The notes beneath the pieces were generated by a model. The model was not told where the DNA came from and searched no databases. It worked only from the letters and a program-made list of their open reading frames with translations. A stretch of DNA of 64,000 bases, from contig NZ_KV917368.1 in NCBI RefSeq assembly GCF_002019605.1, positions 5,061,670 to 5,125,669 on the forward strand. The letters are read 5' to 3'. The position numbers were made by a program, and so were the translations under genes. The DNA comes from Alkalihalobacterium alkalinitrilicum. Its GTDB lineage: Bacteria > Bacillota > Bacilli > Bacillales > Bacillaceae_F. Below are positions 1 to 64,000 of this stretch, piece after piece. Within the stretch, counting starts at the first letter, position 1; each line of letters starts with the position of its first letter.

Positions 1-449
1 TCATTTATATGAACTTTTATAGTCTCATCTTCATCATATGGAACAATTTCATTTTTGATGTGAATGGTTATCAAATCACAGAACCACTGTGACTGGGTAA
101 TATAAGCTTTTTTCCATTGATTATATATCTCCAAAACAGAGAACGTTGCTTTTAGATTTTTTTCTAGTTTGTTTTTTATGTAAGAAACTTCGCTTTGTGA
201 ATTACTAAAAAAAACAATTATATTTTTTTGGTTAAAAAACCAACATATGATATTTTTAGCTTTATTCGAATAAATCTTATCACTAATTTTTATAGAATCG
301 ATCCATTGATATTCAATTTGTAAGATATCTTCATTTATGTCTTTGATGTAAATTTTTTCAAAAACAGAAGGGGTTATACTATGAAAATTTTCTTTAGACA
401 AATTTTTATCAATATTAAAAAATAAAGAATCTTTTGCCCAAATTAACAT
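1..449 (-). CDS. Unknown prophage cargo protein, second gene of operon (3' end outside window)
   Basis: An open frame starts at ATG 449-447 after a strong ribosome site (GGAGG, about 455-462) and runs without a stop through the left edge, giving at least 149 residues. It begins MLIWAKDSLFFNIDK and is rich in Lys, Ile, Asn and aromatic residues. I see no signal peptide, long membrane helix or known motif. It begins 20 bases after the stop of the 435-residue gene upstream, so the two are almost certainly one leftward operon. Its position between the lysogeny repressor and the off-window integrase end is where prophages often keep genes expressed in the lysogen, such as superinfection exclusion or abortive infection genes. 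That role is inference from position only. Confidence 0.75.
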   Translation of the reverse strand, partial: MLIWAKDSLFFNIDKNLSKENFHSITPSVFEKIYIKDINEDILQIEYQWIDSIKISDKIYSNKAKNIICWFFNQKNIIVFFSNSQSEVSYIKNKLEKNLKATFSVLEIYNQWKKAYITQSQWFCDLITIHIKNEIVPYDEDETIKVHIN

Positions 450-469
450 AAACACCCCTCCTAATATAA

Positions 470-1777
470 TTACTTTTCAACTGAAACAACTTGATCATCT
501 TCATTTTCTTCATCTAGTTCACTAAGATCACTCTCAAGGAATTCTTTAATTTTCTCTAGGTTTTCATCTATTCCACTATAACCAACTGCATCTAAAATAA
601 TTTTATTATTATATACAATTTGATTAACTAATTCAAAGTAATCGTGTTCCGATTCTGCTTCTTCAAGTAAAGAGGCTAGGTTTTTATTTACGTTTAGTAT
701 ACCAGTTTCAATTACATTGTTAACAAACTTATCACCTTGTGCAAATTTTGTTTTAATTGTATCTAATAAGGCGTTTGTACTCTTCATATCTTTAATCCCA
801 TCAGAGCACATTTCGATATAATTATCTTGGATAAGTCTCATAACATTTTCTTTGAAAGTTTGGTCTTCAACGTCTACAATTACTATTTTCATTAAATCGT
901 ATTGTTTATCCTTCAATGAAAAAATAGCTGAAAACTCTCTGTCAGAATATATCATATTTAACTTAAATGATATTACACTGGTCCCTCGAGTAATATACTC
1001 ACATGCTAACTGAGATGAGAGTATATCATTCCCGTTAATTGTTACATTTCTAATTCCTTCACTATTTTGTAGCTTTCCAGTTGTATTAAATTTAATTTCT
1101 TTAAACTTTGAAATAAATCCTTCTGGAGCTAACCTGTTATTAATAAAATCCAACAAAACAGCTGTTTTAAAACTAATACTTCCAACTTGGAAGCTCTGGT
1201 TGGTTTTTTCGATAATCCTATATCCGACTAATGGCCATTTTAGTTCAACTGTACAAAAGTCCTTAACAACTTGGTGAATTAAGTCATTTCCAGCAAAAAT
1301 AGTTGCAACTTGTTTAACTTTATCTAACTCCAAATTTATGTTATGTACAGATGTAAGACTATTCATATCTAGTAATCCAGCAGTTCTCCATTTTTCGTTA
1401 TATGATTTAACACGAAGATTAAGTTTTAGAATGTTGTTTTCACTGTTAACTTCTTCAATTTTGATAATATAACTTCCAAGAAAAACATATTCTCTTTCCT
1501 CAATGTGATCTTCTATTCCATCAAGTTTATTAACTTTATACGTGAAGGCTGGTAAACCTATGTTCTTAGTCATAACAGCCATTTCAACAAATTCTTCTAT
1601 TTCTTCATCACGTATTAATGGGGATAAAGCAAGGAAATCATCAAAAAGATCTTTCTTTCGTTTTTGCTTTTTTTTATCATGTACCCACATTGGATTAACA
1701 GCTTTAATTACATCAATAACATTATTTTTATTTAATTTATCAAATACTCGTTTTAAAAGTTCTTGTTTCATTATCAT
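470..1777 (-). CDS. Unknown 435-residue prophage cargo protein, first gene of two-gene operon
   Basis: This gene is read leftward from ATG 1777 after an AGGGGA ribosome site; the next Met (1771) is spaced less well. The product is soluble-looking. It has a basic patch near residues 34-42 (DKKKQKRKK), a mixed alpha/beta middle, a helical C-terminal part and a very acidic tail (SELDEENEDDQ). I recognise no family and no catalytic signature: no Walker motif, HEXXH, HxxR or PIN residues. It lies downstream of the repressor on the same strand, separated by 240 bases containing a weak terminator-like hairpin, so it may have its own promoter. With the downstream gene it forms a candidate lysogen-expressed defence or exclusion module. 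Confidence 0.8.
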   Translation of the reverse strand: MIMKQELLKRVFDKLNKNNVIDVIKAVNPMWVHDKKKQKRKKDLFDDFLALSPLIRDEEIEEFVEMAVMTKNIGLPAFTYKVNKLDGIEDHIEEREYVFLGSYIIKIEEVNSENNILKLNLRVKSYNEKWRTAGLLDMNSLTSVHNINLELDKVKQVATIFAGNDLIHQVVKDFCTVELKWPLVGYRIIEKTNQSFQVGSISFKTAVLLDFINNRLAPEGFISKFKEIKFNTTGKLQNSEGIRNVTINGNDILSSQLACEYITRGTSVISFKLNMIYSDREFSAIFSLKDKQYDLMKIVIVDVEDQTFKENVMRLIQDNYIEMCSDGIKDMKSTNALLDTIKTKFAQGDKFVNNVIETGILNVNKNLASLLEEAESEHDYFELVNQIVYNNKIILDAVGYSGIDENLEKIKEFLESDLSELDEENEDDQVVSVEK

Positions 1778-1826
1778 AATTGAAATTCCCCTTATGTTTA
1801 ATTTTAATAATGAATTTAAAAATAAG

Positions 1827-1850
1827 ACACGCTCATAACAGCTGCGTGCC
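1827..1850 (-). terminator. Weak terminator-like hairpin between repressor and cargo operon
   Basis: Read leftward, CACGC (1828-1832) and GCGTG (1844-1848) can pair around an 11-base loop and are followed by a T-rich run. This could end the repressor message and separate it from the cargo operon. The stem is only about five pairs, so the call is tentative. Confidence 0.4.
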
Positions 1851-2017
1851 TCGTGTTGTGTTTTTATTTAATTTACTTATAAATTGCTTATAACAAGATC
1901 AATATTGAAGTAATCTTTGTAAAAAAGCCCTTATATTCATGGTAATTTATTTTGTAGATATCAATAGTTGAATTATTCCTACTAAAAACGGTGATATAAT
2001 TTTAATTTATTTAAGAG

Positions 2018-2452
2018 TTAATCTTTTTTCTTACGTTCCTTCGCTTTATGAGCCACCCACTCAAAATGCTTCAATACTTCTTCTACATCTTCACGGCTCA
2101 TATCTTTCCATTTATCAATATCATAGAAGCCTATATCTTTAATTCCTAGTTCATCCAGCCGCTTATTGATCTCGGCCAGTGGGTCAAATTTATCTTCTGG
2201 TAGCTTATCGAAGTCTATATATTGCTGGCCATCTTTTTCCACACCGAAATAAGGGACGTCGGTTCGGCCTAAAAGAAAATCAGTGGTGACACCTAACGTA
2301 TTTGCAAGATCGGTCAGCATTTCATTTGAAGGCGAGCTATGTCCATTTTCGTAATTGCTAATTGTACCCTTCGTCGTCTTTATTTTTTTAGCAAGACCTT
2401 CTTGAGTCAAGTTATTTAATTTCCTTGCTTTTTTAAGACGTTCAGAAAACAT
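2018..2452 (-). CDS. XRE-family prophage repressor (CI-like)
   Basis: A 144-residue DNA-binding protein with an N-terminal helix-turn-helix of the Xre/Cro class (about residues 5-60, with LTQEGLAKKIKTTKGTISNYENG) and a charged helical C-terminal half. It lacks the S24/LexA-type self-cleavage domain, so induction cannot be by RecA-stimulated autoproteolysis. It is divergent from a second HTH gene at 2631, with four repeated operators between them, the standard layout of a temperate phage switch. Its likely role is to hold the lytic promoter at 2558-2586 off by binding those sites. No ImmA-type antirepressor protease gene is visible in the window. Confidence 0.9.
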   Translation of the reverse strand: MFSERLKKARKLNNLTQEGLAKKIKTTKGTISNYENGHSSPSNEMLTDLANTLGVTTDFLLGRTDVPYFGVEKDGQQYIDFDKLPEDKFDPLAEINKRLDELGIKDIGFYDIDKWKDMSREDVEEVLKHFEWVAHKAKERKKKD

Positions 2453-2479
2453 AGTAATATCGCCCTTTCAACAAACTTT

Positions 2480-2614
2480 GTACAAGCTAATTGTACATCA
2501 TATAAATGAATTAAAATAATATAAACACAAAAAGTACAAGAAAATTATATTTTTGTGTTGACGTACAAGAAACTTATACTTATAATAAAAACAAGAAGTA
2601 CAAGAAACTTATAC
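2480..2614. promoter_or_regulatory. Four lysogeny-switch operators (GTACAAG...TTRTAC)
   Basis: Four 17-base near-palindromes lie between the divergent regulator genes: 2480-2496 (GTACAAGCTAATTGTAC, arms perfect), 2534-2550, 2563-2579 and 2598-2614. The last two are identical (GTACAAGAAACTTATAC). Centre spacings are 54, 29 and 35 bases. One copy fills the spacer of the rightward promoter and another abuts the ribosome site of the Cro-like gene, so repressor binding would block lytic transcription directly. The copy at 2480 lies nearest the repressor gene and probably serves autoregulation. Confidence 0.85.
2558..2586 (+). promoter_or_regulatory. Rightward early promoter (PR)
   Basis: A -35 box TTGACG (2558-2563) and a perfect -10 box TATAAT (2581-2586) are separated by exactly 17 bases. 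The operator at 2563-2579 sits inside the spacer. This is the expected sigma-A lytic promoter for the early genes that follow. Confidence 0.85.
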
Positions 2615-2630
2615 AAAGGTGGTGCCATCA

Positions 2631-2867
2631 ATGAGAAAAAATACTCGATTAGTAAAAGCTAGAAAAGAAGCTGGATTAACTCAGGAAAAATTAGCAGAGT
2701 TATTAGAATGTCAAAAATCCACTGTTAGTAACTGGGAAAATGGTTATTCAGTACCAAGATTGTCTGATGCTTTTCGTATAGCTGAAATTTTAAATAAGGA
2801 TGCTAAAGAACTTTTTTTTGAAGATTTAGTACAAGATACTCATACACTCAAGGTGACTACTGCATAG
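2631..2867 (+). CDS. Cro-like XRE-family DNA-binding protein
   Basis: A helix-turn-helix protein of 78 residues with the Xre signature LTQEKLAELLECQKSTVSNW and little else, typical of Cro or early regulators facing the repressor. ATG 2631 is preferred because AAAGGTGG (2616-2623) lies at the right distance; a GTG at 2619 overlaps the ribosome site. It is the first gene from the rightward promoter and has an operator just upstream. It probably competes with the repressor during the lytic choice. Confidence 0.85.
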   Translation: MRKNTRLVKARKEAGLTQEKLAELLECQKSTVSNWENGYSVPRLSDAFRIAEILNKDAKELFFEDLVQDTHTLKVTTA

Positions 2868-2899
2868 CACTTTCTAGTTTATGTAAAGGGGAGAATTGC

Positions 2900-3058
2900 A
2901 TGAGTAAAACTAAAAAGCGTATTAAAAAACTTGAGCAAAAAATTGAAGCTCTTGAACTAAAAATTGCTTCATTGGATAGCACGACTGAAAATGCTGAACT
3001 TAAACCAATCCAGAATACGCCACAAGAAAAGAGAGGTGGAATTAAATTTTCGATGTAA
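2900..3058 (+). CDS. Small coiled-coil phage protein (52 residues)
   Basis: The frame starts at ATG 2900 after GGGGAGA and encodes 52 residues. The N-terminal half is a Lys/Glu/Leu heptad pattern (KKLEQKIEALELKIASL) that should form a coiled coil. The end (RGGIKFSM) overlaps the tail of the convergent zinc-ribbon gene by 17 bases. The family is unknown. Confidence 0.6.
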   Translation: MSKTKKRIKKLEQKIEALELKIASLDSTTENAELKPIQNTPQEKRGGIKFSM

Positions 3059-3254
3059 TTGAGTCGAAATTAAGTCTCCAGCCGTCCTTTTCAAGATCTG
3101 CTTTTAAAGATTGGTTGAGAAGGTCATTCATTTTTTGTGGAAGATATTCACGACAGCAAGGACATGAAATTCTAACAACTTCATGTGATAACAAAATGTC
3201 GTTTATCTTAACAGCAAATTCAGTTTGGCAAGAACCGCAAGTTAGTTCAATCAT
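3042..3254 (-). CDS. Small zinc-ribbon protein, leftward within the early region
   Basis: Seventy residues with CGSCQ near the start and CPCCR about 22 residues later, a four-cysteine zinc-binding pattern. It is read against the surrounding early genes, has a good ribosome site (GAGGTGA) and converges on the 52-residue gene. A leftward gene in a rightward early operon suggests expression in the lysogen or a separate regulatory role. The family is not recognised. Confidence 0.65.
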   Translation of the reverse strand: MIELTCGSCQTEFAVKINDILLSHEVVRISCPCCREYLPQKMNDLLNQSLKADLEKDGWRLNFDSITSKI

Positions 3255-3334
3255 AAAATCACCTCATTTTATATATATTCGTTAAATTAACGAATAAACC
3301 TATAAGAAATTTTGTCGAAAGGAGGGTGCTTTTG

Positions 3335-3592
3335 GTGAACAAACTTCCAAAAGTTCAAAGAACAACATTAGACACCAAAGAAGCTGCTGAATATTTAGGT
3401 GTTCATGTCGATACGGTTCGACGCTGGGTACACAAGGAGGGCTTACCAGTACTTAAGTTAGCAGGTGGCCGCAAGTGGTTGTTCAAGATTGAGTACATCG
3501 ATAAATGGATGGAAAAGAAAATGGACATCGATCAACAATTTGAGGAGAAGTTTGAAGAAGACTACGGGAAGTTGAGAGTTTTAAAAGCTTAA
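3335..3592 (+). CDS. Excisionase-family (HTH_17/MerR-like) DNA-binding protein
   Basis: About 85 residues. The segment TKEAAEYLGVHVDTVRRWV followed by GLPVLKLAGGRKWLFK is the winged helix-turn-helix of the 'helix-turn-helix domain, excisionase family'. I chose GTG 3335, nine bases after GGAGG (3321-3325); TTG 3332 is equally possible, and GTG 3326 overlaps the ribosome site. It may be an excisionase/recombination directionality factor or an early regulator; the sequence alone does not decide. Confidence 0.8.
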   Translation: MNKLPKVQRTTLDTKEAAEYLGVHVDTVRRWVHKEGLPVLKLAGGRKWLFKIEYIDKWMEKKMDIDQQFEEKFEEDYGKLRVLKA

Positions 3593-3606
3593 AGGGGGCA
3601 TAAGGA

Positions 3607-3852
3607 ATGGAATTTAAAATCGATCATCAAAACCATTCGAAATTTGATATTGAAAATGCAGTTACTGGAGCTTTGTTTCAAACCATCGGTTACTTAGAAG
3701 CAACTACGGGAAATGACTTTTCAACTCGTACAAAAGAAGAGGTTGAACTTGCTAATCGATTATTAGGTCTTATCCATAAAAATTTAGAGCCTGTGTTAAA
3801 AAAAGAAGAGGGTGTGAAGTTGCAGAGAGAAGAGATGATGAGTAATGACTAA
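3607..3852 (+). CDS. Unknown early phage protein (81 residues)
   Basis: A hydrophilic protein with good ribosome spacing (AAAGGGGGCATAAGGA). No motif is recognised. It overlaps the next gene by eight bases in another frame, so the two are translationally coupled in the early operon. Confidence 0.6.
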   Translation: MEFKIDHQNHSKFDIENAVTGALFQTIGYLEATTGNDFSTRTKEEVELANRLLGLIHKNLEPVLKKEEGVKLQREEMMSND

Positions 3853-4018
3853 AGATATTACTCATCGAATTGATTATTACACACGTAAAGTAGCTGAAAA
3901 AGCTTCTATCCATCCAGCTAAGAAACCTCCTCGATCCTACACATATAGGCAAGGACGATTGATGACTTACAAAAAATTAATGCATCAAGAAATAGAAAGA
4001 GACATGGAAAAAACTTAA
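3845..4018 (+). CDS. Small basic early phage protein (57 residues)
   Basis: The start at ATG 3845 overlaps the end of the previous gene. The product of 57 residues is rich in Lys, Arg and Tyr (PPRSYTYRQGRLMTYKK), suggesting nucleic-acid contact. No family is recognised. Confidence 0.55.
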   Translation: MTKDITHRIDYYTRKVAEKASIHPAKKPPRSYTYRQGRLMTYKKLMHQEIERDMEKT

Positions 4019-4100
4019 TTCCTCCCAGGAGGAAATTCTTTTTACCACAGTTGCGAAATTTGTTGAAGAAAGCTGTCAAATGAAAGGAGAAACGATAAAT

Positions 4101-4388
4101 ATGAACATAAAAGAACATGTGTTAAAAAAAGATGTCGAAATGGCAAACGAACTTGATCTGTGTGCTAGATACAGTCTGTTAAGAGCCTCGAGGGCAATTA
4201 AGAAATCAGATTACCAAGAAGCCAATCATTGGATTAATGAATACATAAAGTGTTCTCAAGAATTAGAAGAATTAATGGATAGAAAATTAAACGTTGAAAG
4301 AGAACAACGTCAATTAGATCAACTCGTAAAAACTCTTCAAGCCAAGGGAGTAAACATTCAAATTATTAGGGGGATTAAAAATGCTTAA
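4101..4388 (+). CDS. Unknown early phage protein, helical
   Basis: ATG 4101 follows AAAGGAG (4083-4089); an in-frame ATG at 4080 precedes that site and is unlikely to be used. The 95-residue product is mostly charged helix with two Cys. It overlaps the next gene by eight bases. Function unknown. Confidence 0.6.
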   Translation: MNIKEHVLKKDVEMANELDLCARYSLLRASRAIKKSDYQEANHWINEYIKCSQELEELMDRKLNVEREQRQLDQLVKTLQAKGVNIQIIRGIKNA

Positions 4389-4734
4389 TTGTAAACCACT
4401 AGCAAACTTAAAAATTACAGAGGTTGGTCAAGTTATTCAGTCCATGCATTGCTATAGAAGAAATTTGAAGTTTAGTGAAAAGATTGTGTTTGATATCGCA
4501 TTTAAAAACATTTTAAACAATGTGAGGTTAGCAGAAATGGACGGTATGCAAATGAAGTCAATCATCGATGCGCTTAACTGGAAGGCTTTGAAACTATCAA
4601 ACTTAGGGTATACGAAACAATTTATTCATTATCGTTGTTTGAGTGGAAAGGTAGTAGCGAGTTTAAGAGAGTTCCAAGAAAAAAACGGCCCGAAAATAGA
4701 AAAGGCTGCTTGCGAACCAACGCAAACAGCATAA
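4381..4734 (+). CDS. Unknown early phage protein (117 residues)
   Basis: A basic helical protein with AGGGGG ahead of ATG 4381, overlapping the preceding gene. No motif is recognised. A 198-base non-coding, hairpin-rich stretch follows it, which is unusual in this tightly packed operon. Confidence 0.6.
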   Translation: MLNCKPLANLKITEVGQVIQSMHCYRRNLKFSEKIVFDIAFKNILNNVRLAEMDGMQMKSIIDALNWKALKLSNLGYTKQFIHYRCLSGKVVASLREFQEKNGPKIEKAACEPTQTA

Positions 4735-4787
4735 ACCAGAATGTTACATAATCCGAATGTGTTTCTATATTACCACGTTAAAGTAGA

Positions 4788-4916
4788 TCGAGCAAGAGCA
4801 AGACTCTTGCCGATGAGGCCACGACGACTTTTGACAAATGGTGTCCCCCTACACTATTTACCTTCCACTCCATCCCTCGTCGTGGTCTGATCGGTGCGAG
4901 TTAGCGCCAATACATA
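4788..4916 (+). ncRNA. Possible structured RNA element between early genes
   Basis: The 198 bases between 4734 and 4933 have no convincing frame on the + strand but contain three inverted repeats. These are GCAAGAG/CTCTTGC (4792-4798 with 4804-4810), a long-range CCACGACGA/TCGTCGTGG pair (about 4819-4827 with 4878-4886), and a GC-rich hairpin GGTGC/GCGCC near 4895-4910. The segment is richer in G+C than its neighbours. It could be a small RNA, a leader acting on the downstream zinc protein and antirepressor genes, or a protein-binding DNA site. No known riboswitch class is recognised. Confidence 0.4.
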
Positions 4917-4932
4917 AGAAAGGTGGTACGCG

Positions 4933-5082
4933 ATGGATAAAATAGCATTCCATATATACGAATGTGAACATTGTGCCGTTGTATTTGCAGTAGAACAAGC
5001 TTTTGATGAACAACATCTTGTTAAGTGTCCTGTCTGTTGTGCTGAAAGTGCCGTTGAAGACATTCGAGACGGTGAAATGTAA
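4933..5082 (+). CDS. Small zinc-ribbon protein (49 residues)
   Basis: ATG 4933 follows AAAGGTGG. The protein has CEHC near residue 11 and CPVC near residue 32, a compact zinc ribbon, then an acidic tail. It sits directly ahead of the antirepressor-like gene in the same operon. Its partner is unknown. Confidence 0.7.
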   Translation: MDKIAFHIYECEHCAVVFAVEQAFDEQHLVKCPVCCAESAVEDIRDGEM

Positions 5083-5094
5083 AGGAGTGAGGAT

Positions 5095-5871
5095 ATGAGC
5101 CAATTAACAATAATTGAACAAAATGATCAAAGAGTGCTTACAACTCAACAATTAGCTGAAGTTTATGGAAGTGATACAGAAAGAATTGTGAAAAATTTTA
5201 ACCGTAATAAAGAGCGGTATACGAATGGCAAGCATTTCATATTCCTTGAAGGCGATAGCTTAAAAGAGTTTAGAGCAAAAGGACAAATTGACCTTTCGCC
5301 AAATATCAACCGTTTGTACTTATGGACTGAAAAAGGAGCATGGCTCCATGCGAAATCATTGAATACAGATGAAGCTTGGGATGCTTATGAAATGTTAGTC
5401 GATGATTATTACCATCAGAAACAGAGTCAGATCGATGTACAACAACTTAGTCCAGAACTGCAAATGTTTAAGACGATATTTGATACTGTGGCCCAAAAGC
5501 AAATAGAAGATACTAAGCGAGATGAAAAGCTTCAGAAATTAGAAAATGGAATGAATACCATCAAAGAAACGTTCACAAAGAAAGATGACGACTGGCGAAA
5601 GTCGGTTAACTCCATGTTAAATAGTGCTGCTAAGCGAACTGGTGGAAATTATAAAGATTTACGTGTCGAGAGTTACAGCATTTTAGAAGAACGAGCAAAG
5701 TGTAACCTTACAATTCGTGTAAACAATCTTAAACAACGTCTAGAAGAAACAGGAGCTACCAAAACAAAAATTAATAACACCACCAAAATGGACGTTATCG
5801 AACAGGACCAACGTTTAAAAGAGATTTATACAACCATCGTCAAAGAGTTGTCGATTGGAACATTAATTTAA
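5095..5871 (+). CDS. Phage antirepressor-like protein, ORF6N and ORF6C domains
   Basis: A protein of 258 residues with an N-terminal ORF6N/KilA-N-type DNA-binding domain (about 5-95, with TTQQLAEVYG and GKHFIFLEGDSLKEF) and a C-terminal ORF6C domain (about 170-258, with KDLRVESYSILEERAKC). A charged coiled-coil linker joins them. Proteins of this architecture are phage antirepressors or early regulators. Because the repressor here has no self-cleavage domain, this gene is a plausible part of the induction pathway; that is inference. Confidence 0.85.
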   Translation: MSQLTIIEQNDQRVLTTQQLAEVYGSDTERIVKNFNRNKERYTNGKHFIFLEGDSLKEFRAKGQIDLSPNINRLYLWTEKGAWLHAKSLNTDEAWDAYEMLVDDYYHQKQSQIDVQQLSPELQMFKTIFDTVAQKQIEDTKRDEKLQKLENGMNTIKETFTKKDDDWRKSVNSMLNSAAKRTGGNYKDLRVESYSILEERAKCNLTIRVNNLKQRLEETGATKTKINNTTKMDVIEQDQRLKEIYTTIVKELSIGTLI

Positions 5872-5883
5872 GGGGTGGAATTG

Positions 5884-6231
5884 GTGGATAGAAAGGAAAT
5901 GTTACTTCAAATTGATAGTTTGCTTGAGGGGCATTGTCGCAATTGTCATGTGTATTCGGAATTACGTAATAAAACAGATGAGAAAAAAGCATACCGATTT
6001 TGTATTGATCGGTGCTGGGTCCAGAAGGAAATGCAACGTATTGCCAACCTTAGCAATGAAGGTGAAAAGAAGTTTAGCCCTGGAGAAACCTTTTACTTGG
6101 TCAATCATATAGAAATATTAGGTATGGAAAGAGGACTTCCACAAGTAGCAAAGCAGCTTAATCGAAAAGTAGAAGACATTGAGTGGAAGTACTTCGAATT
6201 ACAAGAAAAAACTCGCCACATGGCCGTGTGA
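5884..6231 (+). CDS. Zinc-finger phage protein
   Basis: The N-terminal 40 residues contain HCRNC and then FCIDRCW, a Cys-rich zinc-binding pattern widespread in Bacillus phage early regions. The rest is helical and could hold a helix-turn-helix (LPQVAKQLNRKVEDIEWKY). I chose GTG 5884, about eight bases after AGGGG; the GTG at 5875 lies inside the ribosome site. The likely role is regulatory. Confidence 0.65.
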   Translation: MDRKEMLLQIDSLLEGHCRNCHVYSELRNKTDEKKAYRFCIDRCWVQKEMQRIANLSNEGEKKFSPGETFYLVNHIEILGMERGLPQVAKQLNRKVEDIEWKYFELQEKTRHMAV

Positions 6232-6313
6232 CGAGAAAAAGCAATTTTTTATTAAGCCTTAGAGCTAGTATATGTTTTTTCTTGATAAATATCAAACCTA
6301 GGAGGAAAGAGTT

Positions 6314-6889
6314 ATGAACCAATTACAACTTACGCAAATGGAAGAGTTAGAGTCCATCGATTACCAGAATGAAGAGCAGTTAATCGAGGCGAAGGAACGT
6401 TTCAAGATTAATGATTTAGGTGGATTAAATTGGGCATTTCGTATGTTGTCTGCCTTAGAAGCTAAGAAAAAAGAGGTGAACAAGCTTGCTTTAGAAGAAA
6501 TGGAACGTATTCAAGCTTGGGAAGATAAAGAATTGAGGTCCATAAAAGGTAATTATGATTTTTTTGCAGCACTCGTTCATGAATACCATAAAAAACAATT
6601 AGAAGCTGATCCGAAGGCGAAGACACTGGCGACTCCTTATGGAAAATCTAAAACAAGATGCTCAAAAGAGGCACCTGAAAAAGTAAGCGAGGACAAGGTA
6701 CTAGAACATATTAAAGCTGCTGGAATGGATGAATACATTAAAGAGTCGGTGAAGTGGGGCGATTTCAAGAAAGGTCTTAAGATCGTCGAAGTAGACAATA
6801 AAAAAGTGGTCATCGATGAGAATGGGCAAGTGATAGATGGTGTTGATATTAAGCCTGAGTCCGTCACATATAGCTTGGAGGTCAAGTAA
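6314..6889 (+). CDS. Host-nuclease inhibitor, Gam-like
   Basis: A protein of 191 residues with the layout of the Mu Gam family: a long N-terminal helical region (to about 90), then the beta-strand signature TPYGKSKTR, then a segment ending in LEHIKAAGMDEYI. Gam-type proteins coat DNA ends and block exonucleases such as RecBCD or AddAB. It has a good ribosome site (AGGAGG) after an 82-base gap and overlaps the next recombination gene by one base, forming a recombination module. Confidence 0.75.
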   Translation: MNQLQLTQMEELESIDYQNEEQLIEAKERFKINDLGGLNWAFRMLSALEAKKKEVNKLALEEMERIQAWEDKELRSIKGNYDFFAALVHEYHKKQLEADPKAKTLATPYGKSKTRCSKEAPEKVSEDKVLEHIKAAGMDEYIKESVKWGDFKKGLKIVEVDNKKVVIDENGQVIDGVDIKPESVTYSLEVK

Positions 6890-7686
6890 TGTCAAATATC
6901 GTCTCTCAATCTCAAAACTCACTTTCTATTATCGAAAGTGTAGATATTAATAGTGTTCAAACCACTCTAGCAAAAATCAATCAATTTCAAACCATTGTAC
7001 AAGGCACATTAAAAGTTAATCATGACTACGGAATTATCCCTGGTACTACAAAACCAACTTTGTTAAAGCCAGGTGCCGAAAAAATTCATATGTTGTTTGG
7101 GGTTACTGGTGAATATGAAGTTGTTGAACGCATTCAAGATTATGACAAAGGCTTCTTTGCTTTTACTGTTCGTTGCTACGTATTGAAAAATGGTCTAAAG
7201 ATTACTGAGGGACTCGGTCATTGTAATACTAAAGAGAAAAAGTACATCAATCAAGACCCGTACACATTAGCAAATACATGCTTAAAAATGGCTAAAAAAA
7301 GGGCACAAATTGATGCTACTTTAACACTTGCTAGCCTGTCTGAAATATTTACACAAGATATTGAAGATATGAAAGAGTATTTGGAAACGGAACAAATCGA
7401 AACTATGACACCAGAAGATGCAGGAAAGAAAAAACTGACCTTTGGTAAGCACAAAGGAAAAACCTTGAAAGAGATCTTTAAAGAAGATAAGCAATATCTA
7501 GAATGGGTGAAAAATAACGATCGGACTGATCCAATCATCAAAAAAGCTGTCGAAATCATGTTTGATGCAGTAAAAAATCAAGCTACGAAGAGCGATCCTC
7601 AGCCAGCACAGGAAGAAGCATCTGAAGCAGTGGATTTTGAAGGTGAAGAAATATCAATTAGTGATGAGGATATACCATTTAAATGA
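6889..7686 (+). CDS. Probable phage ssDNA annealing/recombination protein with SSB-like tail
   Basis: The first 165 residues (with TTKPTLLKPGAEKI and DPYTLANTCLKMAKKRA) match a widespread phage family found beside recombination genes. Residues about 180-215 (LTFGKHKGKTLKEIFKEDKQ) resemble the small domain found at the C-terminus of exonuclease X-like proteins. A flexible acidic tail follows, ending in SDEDIPFK, close to the DDDIPF tip that bacterial SSB uses to recruit partners. I see no separate SSB gene in the window. The assignment rests on domain pattern and position after the Gam-like gene; the enzymatic role is inference. Confidence 0.6.
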   Translation: MSNIVSQSQNSLSIIESVDINSVQTTLAKINQFQTIVQGTLKVNHDYGIIPGTTKPTLLKPGAEKIHMLFGVTGEYEVVERIQDYDKGFFAFTVRCYVLKNGLKITEGLGHCNTKEKKYINQDPYTLANTCLKMAKKRAQIDATLTLASLSEIFTQDIEDMKEYLETEQIETMTPEDAGKKKLTFGKHKGKTLKEIFKEDKQYLEWVKNNDRTDPIIKKAVEIMFDAVKNQATKSDPQPAQEEASEAVDFEGEEISISDEDIPFK

Positions 7687-8009
7687 TTTATAAAATACCC
7701 ATCCCACAATGCTACATATGGATGTCTGAAGGCTATTCCAACCGCGGTATCTTATTTAAGCGGTATGTAGAGGGATATATTGCAAAATCATTCCCTGATA
7801 TGCGTCTCATTCGTATTTCAGGGATGACAGCGATATGTGAAAGGAGCGTACCGATTATGAAACAAGGAAAACGTCCAACCAAGAAACAAAAGATTGCGAT
7901 AGAGGAAAGAGGCTTAAAAGCCTCAGATTGGCTCATAACAAAGAGCTTAACTAAAAGGTTACACATTATCCATAAGTCCACTGGAGAAGAAAAGGAATTA
8001 GCCATATAA
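7683..8009 (+). CDS. DUF6906-like protein with an N-terminal extension
   Basis: The last 51 residues (from MKQGKRPTKKQKIAIEERGL) match a small basic phage family, DUF6906, usually about 50 residues long. Here it is in frame with 58 further residues beginning at ATG 7683, which overlaps the previous stop. The Met at 7857 has its own AAAGGAG 11 bases upstream, so an independent short product is likely. Either two formerly separate small genes have fused, or both a long and a short form are made. Confidence 0.6.
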   Translation: MIYKIPIPQCYIWMSEGYSNRGILFKRYVEGYIAKSFPDMRLIRISGMTAICERSVPIMKQGKRPTKKQKIAIEERGLKASDWLITKSLTKRLHIIHKSTGEEKELAI

Positions 8010-8047
8010 CATCTAGAGAATAGTTCTCTTGGAAGGGGGAGCAAAAG

Positions 8048-9100
8048 TTGAATAGTGAACAGGATTCCAAAATCGAATTGATGTGGGGTAATGAAATTTT
8101 AGACGATGGTTTTTCTATATTACCTAACATGTTAATCAGATATGCAAGAAAGCTAGGGCTTACTTATGGAGAAATACATCTAATTAATGTTATTTCAACC
8201 TATAAACATGACAATAGAGACCCGTATCCAAGCCAAGAAGCAATTGCTGAACATATGGATATTACGACAAGGCAAGTAAGGAAAATGATTGAGTCGATTG
8301 AAGAGAAAGGCCTTGTTATGGTAGGGCAGCGTACCGCAGAAGGTAAATTCAAAAGTAATGTATATAATTTTCAACCACTTATCGAAAAGTGTCTTGAATT
8401 ACAAAAGAAAAATCGAAAAGATAATGAGGAAAACGAAGAAATTCGTTGGAAGAAAAAAGAAAATACCGTAGGAACAAAACCTTCCTACGGTCAAAAAGTA
8501 CCGTCGGAACCTTTTGGGTCAGAACCGTCGGAACGTTTTGGGTCGTTACCGTCGGAACAAAAGGTTCCTACTAAAATAACAAAAGAAAAGAACAATATAA
8601 AAGATAAAGAAGAAGAAGTTGAAGGGAAGGAAAATCCTAACCCATTTCAATTCTATGAACAAAATGGCTTCGGTATGCTAGGAAGTTATCTAGTTGAAAA
8701 AATAAATTATTGGTTAGACTGTGATTTCTTTGATGAACCAGAAGCAATGGTTGTTGAAGCTATGAAAATATCAATTGAAAATAACGTTAAGAGTTGGAAG
8801 TATGCTGAAACGATCTTAAATGATTGGTCATCAAAGAGAGTTAGAAACGTAAACGATGTAAAAGCGTTCATTGCTAGACATAAAGAACATAAGTCTCGTA
8901 AAAATCCAGCTTATAACTACAAATCTAAACCTCAGCAAAGAAAAGAGAAATTACCAAGGTGGATGACAGATCCTAAACAGGCATCAAGTGATAATCAAAC
9001 GAACAGTGAAGAGCTGCAGCGTCAAAAGGAAAAGTATGAAGAGAATTTGAGGTTATTAAAGGAACGGAAAGAACAAAGAAAATTATCAAGCGGTACTTAG
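8048..9100 (+). CDS. DnaD-type phage replication initiator
   Basis: A protein of 350 residues with a TTG start after GGAAGGGGGAG. The N-terminal winged helix (about 20-115, YPSQEAIAEHMDITTRQVRK) binds DNA. A low-complexity linker with repeated PSE.FGS units (about 145-180) is followed by a DnaD-like domain (about 195-280, with FGMLGSYLVEKINYW and WKYAETILNDW) that helps load the host helicase. No separate helicase or loader gene is evident, so this phage probably recruits host DnaC/DnaI machinery. Its gene contains the iteron cluster described separately. Confidence 0.85.
   Translation: MNSEQDSKIELMWGNEILDDGFSILPNMLIRYARKLGLTYGEIHLINVISTYKHDNRDPYPSQEAIAEHMDITTRQVRKMIESIEEKGLVMVGQRTAEGKFKSNVYNFQPLIEKCLELQKKNRKDNEENEEIRWKKKENTVGTKPSYGQKVPSEPFGSEPSERFGSLPSEQKVPTKITKEKNNIKDKEEEVEGKENPNPFQFYEQNGFGMLGSYLVEKINYWLDCDFFDEPEAMVVEAMKISIENNVKSWKYAETILNDWSSKRVRNVNDVKAFIARHKEHKSRKNPAYNYKSKPQQRKEKLPRWMTDPKQASSDNQTNSEELQRQKEKYEENLRLLKERKEQRKLSSGT
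8465..8571 (+). repeat. Iteron cluster, probable phage replication origin
   Basis: The 11-mer ACCGTCGGAAC occurs at 8500, 8524 and 8548, exactly 24 bases apart. A variant ACCGTAGGAAC at 8465 forms an inverted repeat with TTCCTACGGT (8482-8491). The copies are partly extended by TTTTGGGTC. They lie inside the initiator gene, encoding its 8-residue linker repeats. Origins placed within the initiator gene are well known in phages (lambda O, many Gram-positive phages). The function is inferred from layout. Confidence 0.7.
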
Positions 9101-9112
9101 TGGGGTGAGTAT

Positions 9113-9277
9113 ATGAACAACCAAACTGGTTTGTTACGAAGGGCAGTTGAAGCTAAAAAACAGGAGTTAATTGCCCAATTAATAAGCACTGGAGTAACTA
9201 AAATGTCTGATGGACGTCAATTGTATGAACTTACTTTAACTGAGCTTCAGGATGAATTCAGGAAGGTGAGAAGATGA
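9113..9277 (+). CDS. FbpA-like small basic protein
   Basis: A product of 54 residues starting at ATG 9113 after GGGGTGAG. The pattern LLRRAVEAKKQELI..LI..GV followed by GRQLYELTLTELQDEF matches the family named for Bacillus Fur-regulated basic protein A, of which phages carry many homologues. In phages the role is unknown; an iron-sparing function should not be assumed. It overlaps the next gene (ATGA-type junction). Confidence 0.7.
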   Translation: MNNQTGLLRRAVEAKKQELIAQLISTGVTKMSDGRQLYELTLTELQDEFRKVRR

Positions 9278-9444
9278 ATATTTTCACAGAAAGTGAGATT
9301 GATAGAATTTCAGAAAGTTTCTCAAACTTCCGTAAAAAGTGGCATGAAAGACGTCTTCAAAAAGTAGACGAGAACAAAAAGATTGCTAATAAGAAAAGGC
9401 ATTCACAGCGTAAGAACTGGTCGAAATGGAAGAAGCGAAAATGA
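9274..9444 (+). CDS. Small highly basic phage protein (56 residues)
   Basis: The start at ATG 9274 overlaps the previous stop. The C-terminal half is almost entirely Lys/Arg with Trp (KNWSKWKKRK), suggesting nucleic-acid binding. No family is recognised. It overlaps the next start by four bases, so the small genes here are translationally coupled. Confidence 0.6.
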   Translation: MNIFTESEIDRISESFSNFRKKWHERRLQKVDENKKIANKKRHSQRKNWSKWKKRK

Positions 9445-9578
9445 ACTTAAATGAGCTATGTAATTTATATTTCGAAGATCAATGTAAAGATTGTCCGATG
9501 TTAGATTATTGTAACGAGTATGTTCCACCAGGAATTAGTTTGATTGAACATACGAAAGCCTCCAAAAGTAAGGAGTAA
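9441..9578 (+). CDS. Small four-cysteine protein (45 residues)
   Basis: The product begins MNLNELCNLYFEDQCKDCPM. Its Cys spacing (C7, C15, C18, C24) suggests a metal-binding knot. It overlaps the preceding gene by four bases. Function unknown. Confidence 0.55.
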   Translation: MNLNELCNLYFEDQCKDCPMLDYCNEYVPPGISLIEHTKASKSKE

Positions 9579-9584
9579 ATGATT

Positions 9585-9764
9585 ATGAAGAATAAAGAAG
9601 CGCAAGCATTTGTGGAATTGAGCACTGAAGAGATCCGCAACAAATTGATCAATTGCAAAGTGCAATACAAGACAGCAAAAGAAAATTACGAATTCGAACA
9701 AGCATCTATGTTGTTAGCAGATATTAATATCCTTCAGAAAGAAATAAACAGACGGAATGGGTGA
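9585..9764 (+). CDS. Small helical phage protein (59 residues)
   Basis: ATG 9585 is preferred because AAGGAG (9570-9575) lies nine bases away; ATG 9579 is too close. The charged helical product (ENYEFEQASMLLADINILQKEI) resembles UvrB/UvrC-motif-like small helical hairpins, but I do not assign that. Function unknown. Confidence 0.55.
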   Translation: MKNKEAQAFVELSTEEIRNKLINCKVQYKTAKENYEFEQASMLLADINILQKEINRRNG

Positions 9765-9802
9765 ATAGTCGAAGGAAACTGCGACATAAAGGGGATGAAT
9801 GA

Positions 9803-10111
9803 ATGAGTAAAATTAACTCAGTGACTATTGAATATCAAGTTCGAAAAGACATTTGTAACTGCTGTTATCAAAGATTACCAGAATCCAAAACGAGTGGGTT
9901 TAGGGAATTTAAATTCAGTAAAGAAAACATGATGAGTTACGCACAGTGGGCAGAAATAACAGAAGATAAAGAAGAGTTTGAAGTAATGGTTGAAGAGTTT
10001 GTTTATGAGACTATCCATTTCTTTGCAGTAGATATAGACGATAAACTCATTATTGATAGCGATGAAATAACAAAGGTTAAACAGTTTATATCAGATTGCG
10101 TTAGTGCGTAG
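9803..10111 (+). CDS. Unknown phage protein with N-terminal CNCC motif
   Basis: 102 residues with CNCC near residue 18 and an acidic middle. The ribosome site is AAAGGGGATGAATG. No family is recognised. It belongs to the middle-gene cluster before dUTPase. Confidence 0.55.
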   Translation: MSKINSVTIEYQVRKDICNCCYQRLPESKTSGFREFKFSKENMMSYAQWAEITEDKEEFEVMVEEFVYETIHFFAVDIDDKLIIDSDEITKVKQFISDCVSA

Positions 10112-10149
10112 TTCGAGTCAATGATGAAACTAAAGGAGGGTGGATTGTG

Positions 10150-10413
10150 ATGAATGAGCGATTGCAGGAAATAAAAGAAAGCAGAAAACTACCTTGTACT
10201 TATGTAACTGAAAATAGCGAAAGAAAAGGTTACTATTACGATTTAATGGACGTAGACTTTCATTGGCTTATTGAACAGGCTGAAAAAGTTAAACGTTACG
10301 AACAATCCCTTAAAAATATATACAACTGGGAAACACGAACAGACATCAATAAAACTGTCCATTTGTCGGAAAGTGCGATATTAGCCAAACAAGCGTTGGA
10401 GGGTGGAAAATGA
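10150..10413 (+). CDS. Unknown phage protein (87 residues)
   Basis: ATG 10150 lies nine bases after AAAGGAGGG; GTG 10147 is an alternative. It has an aromatic-rich middle (GYYYDLMDVDFHWLI) and a helical end. It overlaps the dUTPase gene by four bases, so the two are coupled. Confidence 0.55.
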   Translation: MNERLQEIKESRKLPCTYVTENSERKGYYYDLMDVDFHWLIEQAEKVKRYEQSLKNIYNWETRTDINKTVHLSESAILAKQALEGGK

Positions 10414-10964
10414 ACATCGAAAAACTATTCGATATGCAATATGAACTCGATAAACATATTGAAAAAGAACATCCTACACAACCAGATGAAGATCGAACAG
10501 AAAAGAGAATACTTGCATTACAAGTGGAATTAGGAGAGCTTGCTAATGAACATCGTGGGTTTAAGTTTTGGAGTCATGATCAAGATCCGAGGACGAAGGT
10601 TGTTAAGTGGGAGGATGCTTATACTAAGGACAACCAAATTGTAGTGAAGAAGTATACTAACCCACTACTTGAGGAGTATGTGGATTGCTTGCATTTCATC
10701 TTATCGATCGGCTTAGATATGAAATATTACCATTACATCTTCGATTTAGAACCGATTAAAGCAGAAAACATTACTAAACAATTTTCTTTTACGATTACAA
10801 AAGCTGGAACGCTATTAATTATTAATAAACTACCAAACTATATTACATTATTAGAAAACTTCATAGGACTTGGTGAAATGCTAGAGTTTACTTGGGAACA
10901 GATCGAACAAAGTTATATTGAAAAAAATACTGAAAATCATACACGTCAGGAAAGAGGTTATTAA
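10410..10964 (+). CDS. All-alpha dimeric dUTPase (MazG-like superfamily)
   Basis: A protein of 184 residues with the metal-binding helices of the dimeric dUTP pyrophosphatase family: QVELGELANEHRGFKFW (about 36-52) and LEEYVDCLHFIL (about 85-100). The enzyme splits dUTP to dUMP, keeping uracil out of phage DNA and feeding dTMP synthesis. It overlaps genes on both sides by a few bases. Confidence 0.85.
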   Translation: MNIEKLFDMQYELDKHIEKEHPTQPDEDRTEKRILALQVELGELANEHRGFKFWSHDQDPRTKVVKWEDAYTKDNQIVVKKYTNPLLEEYVDCLHFILSIGLDMKYYHYIFDLEPIKAENITKQFSFTITKAGTLLIINKLPNYITLLENFIGLGEMLEFTWEQIEQSYIEKNTENHTRQERGY

Positions 10965-11482
10965 TGCGTTATATAGGAATTGATCCATCTACTAAGACAG
11001 GACTAGTTATTTTAGAAAATAGCAAAGTTGTAGTAGGTAAGGAGATTACTAGTAAACAAAAGAAAGACCCTGACCGATTTATTGAAATAGCCAAAAAAGT
11101 AATTGCTGAACTGAAAGAAGAGGACGAAATATGCTTAGAGGGTTTCTCATACGGTTCCAAAGGTAGTGCAGTAAGTATCCAGTATGGAGTAGGTTGGATC
11201 ATTCGGGCCATGTTGACTGAAAAAGGGTTTACATATAACGAAGTGGCCCCAACCGCTTTAAAAAAGTATGTGACTGGAAAAGGGAATGTCAAAAAGGATG
11301 AGTTAGTATTACCAATCTATAAGCGTTGGGATTTTGAGCATAAGAGTGACAACGTAAGAGACGCTTTTGTTTTGGCCCAAATGTGCCGAGCTTTACATGA
11401 ACCAATTGAATTAACCACATTTCAAAAAGATGCTTTAAATAAAGTGACTAGGAGTGATAAAGATGTCAAAACCAATAGTTGA
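10964..11482 (+). CDS. RuvC-like Holliday-junction resolvase/nuclease
   Basis: A protein of 172 residues starting MRYIGIDPSTKTGLVIL, the first metal-binding Asp strand of the RNase H fold. The second acidic position is ICLEGFSYG, and the final acidic residues are near KSDNVRDAFVLA. This is the phage RuvC-like resolvase family, which resolves branched replication or recombination intermediates before packaging. Confidence 0.85.
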   Translation: MRYIGIDPSTKTGLVILENSKVVVGKEITSKQKKDPDRFIEIAKKVIAELKEEDEICLEGFSYGSKGSAVSIQYGVGWIIRAMLTEKGFTYNEVAPTALKKYVTGKGNVKKDELVLPIYKRWDFEHKSDNVRDAFVLAQMCRALHEPIELTTFQKDALNKVTRSDKDVKTNS

Positions 11483-11852
11483 TTTAAATACCTTTGCCAA
11501 TGGAGCTGTAGCAGAAAGATTTAACGATGAGTTACAGAAAATACTTGAAAACATTTCTGACCCTAATACCGACGCAGGGAAAGTTAGGAAGCTAACACTA
11601 ACAGTAAAGCTAGCTGGGGATGATCAAAGAAATCTAGCAGTAGCTGTTGTTGAAGCAAAGTCGACATTTGCTTCAGCAAGAGAAATTCAAGCCAAAATTA
11701 TTATGGATTATGACTCGAACGGAAAAGTAACTGGTGCTGAATTAAAAAGTGGAGTAAAAGGTCAAACATATCTTGAAGAAGATGGTGTTTATTCAGATGC
11801 AGGTGAAAAAATCTATGATTTCAAACGAAAAGGAGAGGTTGTAAATGATTAA
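11463..11852 (+). CDS. Phage protein of the 'replication terminator' family
   Basis: A product of 129 residues starting at ATG 11463, eight bases after AGGAG; it overlaps the end of the RuvC-like gene. The opening IVDLNTFANGAVAERFNDEL and following beta-rich part match a conserved phage family usually labelled replication terminator protein. That name is historical; a true terminator role is not shown. It is coupled to the next gene by an eight-base overlap. Confidence 0.65.
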   Translation: MSKPIVDLNTFANGAVAERFNDELQKILENISDPNTDAGKVRKLTLTVKLAGDDQRNLAVAVVEAKSTFASAREIQAKIIMDYDSNGKVTGAELKSGVKGQTYLEEDGVYSDAGEKIYDFKRKGEVVND

Positions 11853-12552
11853 AGAAGCATTTCAATACTTAGTAAGCTTAGGAGCGGCAGATATTCATAC
11901 TGTAAATGGACAAGAGTATTCAGATAAGCAGCTGCACTTAATAAAAGAAGGGACAGCACGATCTATTAACCTGCATAGTTTAACTGGTTTGGTAGAATAC
12001 TTGAAATCTGATTTTGATGGGGAAGAAAAATTAATGGTACATGTAGTAAGCCCAACAGAAGTCGTCGTATTTGACCAATTGAATTCTAATAAAAGTCGTA
12101 GTGAATTTATAGAAGCAAAAGCAATGATACCTTCATTCTCTTTTGATCGATGGCATGACTCAGAAGACTTTAATATTAAATTACAATCTTGCTTTGTAAA
12201 AAATGAAGATCGAGACATTATGCTAAAAGTGGTTGGTAACATCAAAGAAGAAGCTGTAAATACTGTTGGTGATGATGGGGTATCTCAATCCGTTGTTGCT
12301 AAAACAGGCGTTGCGAGTGTTGGAAATGTAAAAGTACCTAATCCAGTGGTATTAAAGCCATATCGTACATTCGTCGAAGTGGATCAACCACAAAGTGAGT
12401 TTATTTTCCGAATGAAGTCGGGTCCAAGTTGCGCTTTATTTGAAGCTGATGGTGGAGCTTGGAAACTTGAAGCAATGAAAAACATTAAGAATTATCTGAA
12501 ACAGGAATTATCAAAGGAAGTTGATGAAGGAAATATTGTTATTATTGCATAG
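11845..12552 (+). CDS. Conserved phage protein, partner of the preceding gene
   Basis: A product of 235 residues with no membrane segments. The C-terminal part (VLKPYRTFVEVDQPQSEF and DGGAWKLEAM) is conserved among phages that also carry the preceding 'replication terminator' gene. I cannot assign an activity. The gene pair is translationally coupled. Confidence 0.6.
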   Translation: MIKEAFQYLVSLGAADIHTVNGQEYSDKQLHLIKEGTARSINLHSLTGLVEYLKSDFDGEEKLMVHVVSPTEVVVFDQLNSNKSRSEFIEAKAMIPSFSFDRWHDSEDFNIKLQSCFVKNEDRDIMLKVVGNIKEEAVNTVGDDGVSQSVVAKTGVASVGNVKVPNPVVLKPYRTFVEVDQPQSEFIFRMKSGPSCALFEADGGAWKLEAMKNIKNYLKQELSKEVDEGNIVIIA

Positions 12553-12568
12553 AAAAAGGTGACAACCC

Positions 12569-12865
12569 ATGAAGGGGCTAACTGATAAGGAAGCCAAGAG
12601 TATAAATCAAACCAAATCGAGCATAGAAACACGATACTTCCAACGTGAACCTGGGGAAACCTATTTCGTTAATGAGGATTTAAAACAAGATTGGTCCATT
12701 CATGAAGTCGCAGAAATCCAACATATGTGGGAAGATCATATGCATATACGAGATATTGCCAAAGCTTTTAAGTGTGATCCAGACGAGGTGTTTCTCTTAT
12801 TGTTTGACCTAGCAAGGAAAAGCAAAGGGGAATTAAAGATCAATATAGAAAATTTAGTCATGTAA
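12569..12865 (+). CDS. Unknown phage protein with possible helix-turn-helix
   Basis: 98 residues. The C-terminal half (IRDIAKAFKCDPDEVFLLLF) has the spacing of a helix-turn-helix. The start ATG 12569 follows AAAAAGGTGA. It is the last gene before arpU. Confidence 0.55.
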   Translation: MKGLTDKEAKSINQTKSSIETRYFQREPGETYFVNEDLKQDWSIHEVAEIQHMWEDHMHIRDIAKAFKCDPDEVFLLLFDLARKSKGELKINIENLVM

Positions 12866-12933
12866 ATAAAAAAACCGCCCTCTCGGACGGATATCGCTAA
12901 ATTCATCATATCACATCTGGGAGGGATGTTTGA

Positions 12934-13374
12934 ATGAAATTAATCTTTGATATACCTGAGATTGATCGAAAAGAAACTAAAGAGGCCGTTGAGAAAGCGT
13001 TAAGTAACTACAAATGGTATTTACTAGCGACACCAGAAGAAGAACTACCTCGTATGACAGCTTCCTATTCATTAACTCCTCCTTCAAATACTAATGCATT
13101 TCATTCATCAACAGAAGAGGCAGCTATAAAGAATGCACATTTTGACATCGAACGAAAGAAATATATTGATAAGTTTGTTAGAGCGTTTAATCGATTATCA
13201 GCTATTGAACGACAAGTTATCAATAAACGATACTTAGAAGAGGATGAGATATTTGATTATCTCGTATTTAATGAATTAGGATTAGGAGAAACCAAGTATT
13301 ATGAGGTTAAGGGTAGAGCCATTTATAAATTAGCATTCGCTTTACGTTTGGATGTAATGAAACCATATCAATAA
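12934..13374 (+). CDS. ArpU-family late transcription regulator
   Basis: A protein of 146 residues with the ArpU/RinA-like layout. The N-terminal third contains NYKWYLLATPEEELPRMTASYS, and the C-terminal sigma-like helix-turn-helix contains LSAIERQVINKRYL and LGLGETKYYEVKGRAIYKLA. ArpU proteins switch on late genes (packaging, head, tail, lysis). A 220-base non-coding region follows, the expected site of the late promoter. Confidence 0.85.
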   Translation: MKLIFDIPEIDRKETKEAVEKALSNYKWYLLATPEEELPRMTASYSLTPPSNTNAFHSSTEEAAIKNAHFDIERKKYIDKFVRAFNRLSAIERQVINKRYLEEDEIFDYLVFNELGLGETKYYEVKGRAIYKLAFALRLDVMKPYQ

Positions 13375-13594
13375 ATTTCGCGAAGGAATTGCGAAGGATA
13401 TAAAAAGAAAGTTTGTTATTTTTCCTGATAATATGATAGTAACAACAAATTTAAGAGATAACGATAGCATCTTCACGGTTGGTTGGAGGTGCTTTTCTAT
13501 TATCTAAGAACGTCGAACTTTGTCGAAGGTATTCCATTTATTTGAAAGAATAGTATAATAATTCCTGTACCAGAAATAACAGGGGGCTAATACT
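13375..13594 (+). promoter_or_regulatory. Probable ArpU-controlled late promoter region
   Basis: This gap between arpU and the first late gene has no frame. It includes TATAAT at 13551-13556, suitably placed for the lipoprotein gene, with only a poor -35 match 17 bases upstream (ATTCCA). That pattern is expected where an activator replaces a strong -35. A second TATGATAG lies near 13432. The activator site is not identified. Confidence 0.45.
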
Positions 13595-14116
13595 ATGAAA
13601 AAAATACTATCTTTAACGTTAATGGCTTTATTGATTGCCGTTATGGCCGCATGCGGAGGAGAAGAAGGACAAGTATCTGACGAACCAGAGGAAACGGAAG
13701 AAATTGAAACTGATACTGACACTGATACTACTGCCGATGAAGAAACAGAAATTGAAGTAGCAGAAGAAGAGGAAGAAGCGGAAGAGGCTGAACAAGAAGT
13801 AGATGACGTTCCACGTGAATATCGAAATGCTTTAAGGTCTGCTCAAAATTATGTCGACATCATGTCGTTTTCAGAAAAAGGACTTTTTGAACAATTGACA
13901 TCTGAGTATGGAGACCAATATCCAGAGGACGCTGCTCAATACGCTATAGAAAATGTAGAAGTGGATTATTACGAAGAAGCCCTTGAAGCTGCGAAAAGCT
14001 ATCAAGAGCTTATGCCAATGTCTGACCAAGAATTATTGGACCAACTTACATCGGAATACGGCGATCAATATACAAAAGAACAAGCGCAATACGCTCTTGA
14101 TAATTTACCAAATTAA
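13595..14116 (+). CDS. Ltp-family surface lipoprotein, candidate superinfection exclusion factor
   Basis: A protein of 173 residues with a signal peptide and lipobox (AVMAAC, lipidated Cys20), then about 50 residues of acidic, repetitive linker. Two Ltp domains follow (about 74-120 and 125-171), each containing the identical block EQLTSEYGDQY or DQLTSEYGDQY. Ltp of Streptococcus thermophilus phage TP-J34 is such a lipoprotein and blocks DNA injection by related phages. Here it is the first gene after arpU. A weak promoter and a terminator (14129-14154) flank it, making it a self-contained cargo unit that could be expressed in the lysogen. Confidence 0.8.
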   Translation: MKKILSLTLMALLIAVMAACGGEEGQVSDEPEETEEIETDTDTDTTADEETEIEVAEEEEEAEEAEQEVDDVPREYRNALRSAQNYVDIMSFSEKGLFEQLTSEYGDQYPEDAAQYAIENVEVDYYEEALEAAKSYQELMPMSDQELLDQLTSEYGDQYTKEQAQYALDNLPN

Positions 14117-14128
14117 TCAAAAACATGA

Positions 14129-14154
14129 AGACACTCTTAACTGGGTGTCTTTTT
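14129..14154 (+). terminator. Rho-independent terminator after the lipoprotein gene
   Basis: AGACAC pairs with GTGTCT around a 10-base loop and is followed by five T. It isolates the lipoprotein gene from the late operon. Confidence 0.75.
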
Positions 14155-14177
14155 GTATGCCGAAAGAGGTGGTCTGG

Positions 14178-14333
14178 TTGAAAAGCGGAGATCGTCTTGA
14201 TAAGTACACAAAAAGTAAACTCGAAAAAAATGAAAAAGAAACAGAAAAGTTGTCTGAAAAAGATATTAAAAATCTAATGGGAATGAACCGTGATCGTTAT
14301 GAAAGACGCGGTGGAGCAATAAGAAGGAAGTAA
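14178..14333 (+). CDS. Small basic phage protein ahead of the packaging region
   Basis: A 51-residue product from TTG 14178 after AAAGAGGTGG; GTG 14169 is a poorer choice. It ends in MGMNRDRYERRGGAIRRK, a tail seen in small proteins near HNH/terminase genes of Bacillus siphophages. Function unknown. Confidence 0.6.
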   Translation: MKSGDRLDKYTKSKLEKNEKETEKLSEKDIKNLMGMNRDRYERRGGAIRRK

Positions 14334-14396
14334 CTTGAAGGGAAATACGTCCTTTTGTCGAAGTGTGTTAAAGGTTTGCACGGAAGGAGAGTATTT

Positions 14397-15107
14397 GTGA
14401 AAATTAAATTAGGAATAATTCTAGTTGTCTGCTTATCGATTACATTATTTATTCAATTTATGTTGTACAACTTTAACGAGGAATTCTATCAAGGGTTAAT
14501 TGTTAGTTTAATTGTCGAAATAGTAGGGATTATTGCGGTTGTTTACTTAATTGACCAATTGATAAAAAGACATGAAGAAGAGAGTAAATGGGAAACGTTT
14601 AATCACCTTACTAGGCTTAAGTATAAGTATTTTGTACAAAAGTTGGCTCAGAACTATGTTCATGTAATAAAGAAAAAACCACCTAATGGGCTAGAAGTAA
14701 AGGATGAAGAGTTGCACGAAATAATTGATAATATTAATAAATATATAGGTCCAAATTTCGTTAATGAAAAGATATTAGTTTATAAGTTTAATCCTAGTAA
14801 TATATACGAACCACTTAACGAATATTGGAATTATAGTAAGTTTGTTTTCTCAATTAAGAGAGAAATGAATGAAGAAATCACAAAATTTTTAAATAGATAC
14901 CTAACTCTATTACCTGTTGAAATAAGGGACTCAATATATACGATAGATGACCTTTTATTGAACGGGGTATTTTTTAGTACTTTTGAAATCGGCTACGATA
15001 TAGTAGGAAATGGAAATGTTCAAATAAATGAAGAGCATTTCAAAGAAGCATACAAGAATTTAGGGATAGAAATATTAAATTTGATGGGATATATAGATAA
15101 AAGTTAA
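14397..15107 (+). CDS. Two-helix membrane protein with large cytoplasmic domain (cargo gene)
   Basis: GTG 14397 follows GGAAGGAGA; the longer frame from 14355 lacks a ribosome site. The 236-residue product has two N-terminal membrane helices (about 4-24 and 34-56) and about 180 charged cytoplasmic residues with no motif I recognise. It sits between the arpU-controlled promoter and the HNH gene, ends in its own terminator (15106-15130), and is more AT-rich than the structural genes. This is typical of a cargo ('moron') gene. Membrane-anchored sensors or effectors of phage exclusion have this shape, but that is inference. Confidence 0.7.
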   Translation: MKIKLGIILVVCLSITLFIQFMLYNFNEEFYQGLIVSLIVEIVGIIAVVYLIDQLIKRHEEESKWETFNHLTRLKYKYFVQKLAQNYVHVIKKKPPNGLEVKDEELHEIIDNINKYIGPNFVNEKILVYKFNPSNIYEPLNEYWNYSKFVFSIKREMNEEITKFLNRYLTLLPVEIRDSIYTIDDLLLNGVFFSTFEIGYDIVGNGNVQINEEHFKEAYKNLGIEILNLMGYIDKS

Positions 15108-15130
15108 GCCCTTTTATACAGGGCTTTTTA
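15106..15130 (+). terminator. Terminator after the membrane cargo gene
   Basis: AAGCCC (15106-15111) pairs with GGGCTT (15121-15126) and is followed by T's. It overlaps the stop codon of the membrane protein gene. Confidence 0.75.
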
Positions 15131-15153
15131 TTATACCTTTGGAGTGATAGTAC

Positions 15154-15468
15154 GTGTTTACTGAGGAAATTATTAGATTAATACAGACTAAAAACCTCAT
15201 GAAATTCTATAAATCTAAAGAGTGGCTAACATTACGTAAGAAAGCATTAAGGCGTGACAACAATGAATGCCAGCTGTGTAAGGCAAAAGGAAAGTATCAT
15301 AATGCTGAAAATGTCCATCACATGAAAGAGGTTAAGACAGATCCACACTTAGCATTAGCTTTAGATAATCTCCAGTGTCTTTGTATTCAGTGTCATAATG
15401 AAGTACACGATCGATTGGATAAAGTACAGAAAAAGAAACCTAAGTTTATGAATGAGGAGCGGTGGTAA
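15154..15468 (+). CDS. HNH endonuclease of the packaging module
   Basis: 104 residues from GTG 15154. It carries the HNH fold with CQLCKAKG and CIQCHNEVHD zinc pairs and the catalytic VHHMKEV and LQCLCIQCHNEVH segments. In cos phages this nuclease lies beside the small terminase and is required for cutting at cos. The next 130 bases hold the probable cos. Confidence 0.9.
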   Translation: MFTEEIIRLIQTKNLMKFYKSKEWLTLRKKALRRDNNECQLCKAKGKYHNAENVHHMKEVKTDPHLALALDNLQCLCIQCHNEVHDRLDKVQKKKPKFMNEERW

Positions 15469-15600
15469 CACCCCCCGGTTAAAAAGTTTGCCTGTCTAGT
15501 GGGGAACCGCTCAACGGGGAGGGGTGAAGATTGTTTTTCCGTGAAGCTTTCTCGCGTGAAAAAGAATAGGGATAAAATGTAAATCATTTACGTCTATGTA
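15466..15600. other. Probable cos packaging site region
   Basis: The gap between the HNH and small terminase genes has no frame and starts with an unusually G+C-rich block: a run of six C then GG (15471-15478), and GTGGGGAACCGC followed by CGGGGAGGGG (about 15499-15524). In HNH-containing cos phages the cohesive end lies exactly here, with short C/G-rich 3' overhangs. The exact nick cannot be read from sequence alone. Confidence 0.55.
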
Positions 15601-15615
15601 GAAGGGAGGGTTATC

Positions 15616-15930
15616 ATGGCGAAAGTAAGTCGAGCGACTCTTAGAAAACGCATTGAAAAAGATTTGTCAAGCCAATTGAAGGAAAAGTGGATTACTGGAA
15701 ACCACTATACCGACATGGTTCAAGACTATCTTGCACTATGGGATATTAAGAACAAGTTGATTGATGATATTCAGGAAAAGGGAATAAAAGTTGCTGGCAT
15801 GCATGGTCCAAAATCCAACCCAGCTATCAACGACTTAAATAAAACAAATGGTCAAATGCTAAAGATATTGTCTGAGATTGGGTTAAAAGCGACATCCGAT
15901 CAAAAGGATGATGACGATGACGACTTCTAA
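15616..15930 (+). CDS. terS: Terminase small subunit, P27 family
   Basis: 104 residues. It has a helical DNA-binding N-terminus, the P27 hallmark KSNPAINDLNKTNGQMLKIL and an acidic C-terminus (KDDDDDDF). It recognises cos and loads the large subunit. It overlaps the large-subunit gene. Confidence 0.9.
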   Translation: MAKVSRATLRKRIEKDLSSQLKEKWITGNHYTDMVQDYLALWDIKNKLIDDIQEKGIKVAGMHGPKSNPAINDLNKTNGQMLKILSEIGLKATSDQKDDDDDDF

Positions 15931-17572
15931 AGTTACCTATAATGAACATATTGATTTTTATATAAATGAAGTCGAGAGGGGACGTATTAGAGCATCAAAA
16001 GAAATTAAACTCCTTATCAAATATGTAAAAGCAAAGCTTGATCGTGAGGATGTCTATATAAACGGCGATGAGATAAACGAAGCAATTGAAAATATTGAGA
16101 AGTATTTTCCTTTTAAATTATTACCGTGGCAAAAGTTTATTACAGCCTTTGTTGTTGGTGTTTTTTATGAAGATGGTTCATTAGTATTCAATGAGTTTTT
16201 TATTATGATGGGGCGTGGAGCTGGAAAGAATGGTTTCATTGCTGCATTGTCTTTTTACTTGATATCTAAGCAAAAGATAAAAAACTATGATGTTGCTATT
16301 GTAGCTACGAGCGAAACACAGGCTAAAACTTCTTTTATGGATGTATGGAACGTATTAGATGACAACTGGAAAAAGCTTCACAAGTTTTTCAAGAAAACTT
16401 TAGAAATCATTGGTTTCTATAAAACAAAATCTAAACTCCAGTACTATACTAATAATGCCAAAACAAAGGATGGTTTAAGACCTGGAGCCATAATCTTTGA
16501 TGAAGTTCATGCTTACGAGAGTGAAGATAATATCAAAGTTTTCACGTCTGCATTAGGTAAAGTACCAAGACCAAGACGTTTTTACATTACAACTGACGGT
16601 AATATACGTGATGGTTTTCTTGATCAAATGAAAGAAGAGTCAAAAATGTTATTGAGCGGCGAAATTGAAAATAGTCGACTTTTTCCGTTCATTTGTAAAT
16701 TAGACGATCCAGAAGAAGTACATGACTTTATGATGTGGGAAAAAGCAAATCCATCGATTAACTATTTTCCAGATTTAAAGTTAGAAATGGAAACTGAGTA
16801 TAATAATCTTGAACACCGTAAGTCAGCTAAGATTGAATTTATGACAAAAAGGATGAATATACCTTCACAAGATGCTTATGATTTAGTAGCAGAATGGGAG
16901 AAAATCAAGGCTACTGAACAAGAAATTCCTGATTTAAAAGGTATGGCATGTATTGGAGCAGTTGACTACTCGGATACTACAGACTTTGTTGGTGTAGGTT
17001 TACTATTTAAACGAGGAAAGAAAAGGTACTGGTTACACCATACTTTTATCAATTACAAATCATTAAAACATAACAACTACAAAATCGATATAGAACTAGC
17101 GAAAAGTTTAGGTCTTGTCACCATTATTAAAGATGAAACGAACAAACCAGAACATATTGTAAAATGGTTTGCTGAAATGGCAAAGACCTATCAAATAAAA
17201 TTTATTGCTAGTGATATGTACCGTATTAATTATTTAAAAGAAGAATTTGAGAAGTACGGATTTAATAATTTAGTAGTTGCTAGGAGTGGAAGTAAAACAC
17301 ATACCCAGTTACAGCCAATCATTGAGGACTTATTCGCATATGAGAATATGGTGTACGGGGATGATATGATGATGCGCTGGTACACCAACAATGTTTATAT
17401 AAAGCGTGATGCAAAACAGAATATAACCTATGAAAAAATTGAGCCACGTTTACGGAAAACGGATGGCTTTTTTGCATTGCTGCATGCTTTACAATTCGAT
17501 GCGGAATTAAAAGAAAGTGTCCCACTTACGAAAGAAAACGTTAGTAAGATATTTAAATCTTTTAACTTTTAG
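15917..17572 (+). CDS. terL: Terminase large subunit
   Basis: I chose ATG 15917, eight bases after AAAAGGA. The 551-residue motor has Walker A GRGAGKN (about 99-105) and Walker B AIIFDEVHAYE (about 191-201). The C-terminal RNase H-like nuclease begins at IGAVDYSDTTDF, with further acidic residues (IASDMYR, KTDGFFALLHAL). It pumps DNA into proheads and cuts cos with the HNH protein. It is of the HK97/P27-associated lineage. Confidence 0.95.
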   Translation: MTTSKVTYNEHIDFYINEVERGRIRASKEIKLLIKYVKAKLDREDVYINGDEINEAIENIEKYFPFKLLPWQKFITAFVVGVFYEDGSLVFNEFFIMMGRGAGKNGFIAALSFYLISKQKIKNYDVAIVATSETQAKTSFMDVWNVLDDNWKKLHKFFKKTLEIIGFYKTKSKLQYYTNNAKTKDGLRPGAIIFDEVHAYESEDNIKVFTSALGKVPRPRRFYITTDGNIRDGFLDQMKEESKMLLSGEIENSRLFPFICKLDDPEEVHDFMMWEKANPSINYFPDLKLEMETEYNNLEHRKSAKIEFMTKRMNIPSQDAYDLVAEWEKIKATEQEIPDLKGMACIGAVDYSDTTDFVGVGLLFKRGKKRYWLHHTFINYKSLKHNNYKIDIELAKSLGLVTIIKDETNKPEHIVKWFAEMAKTYQIKFIASDMYRINYLKEEFEKYGFNNLVVARSGSKTHTQLQPIIEDLFAYENMVYGDDMMMRWYTNNVYIKRDAKQNITYEKIEPRLRKTDGFFALLHALQFDAELKESVPLTKENVSKIFKSFNF

Positions 17573-17586
17573 AAAGGGGTGAGAAT

Positions 17587-18744
17587 GTGGGTTTTAAAGA
17601 TTGGTGGTATGGTTTTCTTTTTAAAGATACAACATTAGTAAAACTTAGCGATGATTTTTTTAAATTGAAAGCAAACGTATTTTATAAACACCTGGCGGTT
17701 GAAACATGTATTGATTTCATAGCCAACACCTTAACCAGGTGTGAGTTTCAGACGTTTGAAAAGGGTAAAGAAACACGAGGACAAAATTATTATTTGTTAA
17801 ATGTTCAACCCAACCAAAACCAAAATGCATCTGAATTTATGCATAGTTTAGTTAATCATTTAATCAAGAATAATGAGTGCTTGGTTATTATGCAGGATAA
17901 ACAGCTTTATGTTGCGGATACCTTTAACAAGAAAGAATTTACTTTAAGAGAAAACTTTTATGATGAAGTGACGGTTAGAGACTTAAAGTTTAATAAGACT
18001 TTTAAAGAGTCAGAAGTTTTATATTTTAAGTTAAATGATAGAAATATAATGTCTGTTATTGATGGCTTATGGTTGGACTACGGAAAATTGTTAGCTTCTG
18101 CAATTAATTATTACAAGAGGAAAAATAACAAACGTATTTTAGTTAAAGGTGATTTTTTAAGAGCTCAAGATCAAGCGACACAAGAAGCAATTGACGAAAT
18201 GTTTGAGTCACAACTTAAAAATTGGTTTGATCCCGATAAAGAGGGTTCAGCTTTTCAAATTCAAGATGGATATTCATTTGAAGATCTTAGTGACGGGAGT
18301 ACTGGAAAGGCTCAAAACAGCACAAGCAGAGATGTTAGCGACTTAGTGAACGACATGATCAATTATGTATCTATGGCTTTTCATATTCCTCGGGGATTAA
18401 TAAAAGGGGATGTTGCCGACATAGATAAACAGATAGATAGTTTTATTATGTTTTGTATTAAACCTATTGCAAAGCTTATAGCTGATGAATTCAATCGCAA
18501 GATGTACACCAAAGAGGAATATCTGAAACGCACTTATTTGAAAGTGGAAACAAATGAGTTAAAGATGGTTGATATTACTCAATTTGCAAATGCTGCAGAT
18601 AAGTTATTTGCCATTGGTGGATTATCCATTAACGACATTCTTAAAAAGTTAGGTCAAGAACCAATTGACGAAGAATGGGCAAACAAACGTTATGTAACAA
18701 AGAATTATCAAGAAGCTGACTCACTGAAAGGAGGTGAAAGCTAA
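17587..18744 (+). CDS. Portal protein, HK97 family
   Basis: 385 residues from GTG 17587 after AAAGGGGTG. The HK97-type portal features are the N-terminal VETCIDFIANTL, the central NSTSRDVSDLVNDM and the C-terminal FAIGGLSINDILKKLGQEPI. Twelve copies form the DNA channel at one vertex. It overlaps the protease gene by one base. Confidence 0.93.
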   Translation: MGFKDWWYGFLFKDTTLVKLSDDFFKLKANVFYKHLAVETCIDFIANTLTRCEFQTFEKGKETRGQNYYLLNVQPNQNQNASEFMHSLVNHLIKNNECLVIMQDKQLYVADTFNKKEFTLRENFYDEVTVRDLKFNKTFKESEVLYFKLNDRNIMSVIDGLWLDYGKLLASAINYYKRKNNKRILVKGDFLRAQDQATQEAIDEMFESQLKNWFDPDKEGSAFQIQDGYSFEDLSDGSTGKAQNSTSRDVSDLVNDMINYVSMAFHIPRGLIKGDVADIDKQIDSFIMFCIKPIAKLIADEFNRKMYTKEEYLKRTYLKVETNELKMVDITQFANAADKLFAIGGLSINDILKKLGQEPIDEEWANKRYVTKNYQEADSLKGGES

Positions 18745-19457
18745 TGATAAAGCGATTCAAAAATGAGAAATTTAATAGTTTACCGCCAATCGAGAGAGTA
18801 TTTAAAGCCGAAACATCTAATGGAGATGCAACTAAATTAACCATTTATGGAGATATTGGTGAGTCTTGGTGGGGTGAATATATAACCGCTTCAGATGTGG
18901 AAAGAGAATTGAAAAATATCACTTCAAGTACAATTGATGTTCACATTAACAGCTATGGTGGAGATGCTTTTGACGGGATTGCTATTCGCAACCAATTAAA
19001 AGATCATCCTGCTAAAATAATTGTCCATGTAGACGGTATTGCCGCATCTGCAGCATCTATCATCGCGATGGCAGCTGACGAAATTATTATGGGTGTAGGG
19101 TCAATGATCATGATACACGAAGGATCAACATTTGCGTGGGGAACTAAGACGGACCTTAGAAAGACGTTAAATGCTCTTGAAGGACTCGATAATTCAATAA
19201 TTGATGTTTATATGACTCGTTACAAGGGTGACCGTTCAGAGATTGAGACTATGCTCGTAAACGAAACTTGGTTTACTTCAAGTGAAGCCGTGGAAGTCGG
19301 TTTAGCTGATAAGGTTAACGAAGATGTCAAGGAAGATGAGATCGATGCTGAGGAATTTAAAAATAACGTATTACAAAGGTTTCGACAGCAACAACAACCA
19401 AAGATTGCAGCAAGCACCAACCAAACCATATTAAGCAAATTCAAGCGCCCAGAATAG
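18744..19457 (+). CDS. ClpP-type head maturation protease
   Basis: A protein of 237 residues with the ClpP/crotonase fold: INSYGGDAFDGIAI (substrate groove), nucleophile Ser102 in GIAASAASI, and His125 in MIHEGS. It cleaves scaffold and capsid precursors during head maturation. It lies between the portal and capsid genes as in HK97-like phages. Confidence 0.93.
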   Translation: MIKRFKNEKFNSLPPIERVFKAETSNGDATKLTIYGDIGESWWGEYITASDVERELKNITSSTIDVHINSYGGDAFDGIAIRNQLKDHPAKIIVHVDGIAASAASIIAMAADEIIMGVGSMIMIHEGSTFAWGTKTDLRKTLNALEGLDNSIIDVYMTRYKGDRSEIETMLVNETWFTSSEAVEVGLADKVNEDVKEDEIDAEEFKNNVLQRFRQQQQPKIAASTNQTILSKFKRPE

Positions 19458-19466
19458 GCGTTTTTA
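19446..19466 (+). terminator. Short hairpin before the capsid gene
   Basis: CGCC and GGCG pair around a seven-base loop and are followed by five T. Being weak, it probably tunes rather than stops late transcription. Confidence 0.4.
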
Positions 19467-19488
19467 TTTTGCCATTAGGAGGATAAAG

Positions 19489-20676
19489 ATGAATAAATTT
19501 AAATTAAACTTACAGTTTTTTGGTGGAATTAATAATCTAGATCGCCCAGGTGTTATTGAAAATAAAGAAGAACAAGTAAAAGCAATGCAAGAAGCTTTTG
19601 AAAATGGAGATGCAAAAGAAGTTGCGGAAAGAATTGTTACCAACTTTGAAAATAACTTTGTCCAATTTCAAACCATAATGAATGACACAATTAAAGAAGC
19701 ACGTCAGGCTCAAGAGGAAAATTGGGATACACAAGTTTTAGCTTCTCGTGGAGTTCGTATTCTTACATCAGAGGAAAAGAAGTTTTATAACTCGGCAATT
19801 GAAGCGCAATCTTTCGATGAAGTTCACAAACTAATGCCTCCAACTGTGTTTGAACGTGTATTTGAGGACCTTGAAAAAGAGCATCCTTTACTTTCACTTG
19901 TTAACTTTCAACGTACTGGAGCTACAACTGCATGGGTTCTTAGAAAACCAGGTGAGGCAGCTGCATTCTGGGGAGATGTAACAGCAGCTATTCAAGAAAT
20001 GGTTGATGAAGGATTCCGTACGATTGAACAAGGGATGTTCAAATTAAGTGGGTTCTTAGTTGTTTCTAAAGCAATGTTTGAATTAGGACCTGAATGGTTA
20101 GATCGTTACGTTCGGACATTCATGAAAGAAGTAGTTGCAGATGAAATGGAGAATGCAATTGTAAATGGTACTGGTAACAAGCAACCTATTGGAATGACTA
20201 GAGACCTTGAAGGAGCTGTCGAAGGTGGAGTTTATCCATTTAAAGCAAAAGTACCTCTAACTGATTTCACTCCTCAGACGATTGGAGAAAAAATACTTGC
20301 TCCTACTACTAAAGGAGGAACACGCCGTTACACTGGAGTAACTTTAATTGTAAATCCACTAGATTATGCAATGAAGTTCTTCCCAATCGGTGCAAAACAG
20401 AAAGATGATGGTACATGGACATATGATAATTTTGCAGTCCCAGGTCTAACTATGGTTCAATCTCCAGCAGTTCCACTAGACACTATGATTGCTGGTAAGC
20501 CAAAAGATTACTTTATGGGTGTTGCTACTAATCAAACGTTAGAGCATACAGATATTTTACGAATGGTTGAAGACCAACGTCTCTACCTAATCCGTCAATT
20601 AGCGAATGGTCGCCCTTTAGATCCAGACTCTTTCGAAGTATTCGATATTAGCGATTTAGGGACACCAACACCATAA
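19489..20676 (+). CDS. Major capsid protein, HK97 fold
   Basis: 395 residues after a strong AGGAGG site. It begins MNKFKLNLQFFGG, common in Gram-positive phage capsids. A helical delta/scaffold domain (to about 110) comes before the HK97 core (EHPLLSLVNFQRTG onward, with VNGTGNKQPIGM). It is probably cut by the protease encoded upstream. Confidence 0.95.
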   Translation: MNKFKLNLQFFGGINNLDRPGVIENKEEQVKAMQEAFENGDAKEVAERIVTNFENNFVQFQTIMNDTIKEARQAQEENWDTQVLASRGVRILTSEEKKFYNSAIEAQSFDEVHKLMPPTVFERVFEDLEKEHPLLSLVNFQRTGATTAWVLRKPGEAAAFWGDVTAAIQEMVDEGFRTIEQGMFKLSGFLVVSKAMFELGPEWLDRYVRTFMKEVVADEMENAIVNGTGNKQPIGMTRDLEGAVEGGVYPFKAKVPLTDFTPQTIGEKILAPTTKGGTRRYTGVTLIVNPLDYAMKFFPIGAKQKDDGTWTYDNFAVPGLTMVQSPAVPLDTMIAGKPKDYFMGVATNQTLEHTDILRMVEDQRLYLIRQLANGRPLDPDSFEVFDISDLGTPTP

Positions 20677-20690
20677 GGAGGAATAAATAA

Positions 20691-20915
20691 ATGGCCTATG
20701 AAGTAATAAATACATTTATTGAAAAAGAGCATAAACATATCACTTATACTAAAGGCGAAACTTATCCAAAAGAAGGATTTGAAGCGGATCCTAAAAGAGT
20801 AAAGTTTCTACAATCAACTAAAAGTAAATATAAAAAGGCTTTTCTTGGACCTGAAATAGACAAAGAAAAAGAAGAGACTCCAAAGACAGCTAAGAAGCCT
20901 CCAGCTAAGAAGTAG
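20691..20915 (+). CDS. Small head protein
   Basis: 74 residues with an N-terminal beta domain and a Lys/Pro-rich tail (KTAKKPPAKK). The position between the capsid and connector genes is usual for a small head-associated or decoration protein. The role is not established. Confidence 0.65.
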   Translation: MAYEVINTFIEKEHKHITYTKGETYPKEGFEADPKRVKFLQSTKSKYKKAFLGPEIDKEKEETPKTAKKPPAKK

Positions 20916-20923
20916 GCGATCAT

Positions 20924-21232
20924 ATGAATGATCAGCAGTTACTAGTAGAATTAAAAGATCGATTACAAATCACTTGGAGTGAAGAAGATAACCATTTAAT
21001 TGGGATCATTCAAAGAGCGAAGGCGTACTTGTCGGGTTTGACGAGTGCGTCTTTTAATTATGAGGTAGAGGGTGTCCCTAAGGAGTTACTTCTCGAGCGT
21101 TGTCGTTATGTTTACAATAATGTGGGAGATGAATTCGAAAGGAACTTTGCCCATGAACTAAAACGATTAATATTACATGTGGCCTTAGGGAAAGTGGGTG
21201 TAATCGATGAAAGCATATCGGGAGACGTTTAA
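20924..21232 (+). CDS. Head-tail connector (gp6-like adaptor)
   Basis: 102 residues, helical, with the opening LLVELKDRLQITWSEEDNHL and later RCRYVYNN typical of HK97 gp6/DNA-packaging connector proteins. It forms the ring under the portal. It overlaps the next gene by 26 bases. Confidence 0.8.
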   Translation: MNDQQLLVELKDRLQITWSEEDNHLIGIIQRAKAYLSGLTSASFNYEVEGVPKELLLERCRYVYNNVGDEFERNFAHELKRLILHVALGKVGVIDESISGDV

Positions 21233-21551
21233 TGATGGCTTTTTAGATTATGGTCATAAACAAACCCAACGTTCATCCACAGGGAAGCGAATTGGTGATA
21301 CTTTTTCATCTGAAGGTAAATTGGCTTATCGTTTGTTGTCCTGTAGAGATAGTGATTATGAAATGGCTGGAGCTATGGGTGGAAGTTTGGATATGAAAGT
21401 AAAAACTAGATTTCCACCTTCTTTTCGTAAAACGGATAGAAATAAATTGAAATGTGTATTAAATAATGTTGAATTTGATGTGTTGAAAGTGGATAGCGAC
21501 AAAAGTTATCTTTATTTTTATTTACAGGAGGTGGGAGCGGTTAATGAATGA
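21207..21551 (+). CDS. Head closure protein
   Basis: 114 residues, beta-rich, in the slot of the head-completion/closure protein (SPP1 gp16-like). The assignment rests mainly on gene order and size. It overlaps genes on both sides. Confidence 0.65.
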   Translation: MKAYRETFNDGFLDYGHKQTQRSSTGKRIGDTFSSEGKLAYRLLSCRDSDYEMAGAMGGSLDMKVKTRFPPSFRKTDRNKLKCVLNNVEFDVLKVDSDKSYLYFYLQEVGAVNE

Positions 21552-21936
21552 TAAGACAAAAAAGATGTTAAAAGAACAAAACGAAGAGATATACAATAGC
21601 TTACAAAATCATTTCGAACTTCCCACTTTTCAAGATGATATCGCAGATGATGAAGTGCCATCCGAGTTTAACTATTTTCTAATTGTGTACGGTGACTTTG
21701 AGCCAACCGAGACAAAACGAACATTAATTCAAGAGTGTTATGTTGTTTACGTTTGTGAAGATAATGACCTGGTAGACGAACAGACTATTGATGTGATTTC
21801 TACAATTTCTAACGTTAAAGGATTAAACTTCGTAGGAACTCAGAAAAGGCGACTCCAAAAGAAAGATCAAGACGATTATGTTGATCAGGTTACTATTGTT
21901 TTTAACAGGAAGGTGCCTTATGAGTGCAAGGTATGA
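21544..21936 (+). CDS. Tail-proximal completion protein
   Basis: 130 residues in the slot between head closure and the gp10-like protein. It begins with a charged helix and then a beta-rich domain (NYFLIVYGDF). Most likely a tail terminator or minor joining protein; assigned by order. Confidence 0.55.
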   Translation: MNDKTKKMLKEQNEEIYNSLQNHFELPTFQDDIADDEVPSEFNYFLIVYGDFEPTETKRTLIQECYVVYVCEDNDLVDEQTIDVISTISNVKGLNFVGTQKRRLQKKDQDDYVDQVTIVFNRKVPYECKV

Positions 21937-22339
21937 ATTTGATTTTTCGGAATTAGAGAAATTAGAGGAAAAGATTTTAAGGGTCCCTGGTAATACTGAA
22001 CAGATCATTAACGGTGTCCTTCATAAAGCTGGTATCAAAATAGCAGTGGATGAAATAACAAAGCGTATGCCAGTATCCAGAAGAAATAAAAAGCATGCAA
22101 AAACAAGCAACTGGTCTAAAGGTGATAAGGATAATTTAGGGTTTACAGTTAAAGCAAAAGGTGGAGCAGCAAAGAGACCTGGAAGTTTTGGTTATCTCGT
22201 TTTCCCGAATGATGGAAGAGGACCTTATAACCATGTTGCGCAAAACTTTTTTGAAGATGGGTTGGATGATGGTTCACCTAAGATACTGGATGATTTAAAT
22301 ATAGAAATTGAAAAACAAATAAGGGAGGATATTTCATAA
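21920..22339 (+). CDS. HK97 gp10-like tail completion protein
   Basis: The start is ATG 21920 after AGGAAGGTG. The 139-residue product has the gp10 signature of a helical start, then MPVSRRNKKHAKTSNW, then FGYLVFPNDGRGPYNH and FFEDGLDD. It joins tails to heads and overlaps the major tail gene by one base. Confidence 0.8.
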   Translation: MSARYEFDFSELEKLEEKILRVPGNTEQIINGVLHKAGIKIAVDEITKRMPVSRRNKKHAKTSNWSKGDKDNLGFTVKAKGGAAKRPGSFGYLVFPNDGRGPYNHVAQNFFEDGLDDGSPKILDDLNIEIEKQIREDIS

Positions 22340-22920
22340 TGCCAACAATCGTTGAAAATTTTGACTCAATGGCCATTAAAAATAGTTCAGTTCAATTTTT
22401 TAAGAACGGTCAACAGCAAGAAGGTACAAAGTTTGGTTGTGTAGGGAGTTTAGGAGGAGAAACGACGTTAAAAGAAATTATTAAACGTTGTGAAGGTGTT
22501 GAAGTTCGTAAACTTACTAAGCCTGAGAAAGTTGATATAACGGTTTCCGCTCATATTCCAGTTGCTGTTGTTCGTGACTTATTTGGAATTAATTCAGAAG
22601 ATTTAAAGCCAGGTGTATACAAATACTCACAAAATAGTAGAGGTAAAGAGTTTGTTTTTACAGCGGATGTCATCGATGAATTCGAAGATGTAGTGAAGTT
22701 GATCGCCTTTCCTAAATGTTCAAGTGCTACAGGGTTTCGATTTACGATTGAAAATGGAGCCGATGAAGTTGCAGAACTAGAAGTGGAAATTACCGCTTAT
22801 CCAGATTCTAAAAAGAACCTTTACTATGAAGCGTTTGTTAGTGAAGTGGATGAAACAGTTGCCGATCAGTGGCACCAGACATTCAGCTATGAATTAGTAG
22901 AGGGAACACCAACACCTTAA
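22339..22920 (+). CDS. Major tail protein
   Basis: 193 residues after AGGGAGG. The beta-rich tube protein fold fits (FGCVGSLGGETTLKEI, SAHIPVAVVRDLFGI). It stacks in hexamers around the tape measure. A strong terminator (22921-22950) follows at once, so the tube protein may be made in excess of downstream genes. Confidence 0.85.
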   Translation: MPTIVENFDSMAIKNSSVQFFKNGQQQEGTKFGCVGSLGGETTLKEIIKRCEGVEVRKLTKPEKVDITVSAHIPVAVVRDLFGINSEDLKPGVYKYSQNSRGKEFVFTADVIDEFEDVVKLIAFPKCSSATGFRFTIENGADEVAELEVEITAYPDSKKNLYYEAFVSEVDETVADQWHQTFSYELVEGTPTP

Positions 22921-22950
22921 AGAGTGGCTAATGAGCCGCTCTTTTTTGTT
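22921..22950 (+). terminator. Terminator after the major tail gene
   Basis: AGAGTGGCT and AGCCGCTCT form a stem with a short loop followed by TTTTTTG. It is probably partial, since the tail operon continues. Confidence 0.75.
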
Positions 22951-22980
22951 TGATCTAAAAAAAGTAGGAGAGTGGATGGT

Positions 22981-23463
22981 ATGGGAATTAAGGTTAGTAC
23001 GATTGAACTAAAAGAAATTGATGTTATTCAATTGGAGGATGGAACGTTCGAAAAACGATTTATTAATGTGAAGAAATATCCAGCTTTCTTAACTAATCGA
23101 GCACTAGCTACTGGGCGCAATATGGGCATTACAAAGACATCATTGATCACTGAATTGATACTGATACAAGGTTTATTAGGTCCCGAAGACGACATTGACA
23201 CTGAAAACCTCACAACTGAACAAGCGGAAGCAATTGACTTTAGTAGATATTTACCAGTGATTTATTTAGGGATTATTGGAGCGAATAAAAAGTTAGACCT
23301 TTCTTATGATGATTTTCTTGATCAATATCACGGTGACTTTGAAGAAACTTTAAATGATTATATTGCTTTAGTTGAGCCTTACATTTCACAAAATCCTAAT
23401 GAGTTTAAAAAAGGATTGGAGCAAAGTACTAAAAAAAAGCGCAAAAAGGCGAAAAGAAAGTAA
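22981..23463 (+). CDS. Tail assembly chaperone, short form (gpG-like)
   Basis: I chose ATG 22981, eight bases after TAGGAGAG; GTG 22972 overlaps the ribosome site. The 160-residue, mostly helical product ends in a Lys-rich tail and sits just before the tape measure gene, the fixed place of lambda gpG-type chaperones. A slippery A-AAA-AAG lies at 23433-23439 in its reading frame. Confidence 0.85.
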   Translation: MGIKVSTIELKEIDVIQLEDGTFEKRFINVKKYPAFLTNRALATGRNMGITKTSLITELILIQGLLGPEDDIDTENLTTEQAEAIDFSRYLPVIYLGIIGANKKLDLSYDDFLDQYHGDFEETLNDYIALVEPYISQNPNEFKKGLEQSTKKKRKKAKRK

Positions 23464-23627
23464 GACCGCCTAAACTCAATATTCAATGTGTGGAGGACTT
23501 ATACACCCTCTATGTTCTAGTGTACGGCATTGATCCAGAAACATTCTGGGATTATCCAGCTGTTGATGTACTACGCATTTTCGAAAATAAACAAGCTTTT
23601 GACAGTTGGCAGAACAGCCCGATGTAA
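22981..23627 (+). CDS. Tail assembly chaperone, frameshifted long form (gpGT-like)
   Basis: After -1 slippage at A AAA AAG (23433-23439) translation passes the stop at 23461-23463 and continues to TAA 23625-23627. This adds a C-terminal domain beginning RPPKLNIQCVEDLYTLYV and ending FDSWQNSPM. That extension has no ribosome site of its own. The slip direction, site and position match the conserved G/GT programme of long-tailed phages, where the T part binds the tape measure. Confidence 0.85.
23433..23439 (+). promoter_or_regulatory. Programmed -1 frameshift site
   Basis: The heptamer A-AAA-AAG sits in phase with the chaperone codons AAA AAA AAG. The -1 frame is open across the junction and the 0 frame stops 22 bases later. 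The same heptamer is used by E. coli dnaX and by the IS3 element at 58026-58032 here. Confidence 0.85.
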
Positions 23628-23640
23628 AGGGGGTGGGTGA

Positions 23641-25959
23641 ATGGCTAAAAATCCTGAAGTAAAAGTAAAGTTTAGTGTCTTTAATAAAGAGTTTAACGAC
23701 GGCATGAGAGAAATCGGACGTGAAAGCTCCAATCTACGTAAAGAGTTTAAATTAAAAGAATCCCAATTAAAACAAAACGGTACCGAATCGGATCTCCTAA
23801 AAAATAAGGTTAATTATCTATCGAAAGAACATGAATTAGCTTCTAATAAAGTCAAGGCAACAGAGGAACAACTCGCTAAAGCAAAGGCAATGTACGGTGA
23901 AAACTCCACAGAAGTGGAAAGGTTAAATTCAAGACTTTTAGATGCGAAGGTTCGAGAACAACAATTTGCAAATGAGTTAGCGGAAGCAACTAAAGAGTTG
24001 GCAGATCAAGAGGACAAGGTTAAACAGTTGTCCAAAACTCTTGATGAAACTGGCGGTAAAATGAAAGATATGGGTGGTACGCTTACCAAAGGTGTCACAC
24101 TCCCTATAGTTGCAGCAGGTGGGGCCGCGGCTAAGTTTGCGATCGATCAAGAAACTGCATTTGCGAAGGTATCGACCTTACTTGATGAGTCATCTACAGA
24201 TATGGAGGAATACAGAAAGAATGTTCGGGATGCTTCTTCAGATATGGGCGTTGCATTTGGAGAGTACAGCGAAGCCGTTTATCAATCCATATCCGCTGGA
24301 ATAGATCAAGGTGAGGCAGTAGAATTTTCAGGGAAAATGGCGAAGTTGGCTAAGGGTGGTTTCACTTCTATGACCACAGCTACCGACTTAACTACAACAG
24401 CCTTAAACTCTTATGGCTTGAGTATTGAAGAGACTGATAATGTCATGGATATGCTTATTAATACTCAAAATCAGGGTAAAACAACTGTTGATGAGTTGGC
24501 CTCATCCATGGGTAAGGTTATTCCAACGGCTAAATCACAAAATGTTGGTTTAGATCAATTAAGTACAGGTTACGCAGTTTTAACTAAAAACGGTATAGCT
24601 ACTGCAGAAGCTGGAACTTACATGAATGCTATGTTTGGTGAATTGGGTAAATCAGGCTCAAAGACAGACAAAATATTACGCGAAAAAACAGGGAAATCCT
24701 TCGCTGAATTACAAGCTGAGGGAATGAATACAGCAGATGTACTAGGGATATTGCAACAAGAAGCCGATGGAGCAGGATTACAATTATCTGATATGTTTGG
24801 ATCATCAGAAGCTGGAAGAGCTGCAATGGTCTTATTAACCGAAGAAGGTAATGAGTTTAATGAAATCCTCGCATCGATGGGTGATGTAGCTGGAGCTACA
24901 GACGCGGCCTTCGAGAAAATGAATGATACAACTGGCCAAAAACTTAAGCAATCCTTAGTTAAGGCCCAAAATGCAGCAGCTGAATTTGGAGATGTAATAG
25001 CACCAATAATCGGTAAAGCGGCAGATATCGTTTCTAACCTCATTGGTCGATTTAGCAACCTGTCCCCCACAATGAAAACGTCTATTGTCGTGGTAGCAGC
25101 TTTAGCGGCGGCAATTGGTCCATTGCTAGTTGTATTAGGAACAATCATACAAAGTATAGGGGTTATTTTGCCGTTATTGACTAAGTTAGGCGCTCTACTT
25201 AAGGTAGTACGTGTTGCAAAGTTAGCTTTACTTGGTCCAATTGGACTTGTTGTTGCTGCCATAGTTGGACTCATCGCTTATTTTGTCCATTTATACAAAA
25301 CGAACGAGAATTTTAGAAATAAGGTTAATCAGATATGGAATAAGATAAAAGAAATATTCTCAAGTGCAATAAACAACACTATTCAAAAGTTTAATGAAAT
25401 GCGAACAAAGTTTACTAATACCGCAAATCAAATATGGACAACGGCTACAAATATATTTAACAATGTTAAAAATGCTATTATGAACCCGATTGAAACTGCG
25501 AAAAGTACAGTGTTGGGTATTATTGAGGAAATCAAAAGTGCATTTTCAAACATGAAGATAAATATTCCAAAACCAAAATTACCTAAGATCAATGTTTCAA
25601 TGGAAAAGAACAGTTGGGGTATCCCTTATCCAAAATTCGATATATCTTGGTTTAAAACAGGTGGTGTATTTACACGACCAGTAGTCGCAGGGAATGCGGG
25701 TTTTGGTGATGTAGCAGAGGCAATCGTTCCTTTTGAAGGTAGCCATGCTATGAGAATAGCAAAATTAATAGCAGAAGCACAAAATAGACTTTCTGAAAAT
25801 CTAGCAAACAAGCAAGATGGTAATAATAATGTGTTAGTAACAGTTGAAGCTTCTGATGTAATAATGGACGGCCGTAAGGTAGGAAGTATTACATGGAAGC
25901 AGGTGAAAGAATTTATTGACCGTGATGATAACAGAGGGCAAAAGTTTAGGGGTGAGTAG
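23641..25959 (+). CDS. Tail tape measure protein
   Basis: 772 residues, short for the family, implying a short tail. The N-terminal 130 residues are coiled coil. A TP901-type core (about 140-480, with TTALNSYGLSIEETDNVMD and GKVIPTAKSQNVGLDQLSTG) is followed by hydrophobic helices near 490-570. A C-terminal region (FKTGGVFTRPVVAGNAGFGD) is typical of tape measures. Its length sets tail length and it is ejected with the DNA. Confidence 0.93.
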   Translation: MAKNPEVKVKFSVFNKEFNDGMREIGRESSNLRKEFKLKESQLKQNGTESDLLKNKVNYLSKEHELASNKVKATEEQLAKAKAMYGENSTEVERLNSRLLDAKVREQQFANELAEATKELADQEDKVKQLSKTLDETGGKMKDMGGTLTKGVTLPIVAAGGAAAKFAIDQETAFAKVSTLLDESSTDMEEYRKNVRDASSDMGVAFGEYSEAVYQSISAGIDQGEAVEFSGKMAKLAKGGFTSMTTATDLTTTALNSYGLSIEETDNVMDMLINTQNQGKTTVDELASSMGKVIPTAKSQNVGLDQLSTGYAVLTKNGIATAEAGTYMNAMFGELGKSGSKTDKILREKTGKSFAELQAEGMNTADVLGILQQEADGAGLQLSDMFGSSEAGRAAMVLLTEEGNEFNEILASMGDVAGATDAAFEKMNDTTGQKLKQSLVKAQNAAAEFGDVIAPIIGKAADIVSNLIGRFSNLSPTMKTSIVVVAALAAAIGPLLVVLGTIIQSIGVILPLLTKLGALLKVVRVAKLALLGPIGLVVAAIVGLIAYFVHLYKTNENFRNKVNQIWNKIKEIFSSAINNTIQKFNEMRTKFTNTANQIWTTATNIFNNVKNAIMNPIETAKSTVLGIIEEIKSAFSNMKINIPKPKLPKINVSMEKNSWGIPYPKFDISWFKTGGVFTRPVVAGNAGFGDVAEAIVPFEGSHAMRIAKLIAEAQNRLSENLANKQDGNNNVLVTVEASDVIMDGRKVGSITWKQVKEFIDRDDNRGQKFRGE

Positions 25960-27417
25960 ATGAAAAGTGAACAAAACTTTATTATTAAAAAACATAATAA
26001 AATAATAGCTGATATGCATGAAATTGGAGTGTGGATTGAGTCTTTTCATATCTACTCACCTAATATCAGTCGTACAAAATTAAAAGTATCAGGAAACCCA
26101 GGTTCATTATTAGTGGATACCCATGAAGATGAACGACGTGTTTCTATTATTATGCAAATAGAAGAAGATAATTTAAAGAAGTTTGATGGGAAAAAGCATC
26201 TAATCTATGACTTAATTTTTAGTGAGGAACCTTTTGCAATTGTTCGAGATTTAACTCCAGACCGTGAGATATATGTAATCCAAGAAGGTGATTACGACAT
26301 AGGAAATATTACTCCAGAAGATGGAGTCTTTGAGCTTGAACTTACTATGGTCGATCCTTATTTATATGGACCTATGCATCAATCTAACTTTCAAAACGAC
26401 GCCATCACCTTACTAAATGAAGGGACAGCGGAAGCCTATCCAATCATAGAAGCCACTGCTAAAGAAGATGTAACATTCCTACAGGTGGCTAAAGAAGATG
26501 AATATATGATGATAGGTCGTCAATTAGACGCTGGAATACAGCCATTGGATCGAGAAGAGTTAGTCATGCACGATACCTTAACGACTACGACAGGTTGGAC
26601 CACAGGAACAGCAACCGACATCGAACGTGCTATTTCAGGTACGATGATTTCAAATGGTACAGGGTTTGTGGTTCAAGACTATGGATCAGGAACGGATGTC
26701 TATCACGGGCCAGCATTGAAAAAGAGTGTGCCAAGCCCGTTACAAGACTTCCGTGCAGAAGCATTTGTCCGCTTTCCGAATGGTAGTGGTCAAGTCGGAA
26801 GAATAGAAATGGTCGGTTTAGATGCTAACAATGCTCAGATTTTCCGTATTGGCTTATATGACAGTAAACCTTCTGGTAATCGAACGAAAGCGGCTGCACG
26901 AGTCGGAACACTCACAAATGGTATTCGTATCACAGACACAGAAGCAGTCTATGTCGATAACTGGACCAACTACATTGGTATCTATCGTATTGAGCGAGTA
27001 GGCAATACTTGGAGCGTTTATTTTGCTGAAGTGGATCTTGCGACAGGAATACATCATACAACTCATAGAAGGACATTGAATACCAGTGAATTTAATCAAG
27101 AATTAACGCAAATTCAATTGTATATTGCCAAATACACAGCAAGTTGGGGGAGTTATGATCCAGTAAACAGTATTTTCGAAGACTTGAAAGTATATCGTAT
27201 TAATGAAGAATCTGAAATCCCTTATATTGCTCATGAGGGTGATGTTATAACACTTGATCATCAAACCAACAATATATTGATTAATGGTGAAAGTAGGCTC
27301 GATCTAAAAGATTTCGGGGCGTCTTTTTTTGCGTTGAATAAAGGAGTTAATCATTTATTTACGTTTCCAGAAGGGGCGTATGATACGAAAATAAAGTGGC
27401 GTGAAAGGTTTAAGTAA
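25960..27417 (+). CDS. Distal tail protein (Dit) with inserted binding module
   Basis: 485 residues; classical Dit is about 250. The N-terminal SPP1 gp19.1/Dit belt domain (about 1-190) and C-terminal galectin-like end (about 440-485) are split by about 230 residues (LTTTTGWTTGTATDI to FEDLKVYRIN). The insert has the look of a laminin-G/concanavalin-type beta sandwich. Such 'evolved' Dit proteins carry carbohydrate-binding modules that help host recognition. The insert DNA is visibly richer in G+C than its flanks. Confidence 0.8.
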   Translation: MKSEQNFIIKKHNKIIADMHEIGVWIESFHIYSPNISRTKLKVSGNPGSLLVDTHEDERRVSIIMQIEEDNLKKFDGKKHLIYDLIFSEEPFAIVRDLTPDREIYVIQEGDYDIGNITPEDGVFELELTMVDPYLYGPMHQSNFQNDAITLLNEGTAEAYPIIEATAKEDVTFLQVAKEDEYMMIGRQLDAGIQPLDREELVMHDTLTTTTGWTTGTATDIERAISGTMISNGTGFVVQDYGSGTDVYHGPALKKSVPSPLQDFRAEAFVRFPNGSGQVGRIEMVGLDANNAQIFRIGLYDSKPSGNRTKAAARVGTLTNGIRITDTEAVYVDNWTNYIGIYRIERVGNTWSVYFAEVDLATGIHHTTHRRTLNTSEFNQELTQIQLYIAKYTASWGSYDPVNSIFEDLKVYRINEESEIPYIAHEGDVITLDHQTNNILINGESRLDLKDFGASFFALNKGVNHLFTFPEGAYDTKIKWRERFK

Positions 27418-27429
27418 GGAGGTGTTAAT

Positions 27430-30400
27430 TTGACTATTATTCACATTCTCGATCATCTAACTGATAAGATTGTTCAAACACTTGAGAACAAACAAAACTC
27501 TCAACCATTTTGGAATGACAATCACACTAGTAACCTTAAAAATGAGGAACACTTTGACTTCCAAACGTTATACGATAATAGTCAACATCTTACTTCGAGA
27601 AACCGTGTCATCATTCCCGATGAAGACGGTTTTTTTCGTGAGTTTATTGTCGATGAAACAATAAAAGACAAGGAAACAAAAGAGGTTTATACAACCGCTT
27701 CCTATCTAGATTTACGGAAGCAAAAAGTAATTGAACCAACTACGTTAGAAGGGGCTACGGTAAATACTTCTACAGACTTTATTTTAAGCGGCACTGAGTG
27801 GAAAAGAGGAATAACCGAATATGCTGGTATTCGTTCGATTACATTTGAGAATTACACCGATCCTTTTAAGGCACTGAAACAGATTGCGAGTATGTTTGAG
27901 TTAGAATTGCGCTTCCGAATTGAAGTACAAGGCGGTAGTGTTGTAGGTCGATATGTTGATTTGATCAAACGCCAAGGTGAGTGGAGAGGTAAAGAGGTTG
28001 AGGTCGGCAAAGATCTAATCGGCTTAAAGCGTAGAGAGCAAGCAGAAAACATTGTATCTGCTTTACTATGTTTAGGTCCTGAACGTGAAGATGGTACGCA
28101 ATTAGTATTAACTGTGGAAGATGAAGAGGCAAGGCAACGTTGGAGCCGAACCGGTCAGCATATGTGGGATATTTACGAGCCACAAAGTGAAGATCAGGAT
28201 ATGACTGAAGAAAGACTTCGTTCACTTGGGGAAACTGAACTTAATAAGCGTATCAATTCCGTTGTACAGTATGAAGCAGATCAGGCAAGTATTGAACATA
28301 TTTTCGGCTATGAACATGAAAAGGTGCGGCTAGGAGATACCACACGCATTAAAGATACATCATATGCACCAGCACTATATATGGAAGCACGCGTAATATC
28401 TGTGGAACGTTCTATTTCAGATCCATCTCAAAAGAAATACATTTTAGGAGATTTCATTGAGTATGATGAAGAAGATTTAAAAGCTAATTTTAGAGCCTTG
28501 CAGAAGATTGTGGCCCAAAAAGTATCGGAACAAAAATTATTAGATACGACCTATACAAAAGTACAAATTGACGATAAGGATGTAGGAGTGTATCAGGACG
28601 GCACGATTTATACGGATCAACGCTCAGATCAAGCGGAAACTAATGCAAAAGATCACGCTGAGCAAAAGGATGAAGAAGTAAAACAAGAAGCTAAAAGCCA
28701 TGCTGATGATAAGGCTAGAGAAGCTGAGGATAATGCAAAAGGTTATGCTCTAACAGAAGCAGAAAAAGCAAGGTTAGCTGCTATTCAAGCTGCAGAACAG
28801 GACGCACAGAATAAGGTGAATGAAGCTAGGACAGCACTTGAAGCGGATATATCGGCAAAAGCAGACAAGCTCTATGTGGATGCTGAAATTGCCTTAAAAG
28901 TAGCACAAGATATTTACGATGCAAAGGTTGCTGAATTAGAAGGAAGTATTGACAGCAAGGTAGCAGAAACTACGTTTAATACGACAATTACTAATATTAA
29001 TGCGGATATTGCGGAAAAAGCTGGTCTTGAATATGTGGACGGCCAATTAGTGGACAAAGCTAACAAAGGTGATGTCTACACAAAGATAGAAGTAAACAAC
29101 GCTTTAGATAGCAAGGTTAGCACCACTACTTACAATACTGACATGGATGGTGTTGTAACCCGATTAAACAATGCGGAGACATCTATAAGTTCCAACGAGT
29201 CAGAGATTGCCCTAAAAGCATCGCAAACGGACTTGGATACGATCAAAGGAAGACTCTCTACTGCAGAAACTTCTATTACTGCCAATGCAAATGAAATAGC
29301 GCTGAAAGCATCGCAGACAGAAGTAAACGAAATAGAAGGTCGAGTATCCACAACTGAGAGTACCTTATCAGTCCATGCAAACGAAATAGCATCTAAAGTA
29401 TCACAAGTTGATCACGACTCTCTCACAGGTCGAGTAAGCACAGCTGAAACAAATATTACGCAGAATGCAAATGAGATAGCGACTAAAGCTTCACAAACTG
29501 ATGTAGATGCTCTTGGGACTAGAATGACAAATGCTGAGACTACCATTACTCAAAACTCTAATGACATTACCCTAAAAGCTACACAGTCGGATTTAGACAC
29601 GGTGGAAGGTAGAGTCACAGATGCAGAAGCAGAAATAGTTATTAACGCTAATGAAATTAGTCAACGTGTTGCTAAAACAACCTATGATACTAAGATGAGT
29701 GAACTAGATAACTCAATAAGTAATCATGCCACACGCCTTTCAACTGCAGAAACTAGTATTACACAAAATGCTAACGCTATTGAAAGTAGGGCAACTAAAA
29801 CAGAAGTCAATAACTTAACAGGTAGGGTTAGTACTGCTGAAACAACGTTAACACAACATTCCACTGAAATTAGTTCTAAAGCTAGTCAGACAGCTTTAAA
29901 CACGTTAACAGGACGTGTTAGTACTGCTGAAAGTAATATCACACAAAATGCTAATGAAATCTCTCAAAGGGTAACTAAAACTGAGTTTGATGATTTAACT
30001 ATTGGTGGTAGGAATTTTGCTTACGGGGAAATTTTAAGAGGTTTTAACCTTGGAAATGGACTTTCTTCAAACAACGCGTACAGAAATTTTGATGTTTTAA
30101 CGTTAAAACAAGGGATATATATTATTTCACACCAAACTGATTTGGGAGTTAGGTTGTCCCCTTCAACAAACATAAATGTGTTAGACGGTGCGGGAACTTA
30201 TAACTTTACCAATCCTTTTAGGGTAGAGGTTACTGAAGAGGTAAATATAAGAGTAAATATGAGGAATGCGGAAACGTCTGATTTAGGGGACGATTACCTA
30301 ACATTAAAAGAAATAGGTTTCAAACTTGAAAAAGGTAACAAAGCAACAGACTGGACACCAGCACCTGAGGACATTGACAGTGAGATTAACAGTTTAACAG

Positions 30401-32022
30401 GGCGGTTATCTAGTGCTGAAACCTCTATAACACAAAATGCTACAGATATTACCTCTAAGGCTAATAGAGTGGATGTTTATACTAAGGGTGAGGCTAATAC
30501 CTTACTAAATGGTAAGGCAAATCAAAACGACTTAACTAACCTTACTACACGCGTAACTAGTGCTGAGACAAGTATAACTCAAAATGCTGAGTCAATAACT
30601 AGTAAGGCAAGTCAAACGGATTTAAACACGTTAACAGGACGTGTAAATACTGCTGAAAGTAATATAACTCAAAACGCTACTGCAATTACTCAGCGAGTAA
30701 CTACTACAACCTATGAAAGTGGTATGGCTGGTAAAGAAAACACAGTATTTAAACAAAATTCAGCACCAGCGCACTTAAACGGAAGATTATGGTTAAATAC
30801 CTCAGTAACGCCTAATATCTTATATCGGTCAACTGGTTCTGCGTGGGTAAAAGCTACACCAACAACAGCAAGTGAAGTAGGTGCATATTCATCTAGTGAT
30901 GGAAGTAATTTAGCAACTAGAGTCTCAACAGCGGAAAGTACAATCACTCAACACGCAGATGAAATAGCTTTAAGAGTAGAAAAAGATGGGGTAATAGGTG
31001 CCATTAACCTAACAAGTGAAACAGCAAGAATTGCAGCTAATAAAATTCACATTGACGGTAATGTCACGTTTTCTAGTGGATATAACCCCAAGACCGCTAA
31101 TGATACTATAGATGGAAATAAAAGCACTTGGGATAGAGCAAGCAATATTAACTCAAATGGTACGTTTAACACGTCTAAATTAAGTGGTACAGTAGCCGAA
31201 AATCAAATTAACTCAACGTCAACAGCCAAATGGAATACAGCTAATGCCGATACGTCCCGTTGGAAAATGTTAGGTAAAACTACTATTAACGGTGGACAAA
31301 TCGAGACGGACACAATAACAGCGGTACAAATCAGTGTAACGTCATTAGATGCTATTTCAGCTAACTTAGGAACGGTTACAGCAGGTACTATTCAAGGTGT
31401 AGAGATTATTGGTGGTAGCATATCATCCAATACCAATATCAATGTCACTACCGACCTTTACGTAGGCGACAATATTTATATAGGTAACAGCGCGCAACTC
31501 GGTACAAAGAGGTTAATGTTTAACGAGGACAGTTACTTTCAAGCCATAGATAATGACGTATTCATAAATGCTTTAAACGGGAAATTAGACATTGCGGCTA
31601 ACGGTAGAATGAACCTCCTTGCAGCTAATGACACATTTGAACTTTACACAAAGCAAGCTGTATTACAAACCACTGATGATTTTGTACGGGTAAGAAGAGG
31701 GTCAAGACCGACGACAATATATGAAGTACTAGGAAGATCCGATACTACGGAAATATACTGGAACGCTGACCAAAATAACGATTACGGGATGATTTATAGA
31801 GTCGGTGGAACCATTGCCGCTAGAATGTACCGAACAGGTGCAATGGACATCGAGGGTGATCTAACAGTCAAAGGTACGAGGGCCATTGTTAACCAACTTG
31901 GTTTCTCTAGTGGTACTATTTCAGGTACTCGAAACGGTGACATATGGTACGGTAATGGCTTTGCTGGTGTCGGGTGGTATTTCCGTAAAGCAAGTGGTTG
32001 GGTTCGTGAAATTGCAGGATAA
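27430..32022 (+). CDS. Tail-tip/tail-associated protein (Tal) with long repeat stalk
   Basis: 1530 residues from TTG 27430 behind AAGGAGGTG. Residues 1-370 or so resemble the prophage tail endopeptidase/Tal hub domain. Residues about 390-520 are Ala/Glu/Lys coiled coil. Residues about 570-1190 hold about 13 copies of a 30-residue repeat (pattern L.GR.STAET.ITQNANEI..KASQTD). An extra module of about 120 residues near 860-980 (GGRNFAYGEILRGFN to TDWTPAPEDID) interrupts them, and a C-terminal beta-structured tip follows. It probably forms the trimeric receptor-binding fibre. Confidence 0.85.
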   Translation: MTIIHILDHLTDKIVQTLENKQNSQPFWNDNHTSNLKNEEHFDFQTLYDNSQHLTSRNRVIIPDEDGFFREFIVDETIKDKETKEVYTTASYLDLRKQKVIEPTTLEGATVNTSTDFILSGTEWKRGITEYAGIRSITFENYTDPFKALKQIASMFELELRFRIEVQGGSVVGRYVDLIKRQGEWRGKEVEVGKDLIGLKRREQAENIVSALLCLGPEREDGTQLVLTVEDEEARQRWSRTGQHMWDIYEPQSEDQDMTEERLRSLGETELNKRINSVVQYEADQASIEHIFGYEHEKVRLGDTTRIKDTSYAPALYMEARVISVERSISDPSQKKYILGDFIEYDEEDLKANFRALQKIVAQKVSEQKLLDTTYTKVQIDDKDVGVYQDGTIYTDQRSDQAETNAKDHAEQKDEEVKQEAKSHADDKAREAEDNAKGYALTEAEKARLAAIQAAEQDAQNKVNEARTALEADISAKADKLYVDAEIALKVAQDIYDAKVAELEGSIDSKVAETTFNTTITNINADIAEKAGLEYVDGQLVDKANKGDVYTKIEVNNALDSKVSTTTYNTDMDGVVTRLNNAETSISSNESEIALKASQTDLDTIKGRLSTAETSITANANEIALKASQTEVNEIEGRVSTTESTLSVHANEIASKVSQVDHDSLTGRVSTAETNITQNANEIATKASQTDVDALGTRMTNAETTITQNSNDITLKATQSDLDTVEGRVTDAEAEIVINANEISQRVAKTTYDTKMSELDNSISNHATRLSTAETSITQNANAIESRATKTEVNNLTGRVSTAETTLTQHSTEISSKASQTALNTLTGRVSTAESNITQNANEISQRVTKTEFDDLTIGGRNFAYGEILRGFNLGNGLSSNNAYRNFDVLTLKQGIYIISHQTDLGVRLSPSTNINVLDGAGTYNFTNPFRVEVTEEVNIRVNMRNAETSDLGDDYLTLKEIGFKLEKGNKATDWTPAPEDIDSEINSLTGRLSSAETSITQNATDITSKANRVDVYTKGEANTLLNGKANQNDLTNLTTRVTSAETSITQNAESITSKASQTDLNTLTGRVNTAESNITQNATAITQRVTTTTYESGMAGKENTVFKQNSAPAHLNGRLWLNTSVTPNILYRSTGSAWVKATPTTASEVGAYSSSDGSNLATRVSTAESTITQHADEIALRVEKDGVIGAINLTSETARIAANKIHIDGNVTFSSGYNPKTANDTIDGNKSTWDRASNINSNGTFNTSKLSGTVAENQINSTSTAKWNTANADTSRWKMLGKTTINGGQIETDTITAVQISVTSLDAISANLGTVTAGTIQGVEIIGGSISSNTNINVTTDLYVGDNIYIGNSAQLGTKRLMFNEDSYFQAIDNDVFINALNGKLDIAANGRMNLLAANDTFELYTKQAVLQTTDDFVRVRRGSRPTTIYEVLGRSDTTEIYWNADQNNDYGMIYRVGGTIAARMYRTGAMDIEGDLTVKGTRAIVNQLGFSSGTISGTRNGDIWYGNGFAGVGWYFRKASGWVREIAG

Positions 32023-32035
32023 AGGAGTTGTAAAA

Positions 32036-32329
32036 ATGGAAGATAAGCCAACTAGTCAATTTTTAGGAAAGGTTATTGAAATCAACGGGAATGGTGCAGT
32101 AGTCATTCCAAAAGACTTTATAGACATTGCTCAAATTAGAGGAGATAAAGTGGAGATCTTCGCTAATGACGGTGGAGTAACCATCCGAAGCATCGACCAA
32201 TTTTGTTACTTTTGTGATACCAATGGTTCGATGAGTAAGATATTTTTTCAAGGAGAAGATCGAAACATTTGCCAAAGTTGTAGAAGTCAATTGTTACAAG
32301 ATGTTAAAACTGGGGAGGAAGCAGAATGA
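32036..32329 (+). CDS. AbrB-like DNA-binding protein with C-terminal zinc knuckle
   Basis: 97 residues. ATG 32036 follows AAAGGAG, 14 bases after the stop of the tail-tip gene. Residues 8-50 match the AbrB/SpoVT swapped-hairpin fold (GNGAVVIPKDFIDIAQIRGD). Residues 58-85 carry CYFC and CQSC, a zinc site as in some Bacillus AbrB relatives. A transcription factor among tail genes is unexpected; it may regulate late or lysis genes. It is coupled to the next gene by a four-base overlap. Confidence 0.75.
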   Translation: MEDKPTSQFLGKVIEINGNGAVVIPKDFIDIAQIRGDKVEIFANDGGVTIRSIDQFCYFCDTNGSMSKIFFQGEDRNICQSCRSQLLQDVKTGEEAE

Positions 32330-32757
32330 AACTAAAAAATAATGATCTTAGAAGTCTAGCAAACTTTTTAGTAGATGAGAAATTAGGTGGTAAAGCTTCC
32401 AGAATGCGAACGAGGTTTATTAAAATTCTTAATGAACGACTTAAGGAAGTTGAAGAGTTTAGGATTGAATTACTAGAAAAGTATGCTAAGAAGGATGATG
32501 AAGGTAAAGCTATACTAACTGAAGGTAGTTATGAATTAGATGATTTAGAAACGTTTAATAAAGAGTACGCTGATCTTATGGACGAAGAATTTATCATCGA
32601 TGAAACGGAATCCAAAAGAGAAATGTTAACTCATGTTAAGCGTATCTTAGAGAATACAGAAAAAGAATTCAACGGTGCTGATGCGTTTGCTTATGATCGT
32701 TGGTGTGAGACGTTTGAAAACTTAAAATATGAAGATAAAGCAAGTCCTAAGGAATAA
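32326..32757 (+). CDS. DUF1617-like phage protein
   Basis: 143 residues, highly charged and helical (KLKNNDLRSLANFLVDEKL). It resembles the DUF1617 family found after tail fibre genes of Gram-positive phages. Function unknown. A terminator (32742-32770) overlaps its end. Confidence 0.65.
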   Translation: MKLKNNDLRSLANFLVDEKLGGKASRMRTRFIKILNERLKEVEEFRIELLEKYAKKDDEGKAILTEGSYELDDLETFNKEYADLMDEEFIIDETESKREMLTHVKRILENTEKEFNGADAFAYDRWCETFENLKYEDKASPKE

Positions 32758-32770
32758 GGGCTTTTTTATT
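32742..32770 (+). terminator. Terminator overlapping the DUF1617-like gene end
   Basis: AAGTCCT and AGGGCTT form a seven-pair stem followed by TTTTTATTTT. Confidence 0.65.
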
Positions 32771-32813
32771 TTGTGTTAATTTGTCCATTTGAATTTAAAG
32801 GAGATGAAAAATA

Positions 32814-33035
32814 ATGAACGTACAAATTACATCGGTAAATATGAGGTATTCTGACGGAAAGATGACATCTGTTGATATTCATTTTAATGGAATTGACGAA
32901 CAACGGACCGTCCATTTAAATGGTTATATCCCACTAACTGCAGAAGAATACAGTGGGAATGAATCTCTAACTGCATTGACTAATATTGTTAGAGAACAAT
33001 TAGTTAACAGACTATTGGAAGAAGAGTCTGAGTAG
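32814..33035 (+). CDS. Unknown small phage protein (73 residues)
   Basis: The start follows AAAGGAGATG. The product is beta-rich at the N-terminus (VQITSVNMRYSDGKMTSVDI) with a helical end. Such proteins occur between tail and lysis genes in Bacillus phages. The 165 bases after it hold a T-rich stretch and no frame. Confidence 0.6.
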   Translation: MNVQITSVNMRYSDGKMTSVDIHFNGIDEQRTVHLNGYIPLTAEEYSGNESLTALTNIVREQLVNRLLEEESE

Positions 33036-33200
33036 GGCTTTTTTGTCTCAAAAAATAATTGAGTATTATTCAAACTGCAGCCGCCATTTAATTCATTATG
33101 GTTAAACACAGTTGTTAGCCGTGGAATTTGCTAAAACACAGTTGCAGGGTTTTGTTATATACTTTTATAAAATATGTAATTAGAGAGAGGATGAATTAAA

Positions 33201-33425
33201 ATGGCCTTGGTTAATAAAATGGACAAAATCACCAGGAATTCAAAAGTTCATGATGAAGTGGATGCTGCCTACAATGTTCTTGAAATGGGTGGTAAAAAAT
33301 ATATACAAATTAACACCTATGGTTCGAAGGATCGAAAAGCAAAAGGAATTGTAAGCCAAACTATCCAACTTAGTGAAGAAGCAGTAGAGCAATTGCAGTC
33401 TATTATTGACAAGGAATTTTCCTAA
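33201..33425 (+). CDS. Conserved small protein of unknown function (74 residues)
   Basis: A product of 74 residues. The sequence type (MALVNKMDKITRNSKVHDEV, then KYIQINTYGS and SQTIQLSEEAVEQL) recurs in phages and genomic islands of Firmicutes. I do not know its role. It stands alone, flanked by a 165-base gap and by a terminator, suggesting independent expression. Confidence 0.6.
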   Translation: MALVNKMDKITRNSKVHDEVDAAYNVLEMGGKKYIQINTYGSKDRKAKGIVSQTIQLSEEAVEQLQSIIDKEFS

Positions 33426-33440
33426 ATCTAACCGTAATCA

Positions 33441-33472
33441 AAGTCCAGCAATGGGCTTTTTTATTTTGCCTT
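33441..33472 (+). terminator. Terminator before the lysis cassette
   Basis: AAGTCCA and TGGGCTT form a stem around four bases and are followed by TTTTTATTTTG. Confidence 0.75.
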
Positions 33473-33493
33473 TGATAGGAGTGAGAAACTTTA

Positions 33494-33775
33494 ATGACAA
33501 TTGAAATCGGTGTATTAATTGCTGTATTATCGCTACTTATTAGTTATTTAGCTTATTCGCTGAACAAAACAAAAGCGATTAAGTCTAAAAGTGAAGAGAG
33601 CGCTGAGGTAAAAGCTGAATTAGGTTACATTCGAAAGGGCGTTGATGATATTCGAATTGACTTAAAAGCGAATGAGAAGCAAATGGTAGCGCTCGGTGAA
33701 CGTGTTACTCGGGTTGAAGAGAGCTCAAAACAAGCTCATAAGCGCATCGATAATATAGAGAAAGAGGGGAATTAA
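33494..33775 (+). CDS. XhlA-like holin-associated membrane protein
   Basis: 93 residues. One N-terminal membrane helix (about 4-23) is followed by a long coiled coil (VKAELGYIRKGVDDIRIDL onward). This is the mirror topology of XhlA-type hemolysin/holin accessory proteins. It lies directly before the holin. The role in lysis is inferred. Confidence 0.65.
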   Translation: MTIEIGVLIAVLSLLISYLAYSLNKTKAIKSKSEESAEVKAELGYIRKGVDDIRIDLKANEKQMVALGERVTRVEESSKQAHKRIDNIEKEGN

Positions 33776-33778
33776 TGT

Positions 33779-34012
33779 ATGGGTATTAGTAAAGAAGTAT
33801 GGGTTCGAATAATTGTTTTCCTTCTAGCATGGTTAAATGCCCTTTTATCAAAGTGGGGTTATTCGTTACCTTACATTGGAGAAGAGTTTATCGCAATTGT
33901 TCTTGCAGCTGTCGTATCTGTTTGGACTGGATGGAAAGACAATGACATTACTAAAAAAGCTATCGATAAGAAAGCGAGATTAAAAGAAATAGATGTGAAG
34001 GAGAATGGATGA
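33779..34012 (+). CDS. Phage holin, SPP1 family
   Basis: 77 residues with two membrane helices (about 8-25 and 34-50) joined by YSLPYIGEE and a charged C-terminus, matching SPP1-type holins. It makes the membrane lesions that release the amidase. Its stop overlaps the start of the next small gene. Confidence 0.85.
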   Translation: MGISKEVWVRIIVFLLAWLNALLSKWGYSLPYIGEEFIAIVLAAVVSVWTGWKDNDITKKAIDKKARLKEIDVKENG

Positions 34013-34134
34013 TGGAAAAGCAATTCACCGAATGCGTCTACTGTGGTAAGCAAATGGAGTGGAAACAAGAATTATTTGCAGAAGGTGATCACGGGGAACC
34101 AGTTTGTGATGAATGTAAAGAAGGTGATGAATGA
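34012..34134 (+). CDS. Tiny zinc-ribbon protein inside the lysis cassette
   Basis: 40 residues with CVYC near residue 8 and CDEC near residue 32. ATG 34012 overlaps the holin stop, and the stop overlaps the amidase start, so it is translationally coupled on both sides. Its role is unknown; it could tune lysis timing. Confidence 0.65.
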   Translation: MEKQFTECVYCGKQMEWKQELFAEGDHGEPVCDECKEGDE

Positions 34135-34928
34135 TGATTAAGTGGATGGATGATCCTGGACACGGTGGCCATGATCCAGGAGCGGTCGGGAATGGCTTGA
34201 AAGAAAAAGACATTGTTATGAAAATTGCACTAATGAACCGCGAGCTTATTAAAGAATATGAGGGTATCGAACATCGGCTAACTCGTGACCGTGACACATT
34301 CGTTAGCTTACAAGATCGTGTCAAGATGGCTAACGATTGGGGAGCTGATTATTTCACATCTTTACATGTCAATGCTGCCACACCATCTGCGAATGGGTAT
34401 GAAGACTTTGTAGCACGTGTAGCTTCTGCTAAGTCCATTGCCAACCGAAATGTCATGCATGATGAAATTAGAAAAATAACTTCACAGTTCACTAATCGAG
34501 GAAAGAAAACCGCTGCCTTTTATGTCATTGCTCACACGAAAATGCCAGCCATTCTAACGGAAAGTGGGTTTATTTCCAATCCACAGGATGCAGCTCTTTT
34601 GAAGGATGAGAACTTCCTATATAAGATTGCTCAGGGGCATGTGAATGGAGTTGTAAAAATATTTGGTTTGAAAAAGAAAATCGTTGTACCTGTTTCGGCA
34701 TCGCAAGCACAAAATCAACCAGCGGTCCGTATCCAAACTGGTGGGCTAGACAGTGCAGATAAGATTAAGGAAATATCAGAGTTTTTAATGACTAAACGTT
34801 GGTGGGCACAACTTCAATTTGAGAACAACCGTAATCCACGTATCACTACAGGTGGATTAAACCCTTCCATGCGGAAAGAGTTTGAAGATTGGTTGAAAGA
34901 GCGCAATTGGTGGTATACGATAGTATAA
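34134..34928 (+). CDS. N-acetylmuramoyl-L-alanine amidase endolysin
   Basis: 264 residues. An Amidase_3 catalytic domain (about 5-175) has zinc ligands in DPGHGGHDPG, Glu in LKEKD, His in SLHVNA and catalytic Glu in LTESGF. A wall-binding C-terminus (about 195-264) repeats a VRIQTGGL / PRITTGGL unit. No signal peptide is present, so export depends on the holin. I chose ATG 34134, seven bases after AAGGTG; ATG 34131 is also possible. Confidence 0.93.
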   Translation: MIKWMDDPGHGGHDPGAVGNGLKEKDIVMKIALMNRELIKEYEGIEHRLTRDRDTFVSLQDRVKMANDWGADYFTSLHVNAATPSANGYEDFVARVASAKSIANRNVMHDEIRKITSQFTNRGKKTAAFYVIAHTKMPAILTESGFISNPQDAALLKDENFLYKIAQGHVNGVVKIFGLKKKIVVPVSASQAQNQPAVRIQTGGLDSADKIKEISEFLMTKRWWAQLQFENNRNPRITTGGLNPSMRKEFEDWLKERNWWYTIV

Positions 34929-34930
34929 AT

Positions 34931-34966
34931 AAAAAATGGCCCTCTACACATTGTAGGGGGCTTAAT
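34931..34966. terminator. Bidirectional terminator after the endolysin
   Basis: A nine-pair stem (34940-34948 with 34952-34960, CCCTCTACA/TGTAGGGGG) has an A run on its left and a short T-rich run on its right. It can end the late operon and the leftward DUF898-like gene. Confidence 0.8.
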
Positions 34967-34969
34967 TCC

Positions 34970-35329
34970 TTAATTAACGAATGTAGTATGTTTTGCTTTC
35001 CATTTCTCTAAAGCGATAAATAACCAGAAACTATAAATTCCTAGAGTAATAATCGTTAAGAACCACCACTTGATCCAATTTCCGAAAAGACCAATTGCTG
35101 TACCGTTAAACTTCAATCTTCTTCCCTCAACTACCGTATGATCAATTTTCCAACCATAAATCATGCATACCGCCCACGGATAACAAATCCCTAAAGTGAA
35201 AACTGTAACAAGTGTGCCTAAAATAACCCATCCTATAAATTGCAGTAAGCCACCATCAAAATAAGAACGTAATTCCACTGTGTAAGTCTCGTTTGTGTTT
35301 TCTTCTTGAACAGTTAGGTTTGTAGACAT
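34970..35329 (-). CDS. DUF898-like membrane protein
   Basis: 119 residues with two long hydrophobic segments (about 30-60 and 88-108) and the family pattern GWVILGTLVTVFTLGICYPW and FLTIITLGIYSFW. It is read leftward, outside the late operon, with a strong GGAGG. Such leftward genes near a prophage end are often expressed in the lysogen. Function unknown. Confidence 0.75.
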   Translation of the reverse strand: MSTNLTVQEENTNETYTVELRSYFDGGLLQFIGWVILGTLVTVFTLGICYPWAVCMIYGWKIDHTVVEGRRLKFNGTAIGLFGNWIKWWFLTIITLGIYSFWLFIALEKWKAKHTTFVN

Positions 35330-35510
35330 TTAATCCCCTCCTTTTTACATAGTTTTTTAGAATTTACGCTATTATAGTACCACTTATTCAAATTATTGGA
35401 AAGATTTATAATTTTTTGGTATTTAAATTTACAAAATTTTAACTTTTCCCTAATTGTTCTTACAAATAAAATGGTTATTCTAAATATAGAACAAAAAGGA
35501 GGGATATTAT

Positions 35511-35765
35511 TTGAATACGCAAAGTATTGAAATTTACCATATGTCTGGTGTGAAATACACTATTATAGACATTCCGATTCTAAAAGAAAAATGGATCTTA
35601 CTTGAGTATTATTTGCAAATGTTAATTAATCACTTAGAAAATCGTGTAATAAACCATGATGAATATTCTTTTTCGGAATTTGTGATTAATGAACTTGGTA
35701 TAGAAGTATATACCCACCTTATCTCTTCTTCGGTTGTTTCCATACGTAAGGCTCACGATTATTAA
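35511..35765 (+). CDS. Unknown protein (84 residues)
   Basis: TTG 35511 lies after AAAGGAGG. A hydrophilic product with no motif, preceded by a 180-base AT-rich promoter region. Its last 47 bases overlap the end of the leftward zinc-protein gene. Confidence 0.55.
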   Translation: MNTQSIEIYHMSGVKYTIIDIPILKEKWILLEYYLQMLINHLENRVINHDEYSFSEFVINELGIEVYTHLISSSVVSIRKAHDY

Positions 35766-36036
35766 CTTTCTCGTCATAATCTATATTCAAGTCAAACAAC
35801 ATCTCTTCGTTCAGATTACCTTCTTGGAAATCCTCATCATAGACTTTTAAAATTTGACCTTCTTTCATATCCATCACTTGCAGTACCTTTTTTAATCCTT
35901 CAAAATAGTACAACATAATATGGTATCGTCGTTTCACTTCATAACAATCTGGACACAACTTTTTATCCATTCTAACCTTCAAGTTCTTTGCTCTACCTTC
36001 CCTTAAGCAATTTTCACACCGCCCTAGTTCAGCCAT
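35719..36036 (-). CDS. Four-cysteine zinc-ribbon protein
   Basis: 105 residues with CENC (residue 7) and CPDC (residue 28), then a helical middle and an acidic end. It is leftward, convergent and overlapping with the 84-residue gene. The family is not recognised. Confidence 0.65.
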   Translation of the reverse strand: MAELGRCENCLREGRAKNLKVRMDKKLCPDCYEVKRRYHIMLYYFEGLKKVLQVMDMKEGQILKVYDEDFQEGNLNEEMLFDLNIDYDEKVNNREPYVWKQPKKR

Positions 36037-36164
36037 AATAATAACCTCTTTCGCACGGAACGTTCGTTCTTAAATTAATATATATATGAGAAATGATAAA
36101 AATGCAAATTTTTTATAAAAATATGGACATATAGGACAAGTAATAGCTCATACCTTTTATTAAA

Positions 36165-36561
36165 GACGTCAATGAGGCGTCAATAAAAGGAGGCTATCAC
36201 ATGACAAAAGAAATCGCTATGCAACTACTTCAAAGAAAAGACGTCTATCTGACGTCAGAAGGAAAGAAGATCTTAGAAGGTATCATTAAAGGTAAATTTG
36301 CGGTGACGTCTAATGTATAGACCTACTGTCCGTTACAATGACATTTACAAGGAATATGTTGATGAAGTTTTCCGTTCCACCACTTTAGATCGAAATCAGA
36401 TCATTCGTTTAGCATTGTTCGCAGCTCCTTTCAGTCCTTTATTCAATTCTCAACTAAAAAAATACATGACGTCCTCACCCCCTACTCCACTTTGGGAGGT
36501 TACGGACCATGGATTGTGGATGGAACAATGCCCAATAAACAGGGGAGAGGAGAGGGACGTC
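36165..36561. repeat. Cluster of GACGTC palindromes
   Basis: The palindrome GACGTC occurs at 36165, 36240, 36251, 36305, 36468 and 36556, with a near match GGCGTC at 36176. The copies at 36165 and 36556 extend to GACGTCAATGA. Six in 400 bases of AT-rich DNA is far above chance; I saw only about three more in the other prophage sequence. They fall at or near the starts of three small overlapping genes, suggesting binding sites for one regulator. Confidence 0.55.
36201..36320 (+). CDS. Small protein at prophage right end (39 residues)
   Basis: ATG 36201 follows AAAGGAGG. The product, MTKEIAMQLLQRKDVYLTSE and 19 more residues, is a short basic helix protein. It overlaps the next gene by eight bases and carries two GACGTC sites inside its frame. 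Function unknown. Confidence 0.55.
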   Translation: MTKEIAMQLLQRKDVYLTSEGKKILEGIIKGKFAVTSNV

Positions 36562-36660
36562 AATGAAAATGACAATAGAGAGATTGAGAGACGAGAAAGG
36601 GAGATTTATTCCGAAAAGCGAGTCTTCAAAAATGCAGGAGGAATTAAATTCTCACTCTAA
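36313..36660 (+). CDS. Small protein at prophage right end (115 residues)
   Basis: It starts inside the previous gene. The N-terminal half (FRSTTLDRNQIIRLALFAAPFSPLF) looks like a folded helical domain; the C-terminal third is Glu/Arg-rich and overlaps the next gene's frame by 98 bases. The true end or the use of both frames is uncertain. Confidence 0.5.
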   Translation: MYRPTVRYNDIYKEYVDEVFRSTTLDRNQIIRLALFAAPFSPLFNSQLKKYMTSSPPTPLWEVTDHGLWMEQCPINRGEERDVNENDNREIERREREIYSEKRVFKNAGGIKFSL

Positions 36661-36790
36661 CCTCGTTGTAAAGTGGGTACCAACAGAAGGAAAGAAATAT
36701 CATCTAAAAAGGACTGAACGAGAAAAAGCAGACATGTTTGGGATAACTATTCTAATAATCTTTGGAGTTTTAATTTTATTAGTAAAATAG
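36563..36790 (+). CDS. Small tail-anchored membrane protein
   Basis: 75 residues, basic, with one C-terminal membrane helix (ADMFGITILIIFGVLILLVK). ATG 36563 follows GGGGAGAGGAGAGG and a GACGTC palindrome. Tail-anchored small proteins at a prophage edge could act at the host membrane. Unknown family. Confidence 0.55.
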   Translation: MKMTIERLRDEKGRFIPKSESSKMQEELNSHSNLVVKWVPTEGKKYHLKRTEREKADMFGITILIIFGVLILLVK

Positions 36791-36797
36791 AGTATTT

Positions 36798-36830
36798 TTG
36801 CCGACATTTCTGCCGACATTTCGCCGACGA
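36798..36830. repeat. Putative integrase arm-type repeats
   Basis: Three tandem copies of GCCGACA(TTTC) begin at 36800, 36812 and 36823. They lie about 100 bases inside the prophage from the tRNA att core, where tyrosine-integrase arm sites normally are. Confidence 0.6.
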
Positions 36831-36878
36831 AAAAATAAAAACCGCTAGAAATGAAAATATTTCTAGACGGTTAAAATG
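36831..36878. terminator. Hairpin terminator at prophage edge
   Basis: ACCG-CTAGAAAT (36841-36852) and ATTTCTAG-ACGGT (36859-36871) pair with one bulge. An A-rich run precedes it and a T-containing run follows, so it could stop transcription both ways between prophage and chromosome. Confidence 0.6.
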
Positions 36879-36930
36879 TTGATATATCAAGGTTTTAACA
36901 TGTTTATTCTGATCTATACTACCCTACAAT

Positions 36931-36981
36931 GTCACCTTGACAGGGTGGAGGTCGGCGGTTCGATCCCGTCACGGGTCACCA
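36931..36981 (+). other. attR: 3' half of tRNA-Val(GAC)
   Basis: These 51 bases fold as the anticodon arm (TCACC/GGTGG with loop TTGACAG, anticodon GAC), variable region AGGTC, T arm (GGCGG/CCGTC, loop TTCGATC), acceptor strand ACGGGTC, A73 and CCA. The D arm and the 5' acceptor strand (expected GACCCGT) are absent just upstream. This is the displaced 3' end left when the phage integrated into the tRNA gene; the restored full gene should lie at attL, left of the window. Confidence 0.8.
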
Positions 36982-36997
36982 TACATATGATTGTTCA

Positions 36998-37030
36998 ACC
37001 CCTTGCGTAGCAAGGGGTTTTGTTGTTTTT
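36998..37030 (+). terminator. Original tRNA-Val terminator
   Basis: ACCCCTTGC and GCAAGGGGT pair around a three-base loop, followed by TTTGTTGTTTTT, 17 bases after the CCA end. It is the tRNA gene's native terminator left on the chromosomal side. Confidence 0.85.
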
Positions 37031-37045
37031 GCGGATCTACTACTC

Positions 37046-37092
37046 GACCACAATTTTTTTCTTCAAATAGCTTTGACCACATTTTGACCACA
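37046..37092. repeat. GACCACA repeats on the chromosomal side of attR
   Basis: GACCACA(A/T)TTT occurs at 37046, 37075 and 37086, all in the same orientation, 65-110 bases outside the att core. Their layout mirrors integrase arm sites but with a different sequence from the prophage's GCCGACA repeats. They may be the arm of a second element that used the same tRNA. Confidence 0.45.
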
Positions 37093-37286
37093 TTAAATTT
37101 GCATACTAGTTTATATTAACTCAACTTTCGCACCTAGAAAAATGTGATTCGTTTAACTAGCTGTAAGGCTAGTAACCGTTGAAGTATGGTCATTGACAGG
37201 AAAAAAATGCATAAAAAAACACCTCAACGTTTGGTATAGTTGATTTGTCTAGAATCACATAACCATACAGAAGAGGTGTCTCCTAT

Positions 37287-38637
37287 ATGATAGCGAATAA
37301 TGACCAAAATAAGCAACTACCAAATGAATTAACATCCACATTTAAAGAATTAAAGGTACTAAAACATTTAAGAAAAGCTGGTATTACAAAGTCTTTTGGC
37401 TTTTCTTGTGCCTACCTATTTAAATTGATTTTTGTTTGATCTTTGAAAACAAGAACTGGTTTAGAACCCTTGATAGTAAAAAATCTACCGATTTCCCTGC
37501 CAAAGATACGGTCTATCGTTTCTTGAATCAGTCTACATTTGCATGGAGAAGGTTTTTGCTTAATCTCAGTGCTTACACAATTGGGAAGGTAACTAAGCTA
37601 ACGAACCATAATCGTCCAAAAGTGCTTATTTTTGATGATTCTTCTTATGATCGCAATCGGAGTAAATCAGTAGAACTCTTAGCGCGTTGTCACGATCACT
37701 CTTCTCAGAAAGTGCGCTTCTTTAAAGGATTTCGAATGCTTACTCTTGGTTGGTCAGATGGGGCCACATTCATCCCAGTTGACTTTTCTTTATTAAGTTC
37801 TAAAAAGAGCCAGATCAACGGAATATCTGACAAGATAGACAAGCGTAGCTCTGGGTATAAGCGGCGTCTTGAAGCCCTTCAAGCAGCACCAGAACAGATG
37901 CCTGATATGATTAAACGCGCCATGCAGGCTGGGATCGATGCCTCTTATGTGTTGATGGATAGTTGGTTTACCCATCAACCGCTCATTAAGAATATCAAAG
38001 AACAAGGACTAGACGTGATAGGTATGGTTAAGAATTTGAAGCAGCGTTACCTCGTAAAAGATGAGCGTGTTAGCCTAAATGAACTCTATCGTATAGCTAC
38101 ACCAGTCAAAGGAAAGAAAGGGCTCCTTCGTTCCATCCATACTACCCAAGCGAATGGTGTACCAGTCAAAGTAGTCTTTGTTCGAAATCGCAATAAAAAG
38201 AGTGAGTGGCTAGCCATTTTGAGTACCGACTGTACGCTAAGTGATAAAGAAATCATCCGTATTTATGGTATACGGTGGGATATTGAAGTCTTTTTCAAAA
38301 CAACAAAATCCATATTAAAACTCCAAAAGGAGTTTCAAGGTGTTCGTACGATTCCCTAATCAGTCATACAACGATAGTCTTTGCAAGATATATCGTGTTG
38401 TCCTGGCAAAATAGATGTAGTACAGATGAACGAACGTTAGGTGGAATCTTCTATGAACTTTGTGATGAAATTAGTGATCTCGATTGGGCTGTCGCTCTAC
38501 AGCAATTAATCGAGCTTCTTGAAGATACCTTGAAAAGGAGCAATAAAAAGATACAAAAATTAATTAAAAGTCAATTACAACATTGGATTGCGGGCTTGCC
38601 TAGCTATATCAAGGCGTACCTGCCTATTTCAGTCTGA
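37287..38637 (+). pseudogene. IS4-family transposase, two frameshifts
   Basis: Three frames together give one transposase: MIANNDQNKQLPNELTSTFK to about 37437, then IFENKNWFRTLDSKK to about 38340, then HTTIVFARYIVLSWQNRCS to the end. The DDE core is visible: LIFDDSSYDR, LMDSWFTH and the YREK-like IYGIRWDIEVFFKTTK. One base is missing near 37430-37437 and one near 38340 (GGTGTTCG where GGTCGTTCG would restore the frame). The element cannot make its transposase. Clear terminal inverted repeats were not found. Confidence 0.85.
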
Positions 38638-38907
38638 GAAAGTTGAGATATTAATTAAAAGGAAATTAATTTTAAAATCAAGATCAGAAAATAAGAAAGT
38701 CTTATGTCTTTAATGTGTAGTAGACCATTACTACGCAGCAAAGATCTTCATTTTTAGCCGACTTTGTGAAAGAATGTACTTAAGCTAACGGGCAGGATTG
38801 TTTAATAAGAACAGGTATTATTAGGTATTTTGTCGAATTAGTTCACATATCGAATACATAGGTTCTATTAAATTAAGGAAGATAATATATTTATTGAGGT
38901 GATTCTG
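38638..38907. other. Intergenic region without recognised features
   Basis: 270 AT-rich bases between the dead IS4 element and the acetyltransferase gene. The right IS end must lie here, but I could not place it. No frame or strong hairpin is seen. Confidence 0.4.
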
Positions 38908-39414
38908 TTGGTTAATAATGTGCAGATTGAACAAGTGGAAATTATTGATAAACACGTTGATGAACTTTCCGAACTTCTGATACAGCTAGTAAAAGATGAC
39001 GCATCGATTGGTTTTTTACCACCACTGCAAATTTCGGATGCTAATAAATATTGGATGAATGTATTAAATCCTGAAGTGCTTCTATTTGTCGCTAAAATAA
39101 ACAATCAGATAGTTGGAAGCGTACAGTTACAGCTATGCACTAAGCAGAATGGTGGTCATAGAGCTGAAATTGCAAAACTAATGACACACCCTAATTATCG
39201 ACGTAATGGTATTGGTCGTTCACTTATGAAGAAAGCTGAAGAACGAGCCAAGCAGGAGGGCAGGTCATTATTAGTTCTCGATACAAGAGAAGGAGACCCT
39301 TCTAACCTTCTTTATTCTTCAATTGGTTATATTCATGCTGGTAAAATCCCTTATTATGCTAAATCGGCAAATGGAGAACTACATTCTACCGTTCTTTATT
39401 ATAAATCTTTTTAA
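38908..39414 (+). CDS. GNAT-family N-acetyltransferase
   Basis: 168 residues. I chose TTG 38908 after GAGGTGA; GTG 38899 overlaps that site. The acetyl-CoA motif A is HPNYRRNGIGRSLMKKAEER, preceded by a strand VGSVQLQL and followed by LLYSSIGYIHAGKIPYY. The substrate is unknown. It appears intact although its neighbours are decayed. Confidence 0.85.
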   Translation: MVNNVQIEQVEIIDKHVDELSELLIQLVKDDASIGFLPPLQISDANKYWMNVLNPEVLLFVAKINNQIVGSVQLQLCTKQNGGHRAEIAKLMTHPNYRRNGIGRSLMKKAEERAKQEGRSLLVLDTREGDPSNLLYSSIGYIHAGKIPYYAKSANGELHSTVLYYKSF

Positions 39415-39435
39415 TTTAAGCGGAGGTTATTTCTG

Positions 39436-39558
39436 ATGGAAAGAAGAGCATATCAAATTAGCAATCCCTTAGTATCATCATCTTACATCTTGAACGGGTG
39501 CCATTTTCAATTAAGTAGGTACCCTTTTTCTTATTCAAGTAAAGGGGGCTTTCCTTGA
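39436..39558 (+). pseudogene. Short gene remnant
   Basis: ATG 39436 after CGGAGG opens a 40-residue frame (MERRAYQISNPLVS...) that ends in low-complexity sequence over a 10-pair inverted repeat (CTTATTCAAG/CTTGAATAAG, about 39531-39564). It looks like the 5' end of a lost gene. No product is recognised. Confidence 0.4.
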
Positions 39559-39689
39559 ATAAGGAATTGCACTCCTTGTTCAACTATTGGAGCAGTTTAG
39601 TTCAATAAGATATACTTATGAATTTGCATTATTATCCCAAAATTTTCTTTATGTGCCGTATTTGATATGTTTAATTTCCAAATTCGTGG

Positions 39690-40320
39690 TCTAACTCCAC
39701 CGCCTTTAGACGGTATCCGCTTTTAGCCTTATACCTCGATGTCCATACTTGAGGATGAGGTGAAAAGTATGGACGGCTACAAAAAGAATAGTCATGCAGT
39801 TTTTGATATCAAATATCATGTTATCTGGGTAACAAAATACAGGTATAAGGTATTACATGGTCCTATTGCCATAAGAACACGGGAGTTAATTAGGCAAGGA
39901 TGCGAAGCGAGAGGAATCACAATATTGCAGGGAAGTGTTGGAAAAGATCACATCCACTTATTGTTATCCTGTCCACCAAGTCTTGCCCCAAGTCAAATCA
40001 TGCAATATCTAAAAGGAAGGTCATCAAGGTTACTTCAAGATCAATTTCCAGAATTAAAAAAGAAATATTGGGGTCAACACTTATGGGCAAGAGGCTATTT
40101 TTGTGCAACTGTAGGAACAGTGGATGAAGAAACAATTAGAAATTATATTGCCAATCAGTTTAATGAAGAAAAGAACGATATATTTACGATTGAGGAATGA
40201 GTTAAGTCAAAATTAAGATTGCTTAAGCATTGGGACTTTAAGATGACTTGAGTCATAATTAACGACTTTAGTCGTCGACATTTTATGTCCAAATCCACCT
40301 GCTTTAGCAGGTGGTCGTTT
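39690..40320 (+). mobile_element. IS200/IS605-type insertion sequence, TnpA only
   Basis: A single Y1 transposase gene is flanked by the hairpins that define this family. On the left, a CACCGCC-TTTA-GACGG stem (about 39698-39716). On the right, a perfect CCACCTGC-TTTA-GCAGGTGG stem (40295-40314), preceded by a small ACGAC-TTTA-GTCGT hairpin (40262-40275). These subterminal stems are bound by TnpA in single-stranded transposition. No TnpB is present. The exact cleavage ends are approximate. Confidence 0.8.
39769..40200 (+). CDS. tnpA: IS200/IS605 Y1 transposase
   Basis: 143 residues from ATG 39769 after GAGGTGAAAAG. It carries the HUH motif in KDHIHLLLS and the strand FDIKYHVIWVTKYRYKVL. The catalytic Tyr lies in the C-terminal helix (ETIRNYIANQF). 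It cuts and joins single-stranded IS ends. It appears intact. Confidence 0.9.
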   Translation: MDGYKKNSHAVFDIKYHVIWVTKYRYKVLHGPIAIRTRELIRQGCEARGITILQGSVGKDHIHLLLSCPPSLAPSQIMQYLKGRSSRLLQDQFPELKKKYWGQHLWARGYFCATVGTVDEETIRNYIANQFNEEKNDIFTIEE

Positions 40321-40340
40321 AAGAAAAGAAATGGGGAAGT

Positions 40341-41086
40341 ATAAGGAGAATTTTTGATGCGCATTTTCATATTATTGATTTTGACTTTCCAATTATCGAG
40401 AAACAAGGATATTTGCCTCCCAGTTATGTTGTAGAAGATTATCAAAATGAAACTGCTGATTTAAATGTATTAGGTGGAGCAATTGTATCTGGGTCATTCC
40501 AAGAATTTGACCAACAATATCTATTAAAGGCATTGAATCAAATGGGTTCAACATTTTGTGGTGTAACGCAATTGCCTTTTACAGTGACGGACGAGGAAAT
40601 ACTAAGTTTAAATGAATACGGGGTAAAAGCATTACGCTTCAATATTAAAAGAGGCGGTTCAGAAGATTTATCGAAGCTGGATTATTTTGCTAGAAGAGTT
40701 CACGAACTAGTAGGGTGGCATAGCGAGCTTTATATTGATGCAAAAGAGTTGCCGGAAATTACATCACTATTGAAAAATTACCAGCCATATCAATCGACCA
40801 TTTAGGGTTATCTGAAGAAGGATTACCACATTTATTAAAGCTAGTGGATAAAGGGGTACATGTAAAAGCTACTGGGTTTGGTCGTGTAGATTTGGATGTT
40901 AAGATTGCCTTAAAATCGGTTTATGAAGTTAATCCAGATGCTCTTATGTTTGGAACAGATTTACCATCTACAAGAGCAAAAAGACCTTTTGAGTATGCAG
41001 ATATTGAATTGATCCAACAGCTATTTGATGAACAAGCTACCGATAAAATCCTGTACACGAATGCTTTCAAATGGCATTTTAATTAA
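40341..41086 (+). pseudogene. Amidohydrolase (TIM-barrel), truncated and frameshifted
   Basis: Two frames join to one amidohydrolase-2-type protein: RIFDAHFHIIDFDFP (metal-binding HFH strand) to LKN near 40780, then LPAISIDHLGLSEEGLPHLL to the C-terminus with LMFGTDLPSTRAKRPFEYAD. One base is missing near 40780. No usable start codon precedes IFDAHFH, and the IS200 element ends about 20 bases upstream, so the 5' end is probably lost. The family hydrolyses lactones or similar ring bonds; the substrate is unknown. Confidence 0.8.
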
Positions 41087-41152
41087 TTGACTTTAACAAT
41101 TAATTTAATTATAATATTTGACAAAGTCAACTATATTTAAGGAGTGATTATT

Positions 41153-42087
41153 TTGTCAAATATTCCGTCTGAAGAAAGAATAAATGCTGTTCGTCATTTT
41201 AATCGTTTTATGACAAGACAAATTGGGGCTTTGCGTGAGGGTTTATTACATAGCCCTTATTCACTAACAGAGTCAAGGGTACTATTTGAAATTGCTAACA
41301 ACGATAACCTTACAGCATCAAATTTAATTCATGAGCTGGGACTGGATGCAGGGTATTTAAGTCGTTTATTAGCCCGATTTGAAGAGAAAGGTCTTGTACA
41401 AAAAGAGCGTTCCGCTACAGATGCTAGACAGCGTATCCTAAAACTTACTCCAGAAGGAGAAAAAGCTTTTTCTCAACTCAATGAACGTTCATACAATGAA
41501 ATAGCTGAACTCCTTGGAGAATTGTCGGAAAGTGAACAACAACAATTAATTAACGCTATGACAACAGTTGAAGGATTGCTCAATAAGAAGGAGAGTCTTA
41601 AATATTCAGGACCATATTTTCTTCGTCAACATGAACCCGGTGATATGGGGTGGGTTGTTCAACAACATGGTATCTTATATTCAAAGGAATATGGATGGGA
41701 CCAGAGTTTTGAAGCACTTGTATCTCAAATTGTAGCTGATTTTTAAATAACTATAACCCAAAGCGAGAGCGTTGCTGGATTGCCGAAATGAACGGAGAAA
41801 TTGTGGGTTCTATTTTTGTTGTAGAAGGAAGTGAAGATACGGCTAAACTTCGTTTACTAATAGTAGACCCAAAAGCTAGAGGGTTAGGACTAGGTTCACA
41901 ATTAGTTGAAGATTGTATTAACTTTTCTAGACGGGTTGGATATAAGAAACTCGTCCTATGGACGAATAGTGTCCTAAAGGAAGCTCGGCATATTTATCAG
42001 AAAAAGGGATTTAAACTTGTAAATGAAGAAAAACATAATAGTTTTGGGCAAGATTTAGTTGGAGAGACATGGGAACTGTTACTTTAG
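41153..42087 (+). pseudogene. MarR-GNAT fusion regulator/acetyltransferase, frameshifted
   Basis: TTG 41153 after AAGGAGTG opens a MarR winged-helix part (about 10-140, LTASNLIHELGLDAGYLSRL) that runs into a GNAT N-terminus and stops at 41746. The second frame resumes it (NPKRERCWIAEMNGEIVGSI) with the acetyl-CoA loop DPKARGLGLGSQLVED. A missing T in the run near 41740 explains the break. Intact members are single bifunctional proteins. A TTGACA box and TATAAT-like bases lie just upstream (41090-41130). Confidence 0.85.
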
Positions 42088-42140
42088 AAAAAAGTTTAAG
42101 TCACTTTCATTAAACTATAGGGTTTAATAGTGCAAGAGCA

Positions 42141-42172
42141 TGGGCTGTCATTTAGGCAGCCTCTTTTTATTG
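42141..42172 (+). terminator. Terminator after the MarR-GNAT remnant
   Basis: GGCTG and CAGCC pair around a nine-base loop and are followed by TCTTTTTATTG. Confidence 0.65.
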
Positions 42173-42315
42173 TGTTACATGGAAACAATGATAAAATGTG
42201 CACTATATCAATGTTTTAGATCGGTTACTATATAAGCCCTCGTCAATTGAATAAGATATAATAAAACAGTGAGGGATAAAATGAAAGTTCACCCTATAAC
42301 AAGGAGTTTATGAAA

Positions 42316-42738
42316 ATGAGTATGGCAACCTATATTGGTTTAAATTTTCCCGTAAAACTTAATGAATATTATACAGAGGATGAAGTTGAAATTGATTATG
42401 TTTTCTCAGATGAAGAAATTCGTAATGTAGTTAAGCAGAAGCATTTTACTACGCCCTATATTTATGAAGTTTCTGAAAAAGGTCATCCTATTTGGCAAAT
42501 GAATGAATATCAAAAGATTCATTCTCCACATAACTACGAGAAATCCAAAAAGACTTTTCTCTATTTATGTCACCTACTAAAAGAGTTGCTTCCGAAAGGT
42601 GATTATTGTGAAATCTATATTTGTTGGTTAGGTGAAGAAGAGGAAGAGCGTGAGGATGATTTGAAAATTGATTTAAATAATCTACAAATTGAAACAATAG
42701 ATATTTATGAAAAATGCTTTATCAGAATAGAAAACTAA
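42316..42738 (+). CDS. Unknown protein (140 residues)
   Basis: ATG 42316 lies nine bases after AAGGAG. The product is acidic, with a WLGEEEEEREDD segment and no membrane helices. No family is recognised. The next 175 bases, before the IS110 gene, contain a possible tail of another lost gene (ending ESACFVGTI in one frame). Confidence 0.55.
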   Translation: MSMATYIGLNFPVKLNEYYTEDEVEIDYVFSDEEIRNVVKQKHFTTPYIYEVSEKGHPIWQMNEYQKIHSPHNYEKSKKTFLYLCHLLKELLPKGDYCEIYICWLGEEEEEREDDLKIDLNNLQIETIDIYEKCFIRIEN

Positions 42739-42913
42739 AGGGCTTAACTCAAAATAAGATTAGCATTCTTTTGTTTAACTTACTAAACTACCATGAAAAT
42801 AAACTTCTGTAACTTAGGAAAAACGGCAATACTAAAGAAGACGCACTCATTCATTTTAAAAAAAAAGGGGAGAGCGCCTGTTTCGTTGGTACTATTTGAA
42901 GTAATGGACTGGA

Positions 42914-44137
42914 TCAAGAGGCTTCTGATTCTGACAATGATACGGTGTAACCTAAACTCTCAAGTCTGCGCAGCGAATGTCGAACAATGGATTGCTCTCT
43001 TTGCTTATCAAAGTAATCTTCGCCTAGATCTACATACATCTTTTTACGGATTAAGAGATAATAAGAGATACGTAACATGGCGTGAGCGACGACAATTCCT
43101 GCTCGTTTCCTGCCTTTGCGCGATGCTGTACGCCTATACAGTGCGCCAAGGTAGTTTTTGGATCCTCTCACTGAATGAGCTGCTTCTGTTAATGCCGATC
43201 TCAGATACTTGTTCCCTTTTCTGGTTTTAGAAGACTTCCTTTTACCAGCACTCTCGTTCTGTCCAGGTACAAGACCTGCCCACGAACACATGTGAGCCGC
43301 ACTTGGAAACTGCTGCTTTACATCAGTTCCAACCTCAGATAAGATTTGTTCGGCCATTCGAGTAGCGATTCCAGGAATAGAATCTAGCCTATCTATATCC
43401 TCTTGATAGGAGCTGACTCTTTTAGCTACTTCTTGATCAAGCTTCTCAATTTCCTCACTTAAAAAATCAATATGCTTTATAATCGTTTTTAACATTAGCC
43501 GTTGATTTGGACTTATATAACCTCGAAGAGCGAGTTCAAGATCATCCTTTTTTCGTTTTAATGTACGTTGAGCCAAGTTTGCTAGTTTTTCAGGATCGTC
43601 TTCACCTTCGGCTATGGCACGAAGCATATTTTTAGATGAAACCCCCATGATATCTGATATAACAGAACCTAGTTTAATATTAGCTCCTTCTAGCACTTTT
43701 TGGATCCGATTATGTTGTCTTGCACGTTCCTCAATGATGCTCCGACGATAACGAACGAGCTCCCGTAATTCTCGTTGGTTTCGATCAGGGATAAAACTTG
43801 CTTTTAACAATCCATGGCGAAGCAGTTTTGCAATCCATTCGGCATCATTTACATCAGATTTACGTCCAGGAACCGCTTTGATGTGTTGGGCATTGACCAC
43901 TAAAAACACAATGTCTTCACTCTCAAGTAAATTCACGATTGGCTTCCAATATGCACTTGTACTCTCCATGGCAACGTGTGTACACCCATGTTCCTTAATC
44001 CAGTCTAGTAGTTTCAACAAAAACACTGTTTTCGTTGAAAATGATTGAATCTCCTTTCCTTTTGGGGTGATAATACATGCAGTAATAGAATCTTTATGAA
44101 CATCCATCCCGCATGCTCGTTCAATGATTACATCCAT
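42914..44137 (-). CDS. IS110-family transposase (DEDD recombinase)
   Basis: 407 residues. The N-terminal RuvC-like DEDD domain starts at GMDVHKDSITACII, with HVAMESTSAYWKPI and the KSDVNDAEWIAKLL box. The C-terminal serine-containing Tnp domain has LDSIPGIATRMAEQIL and HMCSWAGLVPGQNESAGKRK. It appears intact. IS110 elements lack terminal inverted repeats and use an RNA encoded in their non-coding end to choose target and donor sites. Confidence 0.93.
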   Translation of the reverse strand: MDVIIERACGMDVHKDSITACIITPKGKEIQSFSTKTVFLLKLLDWIKEHGCTHVAMESTSAYWKPIVNLLESEDIVFLVVNAQHIKAVPGRKSDVNDAEWIAKLLRHGLLKASFIPDRNQRELRELVRYRRSIIEERARQHNRIQKVLEGANIKLGSVISDIMGVSSKNMLRAIAEGEDDPEKLANLAQRTLKRKKDDLELALRGYISPNQRLMLKTIIKHIDFLSEEIEKLDQEVAKRVSSYQEDIDRLDSIPGIATRMAEQILSEVGTDVKQQFPSAAHMCSWAGLVPGQNESAGKRKSSKTRKGNKYLRSALTEAAHSVRGSKNYLGALYRRTASRKGRKRAGIVVAHAMLRISYYLLIRKKMYVDLGEDYFDKQREQSIVRHSLRRLESLGYTVSLSESEAS

Positions 44138-44425
44138 TGTAATCTTCCTTTCTACGACTTAATATGGAGGCTGTCGCAACAACCAGAATAGGATTAATCT
44201 ACCATGAGTGCTTCCGCAAGGGAGCAACAGTCAGTGGTGCACCGTGGTCGAAGGAGTCAGACTAACGGAAGGGTTCTTCTAGCGCCATAGTTTATCGACC
44301 TTCCTCTTCCAGCCGTAGAAACAGTATTGACGGTTTTTAACCATTTTCATTCTCTGTGTGCAGCGCCGATTTTGCGCTGCATGGATGGCTAACGGGTGGC
44401 TTTAGTACAATAAGCAACAATAATT
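44138..44425 (-). ncRNA. Candidate IS110 bridge-RNA region
   Basis: About 260-290 bases of non-coding DNA, richer in G+C than the flanks, lie immediately upstream of the IS110 transposase start. In the IS110 group the bridge RNA is encoded between the left end and the gene, and lengths of 150-300 bases are usual. Several short hairpins are possible (for example around GCTCCCTTGCGGAAGC, read leftward). Guide loops and exact ends are not identified. Confidence 0.5.
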
Positions 44426-44429
44426 TAAA

Positions 44430-44460
44430 AAATGAAAAACGCCCTAAAGCTAAGGGCGTA
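44430..44460 (-). terminator. Terminator of the manganese catalase gene
   Basis: ACGCCCT (44439-44445) and AGGGCGT (44453-44459) pair. Read leftward they are followed by TTTTTCATTTTTT. Confidence 0.85.
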
Positions 44461-44493
44461 GTAATAAAATAAAAATGTTATGTTATTAACAAT

Positions 44494-45351
44494 TTAATTA
44501 TTGAGATCAAAAAGACCTGGGGCATGCTCATTTGGCATATCAGGCATTTCAGGAACCGGATAGCCTTGTGGTGGATTAATGACTGATAACTCTCCGCCAT
44601 TTCTGCTTGGAGTAGTACCCTGAAAGATTTCACCGATTCTCGTATCATCTAGGCGGAAATTGAATTGTGCATTATGGAAGCCCATATCCACATATTTACG
44701 GCATTCTGGGTATTTGTTTAAATCATAATTTGGAATCGGAAAAAGTTTTCCCCAATCAACACCCATTGTTTCTAATGCTTTGGCGAATGCATTTTGATGG
44801 GCATTATCCCGTACAATCAAGAAAGCGATTGTTTCCCTTAACGTTTTATTGTTGCTCATCTCGTAAATTCTTGACTTCTGAAGAACACCAGTGGATTCTA
44901 GTACAACATTATTAAGTAGATTTGCTACAAGGTTTCCGTGGTCATATACCCATGAACCATTCCATGGATTGCCGCCTGCATCAACTGGTAGGGAAGATTT
45001 AGCACCCATAATATAATGGTGAGGGTTTGCGCCAGATTGTATGACATCATCTAATGGAGCAGCATCAGATGCCTGATTTCCTGGCATATCTCCGCCGGAT
45101 TCGTTTAAAAGTTGGTTAATTGTCGTTTGAACGAGCTCCACGTGACTAAGTTCTTCAAGAAATATCCCTCTTATTAGGTCACGATATTGTTTCGCTTTAC
45201 CCCTGAAATTGGCACTTTGGAATGAGAATTGCATCAGAGTTCTCATTTCACCAAATTGACCCCCAAGCGCTTCTTGGAGAACTTTTGCAGCATGAGGATC
45301 TGGTTTATCAGGCACAATCATATTAATTAAGTCTTCTTTATAAAAATACAT
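44494..45351 (-). CDS. Manganese catalase
   Basis: Product of 285 residues when started at MYFYKEDL (45351), as in the family; an upstream ATG at 45363 is possible. The four-helix ferritin-like domain has metal ligands in GEMRTLMQF, LEELSHVELV, ESTGVLQ and the DNAHQNAFAKAL His. It breaks down hydrogen peroxide with a dimanganese centre. The acidic C-terminus ends in PDMPNEHAPGLFDLNN. Bacillus relatives are spore or stress proteins. The gene is intact, with its own terminator. Confidence 0.92.
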   Translation of the reverse strand: MYFYKEDLINMIVPDKPDPHAAKVLQEALGGQFGEMRTLMQFSFQSANFRGKAKQYRDLIRGIFLEELSHVELVQTTINQLLNESGGDMPGNQASDAAPLDDVIQSGANPHHYIMGAKSSLPVDAGGNPWNGSWVYDHGNLVANLLNNVVLESTGVLQKSRIYEMSNNKTLRETIAFLIVRDNAHQNAFAKALETMGVDWGKLFPIPNYDLNKYPECRKYVDMGFHNAQFNFRLDDTRIGEIFQGTTPSRNGGELSVINPPQGYPVPEMPDMPNEHAPGLFDLNN

Positions 45352-45500
45352 ATTACCTACCATCCACCTTCCAAATTAATTCTAATATATATTGCCAAAT
45401 TGATATGATTAATATTCCATGAAGATATAGGAAAAAAAGATTAACACATGGAATCAATGGGTTGTTTATCAAAAGGGTAGCGGTGCTTATTAAACAAGGC

Positions 45501-45530
45501 ATCCTTCCATTGTTCTAAGAATGGAAGGAT
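45501..45530. repeat. Perfect 11-bp inverted repeat
   Basis: ATCCTTCCATT (45501-45511) and AATGGAAGGAT (45520-45530) are separated by eight bases, with no T run on either side. It lies between divergent genes and could be an operator or a remnant end of a mobile element. Confidence 0.5.
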
Positions 45531-45607
45531 TAGTGAAACAGGAGATCCGTTCAACAATTCCTTCTATAATTGTTGTTATAACAGAATGTTTATAGTGGGG
45601 TGAGTTA

Positions 45608-45880
45608 ATGAAAAAGTATTTATTCCGTTCTATTCTTGTTTTACTAATCGTAATAGGACTCCTATTTATATTTATAGAGTTAAATAAGGATGAAACATTT
45701 ACAATTGTACAAAAGGAAGCGGAAATAGGAGTTTTGATTGAAAGCAATAAGCTATTAAATCCAAGCTATAAACGAGCAATTTTAGGTTTGAAGAATGTAC
45801 AAATAGTGAAAGCGACAGGTGACGAAATAGATTTTAGTGAGTTAGAGATAGGAGACAATATAAAAGTTGATTGGCGGGGT
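45608..45880 (+). pseudogene. DUF3221/YobA-like secreted protein, 3' end lost
   Basis: From ATG 45608 the frame gives a signal/anchor helix (SILVLLIVIGLLFIFIEL) and a small beta domain (EAEIGVLIESNKLLNPSYKR to IGDNIKVDWRG) typical of YobA/DUF3221-like proteins. Past about 45875 the frame runs into sequence that in another frame is the PAS-GGDEF gene, so the C-terminus is foreign. The endpoint of homology is approximate. Confidence 0.6.
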
Positions 45881-47175
45881 TTCCAGTTACCCAGAAGTAT
45901 ACGGATCCTTCAGGTGAGAGGGTATTAGGTGATTATCGCTGGGTGAATAATCAACAATGGCTCATCATTGGAGAAATAACAAATGGGGATATATTAATGC
46001 CTATTTTTAGTATGGCTTCAGCATTATCCACGGTCATTGTCTTAGTATTACTGATCGGCTTTTTCATCATGATTTGGATTTCAAATCATATAGAGCATCC
46101 CATTCGTAAAGTGTTAGAAGGAACGCGGATGGTAGGTAAAGGTCATTTTGATTTTCAACTAGAAACCAGTACGTTTAAAAGCCAATCCTCAGAACTAAGA
46201 GAACTTGGAAGTAATTTCAATAGTATGACTGGCTTAATTCAAAAATACATAATGAATTTAAGAAACAGTGAAGAGCGGTATCGGTTAATCCTAGAATATT
46301 CAAGTGATATGATTACCGTCCATGACCCTAGTGGGAAGTATCTTTATGTTTCCAAATCCGCAAAAGAAATTTTACAATATGAAGAAGATGAAATGCATGG
46401 GCAAGACATTTATCACTTTATTCATCCTGATGATGTTGAGTACATCAAAAACAATCATGACATTCTTTTGACGACTGGTTTTGTCGTTTCAACATATCGA
46501 ATGAGGAGAAAGGATGGGGAGTATATATGGTTTGAGTCCTCAATAAGAGTTTTACAGGATCAACAAAATGAAGTGGATCAATTGATTGTGGTGTCACGGA
46601 ATATCTCGGAACGCAAAAAAGTGGAACAACAATTAAGGGACGCAAACAAAGTATTGCAACAGCTGTCTACAAAAGATAGCTTAACGAATGTTGGCAATCG
46701 GCGTTACTTTGATGAAAAACTACATGACGAATGGCACCGATCATTAAGAAACGGTGCACCACTTACCCTTATTATGCTAGATATTGATTATTTCAAAGCA
46801 TATAACGATCACTCTGGTCATCCTGGTGGGGACGAGTGTTTAAGGAAAGTTGCTGCTGCTATTCAAAAGACAACTTTGCGTTCCGGGGATGTGGTGTGTC
46901 GGTATGGGGGAGAAGAGTTTGTAGTCATACTACCGAACACGGATGAAAGAGGTGCAAGTTTAGTCGCTGAAAACATTCGAAATACGGTCGAGGCATTGAG
47001 AATCCCGCATAAGCAATCCGAGATCAGCGACATTGTCACCGTCAGTTTAGGAACAACAACAGTAGTCCCAAACCGAAATATGGAAATGAACCATTTGTTC
47101 AATTAGCAGATAAGGCTTTATATGAAGCGAACCAGTGTGGAAGGAAGCGATTTTGTTCGTTTTGCAGTTAATTGA
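45871..47175 (+). pseudogene. Membrane PAS-GGDEF protein (diguanylate cyclase), truncated and frameshifted
   Basis: What remains starts at the end of a periplasmic Cache domain (FPVTQKYTDPSGERVLGDYR), then a membrane helix, HAMP, PAS (SEERYRLILEYSSDMITVHD) and a GGDEF domain. The signature reads PGGDECLRK, with YGGEEF intact. The 5' half is missing, lost in a deletion that joined it to the DUF3221-like gene. A one-base shift near 47080-47100 moves the conserved end (LADKALYEANQCGRK) out of frame. No intact start exists; probably non-functional. Confidence 0.8.
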
Positions 47176-47192
47176 GGTAAAAGTATTATAGA

Positions 47193-47228
47193 AAAGGCTT
47201 AGAGATTAATTTTCTCTAAGCCTTTTTA
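47193..47228 (+). terminator. Strong terminator
   Basis: AAAGGCTTAGAG and CTCTAAGCCTTT form a 12-pair stem around nine bases, followed by TTAAC. It may work in both directions. Confidence 0.85.
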
Positions 47229-47409
47229 ACCTTTGGAACCAGTATCACGTTATAAGAAACCACTAGTTTCACTCCAATGTCCATCATTTCAATCTTTCCT
47301 ATTAATTCTTCTATCACCTTACCTTAGTGCGTCACCTTGACTATCTGTTAATTTACCAACGATGGAGTCTATTTATTAATTTGACATTTACTAATAATTA
47401 GCATTTTTT

Positions 47410-47471
47410 AAAACTAGCTTAATACTAGTTTTACAATTTATTTATACACTAGGTGTTGTAGTTAAGACTAC
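47410..47471. promoter_or_regulatory. Two inverted repeats upstream of the HAD-RpiR-Opp operon
   Basis: AAAACTAG/CTAGTTTT (47410-47417 with 47425-47432) and GTAGT/ACTAC (47458-47462 with 47467-47471) lie 50-110 bases before the first gene of the operon. A TTGACA box is at 47381. RpiR regulators bind such palindromes, so the encoded RpiR protein may act here. The 340 bases from 47176 otherwise hold only the terminator. Confidence 0.5.
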
Positions 47472-47520
47472 AAATTGATTGATTTTGAAAGAAGTCATCA
47501 CACGCAAAGGGAGGGTTTAA

Positions 47521-48240
47521 ATGTTAGATGAAGTAAAAGTGATTGGTTTTGATCTCGGCTATACGCTAGCTTTTAACCATCGTGAAGATACGTATTTAGC
47601 ATTTGCAAAAGAAAATAAAACCGAGTTAAGACGAAGAGAAGTAGAAATCGCCTTTCATTTAGCTGATAAAACATTTATGCGGCAGTATCCAGGAGCGCTT
47701 GGAAAACGGGCTGAAACGTATTTTCCGTGGTATTTGGGTGTGGTAAATTATCACCTTCAATGCAGATTCGATATTGAGAGACAGTATGAGTTTTTCAAGA
47801 GCCAGCGCAAAGGTTGGTCACCTTTTCCGTGGAGCCAACCTATACTAGAAGAATTACAAAACAAAGGATATCGACTAGCATTGCTGTCAAATTGGGATGA
47901 AAGCTGTAGGGATGTTCTTAGTCAATTAAGCTTAGAGCGTTATTTTGAAGAAATCATCGTTTCTTCGGAACAAGGGATTGAAAAACCGGACCCGCGCATC
48001 TTTACAAGATTAATAGAAAAGATGAATTGTAAACCAGAGGAGCTGCTATATGTCGGTGATAATTACTACGATGATGTAGTCGGTTCGAAAAAGATAGGTG
48101 CACAATCAATCTTAATTAATCGCTTTGGTCGTCTGGGAATTGAGGAACTAGGTTCTATACCAGTAATTGAAAAGACAGATTCGCTCCTTAGCTTACTGCA
48201 AGAAGGTGAAACACTTCATGACATTTGCTATTCAAGATGA
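47521..48240 (+). CDS. HAD-superfamily hydrolase with altered motif I
   Basis: 239 residues. Motif I reads VIGFDLGYTLAF: the nucleophile Asp is present, but the usual second Asp (general acid/base) is Gly, as in FDxGGTL-type members. Motif II is LLSNWDES, motif III is GIEKPDPRIF and motif IV is VGDNYYDDVVGSKKIG. A helical cap lies at about 20-100. It is probably a small-molecule phosphatase or a binding variant. It heads the operon and overlaps the regulator gene. Confidence 0.8.
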   Translation: MLDEVKVIGFDLGYTLAFNHREDTYLAFAKENKTELRRREVEIAFHLADKTFMRQYPGALGKRAETYFPWYLGVVNYHLQCRFDIERQYEFFKSQRKGWSPFPWSQPILEELQNKGYRLALLSNWDESCRDVLSQLSLERYFEEIIVSSEQGIEKPDPRIFTRLIEKMNCKPEELLYVGDNYYDDVVGSKKIGAQSILINRFGRLGIEELGSIPVIEKTDSLLSLLQEGETLHDICYSR

Positions 48241-49084
48241 ACGATCAGATAAGACATTAGAAGAACGAATTGATCGACATTATAAAAAGCTAAGTCCATC
48301 GCAAAAGAAAGCAGCTGAATGGATGAGGAGAAATCTTCAACAAACGGCATTATCGACTGCAAAAAAAGTGGGTGAGGAGGCATTGGTCAGTGAAGCGACC
48401 GTCCATCGTTTGGTGCATGTGTTGGGCTACAAAGGATTTCAAGATATGAAGAGTCATCTGCAAGAAAGCTTTATTGCGGATCGGACCGTTTTACGCTTTG
48501 AATACTCTAATGAGGCCACCAATGATTTATCGTGGATCCAACAGGCTGTTCAATTAGAATGTGTAAACTTAAGAGGATCTTTTACGGGTGAATTAGAAGA
48601 AGCGATCCGAGAGGCAGCTACTAAGATTCTCTACTCTAAAAACCGTTATGTTGTAGGTTGGCGTGCAGGTTTATCCGTTTCCACCTCCTTGAGCTATCTA
48701 CTTAACCTTATAATAGGTGATACGCAACTTCTTCCTGCTGGTGGGGAGCTTAGTGAGAAATTAGCTTACATATCTGAAGAGGATCTCATTATTGCCATTG
48801 GATTTCCGCGATATTGCAAAGTAACAAGGCAAGCTGTTGAGCAAGCCAAAGAAAACGGCGCAACAAGTATTGTTTTTACCGATACACCAATTTCACCGTT
48901 CTATCCAATAGCAGATGTTGCACTATTGGCGAATACCCAATCGAGTGGTTTCTTTGACTCTTATGTAACGCCATTATTAATCAGTCAATTATTAATTCAA
49001 GAAATCGGCCGTCAAGCTCCAGAACAAGTAAAACGTAATTTGAAAAAGCAAGAAGAGCTCTTTAGAAAATTGTGTGTCATTTAA
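48218..49084 (+). CDS. RpiR/MurR-family regulator with SIS domain
   Basis: I chose ATG 48218, seven bases after GAAGGTG, overlapping the HAD stop by 23 bases. Product of 288 residues with an N-terminal RpiR helix-turn-helix (about 20-90, LSPSQKKAAEWMRRN and VSEATVHRLVHVLGYKGFQD) and a C-terminal SIS sugar-phosphate-binding domain (about 120-260, NRYVVGWRAGLSVSTSL). Such regulators sense phosphosugars, for example MurNAc-6-P. Its place next to a peptide transporter suggests control of uptake of a sugar-linked or wall-derived compound. Confidence 0.85.
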   Translation: MTFAIQDERSDKTLEERIDRHYKKLSPSQKKAAEWMRRNLQQTALSTAKKVGEEALVSEATVHRLVHVLGYKGFQDMKSHLQESFIADRTVLRFEYSNEATNDLSWIQQAVQLECVNLRGSFTGELEEAIREAATKILYSKNRYVVGWRAGLSVSTSLSYLLNLIIGDTQLLPAGGELSEKLAYISEEDLIIAIGFPRYCKVTRQAVEQAKENGATSIVFTDTPISPFYPIADVALLANTQSSGFFDSYVTPLLISQLLIQEIGRQAPEQVKRNLKKQEELFRKLCVI

Positions 49085-49111
49085 TTCATAAAACTTGAGG
49101 AGGCTTTATAT

Positions 49112-50683
49112 ATGAACCGTAAAAATTCCTTTTTCCTAGCATGTCTGGTTACTTTACTGAGTTTGGTTTTATTTGCTTGTAACGCCAATGAGTCATCGGT
49201 TGAGACAGAACAGACAAGTGAAAACACAGATACAGAACCGACAACAGAAGAAGCAATCAATGAGGAGGATCATCATTTAGTTTATGCGATCGCTAATGAT
49301 GTAGACGGACTGGACCCGCATCGTACCGTATCAGCCTCTACTTTCCAAGTGTCCAACAATATTTTTGATACGTTAATCGGAGTAACTCCTGATGGGGAAC
49401 TTATTCCAAGATTATCAACGAGCTGGAACTTTAGCGAAGATGGATTAGAGTGGACTTTTACCATCAAAGAAGGGGTTATGTTTCATAATGGTGAGTCCCT
49501 TTCGGCTAGCGATGTCGTTTATTCTTTTGAGCGACTTTTAAGTGAAGAAAGCCCAAGGGCAAATGATTATGCCAATATTGAAGAAGTGAGCAAAGAAGAT
49601 GATCAAACGGTTAAATTTACATTGAAGAATCAAGATGCTACATTTATTTCCTCATTGGCTATGCCTTGGACAGCAGTTGTACCAGAAGGTGCTGGTGATG
49701 AATTAAAGAGCACACCGATCGGCTCTGGACCATATCAGCTTGAGAAATGGAATCCGCAACAATCGGTTGTGTTAACTAGATTTGATGGCTACCATGGTGA
49801 GAAAAAACCACAGATTCAAAAGGTAACAATGGAAATCATCCCTGAAAGTTCAACTCTATTAGCAAATCTAGAAGCGGGACAAATTGATATCGGTGGAATT
49901 GGTGGAGAAAATGTAGACCAAATTGAGAGAAATGCAAACTTAGAAGTATTTATGTCTCCGCAAAATAATGTTCAAATCTTAGCCATGAACAATGAACGTG
50001 AGCCATTAAACGATATTCGTGTGAGACAAGCGATCTCTTTAGCGATTAATAAAGAGGAAGTCATTACTGGCGCAAACTGGGGATTTGGAGAAGAGATCGG
50101 AAGCCATATGGCACCAACAAGCCCTTACTTCATCGACTTGAAGAATGTTTTACCTAACAATGTAGAAGAAGCGAAAAAGTTACTAGAAGAAGCAGGATAC
50201 TCTGACGGATTTTCTGTATCCTTAGCTCTTCCTGAAACGTTTCGAATTCATGTTGATGCTGGTCAAATCATTGCCGATCAATTAAAACAAATTGGAATTG
50301 ATGCAAAAATTGAAATGGTAGAGTGGGGAAGTTGGTTAGAAAACGTATATACGAACAGAGAATACGATATGACGATTATCGCTCATACTGGAAGACTAGA
50401 CCCAGATGCGATGTTAGCTAGATACCAAATTGAGTCAGGAGAAAACTACTTTAACTATGTGAATGAAGAAGTAGATACAGCAATCAAAACAGCAAAGACC
50501 GTTCAGGATGAGCAAGAAAGAAAGAGTCATTATGACTTCATTCAAGAAACATTAGCAACAGAAGTACCCGCTGTATATATTCAAGCTCCATACACTTTAA
50601 TGGCAGTTAAGTCTGAAATCAAAGGACTAGAAGTGTTTCCAATTGACATTATTGAATTGAAAAATCTCTACATTGAAAAATAG
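49112..50683 (+). CDS. Peptide/solute-binding lipoprotein of Opp/Dpp ABC transporter
   Basis: 523 residues with a lipoprotein signal (SLVLFAC, Cys23), then an acidic Ser/Thr linker. The SBP_bac_5 fold (about 55-520) has the family marks GLDPHRTVSASTFQV, FTIKEGVMFHNGE and PLNDIRVRQAISLAINKEEV. It captures substrate outside the membrane. AGGAGG precedes the start. Substrate could be oligopeptide, murein peptide, glutathione or nickel-type; it cannot be told from sequence alone. Confidence 0.9.
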   Translation: MNRKNSFFLACLVTLLSLVLFACNANESSVETEQTSENTDTEPTTEEAINEEDHHLVYAIANDVDGLDPHRTVSASTFQVSNNIFDTLIGVTPDGELIPRLSTSWNFSEDGLEWTFTIKEGVMFHNGESLSASDVVYSFERLLSEESPRANDYANIEEVSKEDDQTVKFTLKNQDATFISSLAMPWTAVVPEGAGDELKSTPIGSGPYQLEKWNPQQSVVLTRFDGYHGEKKPQIQKVTMEIIPESSTLLANLEAGQIDIGGIGGENVDQIERNANLEVFMSPQNNVQILAMNNEREPLNDIRVRQAISLAINKEEVITGANWGFGEEIGSHMAPTSPYFIDLKNVLPNNVEEAKKLLEEAGYSDGFSVSLALPETFRIHVDAGQIIADQLKQIGIDAKIEMVEWGSWLENVYTNREYDMTIIAHTGRLDPDAMLARYQIESGENYFNYVNEEVDTAIKTAKTVQDEQERKSHYDFIQETLATEVPAVYIQAPYTLMAVKSEIKGLEVFPIDIIELKNLYIEK

Positions 50684-50703
50684 AAGAAAAAGGAAGGTTT
50701 TCC

Positions 50704-51666
50704 ATGGGTTTTTACATTCTTAGACGATTAAGCTCTTCCTTCATATTAATCTTTATCGTTTCACTCATCACGTTTATGGTTCTTATGTGGTTACCTGGGG
50801 ATGCTGTGCATGTCATGTTAGGAACGGAGGCTTCTCACGATACAGCTGAGAAGCTCCGGGCCCACCTAGGTCTCGATCGACTATGGTATTTACAATATGG
50901 TGAGTGGTTAATCAATATATTCCAAGGTGACTTTGGTACCTCTATGTTATATGGCCAACCCGTTCAAGAGTTACTTCTTGAAAGACTTTGGATTAGTTTA
51001 TCGCTTGCTTTCTATGCTTTTATCCTAACACTCATTTTTGCGTTTCCTTTAGGTGTGTTAGCGGCAGTAAAAAAGAATAGTATAGTCGATCGCCTCATAC
51101 AAGGAAGTGTTCAAATAGGTTTGGCGGTACCGGCCTTCTGGTTTGCGATCCTGTTAGTATTAGTATTTGCAGTCTATTTTCCTATTTTTCCACCAAGTGG
51201 ATATTTACCTATTTCAGAAGGCATTGGACCACATTTGAAGTCCGTCCTATTACCGTCTATATCGCTAGCTATAGTAGAAGCAGCTGTTTTAATTCGTATG
51301 ATACGTGGGTCACTACTATCGGTCTTGAAAGAAGATTATATTACGTTTGCTAGAACAAAAGGTTTATCTCCTTTTCAAATCTATTTTAAATATGCCTTAA
51401 AAAAAGGAATGATCTGGCCATTAACCTTAATGGGTATGCAAGTGATGAGTTTGGTGTCAGGAGTCATCATCATTGAAAATATCTTTGCGATCCCAGGGCT
51501 GGGAAGACTTTTATTAATTGCTGTTCAACAGCGGGATTTAATGCTTATTCAAGGGGTAGTTGTGGTGATGTCTATGATTGTTATTATCGTAAATTTAGTC
51601 GTCGACTTACTTTATTCGTATATGGACCCTCGAATTAAGTTACATGCTGTAAAGGAGGGACAATAA
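50704..51666 (+). CDS. DppB/OppB-type permease
   Basis: 320 residues with six membrane helices, the first in SSFILIFIVSLITFMVLMWL. The EAA loop that contacts the ATPase is DYITFARTKGLSPFQIYFKY. The N-terminal MGFYILRRLSSS is typical. It pairs with the next permease. Confidence 0.92.
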   Translation: MGFYILRRLSSSFILIFIVSLITFMVLMWLPGDAVHVMLGTEASHDTAEKLRAHLGLDRLWYLQYGEWLINIFQGDFGTSMLYGQPVQELLLERLWISLSLAFYAFILTLIFAFPLGVLAAVKKNSIVDRLIQGSVQIGLAVPAFWFAILLVLVFAVYFPIFPPSGYLPISEGIGPHLKSVLLPSISLAIVEAAVLIRMIRGSLLSVLKEDYITFARTKGLSPFQIYFKYALKKGMIWPLTLMGMQVMSLVSGVIIIENIFAIPGLGRLLLIAVQQRDLMLIQGVVVVMSMIVIIVNLVVDLLYSYMDPRIKLHAVKEGQ

Positions 51667-51667
51667 G

Positions 51668-52462
51668 GTGCGGTCATTTGTATTCGGTTTAAGTTTATTT
51701 TTTTTACTCGTATGTATGGCGGTTCTGTCACAGTTACCGTTTGTACCTGATCCTAATGCAATGAATATTTCCAATCGCTTTGATCATCCGTCGACTACAC
51801 ATTGGCTCGGTACGGACCAGTTTGGGCGAGATATTTTTAGCAGAATCCTTCATGCTTCAGGTATTGCCTTAGCTGTAAGTGTTGGGGCTGTATCGATCGG
51901 CATGATCATCGGGTGTTTGTTAGGGGCTATTGCCGGAAGTACAAAAGGTATCGTCAGTACACTCATCATGAGAACGATGGATGGCATGTTTTCTTTTCCT
52001 AATTTATTACTTGCTTTAACCATTGTCGTGGCCTTAGGTGTAGGAGCCATCAATGCCCTGATCGCGATAGCTTTGTTTAATATTCCACTCTTTGCCAGAC
52101 TGATGTATGGGTTTATTTTAGAAGCTAATGAATATGGTCATGTAAAAGCTGCGAGAACGTATGGTGCGAGTAGAAAGCGAATTTTATTCATTCATATGAT
52201 CCCATCAGCGTTACCAAGGATCGTTATTCAAGTGACGACGAGTATGGGTGGAGCTATTTTAGCTGAAGCAGCTTTGTCATTTCTAGGTTTAGGCGTACAA
52301 CCACCTCACCCAAGTTGGGGGAATATGTTGAGTGAGTCTCAAAGTTTCCTCTCCATGGCCCCGTGGTATCCTGTTATTTCAGGCGTGGCGATACTAATCG
52401 CTGTAATGGGCTTTAACTTAATGGGAGATGGATTACGTGAAATGGAAGGGGATGCTAGTTAA
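51668..52462 (+). CDS. DppC/OppC-type permease
   Basis: 264 residues from GTG 51668 after AAGGAGGGACAATAAG. It has the family opening HWLGTDQFGRDIFSRIL, five or six membrane helices, and the EAA loop GHVKAARTYGASRKRILFIH. It abuts its neighbours (one-base gap before, one-base overlap after), so the transporter is co-translated. Confidence 0.92.
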   Translation: MRSFVFGLSLFFLLVCMAVLSQLPFVPDPNAMNISNRFDHPSTTHWLGTDQFGRDIFSRILHASGIALAVSVGAVSIGMIIGCLLGAIAGSTKGIVSTLIMRTMDGMFSFPNLLLALTIVVALGVGAINALIAIALFNIPLFARLMYGFILEANEYGHVKAARTYGASRKRILFIHMIPSALPRIVIQVTTSMGGAILAEAALSFLGLGVQPPHPSWGNMLSESQSFLSMAPWYPVISGVAILIAVMGFNLMGDGLREMEGDAS

Positions 52463-53457
52463 TGTTGGAGCTTAAAGATGTAACGGTTGAACTTAAACGT
52501 AATAAGCAGTCCGTTCCAATTGTTCAGTCCGTTAACTTCGAATTGAAACGTGGAGAAATCTTAGGAATGATCGGCGAGTCAGGATCTGGAAAATCGATGA
52601 CCGCAAAAGCAATACTAGATATCCTTCCATCCCAAGCATTTGTCTCAAAAGGGGATATAATGTTTGAGGGAAAATCTTTATTAAATCTGACTAAAAAAGA
52701 ATGGAGACGTTGGTACGGAAAAGAAATTTCAGTGATCATGCAAAATACGACTGAGAATTTAAACCCTGTCATGAAAATAGGTCCTCAAATGCTCGATACT
52801 TACTTGGTTCATCACAAGGTTTCAAAGAAAAAAGGGAAAGAACGGGTAATCGAAGTTTTAGATCAAGTCGGCATTAGGGACACAGCGAAAGTATTTGATA
52901 GTTACCCTCATGAGTTAAGTGGTGGAATGAAACAACGAGTAGTGATAGGAATTGCGATTATCAATCATCCAAAAGTGATTATTGCAGATGAGCCAACGAC
53001 GGCTCTGGATGCTACCATTTGTAAACAAATTTTAGATTTATTAATGAAGCTAAGAGATGAGTTAGGAATTGCGATCTTGTTTATCAGTCATGATATCCAT
53101 GTCATAGAATACATATCCGATTCTCTTTTTGTTTTATATGGTGGCCTCCCGCTTGAAAAAGGACCGAGTCAAGCTGTTTTATCATCACCGTTACATCCTT
53201 ATACTGAAGCTTTACTACATGCTGTACCAAGTGTGAAGGAAAAGAAATCGGTTCAAGGCATTCCAGGAAAGGTCCCGACGTTTGAAGAAAGAGGAACGGG
53301 GTGTATTTATAGGGAAAGGTGTCATTATGCAGTTGAAGCATGTCATTTATTACAACCCTCTATGTACATCCATGAGGAGTTAGGAAAGAGAAGGTGTGCT
53401 TGCCATGCTCCTTTAATTCATCGTGAAATGCAAAAAGAAACGGAGAGATTTGCATGA
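52462..53457 (+). CDS. DppD/OppD-type ATPase
   Basis: 331 residues. Walker A GESGSGKS (about 37-44), signature LSGGMKQRV, Walker B VIIADEPTTALD and the H-loop FISHD. The C-terminal oligopeptide-transporter extension has CIYRERCHYAVEACH. One Cys of the usual four-Cys iron-sulfur motif may differ. It overlaps the next gene by four bases. Confidence 0.92.
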   Translation: MLELKDVTVELKRNKQSVPIVQSVNFELKRGEILGMIGESGSGKSMTAKAILDILPSQAFVSKGDIMFEGKSLLNLTKKEWRRWYGKEISVIMQNTTENLNPVMKIGPQMLDTYLVHHKVSKKKGKERVIEVLDQVGIRDTAKVFDSYPHELSGGMKQRVVIGIAIINHPKVIIADEPTTALDATICKQILDLLMKLRDELGIAILFISHDIHVIEYISDSLFVLYGGLPLEKGPSQAVLSSPLHPYTEALLHAVPSVKEKKSVQGIPGKVPTFEERGTGCIYRERCHYAVEACHLLQPSMYIHEELGKRRCACHAPLIHREMQKETERFA

Positions 53458-54275
53458 TTTACACAGTCTCAAACGAAGACCGCGAATACGAACGGAAACC
53501 TCTCATTCAGATCAGCGGATTAGAGAAGAGTTACCCGTTGCCTAGGAAAAGATTATTCCAAAAAAAGTCCCAGGTAACGATATTAAAGAATATTAATTTA
53601 GAAATTAATACAAATGAAACGGTTGCATTAGTAGGAGAGAGCGGCAGCGGCAAAACCACGTTAGGTGAATGCATTGGAGGTTTGCGTTCCATTCCTCATT
53701 CAACCGTTTATTTTAACGGGAAATGTATCAACGAGCTAAAGAAGGAGGAGAGAACGTATTTCCGAAAATCGGTCCAGTTTGTTTTTCAAAATCCTCATAG
53801 TTCAGTGAACCCGAGGATGACCGTCTATGACATATTGAGAGAGCCGATTAGTATACACAAGCTAACAAAGACAAAAAAAGAGGAACAAGAAATGATTTTA
53901 CAGTTGCTAGAGGATGTCGGTTTACCTTCTTCACTATTACACTCCAAAGCTAAGAATTTAAGTGGTGGGCAGTGTCAACGTCTTGCCATTGCACGGGCCA
54001 TTTCGTTGAAACCACCACTAATTATTTGTGATGAAGCCGTATCAGCATTAGATGTTTCGGTACAAGCGACGATTATTCAATTACTTCAATCGCTTCAGAA
54101 AAAGTATGGATTATCCTACTTGTTTATTTCACATGACTTAGGAGTTGTTCGTGCGATAGCCGATCGTGTGGTTGTTTTAAAAAACGGTGAAATCGTGGAA
54201 GAGCAACTAAGTGAGGAGTTATTTAATCAACCGAAACATAGCTATACGAAAGAGTTATTATCTTCCGTGCTATAA
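53454..54275 (+). CDS. DppF/OppF-type ATPase
   Basis: 273 residues. Walker A GESGSGKT (about 60-67), Q-loop FVFQNPHSSVNPRMTV, signature LSGGQCQRLAIARA and Walker B LIICDEAVSALD. It is the second ATPase of the importer. It is shorter than most OppF proteins because the C-terminal Cys-rich extension is missing. Confidence 0.92.
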   Translation: MIYTVSNEDREYERKPLIQISGLEKSYPLPRKRLFQKKSQVTILKNINLEINTNETVALVGESGSGKTTLGECIGGLRSIPHSTVYFNGKCINELKKEERTYFRKSVQFVFQNPHSSVNPRMTVYDILREPISIHKLTKTKKEEQEMILQLLEDVGLPSSLLHSKAKNLSGGQCQRLAIARAISLKPPLIICDEAVSALDVSVQATIIQLLQSLQKKYGLSYLFISHDLGVVRAIADRVVVLKNGEIVEEQLSEELFNQPKHSYTKELLSSVL

Positions 54276-54302
54276 CTAGAAGGAAAGAAAAGAGGTATAA
54301 AT

Positions 54303-55070
54303 ATGATAAAACTGATTCCATTAGGAGTATGGGGTGGTTATCCAAAGGCTAATTCAGGAACCTCGTCATTTTTATTGAAGTTAGATGATTTTTCATGTTT
54401 AATCGATTGCGGCAGCGGAGTTCTTTCTTCTCTACAAAACTACCTACCGTTAGAACAGTTAGATGCAGTTATGGTCAGTCACTATCATTTTGACCATATT
54501 GCGGATATCGGCTGCTTACAGTATGCCATGTTAGTGCAATCACAACTAGGGAACCGAAAAAGTGAATTGCCGATTTTTGGCCACGCTAAAGATGAAGAGG
54601 CTTTTTCTAAATTATCATTTATGAACTATACGAGGGGCATCCCAATTGAAGAAACGAAAACGTTAATATTAGGGCCATGGAAAGTAACATTCAGTCCTAC
54701 AATCCATCCCGCTCACTGCTTAGCGATGAAGTTTGAACACGATGGTGTCTCCATTGTTTTTACCGCAGATACCGAGTGGTGTGAAGACCTGGTGTCATTT
54801 GCAAAAGGCGCAACGATATTAGTAAGCGAAGCCAACTTATACGAAAGACACATCGGTAAAGTAAAAGGACATATGAGTGGACGCCAAGCTGGAGAACTCG
54901 CTCATAAAGCAGGGGTAGGCCAATTGATCTTAACCCACCTGCCACACCATGGGAACTTAGAAGACATCTTAACTGAGGCGAAACAGGCATTTTTAGGGAA
55001 TGTCGAGATAGCTCAGGTTGGGAAAGCTTATGAGGTTGTGGTAGATGAAAGGGAAGTTACTACAGGATGA
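54303..55070 (+). CDS. Metallo-beta-lactamase-fold hydrolase (YhfI/RNase Z-like)
   Basis: 255 residues. The fold starts IPLGVWGGYPKANSGTSSFL, with metal motif HYHFDH, HPAHCL, TADTEWCEDL and the late His in LILTHLPHH. The layout resembles YhfI-type members of the RNase Z branch. It is the last gene of the transporter operon, 27 bases after the ATPase, so it probably processes the imported compound. Confidence 0.85.
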   Translation: MIKLIPLGVWGGYPKANSGTSSFLLKLDDFSCLIDCGSGVLSSLQNYLPLEQLDAVMVSHYHFDHIADIGCLQYAMLVQSQLGNRKSELPIFGHAKDEEAFSKLSFMNYTRGIPIEETKTLILGPWKVTFSPTIHPAHCLAMKFEHDGVSIVFTADTEWCEDLVSFAKGATILVSEANLYERHIGKVKGHMSGRQAGELAHKAGVGQLILTHLPHHGNLEDILTEAKQAFLGNVEIAQVGKAYEVVVDEREVTTG

Positions 55071-55081
55071 TAATTTGAAAG

Positions 55082-55118
55082 AAATGCTTATTCTGTTGAG
55101 GAATGAGCATTTTTTTAC
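55082..55118 (+). terminator. Terminator of the transporter operon
   Basis: AAATGCTTATTC and GAATGAGCATTT form a stem around seven bases, followed by a T run. Confidence 0.85.
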
Positions 55119-55304
55119 GTTAATATTTATATGTGATAGGTTAAAAAAATTATAGTCTTGTTTGTGGATTCTAGGGGATGAATTTATTTTCTTTCATTTT
55201 CACTATTCATCTTTAGTTCAGTTTGATCATAGTATAAATACATAGGTTTCTAGGGTATATTTTGGGGGAAACTGATCAATAAATGTGGTAAGGGGTGGTA
55301 AATA

Positions 55305-55526
55305 ATGGACAAAAATTCAGAAAAATCATATAATAGTGATATTATAAACAATTTGGGAGTGATTAATTTGAGTAATATGGTAACTCCATCTAAATTTTTA
55401 AAACCTACAGAAGATAAGAAATTAGTTACACGAAAACCTCAAAATGCGCGAGACTTGCGTAAAATGATCGGGACACGTTCAGCCACTGGTCAAAAATTAG
55501 TAGATATTTATAAGCAAGGGAGATAA
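55305..55526 (+). CDS. Small basic protein upstream of PIN gene (possible antitoxin)
   Basis: 73 residues after AGGGGTGG. The N-terminus is Asn/Ser-rich; the C-terminal half is basic and helical (KPQNARDLRKMIGTRSATGQ). No standard antitoxin DNA-binding fold is evident. The stop is three bases before the start of the PIN-domain gene, an arrangement typical of toxin-antitoxin pairs. The antitoxin role is inference. Confidence 0.6.
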   Translation: MDKNSEKSYNSDIINNLGVINLSNMVTPSKFLKPTEDKKLVTRKPQNARDLRKMIGTRSATGQKLVDIYKQGR

Positions 55527-55528
55527 AG

Positions 55529-56275
55529 ATGCCTATTTTACCTGGAAATTTATTATTAAGTGAACAGTGTGTTACTAATATCATGCAAGCATCTGTTTAC
55601 GTAGATGCTTGTTTTATTTTGGCTTATTTAGATGAAGATGATGAACGTACAGACAAAGTTGCGAATTTTATAGATAATTGGAGCAATAACCAAATAAAAA
55701 TGGGAATTAGCTCCCATATTTTTGCGGAAGTTGTAGGCGTTCTTCTTATTAATAAGGTAGAAAGGTCGTTAGCTATCTATACTGATCACACAGATGACAT
55801 TGAATTATATGGCCTATCTAAACTAAGTGAAGAAGATCAGAGGGATATTCTATCAGTAGAGGCAGCTAAAAATTTATATGAAATTAAAGAATCTATTAAA
55901 CAAAAAAATAATAATGAAGGTGAAGAACATAAAGTTACCGCTAGAGATATTCTTAAAGTAGGGAAGCGCCATGAAAAGAGGAAGGAACTTTTAGAAATTT
56001 TTTATGGGTACTCGCTACAAATGTTTGAAGAATTTATTTATAACATGCAGGAACACTTTAGTATAGAAGTGGAAATTCTTTCTACAGATTACAGTACAAT
56101 AGAAACTGCATCTCAATATATTAGATTACATAAACTTGAAAGCTATGATGCGATCCATTTAACAATGGCCAAAAAAAATTCTTATGATTACTTTGTTACT
56201 CTTGATAAAGATTTTATACAAGACTTTACCGAGTTTGATCAAAATTTTTTAACTAATGTTATATATGTTGCATAA
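55529..56275 (+). CDS. PIN-domain ribonuclease-like protein (possible toxin)
   Basis: 248 residues. The PIN acidic residues are visible: Asp26 in YVDACFILAYLD, Glu67 in FAEVVG, Asp207 in SYDAIHLTMA and Asp226/228 in VTLDKDF. Between Glu67 and Asp207 lies an insertion of roughly 70 charged residues (with IKQKNNNEGEEHKVTARDIL), making it almost twice the size of VapC. PIN proteins cut RNA with magnesium or manganese. It pairs with the 73-residue gene ahead, and a terminator follows. Confidence 0.75.
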   Translation: MPILPGNLLLSEQCVTNIMQASVYVDACFILAYLDEDDERTDKVANFIDNWSNNQIKMGISSHIFAEVVGVLLINKVERSLAIYTDHTDDIELYGLSKLSEEDQRDILSVEAAKNLYEIKESIKQKNNNEGEEHKVTARDILKVGKRHEKRKELLEIFYGYSLQMFEEFIYNMQEHFSIEVEILSTDYSTIETASQYIRLHKLESYDAIHLTMAKKNSYDYFVTLDKDFIQDFTEFDQNFLTNVIYVA

Positions 56276-56280
56276 ATTAC

Positions 56281-56315
56281 AGGCTCTTTAAGCACTTTTT
56301 AAAGAGTCTTTTTAA
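56281..56315 (+). terminator. Terminator after the PIN gene
   Basis: GGCTCTTTAA and TTAAAGAGTC pair, followed by TTTTTAATTG. It separates the PIN pair from the membrane protein gene. Confidence 0.85.
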
Positions 56316-56361
56316 TTGTTAGAAAAAAGCATAATAATACTACTTTTAAAGGTGGATCATG

Positions 56362-57513
56362 ATGGACAATGGGATTTTGGGTACAGTGAAAGGGGTACTA
56401 GTAAAATTAAAATCCTTTTTACCAATTAACTTCATTTTACAAAACAAGTTAATTTCGATTATTACGTTATTTTCATCCTCTATTGTATCGTATGTAGCTG
56501 GGTATCTTTTTCTATGGGGGTATTACTTTGGAGGAGCAGAAGATTATTCAATATTAACAATGGCTATAAATTATGTTCCTTTAGATCAACCCATTGTTAT
56601 TATCATAGGTTACTTTTACTTGTTTATAATTGCTATCGTAGCCCTTGCATTATATACGCTTTGGAAGGAAAAATTATCTCTTATCTCTATACTTTTTATG
56701 TCTGTATCAGTATTTTTGGCGAATTTAGCACTTGTATTATTCTTTCACGGTGACCCTAATTGGTCATTATATATAGGAATGTTGAAGTTTTTTTTATTAC
56801 CGTTGATACTAGTATTTGTGTTCTTTTACTTGTACATATTTACTATGCATCCATATTTGGTAATTAGTTTTCTTATATATATATTTGTCCTTTATATAAA
56901 TCTAACCGTCTTATCAAGAATGACTAATAACGATTTCTTCAATATAATAACAACGAATGAAATTTTTTTATTATTGAATTATTTTGGTTTGCCCTTGACT
57001 GTCTTTATCTTAAAGATAAAGACAAATTTTTTAAAGGCTTTAAAGGTTTTTGCTTATTCTTCATGTTTAATTCCATTAATTCCAGTATTAATAATGGCAT
57101 TAATACCAAACGTAATATTGACAGTATTTTTTAGCATAGTTACATGTACAATTATCGTTTTATTAATAGAATACTTAATTCCTAAAATTAATAACAAAAA
57201 ACAAAGGAATACATTTGAAAAAAATGATAAACCACTTTACCTTACCAAGCCTTTATTGTCGTGTCTTTTTTTTATAGTCGTATTTTTCAATGTTTTTATA
57301 GCAGTGCCCCATCTATTAATCAGAGGTGGAGACTATTTTCAGTCAACCGTTATTGAGCATAAATACCAACAAATAACATATATCTGGAATGGTGAAATGA
57401 TAGATATTAAAGGTAATATAGTTTCAAATGTTAATAATAAATATTACATCTCGACTGTTGAACAAAAACTATTAATTATACAAACAGATGATATTAGAAT
57501 TGAAACTAAATAA
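56362..57513 (+). CDS. Polytopic membrane protein of unknown function
   Basis: 383 residues from ATG 56362 after AAAGGTGG. About nine to ten hydrophobic helices extend from ISIITLFSSSIVSYVAGYLF to SCLFFIVVFFNVFIAV. A soluble C-terminal domain of about 55 residues (HKYQQITYIWNGEMIDIKG) is predicted outside the membrane. It is strongly AT-rich. I recognise no transporter signature. Confidence 0.7.
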   Translation: MDNGILGTVKGVLVKLKSFLPINFILQNKLISIITLFSSSIVSYVAGYLFLWGYYFGGAEDYSILTMAINYVPLDQPIVIIIGYFYLFIIAIVALALYTLWKEKLSLISILFMSVSVFLANLALVLFFHGDPNWSLYIGMLKFFLLPLILVFVFFYLYIFTMHPYLVISFLIYIFVLYINLTVLSRMTNNDFFNIITTNEIFLLLNYFGLPLTVFILKIKTNFLKALKVFAYSSCLIPLIPVLIMALIPNVILTVFFSIVTCTIIVLLIEYLIPKINNKKQRNTFEKNDKPLYLTKPLLSCLFFIVVFFNVFIAVPHLLIRGGDYFQSTVIEHKYQQITYIWNGEMIDIKGNIVSNVNNKYYISTVEQKLLIIQTDDIRIETK

Positions 57514-57598
57514 GAAGCCTATATTTTTCTATTACTTGTTATTGGACAACTCCCTAAAATCATATAGTAGTACAAGAGTTAATTAGGGGGAGAAAAGG

Positions 57599-57709
57599 AT
57601 GAATATATTTACAATTGTAGGTTCAATTTTGGTTACGGGTTCTCTAGGTCTTGCAGGATTTGCTTCATACCAATTAATAACAGACAATGCCAATAAAGCA
57701 AAAAAGTGA
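57599..57709 (+). CDS. 36-residue single-helix membrane peptide
   Basis: ATG 57599 follows AGGGGGAGAAAAGG. The peptide has one hydrophobic helix (IFTIVGSILVTGSLGLAGFA) and a basic end (NKAKK). Such peptides can be small membrane regulators or type I-like toxins; no antisense RNA gene is evident. The IS3 element begins only a few bases after its stop. Confidence 0.5.
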   Translation: MNIFTIVGSILVTGSLGLAGFASYQLITDNANKAKK

Positions 57710-57777
57710 TGCTAGACTAAAAAGTGGACACAGATTGTTATAATAAAATTAACTAACAATTTGTGAGGTGCATCCGA

Positions 57778-58065
57778 ATGCCAAAAGGTAAACGTTATGA
57801 TGAAGAATTCAAGAAAGACACAGTAAAGTATGTGTTAGAAAACCATAAGTCTGTTGCTCAAGTAGCTAGAGAAATGGATCTTAATGAAAACACTTTGTAT
57901 AACTGGGTGAAAAAATATAGCCACCAACCAGAAATAAAAGCTGCACAAACCTTCGCCACACCAGATGCTGAGGTAAAAGACTTACAAAAGCAACTGCGTG
58001 ATCTAAAAGAAGAGAATGAAATCTTAAAAAAGGCGATGCACTACTTCGCGAAAAGCCCTCGGTAA
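57778..58065 (+). CDS. IS3-family OrfA
   Basis: 95 residues. A helix-turn-helix (YDEEFKKDTVKYVLENHKSV, LNENTLYNWVKKY) is followed by a leucine zipper (LQKQLRDLKEENEILKKAM). The slippery heptamer A-AAA-AAG in codons TTA AAA AAG (58026-58032) sends some ribosomes into the OrfB frame, making the OrfAB transposase. Confidence 0.9.
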   Translation: MPKGKRYDEEFKKDTVKYVLENHKSVAQVAREMDLNENTLYNWVKKYSHQPEIKAAQTFATPDAEVKDLQKQLRDLKEENEILKKAMHYFAKSPR

Positions 58066-58103
58066 AGTATGAATTTATTCATAAGAAACGCTCCCAGTTC
58101 CGA

Positions 58104-58931
58104 GTGGAGAAGATGTGCACAGTTTTGGGAGTTTCTAAGAGTGGCTATTTTAAATGGTTAAGTCGCCCTAAAAGTGACTGTCAGAACAAGCATGAAAAAC
58201 TAAAGAAATTGATTTTACGTACGCACATTGAATTCAAACAAAGGTATGGCAGTGTCAAAATTACTAAAACGCTAAAGAAGCGTGGTGTGAAAGTCAGTGA
58301 ACGAACGGTATCCAGAATTATGACCGCAAATAACTGGAAATCCTGCACGGTTAAAAAATATAAAGCGACAACCAACTCAAAACACAAACATCCAGTCAGT
58401 GAAAATATACTTAATCGTAAGTTCCAAGTAGATCAGCCTAACCGATTCTGGGTAACTGATATCACTTATATTTCAACCAACGAGGGCTGGTTGTATTTGG
58501 CGAGCGTTATGGATCTATATTCTCGTAAGATTGTTGGTTGGGCAATGGATAAAACAATGACGAAAGAGTTAGTTATCAATGCTTTAAAAATGGCTTATAA
58601 ACGCCAAAGACCCAAACCAGGACTGATTCATCATTCAGATCGTGGTGCTCAGTATGCTTCAAGTGAATATCAAAAACTATTAAACAAGTACAAAATGGTC
58701 GGCAGTATGAGTCGTAAAGGTAACTGTTACGATAATGCTTGCATCGAATCTTTTCATGGAATTCTTAAGAGAGAGTTAGTCTATCAAACAAAGTTCAGAA
58801 CTAGATCCAAAGCAAGAAAATCCATCTTAGAATACGTTGAGTTTTTCTATAATTCAAAACGAATTCATTCTACACTTGATTATCACACACCAATTGAATT
58901 CGAGAAAAAGTATCATTTAATAGCAGCATAG
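58104..58931 (+). CDS. IS3-family OrfB transposase domain
   Basis: The frame is open back past the frameshift site (LREKPSVKYEFIHKKRSQF), so this is probably made only as OrfAB. The rve core has the DDE residues in WVTDITYIS, LIHHSDRGAQYAS and ACIESFHGILKREL. It appears intact. Confidence 0.9.
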   Translation: MEKMCTVLGVSKSGYFKWLSRPKSDCQNKHEKLKKLILRTHIEFKQRYGSVKITKTLKKRGVKVSERTVSRIMTANNWKSCTVKKYKATTNSKHKHPVSENILNRKFQVDQPNRFWVTDITYISTNEGWLYLASVMDLYSRKIVGWAMDKTMTKELVINALKMAYKRQRPKPGLIHHSDRGAQYASSEYQKLLNKYKMVGSMSRKGNCYDNACIESFHGILKRELVYQTKFRTRSKARKSILEYVEFFYNSKRIHSTLDYHTPIEFEKKYHLIAA

Positions 58932-58996
58932 AATCTACCTTTCATAAAAAGGGTTAAAGTGCTTTTGGTGGTTACCCCTAAAAGTTAGAGTTTTTA

Positions 58997-59863
58997 TTAT
59001 GCAGCTGATTGGCTGGGTTGAGTTCGGTATTCTACTGGACTTAAACCAGCCAATTTTCCTTTTGATCGTACATGGTTGTACCAGTAGATATATTCTTCAA
59101 TCCGTCTTTTTAATTCTTCATAGTTTACTAATTCTTCCCCATAATACATTTCTTGCTTTAAAATACCAAAGAAATTCTCCATCGAAGCATTGTCTGCGCA
59201 GGTTGCTTTACGTGACATGCTTTGGAATACTTTATTTTCTTTTAATGTCCTCACCCATTGACTGTGCTGGTAATGCCAGCCTTGATCGGAATGGATGGTG
59301 GTGCGATAAGTTGCATGATTATTTATTATCTCTATTGTTTCTTTTAAAGGCTCCATGACAAGGTCTAACGTGGGACGTTTCTTGATTTCAAAAGCAATAA
59401 TTTCCCCGTTATAAAGGTCAAGAATCGGATTTAAATATAACTTCTCTTCGTCTAGACATTTGAATTCTGTAATGTCGGTTACTAATTTTTGTAGAGGGAT
59501 AGGTGTGCTAAAGCGGCGGGATAATCTGTTTTTCGCTATTCTTCCAACCTTCCCCTTATAAGAATTGTATTTACGAGATTTCCTCATAAATTTCACACAC
59601 TTTAACCCCAATTCACGCATTATACGATACACTTTTTTATGGTTTATAGAATGTCCTAACTTCTTTAATTCTTTCGTGATCCGTTTATAACCATAACGTT
59701 CATGAAACTTTTTAAATAGTTCCGTAATGATTTTTTTAAATTCTGAGTCCGAATCTTCTCTGTCAAAGTTCCCGACATGATAGTGGTAGGTTGCTTCTGG
59801 AATTCCCACGATAAGGAGAATATCTTTTAATCGGAATCCATCTTCTTTGAGTTCGAATGCCAC
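58997..59863 (-). CDS. IS3-family OrfB transposase
   Basis: 288 residues, GTG-type internal start; normally translated by frameshift from orfA. It has HTH_21 (IITELFKKFHERYGYKRITK) and the rve core with LVTDITEFKCL, TIHSDQGWHYQHS and ASMENFFGILKQEMYYGE. Intact. Confidence 0.9.
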   Translation of the reverse strand: MAFELKEDGFRLKDILLIVGIPEATYHYHVGNFDREDSDSEFKKIITELFKKFHERYGYKRITKELKKLGHSINHKKVYRIMRELGLKCVKFMRKSRKYNSYKGKVGRIAKNRLSRRFSTPIPLQKLVTDITEFKCLDEEKLYLNPILDLYNGEIIAFEIKKRPTLDLVMEPLKETIEIINNHATYRTTIHSDQGWHYQHSQWVRTLKENKVFQSMSRKATCADNASMENFFGILKQEMYYGEELVNYEELKRRIEEYIYWYNHVRSKGKLAGLSPVEYRTQPSQSAA

Positions 59864-60390
59864 CTTTGCTTGTGCTTTTCGTGGAAGGCATTCTGATTCT
59901 CTCGAAAAGCTTTCAACTTTTTTAGGTAAGCATTTTCTAGTCGCAATAATTCATTCTCGCGTTCCAGTTCTTCTTCGCGTGTTAACTTCTTCTCTTCTTT
60001 TTTCATTGGTTTATTGGTGTTTTTAGACATAGAAGATCGCCCCTTTAATCTTGGTTTTAGGCCTTCTATCCCTTGTTCATTAAATGTTTTCATCCAACGG
60101 TGAATTAATGAAGGATTATTCAATCGAAATTGTTCAGCAGTTTCCTGAAAAGAAGCACCTGTCTCTACCATAAATTGTATCGTATCCATTTTAAATTGAA
60201 CAGAGTAGGCACCTTTCATTTTTCTTCGCTTTAATCCCTCTATCCCTTTTATTTTATAGGCTCTTACCCAATCTTGTATTGGTGTTTGAGAGGGCATATT
60301 GTATTTTTTCGCTAGTGACTTATATCCAAGATTTCCATTTAAATACTCGGTAACAAGCTTTATTTTAAATGCTTCACTATATTTGGCCAT
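59827..60390 (-). CDS. IS3-family OrfA
   Basis: 187 residues from MAKYSEAF (60390). It has two helix-turn-helix units (FKIKLVTEYLNGNLGYKSLA and FKMDTIQFMVETGASFQETA), then a coiled coil (EEELERENELLRLENAYLKK). A strong hairpin (60398-60435) lies just before the start and could block read-through expression. It overlaps orfB by 37 bases. Confidence 0.88.
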   Translation of the reverse strand: MAKYSEAFKIKLVTEYLNGNLGYKSLAKKYNMPSQTPIQDWVRAYKIKGIEGLKRRKMKGAYSVQFKMDTIQFMVETGASFQETAEQFRLNNPSLIHRWMKTFNEQGIEGLKPRLKGRSSMSKNTNKPMKKEEKKLTREEELERENELLRLENAYLKKLKAFRENQNAFHEKHKQRWHSNSKKMDSD

Positions 60391-60397
60391 AAAAACA

Positions 60398-60435
60398 CCC
60401 CCGAGAGTTAGATTTTCTACTCTAACTTTCGGGGG
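60398..60435 (-). promoter_or_regulatory. Hairpin inside IS3 end, upstream of orfA
   Basis: CCCCCGAGAGTTAGA (60398-60412) and TCTAACTTTCGGGGG (60421-60435) pair over 15 positions with one mismatch. In transcripts entering from outside the element this stem sits about eight bases from the orfA start and may hide its ribosome site. One arm is part of the terminal inverted repeat. Confidence 0.6.
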
Positions 60436-60570
60436 TCGGTACCTTGTGGGACTCTTTTTGTTATTTGTTTTCATTTCTTTATAGTAGTATTAGTAGTGGG
60501 TTGAAAGGAGAAAATAAAAATGATCCAATCCTTAATTTAATTTTATGAAATTTATCCACATTTTGTTCAT

Positions 60571-60738
60571 TTAACAGTCGTTATTGTTGTTATTATTTTG
60601 GTTATTTCGATTGTTTAAATTTTGTGCATCGTTTTCATTTGCAAATTCAGTATTTGCATTGTCGATATTTAACTCTTGGTTGCTATTGTTATTGTTATTG
60701 TTATTGTTATTACGACTACGGTTATTATCGTTTGCCAT
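60571..60738 (-). CDS. Asparagine-rich small protein, probably spore-associated
   Basis: 55 residues starting MANDNNRSRNNNNNN, with a perfect GGAGGTGAT ribosome site. More than a third of residues are Asn. It lies in tandem with, and downstream of, the CotF-like gene on the same strand. Small Asn-rich proteins are common spore components in Bacillaceae; no specific family is assigned. Confidence 0.65.
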   Translation of the reverse strand: MANDNNRSRNNNNNNNNNSNQELNIDNANTEFANENDAQNLNNRNNQNNNNNNDC

Positions 60739-60818
60739 ATGTATCACCTCCTATTGGTTAAGCTACCCTAGGATCTAAAAGTTAATACTTTAAAAAATAC
60801 ACAATTGAGTTCATAAAA

Positions 60819-60845
60819 AACCAGGAGGAGCTCCTGGTTAAAATG
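60819..60845 (-). terminator. Terminator of the CotF-like gene
   Basis: AACCAGGAG and CTCCTGGTT form a near-perfect stem followed, leftward, by TTTTTTATG. Confidence 0.85.
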
Positions 60846-61338
60846 TTTTATTTAATGCTTTATTTGCAAGCTCTACGTCATTTTGTAGCAACTGATCCAA
60901 GTTATAGGAAGGATAATAACTTCTTTCATACATATAATTAAAAACTTTAGCGTGCATATCTATACCACGATTTAAGTGTTCCTTTAAAACATTTCGAAGA
61001 GCTGGAGTCGCTGTTTCAGTAATTGCAATGGCATAGTTTCTTACACCTGTTTTAAAAAGAGCTAACAAATCCCCAGCATAGAATGGGATGTTATGGTTTC
61101 GGTTATTTTCATCATCTTGCTCTTGTCTTGGTGCTAATGGGTAGAACTGTAAAAGTTCACGAATATTATCACTTATACCCTTTATAGCTTGGGTATAGAG
61201 TTGTTTTAAAGCAGGATCAGTAATTTCAGGAAATGCTTTTTTTAACTTCAATAATCCTATAGATTGAAAGGCAACTAATTCATGCATATCTAAAGTTTCG
61301 TGCCATGCAAGATGTTGCGGTGAGTTAATATGATCCAA
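60838..61338 (-). CDS. Spore coat protein, CotF-like domain
   Basis: 166 residues from TTG 61338, eight bases after GGAGG. The four-helix coat F fold is indicated by [40 protein letters not shown] and [20 protein letters not shown]. It is expected to be made in the mother cell and placed in the spore coat. A sigma-E or sigma-K promoter was not clearly identified. Confidence 0.8.
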
Positions 61339-61516
61339 TTAATTTTCCTCCTAATAATAAAATTTACCTTATTACTTTATTCGGATTAGAAATAATGGGA
61401 TTTTGTCTAATTATTTTTGGGCAGTTTAAAACAGCTAATAATGTTAGTGAAAAGAACACAACTTAATAATGTGTGCTGAACACAAAATTTTTAATTGTAA
61501 AGGAGGTTACTTTATA

Positions 61517-61651
61517 TTGACTAACAATAATAACAATCCATCAGGTCAAACAGGAGCAATGGGGCAGACAAAAACCAATTCTGCAACTTCTGGAGCAAAG
61601 GCAGCTAATACTGGATCAGTGGGGGTAGGTGGAAGGAATAAGAAGAAATAA
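61517..61651 (+). CDS. Small Asn/Gly-rich protein (44 residues)
   Basis: TTG 61517 follows AAAGGAGG. Product MTNNNNNPSGQTGAMGQTKT and 24 more residues, ending GGRNKKK. Low complexity like small spore proteins. It is divergent from the CotF-like gene, and its terminator follows. Its spore role is inferred from context. Confidence 0.6.
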   Translation: MTNNNNNPSGQTGAMGQTKTNSATSGAKAANTGSVGVGGRNKKK

Positions 61652-61661
61652 AAGTATTTAA

Positions 61662-61697
61662 AAAGAGTCGATTAATGTTGTCGACTCTTTTTTTTGT
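61662..61697 (+). terminator. Terminator of the small Asn/Gly-rich gene
   Basis: AAAGAGTCGA and TCGACTCTTT form a ten-pair stem followed by a run of T. Confidence 0.9.
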
Positions 61698-62040
61698 GAA
61701 TGGATATAATGGCCACTTGCAGAATACTGGTCCTAATGATTTAACAAAAAAAGCCCCAATTCTGAATGGGGACTTGTAAGGAGGAACTCTAGTGGCCTCC
61801 TTGAATGAATAACAAAAAGGAGTCGTTATCCTAAGAGGTTTAACGAGGCCAGATTAAACCCACAATTAATAATATGAAACAAACTAAGCCTGATTTATTC
61901 ATAAAAAAATAATATTTGCCTACTAATGTCCATTTAATAAGCTTTTTTGTTACTCGTTAACGCATCAAATAAATGAAAAAAGAACCCATTTCTGATAAGT
62001 TAAAAGTGCGAACCAATAACCATCAGAAAGGATTCTTATA
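61698..62040. other. Intergenic region before IS1380-type element
   Basis: AT-rich, no convincing frame. It includes a weak hairpin (CCCC...GGGG, about 61754-61770). The left end of the IS1380-type element must lie near 61975-61990 (AAAGAACCCATTTCTGATAAG). I could not match it to a right end. Confidence 0.4.
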
Positions 62041-63357
62041 ATGGCTACTTTACCGCAATTAACACTTGATTTCAATCGTAAAATTAAATTATCTAATGAC
62101 GGAGGAGAACTCTCGTCTGATACTGGTGAGTTCCTCTTTAGGGAATTTGATGAAAAGATTGGTTTCTCTAAAACATTGGCTGAACATTTAAACCTGAAAG
62201 ACAATAGACGTTACTATATTCATTCGAATGAAAACTTAATTCGTCAAAAGATTTATCAAATCATTGCTGGTTATACCGACGATGATGCAGCTGATCAATT
62301 GACGAAAGACCCTGTATTTACTCAAATTATTGGTACAGATGCGTTAGCTTCTCAGCCGAGCTTATCTCGTTTCTTTAGACGGTTTGATAGCCAATCTATT
62401 GAAGAATTGAATCGAGCCAACCAAGAGCTTATTGACAAAGTGCATCAATTTAGAGAGTCAAAGGTACTTATTATTGATTTAGATTCTACGCATTCCGATA
62501 CCTACGGAGACCAAGAAGCTGCGGCTTTCAATACTCATTATGGTACCGTTGGTTTTCATCCATTAGTTGCCTTTGACGGAGTAACAGGTGATTTCCTTAA
62601 AGCAAAGCTACGACCTGGAAACGTGTATACTTCAAATGGTGTCGTCGATTTTATTCAACCACTCATTGATCATTACAACGAAAAGTTCCCAGAGACAACA
62701 CCTTTTCTTCGTGGTGATAGTGGGTTTGCGGTCCCAGCTTTGTATGAATTGTGCGAAAAAGAAAGCGTCTATTACGTGATTCGGCTGAAATCAAATGCGA
62801 ATTTACAACGAATTGCGGATGAACTCCATCCTTCGTCTGTCATTTCCGATGTTTCAAAGGCGGAAATTTATTACGAAGAAACCATCTATCAAGCAAAATC
62901 TTGGTCGAAGCCTAGAAAAGTAATTGTCAAGTCAGTACGTCCAGCTGGTGAATTACTGTTTACTCATTCCTTCTTTGTGACAAATTTAGTTGATTCCTTT
63001 TCTCCTAAAGCGATCGTTCTTAGTTATCAAAAAAGAGGAACGATGGAGAACTATATCAAGGAAGCCAAGAATGGGTTCGGCTTTGATAAAATGAATAGCC
63101 ACTCTTACCAAGTAAATGAAGTAAAAATGATGTTAAGTTTGTTGGCTTATAACTTAACGAACTGGTTGCGTACGCTATGTTTTCCAGAAGAACAAAAGAC
63201 CATGCAAATCGATACCATACGTACACGAATTATTAAAGTTGCCAGTAAATTAGTAAAGTCAGGACGTTCCCTTTACTTTAAACTAGCCTCAAGTTTCGTG
63301 TATCAGGAATTCTTTTGGAAAGTACTTCAGCGAGTTCAAAAATTGAAATTCAATTAA
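62041..63357 (+). CDS. IS1380-family transposase
   Basis: 438 residues with the IS1380 DDE architecture. The first Asp is in VLIIDLDSTHSDTYGDQEAA, the second in TPFLRGDSGFAVPALYE, and the Glu in RGTMENYIKEAKNGFGFDK. The N-terminal region (LSNDGGELSSDTGEFLFREF) is typical. It appears intact and has an AAAGGA site. Confidence 0.93.
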   Translation: MATLPQLTLDFNRKIKLSNDGGELSSDTGEFLFREFDEKIGFSKTLAEHLNLKDNRRYYIHSNENLIRQKIYQIIAGYTDDDAADQLTKDPVFTQIIGTDALASQPSLSRFFRRFDSQSIEELNRANQELIDKVHQFRESKVLIIDLDSTHSDTYGDQEAAAFNTHYGTVGFHPLVAFDGVTGDFLKAKLRPGNVYTSNGVVDFIQPLIDHYNEKFPETTPFLRGDSGFAVPALYELCEKESVYYVIRLKSNANLQRIADELHPSSVISDVSKAEIYYEETIYQAKSWSKPRKVIVKSVRPAGELLFTHSFFVTNLVDSFSPKAIVLSYQKRGTMENYIKEAKNGFGFDKMNSHSYQVNEVKMMLSLLAYNLTNWLRTLCFPEEQKTMQIDTIRTRIIKVASKLVKSGRSLYFKLASSFVYQEFFWKVLQRVQKLKFN

Positions 63358-63622
63358 AAATGATCAAATAACCAATTTTTAGAAACTACACACCAGACCA
63401 AGGGAGTAGTCTGCCTAAAAACAGATATTTTCAAGCAAAACTTTTAAAATCACAACTGAAGTAGCCAAGTTACTATGATTTCACTTTATAATGAAGTAAT
63501 TTATTGGTTTTTTGAGTTCAATCGTGATTTAACTTCGAAGTATGAATAATTCAGGCTAAGTTTTATGTATAAAATAAAATGGCCCACTCTTCGGAGTGAG
63601 AAATAGGACTTTCTTTTTATTG
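63358..63622. other. Intergenic region between two transposase genes
   Basis: 265 AT-rich bases with a small hairpin (CACTC-TTCG-GAGTG, about 63585-63600) and no gene. It should hold the right end of the IS1380-type element and the end of the next IS3-type element. Confidence 0.4.
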
Positions 63623-64000
63623 CTAGGTATTTTGGTATGTCAACACTAAATCAAACAATTTTTTAGGGGCTAAGTTTCGATAACTTGCTGGACTTTGATA
63701 CCCCAGGGCACTGTGCGAACGGATGTTATTGTACCAATTGATATAATCAAACAGTTCAAGTTCTAGGTGGTTAAGGGAATGGAACTGCTCCCCATGAATT
63801 AGTTCTGTTTTTAGAATCTTAAATGTCGCTTCTGCCACTGCATTATCATAAGGGTTTCCTTTATCGCTCAATGAACGTTCAATCTCATTTTCACTTAATA
63901 ATTCATCAATAGCTACGTTTTTAAACTCAGATCCGCGATCTGTATGAAAGAGTTTTACATTCTCTAATGGCCGATTAACCGTTGCGAAGGCGCGTTGAAC
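63623..64000 (-). CDS. IS3-family transposase (OrfB), 5' part outside window
   Basis: Read leftward from the right edge without a stop, giving 125 residues of an rve integrase core. The segments are LFHTDRGSEFKNVAIDELL, then SLSDKGNPYDNAVAEATFKI with the Glu, and YINWYNNIRSHSALGYQSP. It differs from both IS3 elements at 57.7-60.4 kb, so it is a third IS3-type copy. Confidence 0.9.
   Translation of the reverse strand, partial: VQRAFATVNRPLENVKLFHTDRGSEFKNVAIDELLSENEIERSLSDKGNPYDNAVAEATFKILKTELIHGEQFHSLNHLELELFDYINWYNNIRSHSALGYQSPASYRNLAPKKLFDLVLTYQNT

What the first reader, a model, noticed from the sequence alone, without database searches (positions are those of the whole stretch)
1..1777. 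Two-gene operon of unknown proteins beside the prophage repressor: candidate new defence or exclusion system
Seen: two leftward genes, 20 bases apart, encode a 435-residue and a 149+ residue protein with no motif I recognise. They lie between the lysogeny switch and the off-window integrase end. Known: this slot in temperate Gram-positive phages commonly holds genes expressed from the dormant prophage that protect the lysogen. Inference: they act together, possibly as a sensor and effector.
Basis: partly seen in the sequence, partly recalled or inferred. Interest (0 to 1): 0.75.

Follow-up and report, generated by a model that had tools for sequence, protein, structure and literature searches.

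The report
Two-part DNA clamp wired to membrane
A virus genome resting in a bacterial chromosome carries three genes that were found side by side at every place examined; two are predicted to form a clamp around DNA and one is predicted to sit in the cell membrane, and together they likely protect the cell against other viruses much as the classic lambda Rex system does.

The parts
470..1777 (-). Gene A, 435 aa: N-terminal helices (1-70), RdgC-fold core (71-327), C-terminal helices and acidic tail (all from the predicted model)
1..455 (-). Gene B, 213 aa (window part only; whole gene L002:16484-17125 = G000:C1:5061483-5062124): second RdgC-fold protein. Gene C (369 aa, L002:15385-16494 = G000:C1:5060384-5061493) follows outside the window
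2018..2452 (-). Cro/CI-type prophage repressor upstream of gene A, same strand
   Evidence: HTH_3 E 9.2e-18
1824..1852 (-). Terminator-like hairpin (9-bp stem, 11-base loop, then UUAUUUUU) between repressor and gene A; suggests the operon may have a promoter of its own
   Evidence: -12.7 kcal/mol, z -2.40, 4 of 200 shuffles at least as stable; the consensus scan, which allows loops of 3-8, did not list it, and its promoter hits (20) do not exceed shuffles (17.4 +- 3.7)
2619..2867 (+). Divergent Cro-like HTH gene, the other half of the lysogeny switch (assigned by eye)
   Evidence: ORF; not scanned against a family library
36957..36981 (+). Likely attR: exact 25-base copy of the 3' end of tRNA-Val, right end of the prophage
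   Evidence: 1 match in the window, 0 in 100 shuffles; 4 exact copies in the genome

Best explanation
A three-gene prophage operon encodes two proteins predicted to have the RdgC/RexA DNA-clamp fold and a third predicted to have four membrane helices, and it likely works as a RexAB-like phage-exclusion system. Shown by calls: the operon, its order, its strict co-occurrence, its prophage setting, and the RdgC match of each of the two predicted models. Inferred: A and B pair into one asymmetric clamp (as Chl4 and Iml3 do); the clamp is made from the resting prophage; it closes on DNA or DNA-protein intermediates of an invading phage; this activates C, which depolarises or permeabilises the membrane, stops growth and ends the infection. 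The acidic tail of A may hold the clamp shut until DNA competes it away; two short family members lack that tail.
For: Triad at 13 of 13 distinct loci, gaps 5 to 61 nt (A-B) and -44 to +5 nt (B-C). A, B and C profiles each hit the same 5 of 398 genomes, own included. Distance matrices correlate (r 0.85, 0.89, 0.78; Mantel p 0.0001; 13 loci). RdgC is the top fold for A and for B. RexA has the RdgC fold, binds DNA, is encoded next to cI, and its partner RexB has four predicted TM helices (PMC11077077, abstract and passages). Order in lambda is cI-rexA-rexB, here repressor-A-B-C. A P. putida RexA is modelled as a dimer clamped on DNA and its four-TM partner causes membrane damage (PMC12894663, abstract and passages). 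Four hydropathy peaks in 12 of 13 C proteins. A phage, transposon, recombinase or restriction gene lies near 10 of 13 loci (L023 weak).
Confidence: 0.45

Rival explanations
1. Kiwa-like blockade: C recruits or anchors the A-B clamp at the membrane, where it coats incoming phage DNA and stops replication and late transcription without killing the cell.
For: Kiwa pairs a membrane protein with a DNA-binding protein that does not cut (PMC12904381, one passage). A Kiwa locus (L044) and a B-C locus (L038) stand before HNH genes that are 84% identical over 109 residues, so the two systems appear to use the same prophage slot.
Against: No KwaB (PF16162) match in A, B or C and no profile similarity to KwaA or KwaB.
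Confidence: 0.25
2. DNA tether or nucleoid-organising complex: A-B binds DNA and C fixes it to the membrane, for prophage maintenance or DNA folding rather than defence.
For: The published 'RdgC histone' operon of Bacillus and Halobacteria has a histone, an RdgC-like protein with extra N- and C-terminal domains, and a membrane protein (PMC11390915, passages). The fold matches include kinetochore subunits that join DNA to other machinery.
Against: Rare and patchy (2 of 397 and 5 of 398 genomes, own genome counted in each) and mostly in mobile settings, unlike a housekeeping DNA organiser.
Confidence: 0.13
3. Lysogeny or recombination control: an RdgC/RexA-fold complex that tunes the repressor switch, RecA or prophage excision.
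For: RexA biases the lambda switch and RdgC modulates RecA (PMC11077077); in the window and in L004 the cassette lies directly behind a repressor-type gene.
Against: Elsewhere the same cassette is near lysis genes, TniQ, rlmH with a recombinase, or restriction genes, with no repressor directly upstream. A membrane subunit is not needed for such a role.
Confidence: 0.12

Closest known systems
Lambda RexA-RexB exclusion system (and P. putida RexABpp)
   Same: RdgC-fold soluble protein plus a membrane protein with four predicted helices in one operon; directly behind the prophage repressor in the window and in L004
   Different: Three genes; two different RdgC-fold proteins instead of one; C carries a further soluble part of about 180 residues; no detectable sequence similarity
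'RdgC histone' operon (PMC11390915, passages)
   Same: Three-gene operon, reported in Bacillus among others, with an RdgC-like protein that has extra N- and C-terminal domains and a membrane protein
   Different: There the first gene is a histone; here no conserved small gene precedes A at the 12 loci checked and a second RdgC-fold protein is present. Its membrane protein is said to hold a winged helix; Pfam reported none for C
Chl4-Iml3 (CENP-N/CENP-L) kinetochore heterodimer
Kiwa (KwaA-KwaB)
   Same: Membrane protein plus DNA-binding partner; appears to share a prophage slot with the cassette (L044 against L038)
   Different: Two genes; KwaB family PF16162 not matched; no profile similarity

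Membership tests
RexAB exclusion system | Soluble protein of the RexA/RdgC fold | tested here: met
   By predicted models only: A and B both match RdgC first. RexA 8twq is in the PDB but not among the rows shown; no direct comparison with it was possible. DNA binding untested
RexAB exclusion system | Sequence homology to RexA and RexB | tested here: inconclusive
   hhalign probabilities 0.1 to 0.3%, but only 4 rows per reference alignment
RexAB exclusion system | Four-TM membrane partner | tested here: met
   Four hydropathy peaks in 12 of 13 C proteins, three in L021; C is 352-376 aa, the four RexB compared are 142-144 aa
RexAB exclusion system | Two-gene system | tested here: not met
   Three genes at 13 of 13 distinct loci
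RexAB exclusion system | Excludes superinfecting phage | not testable with these tools
   Needs a plaque assay
Kiwa | KwaB protein (PF16162 / PADLOC) | tested here: not met
   No PF16162 line for A, B or C at E <= 1; no PADLOC line at E <= 1; PF16162 search of the own genome negative, while 4 of 61 genomes gave a match
RdgC (PF04381) recombination-associated protein | Match to the PF04381 profile | tested here: not met
   No match in the own genome at E <= 0.001, while E. coli rings among the controls
'RdgC histone' operon | Small histone gene as first gene of the operon | tested here: not met
   At 12 of 13 loci with upstream sequence, no conserved ORF of 40 aa or more precedes A (judged by position and sequence, no histone profile was run on these ORFs); L012's contig starts 204 bases before A
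'RdgC histone' operon | Its RdgC-like and membrane proteins are homologous to A/B and C | not tested
   Their sequences were not obtained; a histone search (PF00808) in 200 genomes gave one locus with nothing similar beside it

The most novel reading that the evidence does not exclude
A prokaryotic heterodimeric RdgC-fold DNA clamp with the domain plan of the kinetochore pair CENP-N/CENP-L, wired to a membrane effector and carried by prophages and other mobile elements as an undescribed anti-phage system: a living bacterial version of the two-subunit clamp from which the kinetochore pair could have arisen.
Probability: 0.3. Interest if true: 0.85.

Novelty: new variant of a known kind. Interest (0 to 1): 0.62.

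Why it matters
How RexAB couples a DNA-binding protein to a membrane protein is still unexplained in the papers seen here. A three-part relative in Bacillota that can be tested in B. subtilis splits the DNA clamp into two different subunits and gives the membrane protein a large soluble part that could be the coupling domain, so the question becomes directly testable. If the A-B heterodimer is real, it also gives a prokaryotic counterpart of the unequal RdgC-fold pair of the kinetochore.

Tried and rejected
Known defence family: Pfam, PADLOC and NCBIfam scans of A, B and C gave nothing above a curated cut-off (and held only the window part of B, the whole of B). PHROGs was run on A and the window part of B only; its best line is phrog_23399, unknown function, E 0.0047 on the C-terminal part of A. 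The weak lines HTH_61 (A, E 0.019) and Peptidase_C54 (B, E 0.076) are below Pfam's cut-offs.

Kiwa: suspected from the four-TM protein; rejected as membership, kept as a rival mechanism.

A and B as sequence paralogues: no profile similarity; their relation rests on fold alone. RexA (8twq) and KwaB (9mrx and others) are in the PDB but were not among the rows shown for either model; this is no evidence of difference. Sequence profiles of A, B and C found no PDB chain of note.

Phage and plasmid records: no tblastn match of A in 50,697 phage and 72,556 plasmid records. B and C were not searched there.

Histone lead: the PF00808 search found one locus (L052/L053) with no RdgC-like or membrane neighbour and no match to A, B or C. 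B as a single-sequence query found only itself and C only itself and one relative, because that search needs shared short words; the profile searches are the better evidence. In 26 genomes of one genus the B profile gave only the two hits already known.

Papers: PMC11077077 and PMC12894663 were seen as abstract and passages, PMC11390915 and PMC4080450 as the start of the abstract and passages, PMC12904381 as the start of the abstract and one passage. No paper describing this triad was met in searches; they cover open-licence PMC papers only, and only the first 20 of 166, 3,762 and 22 papers were listed. Neighbour genes for the family scans were picked by eye, not exhaustively.

Full report
What is there. 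Gene A (470-1777) and the frame that runs off the left edge (B) are real and leftward. The window is G000:C1:5061670-5125669 of a 5.5-Mb genome. The stretch to its left (L002) completes B at 213 codons and shows a third gene, C, of 369 codons, overlapping B by 11 bases. Then follow an ORF of 125 aa, an IS21 pair (IstB E 7.4e-55; Mu-type transposase C-terminal domain E 4.6e-18), an ImmA-like fragment, another ORF of 125 aa, a tyrosine integrase (Phage_integrase E 1.3e-26) and tRNA-Val. The fragment matches the Peptidase_M78 protein of L004 over 36 residues, 42% identical; Pfam itself does not name the fragment M78.

Prophage. The last 25 bases of the tRNA recur exactly at window 36957-36981, with no match in 100 shuffles. 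Between the two copies, 43.5 kb from end to end, lie terminase, portal, capsid and endolysin genes. The cassette thus sits in the repressor-integrase slot of a prophage. A hairpin of -12.7 kcal/mol followed by a U-rich run lies between repressor and A, so transcription may not simply continue from the repressor.

One unit of three. After removing repeats of the same place (L013 and L019 = L004; L010 = L005; L001, L002, L003 and L014 = the window's own locus; L015-L018 = L020-L023), 13 distinct loci remain: the window, L004 to L009, L011, L012 and L020 to L023. All 13 have A, B and C in that order and on one strand. The B and C profiles found the same 5 of 398 genomes as A and nothing else. Pairwise distances of A, B and C correlate (r 0.78 to 0.89, Mantel p 0.0001), while pairwise identities fall to 28% (A), 16% (B) and 17% (C). 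A 14th place, L038, holds a partial B and a C at a contig end and is not counted.

Comparison with the known. Lambda RexA has the RdgC fold, binds DNA non-specifically, is likened in print to Iml3/Chl4, and is encoded between cI and the four-TM RexB (PMC11077077; lambda record). In P. putida a RexA relative is modelled as a clamp on DNA and activation of its RexB damages the membrane (PMC12894663). Two findings of these papers count against a simple clamp-to-membrane signal: lambda RexA's DNA binding is not strictly required for exclusion, and the P. putida pair did not interact in a two-hybrid test. The layout here, repressor then two RdgC-fold genes then a four-TM gene, is the same idea with one more subunit. 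A different three-gene operon, histone plus RdgC-like plus membrane protein, is reported in Bacillus and Halobacteria, and the passages seen assign it no defence role (PMC11390915). No conserved small gene precedes A at the 12 loci that could be checked; whether the proteins are related in sequence is open.

Neighbourhood. Of the 13 loci, 10 have a mobile-element, phage or defence gene nearby: the window (prophage); L004 (repressor, M78-family gene, serine recombinase); L005, L011 and L020 (endolysin; L005 also an Mrr-like nuclease); L012 (viral contig with phage-family proteins); L007 (TniQ); L022 (rlmH-type methyltransferase and serine recombinase); L021 (NERD-UvrD, HNH, GmrSD/HEC-05); and L023 (weak type IV restriction hit, E 3e-6). 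For L006, L008 and L009 the few neighbours scanned gave none. Candidates were picked by eye and there was no random-locus control. A Kiwa locus (L044) and the L038 cassette stand before HNH genes that are 84% identical, so the two systems appear to use the same prophage slot.

Mechanism. Shown: the unit, its linkage, its setting and the predicted folds. Inferred: heterodimeric clamp, DNA binding, signalling to C, membrane damage, protection. I put defence of either kind (RexB-like or Kiwa-like) at about 0.7, tethering at 0.13 and lysogeny or recombination control at 0.12.

Noticed in passing
L002:11863-15434 (left of the window): An IS21-family element appears to interrupt an ImmA-like gene of the prophage downstream of gene C; one piece matches the M78-family gene of L004 over 36 residues.
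   Followed up: partly
G000:C1:5129803 and 5153188 (right of the window): Two more exact copies of the 25-base tRNA-Val end lie 31 and 55 kb to the right of attR, so further elements may be integrated in tandem at this site, or they are other tRNA-Val genes.
   Followed up: no
L044:1162-3092 and L038:20-2479: KwaB-KwaA in one locus and B-C in another both sit just before closely related HNH genes (84% identical), in L038 followed by a terminase-like gene (by eye): a variable defence slot before the packaging genes.
   Followed up: partly
L022:8701-14097: The cassette lies directly after an rlmH-type gene and before a large serine recombinase, an arrangement that recalls SCC-type elements (recalled comparison).
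   Followed up: no
L008:7813-9408 and L009:7907-9784: In two genera the cassette follows the same kind of gene, a TRAM-domain uracil methyltransferase, which suggests a shared insertion hot spot.
   Followed up: no
L007 (contig JAHHHB010000116.1): The only locus labelled outside the Bacillota is a 19-kb contig of a cyanobacterial MAG; its A protein resembles the Paenibacillus ones, so it is probably a misbinned contig.
   Followed up: no
L023:9226-10287; P0024: Two A proteins end at 353 and 356 aa and lack the C-terminal helices and acidic tail, so that part seems dispensable or separable.
   Followed up: partly
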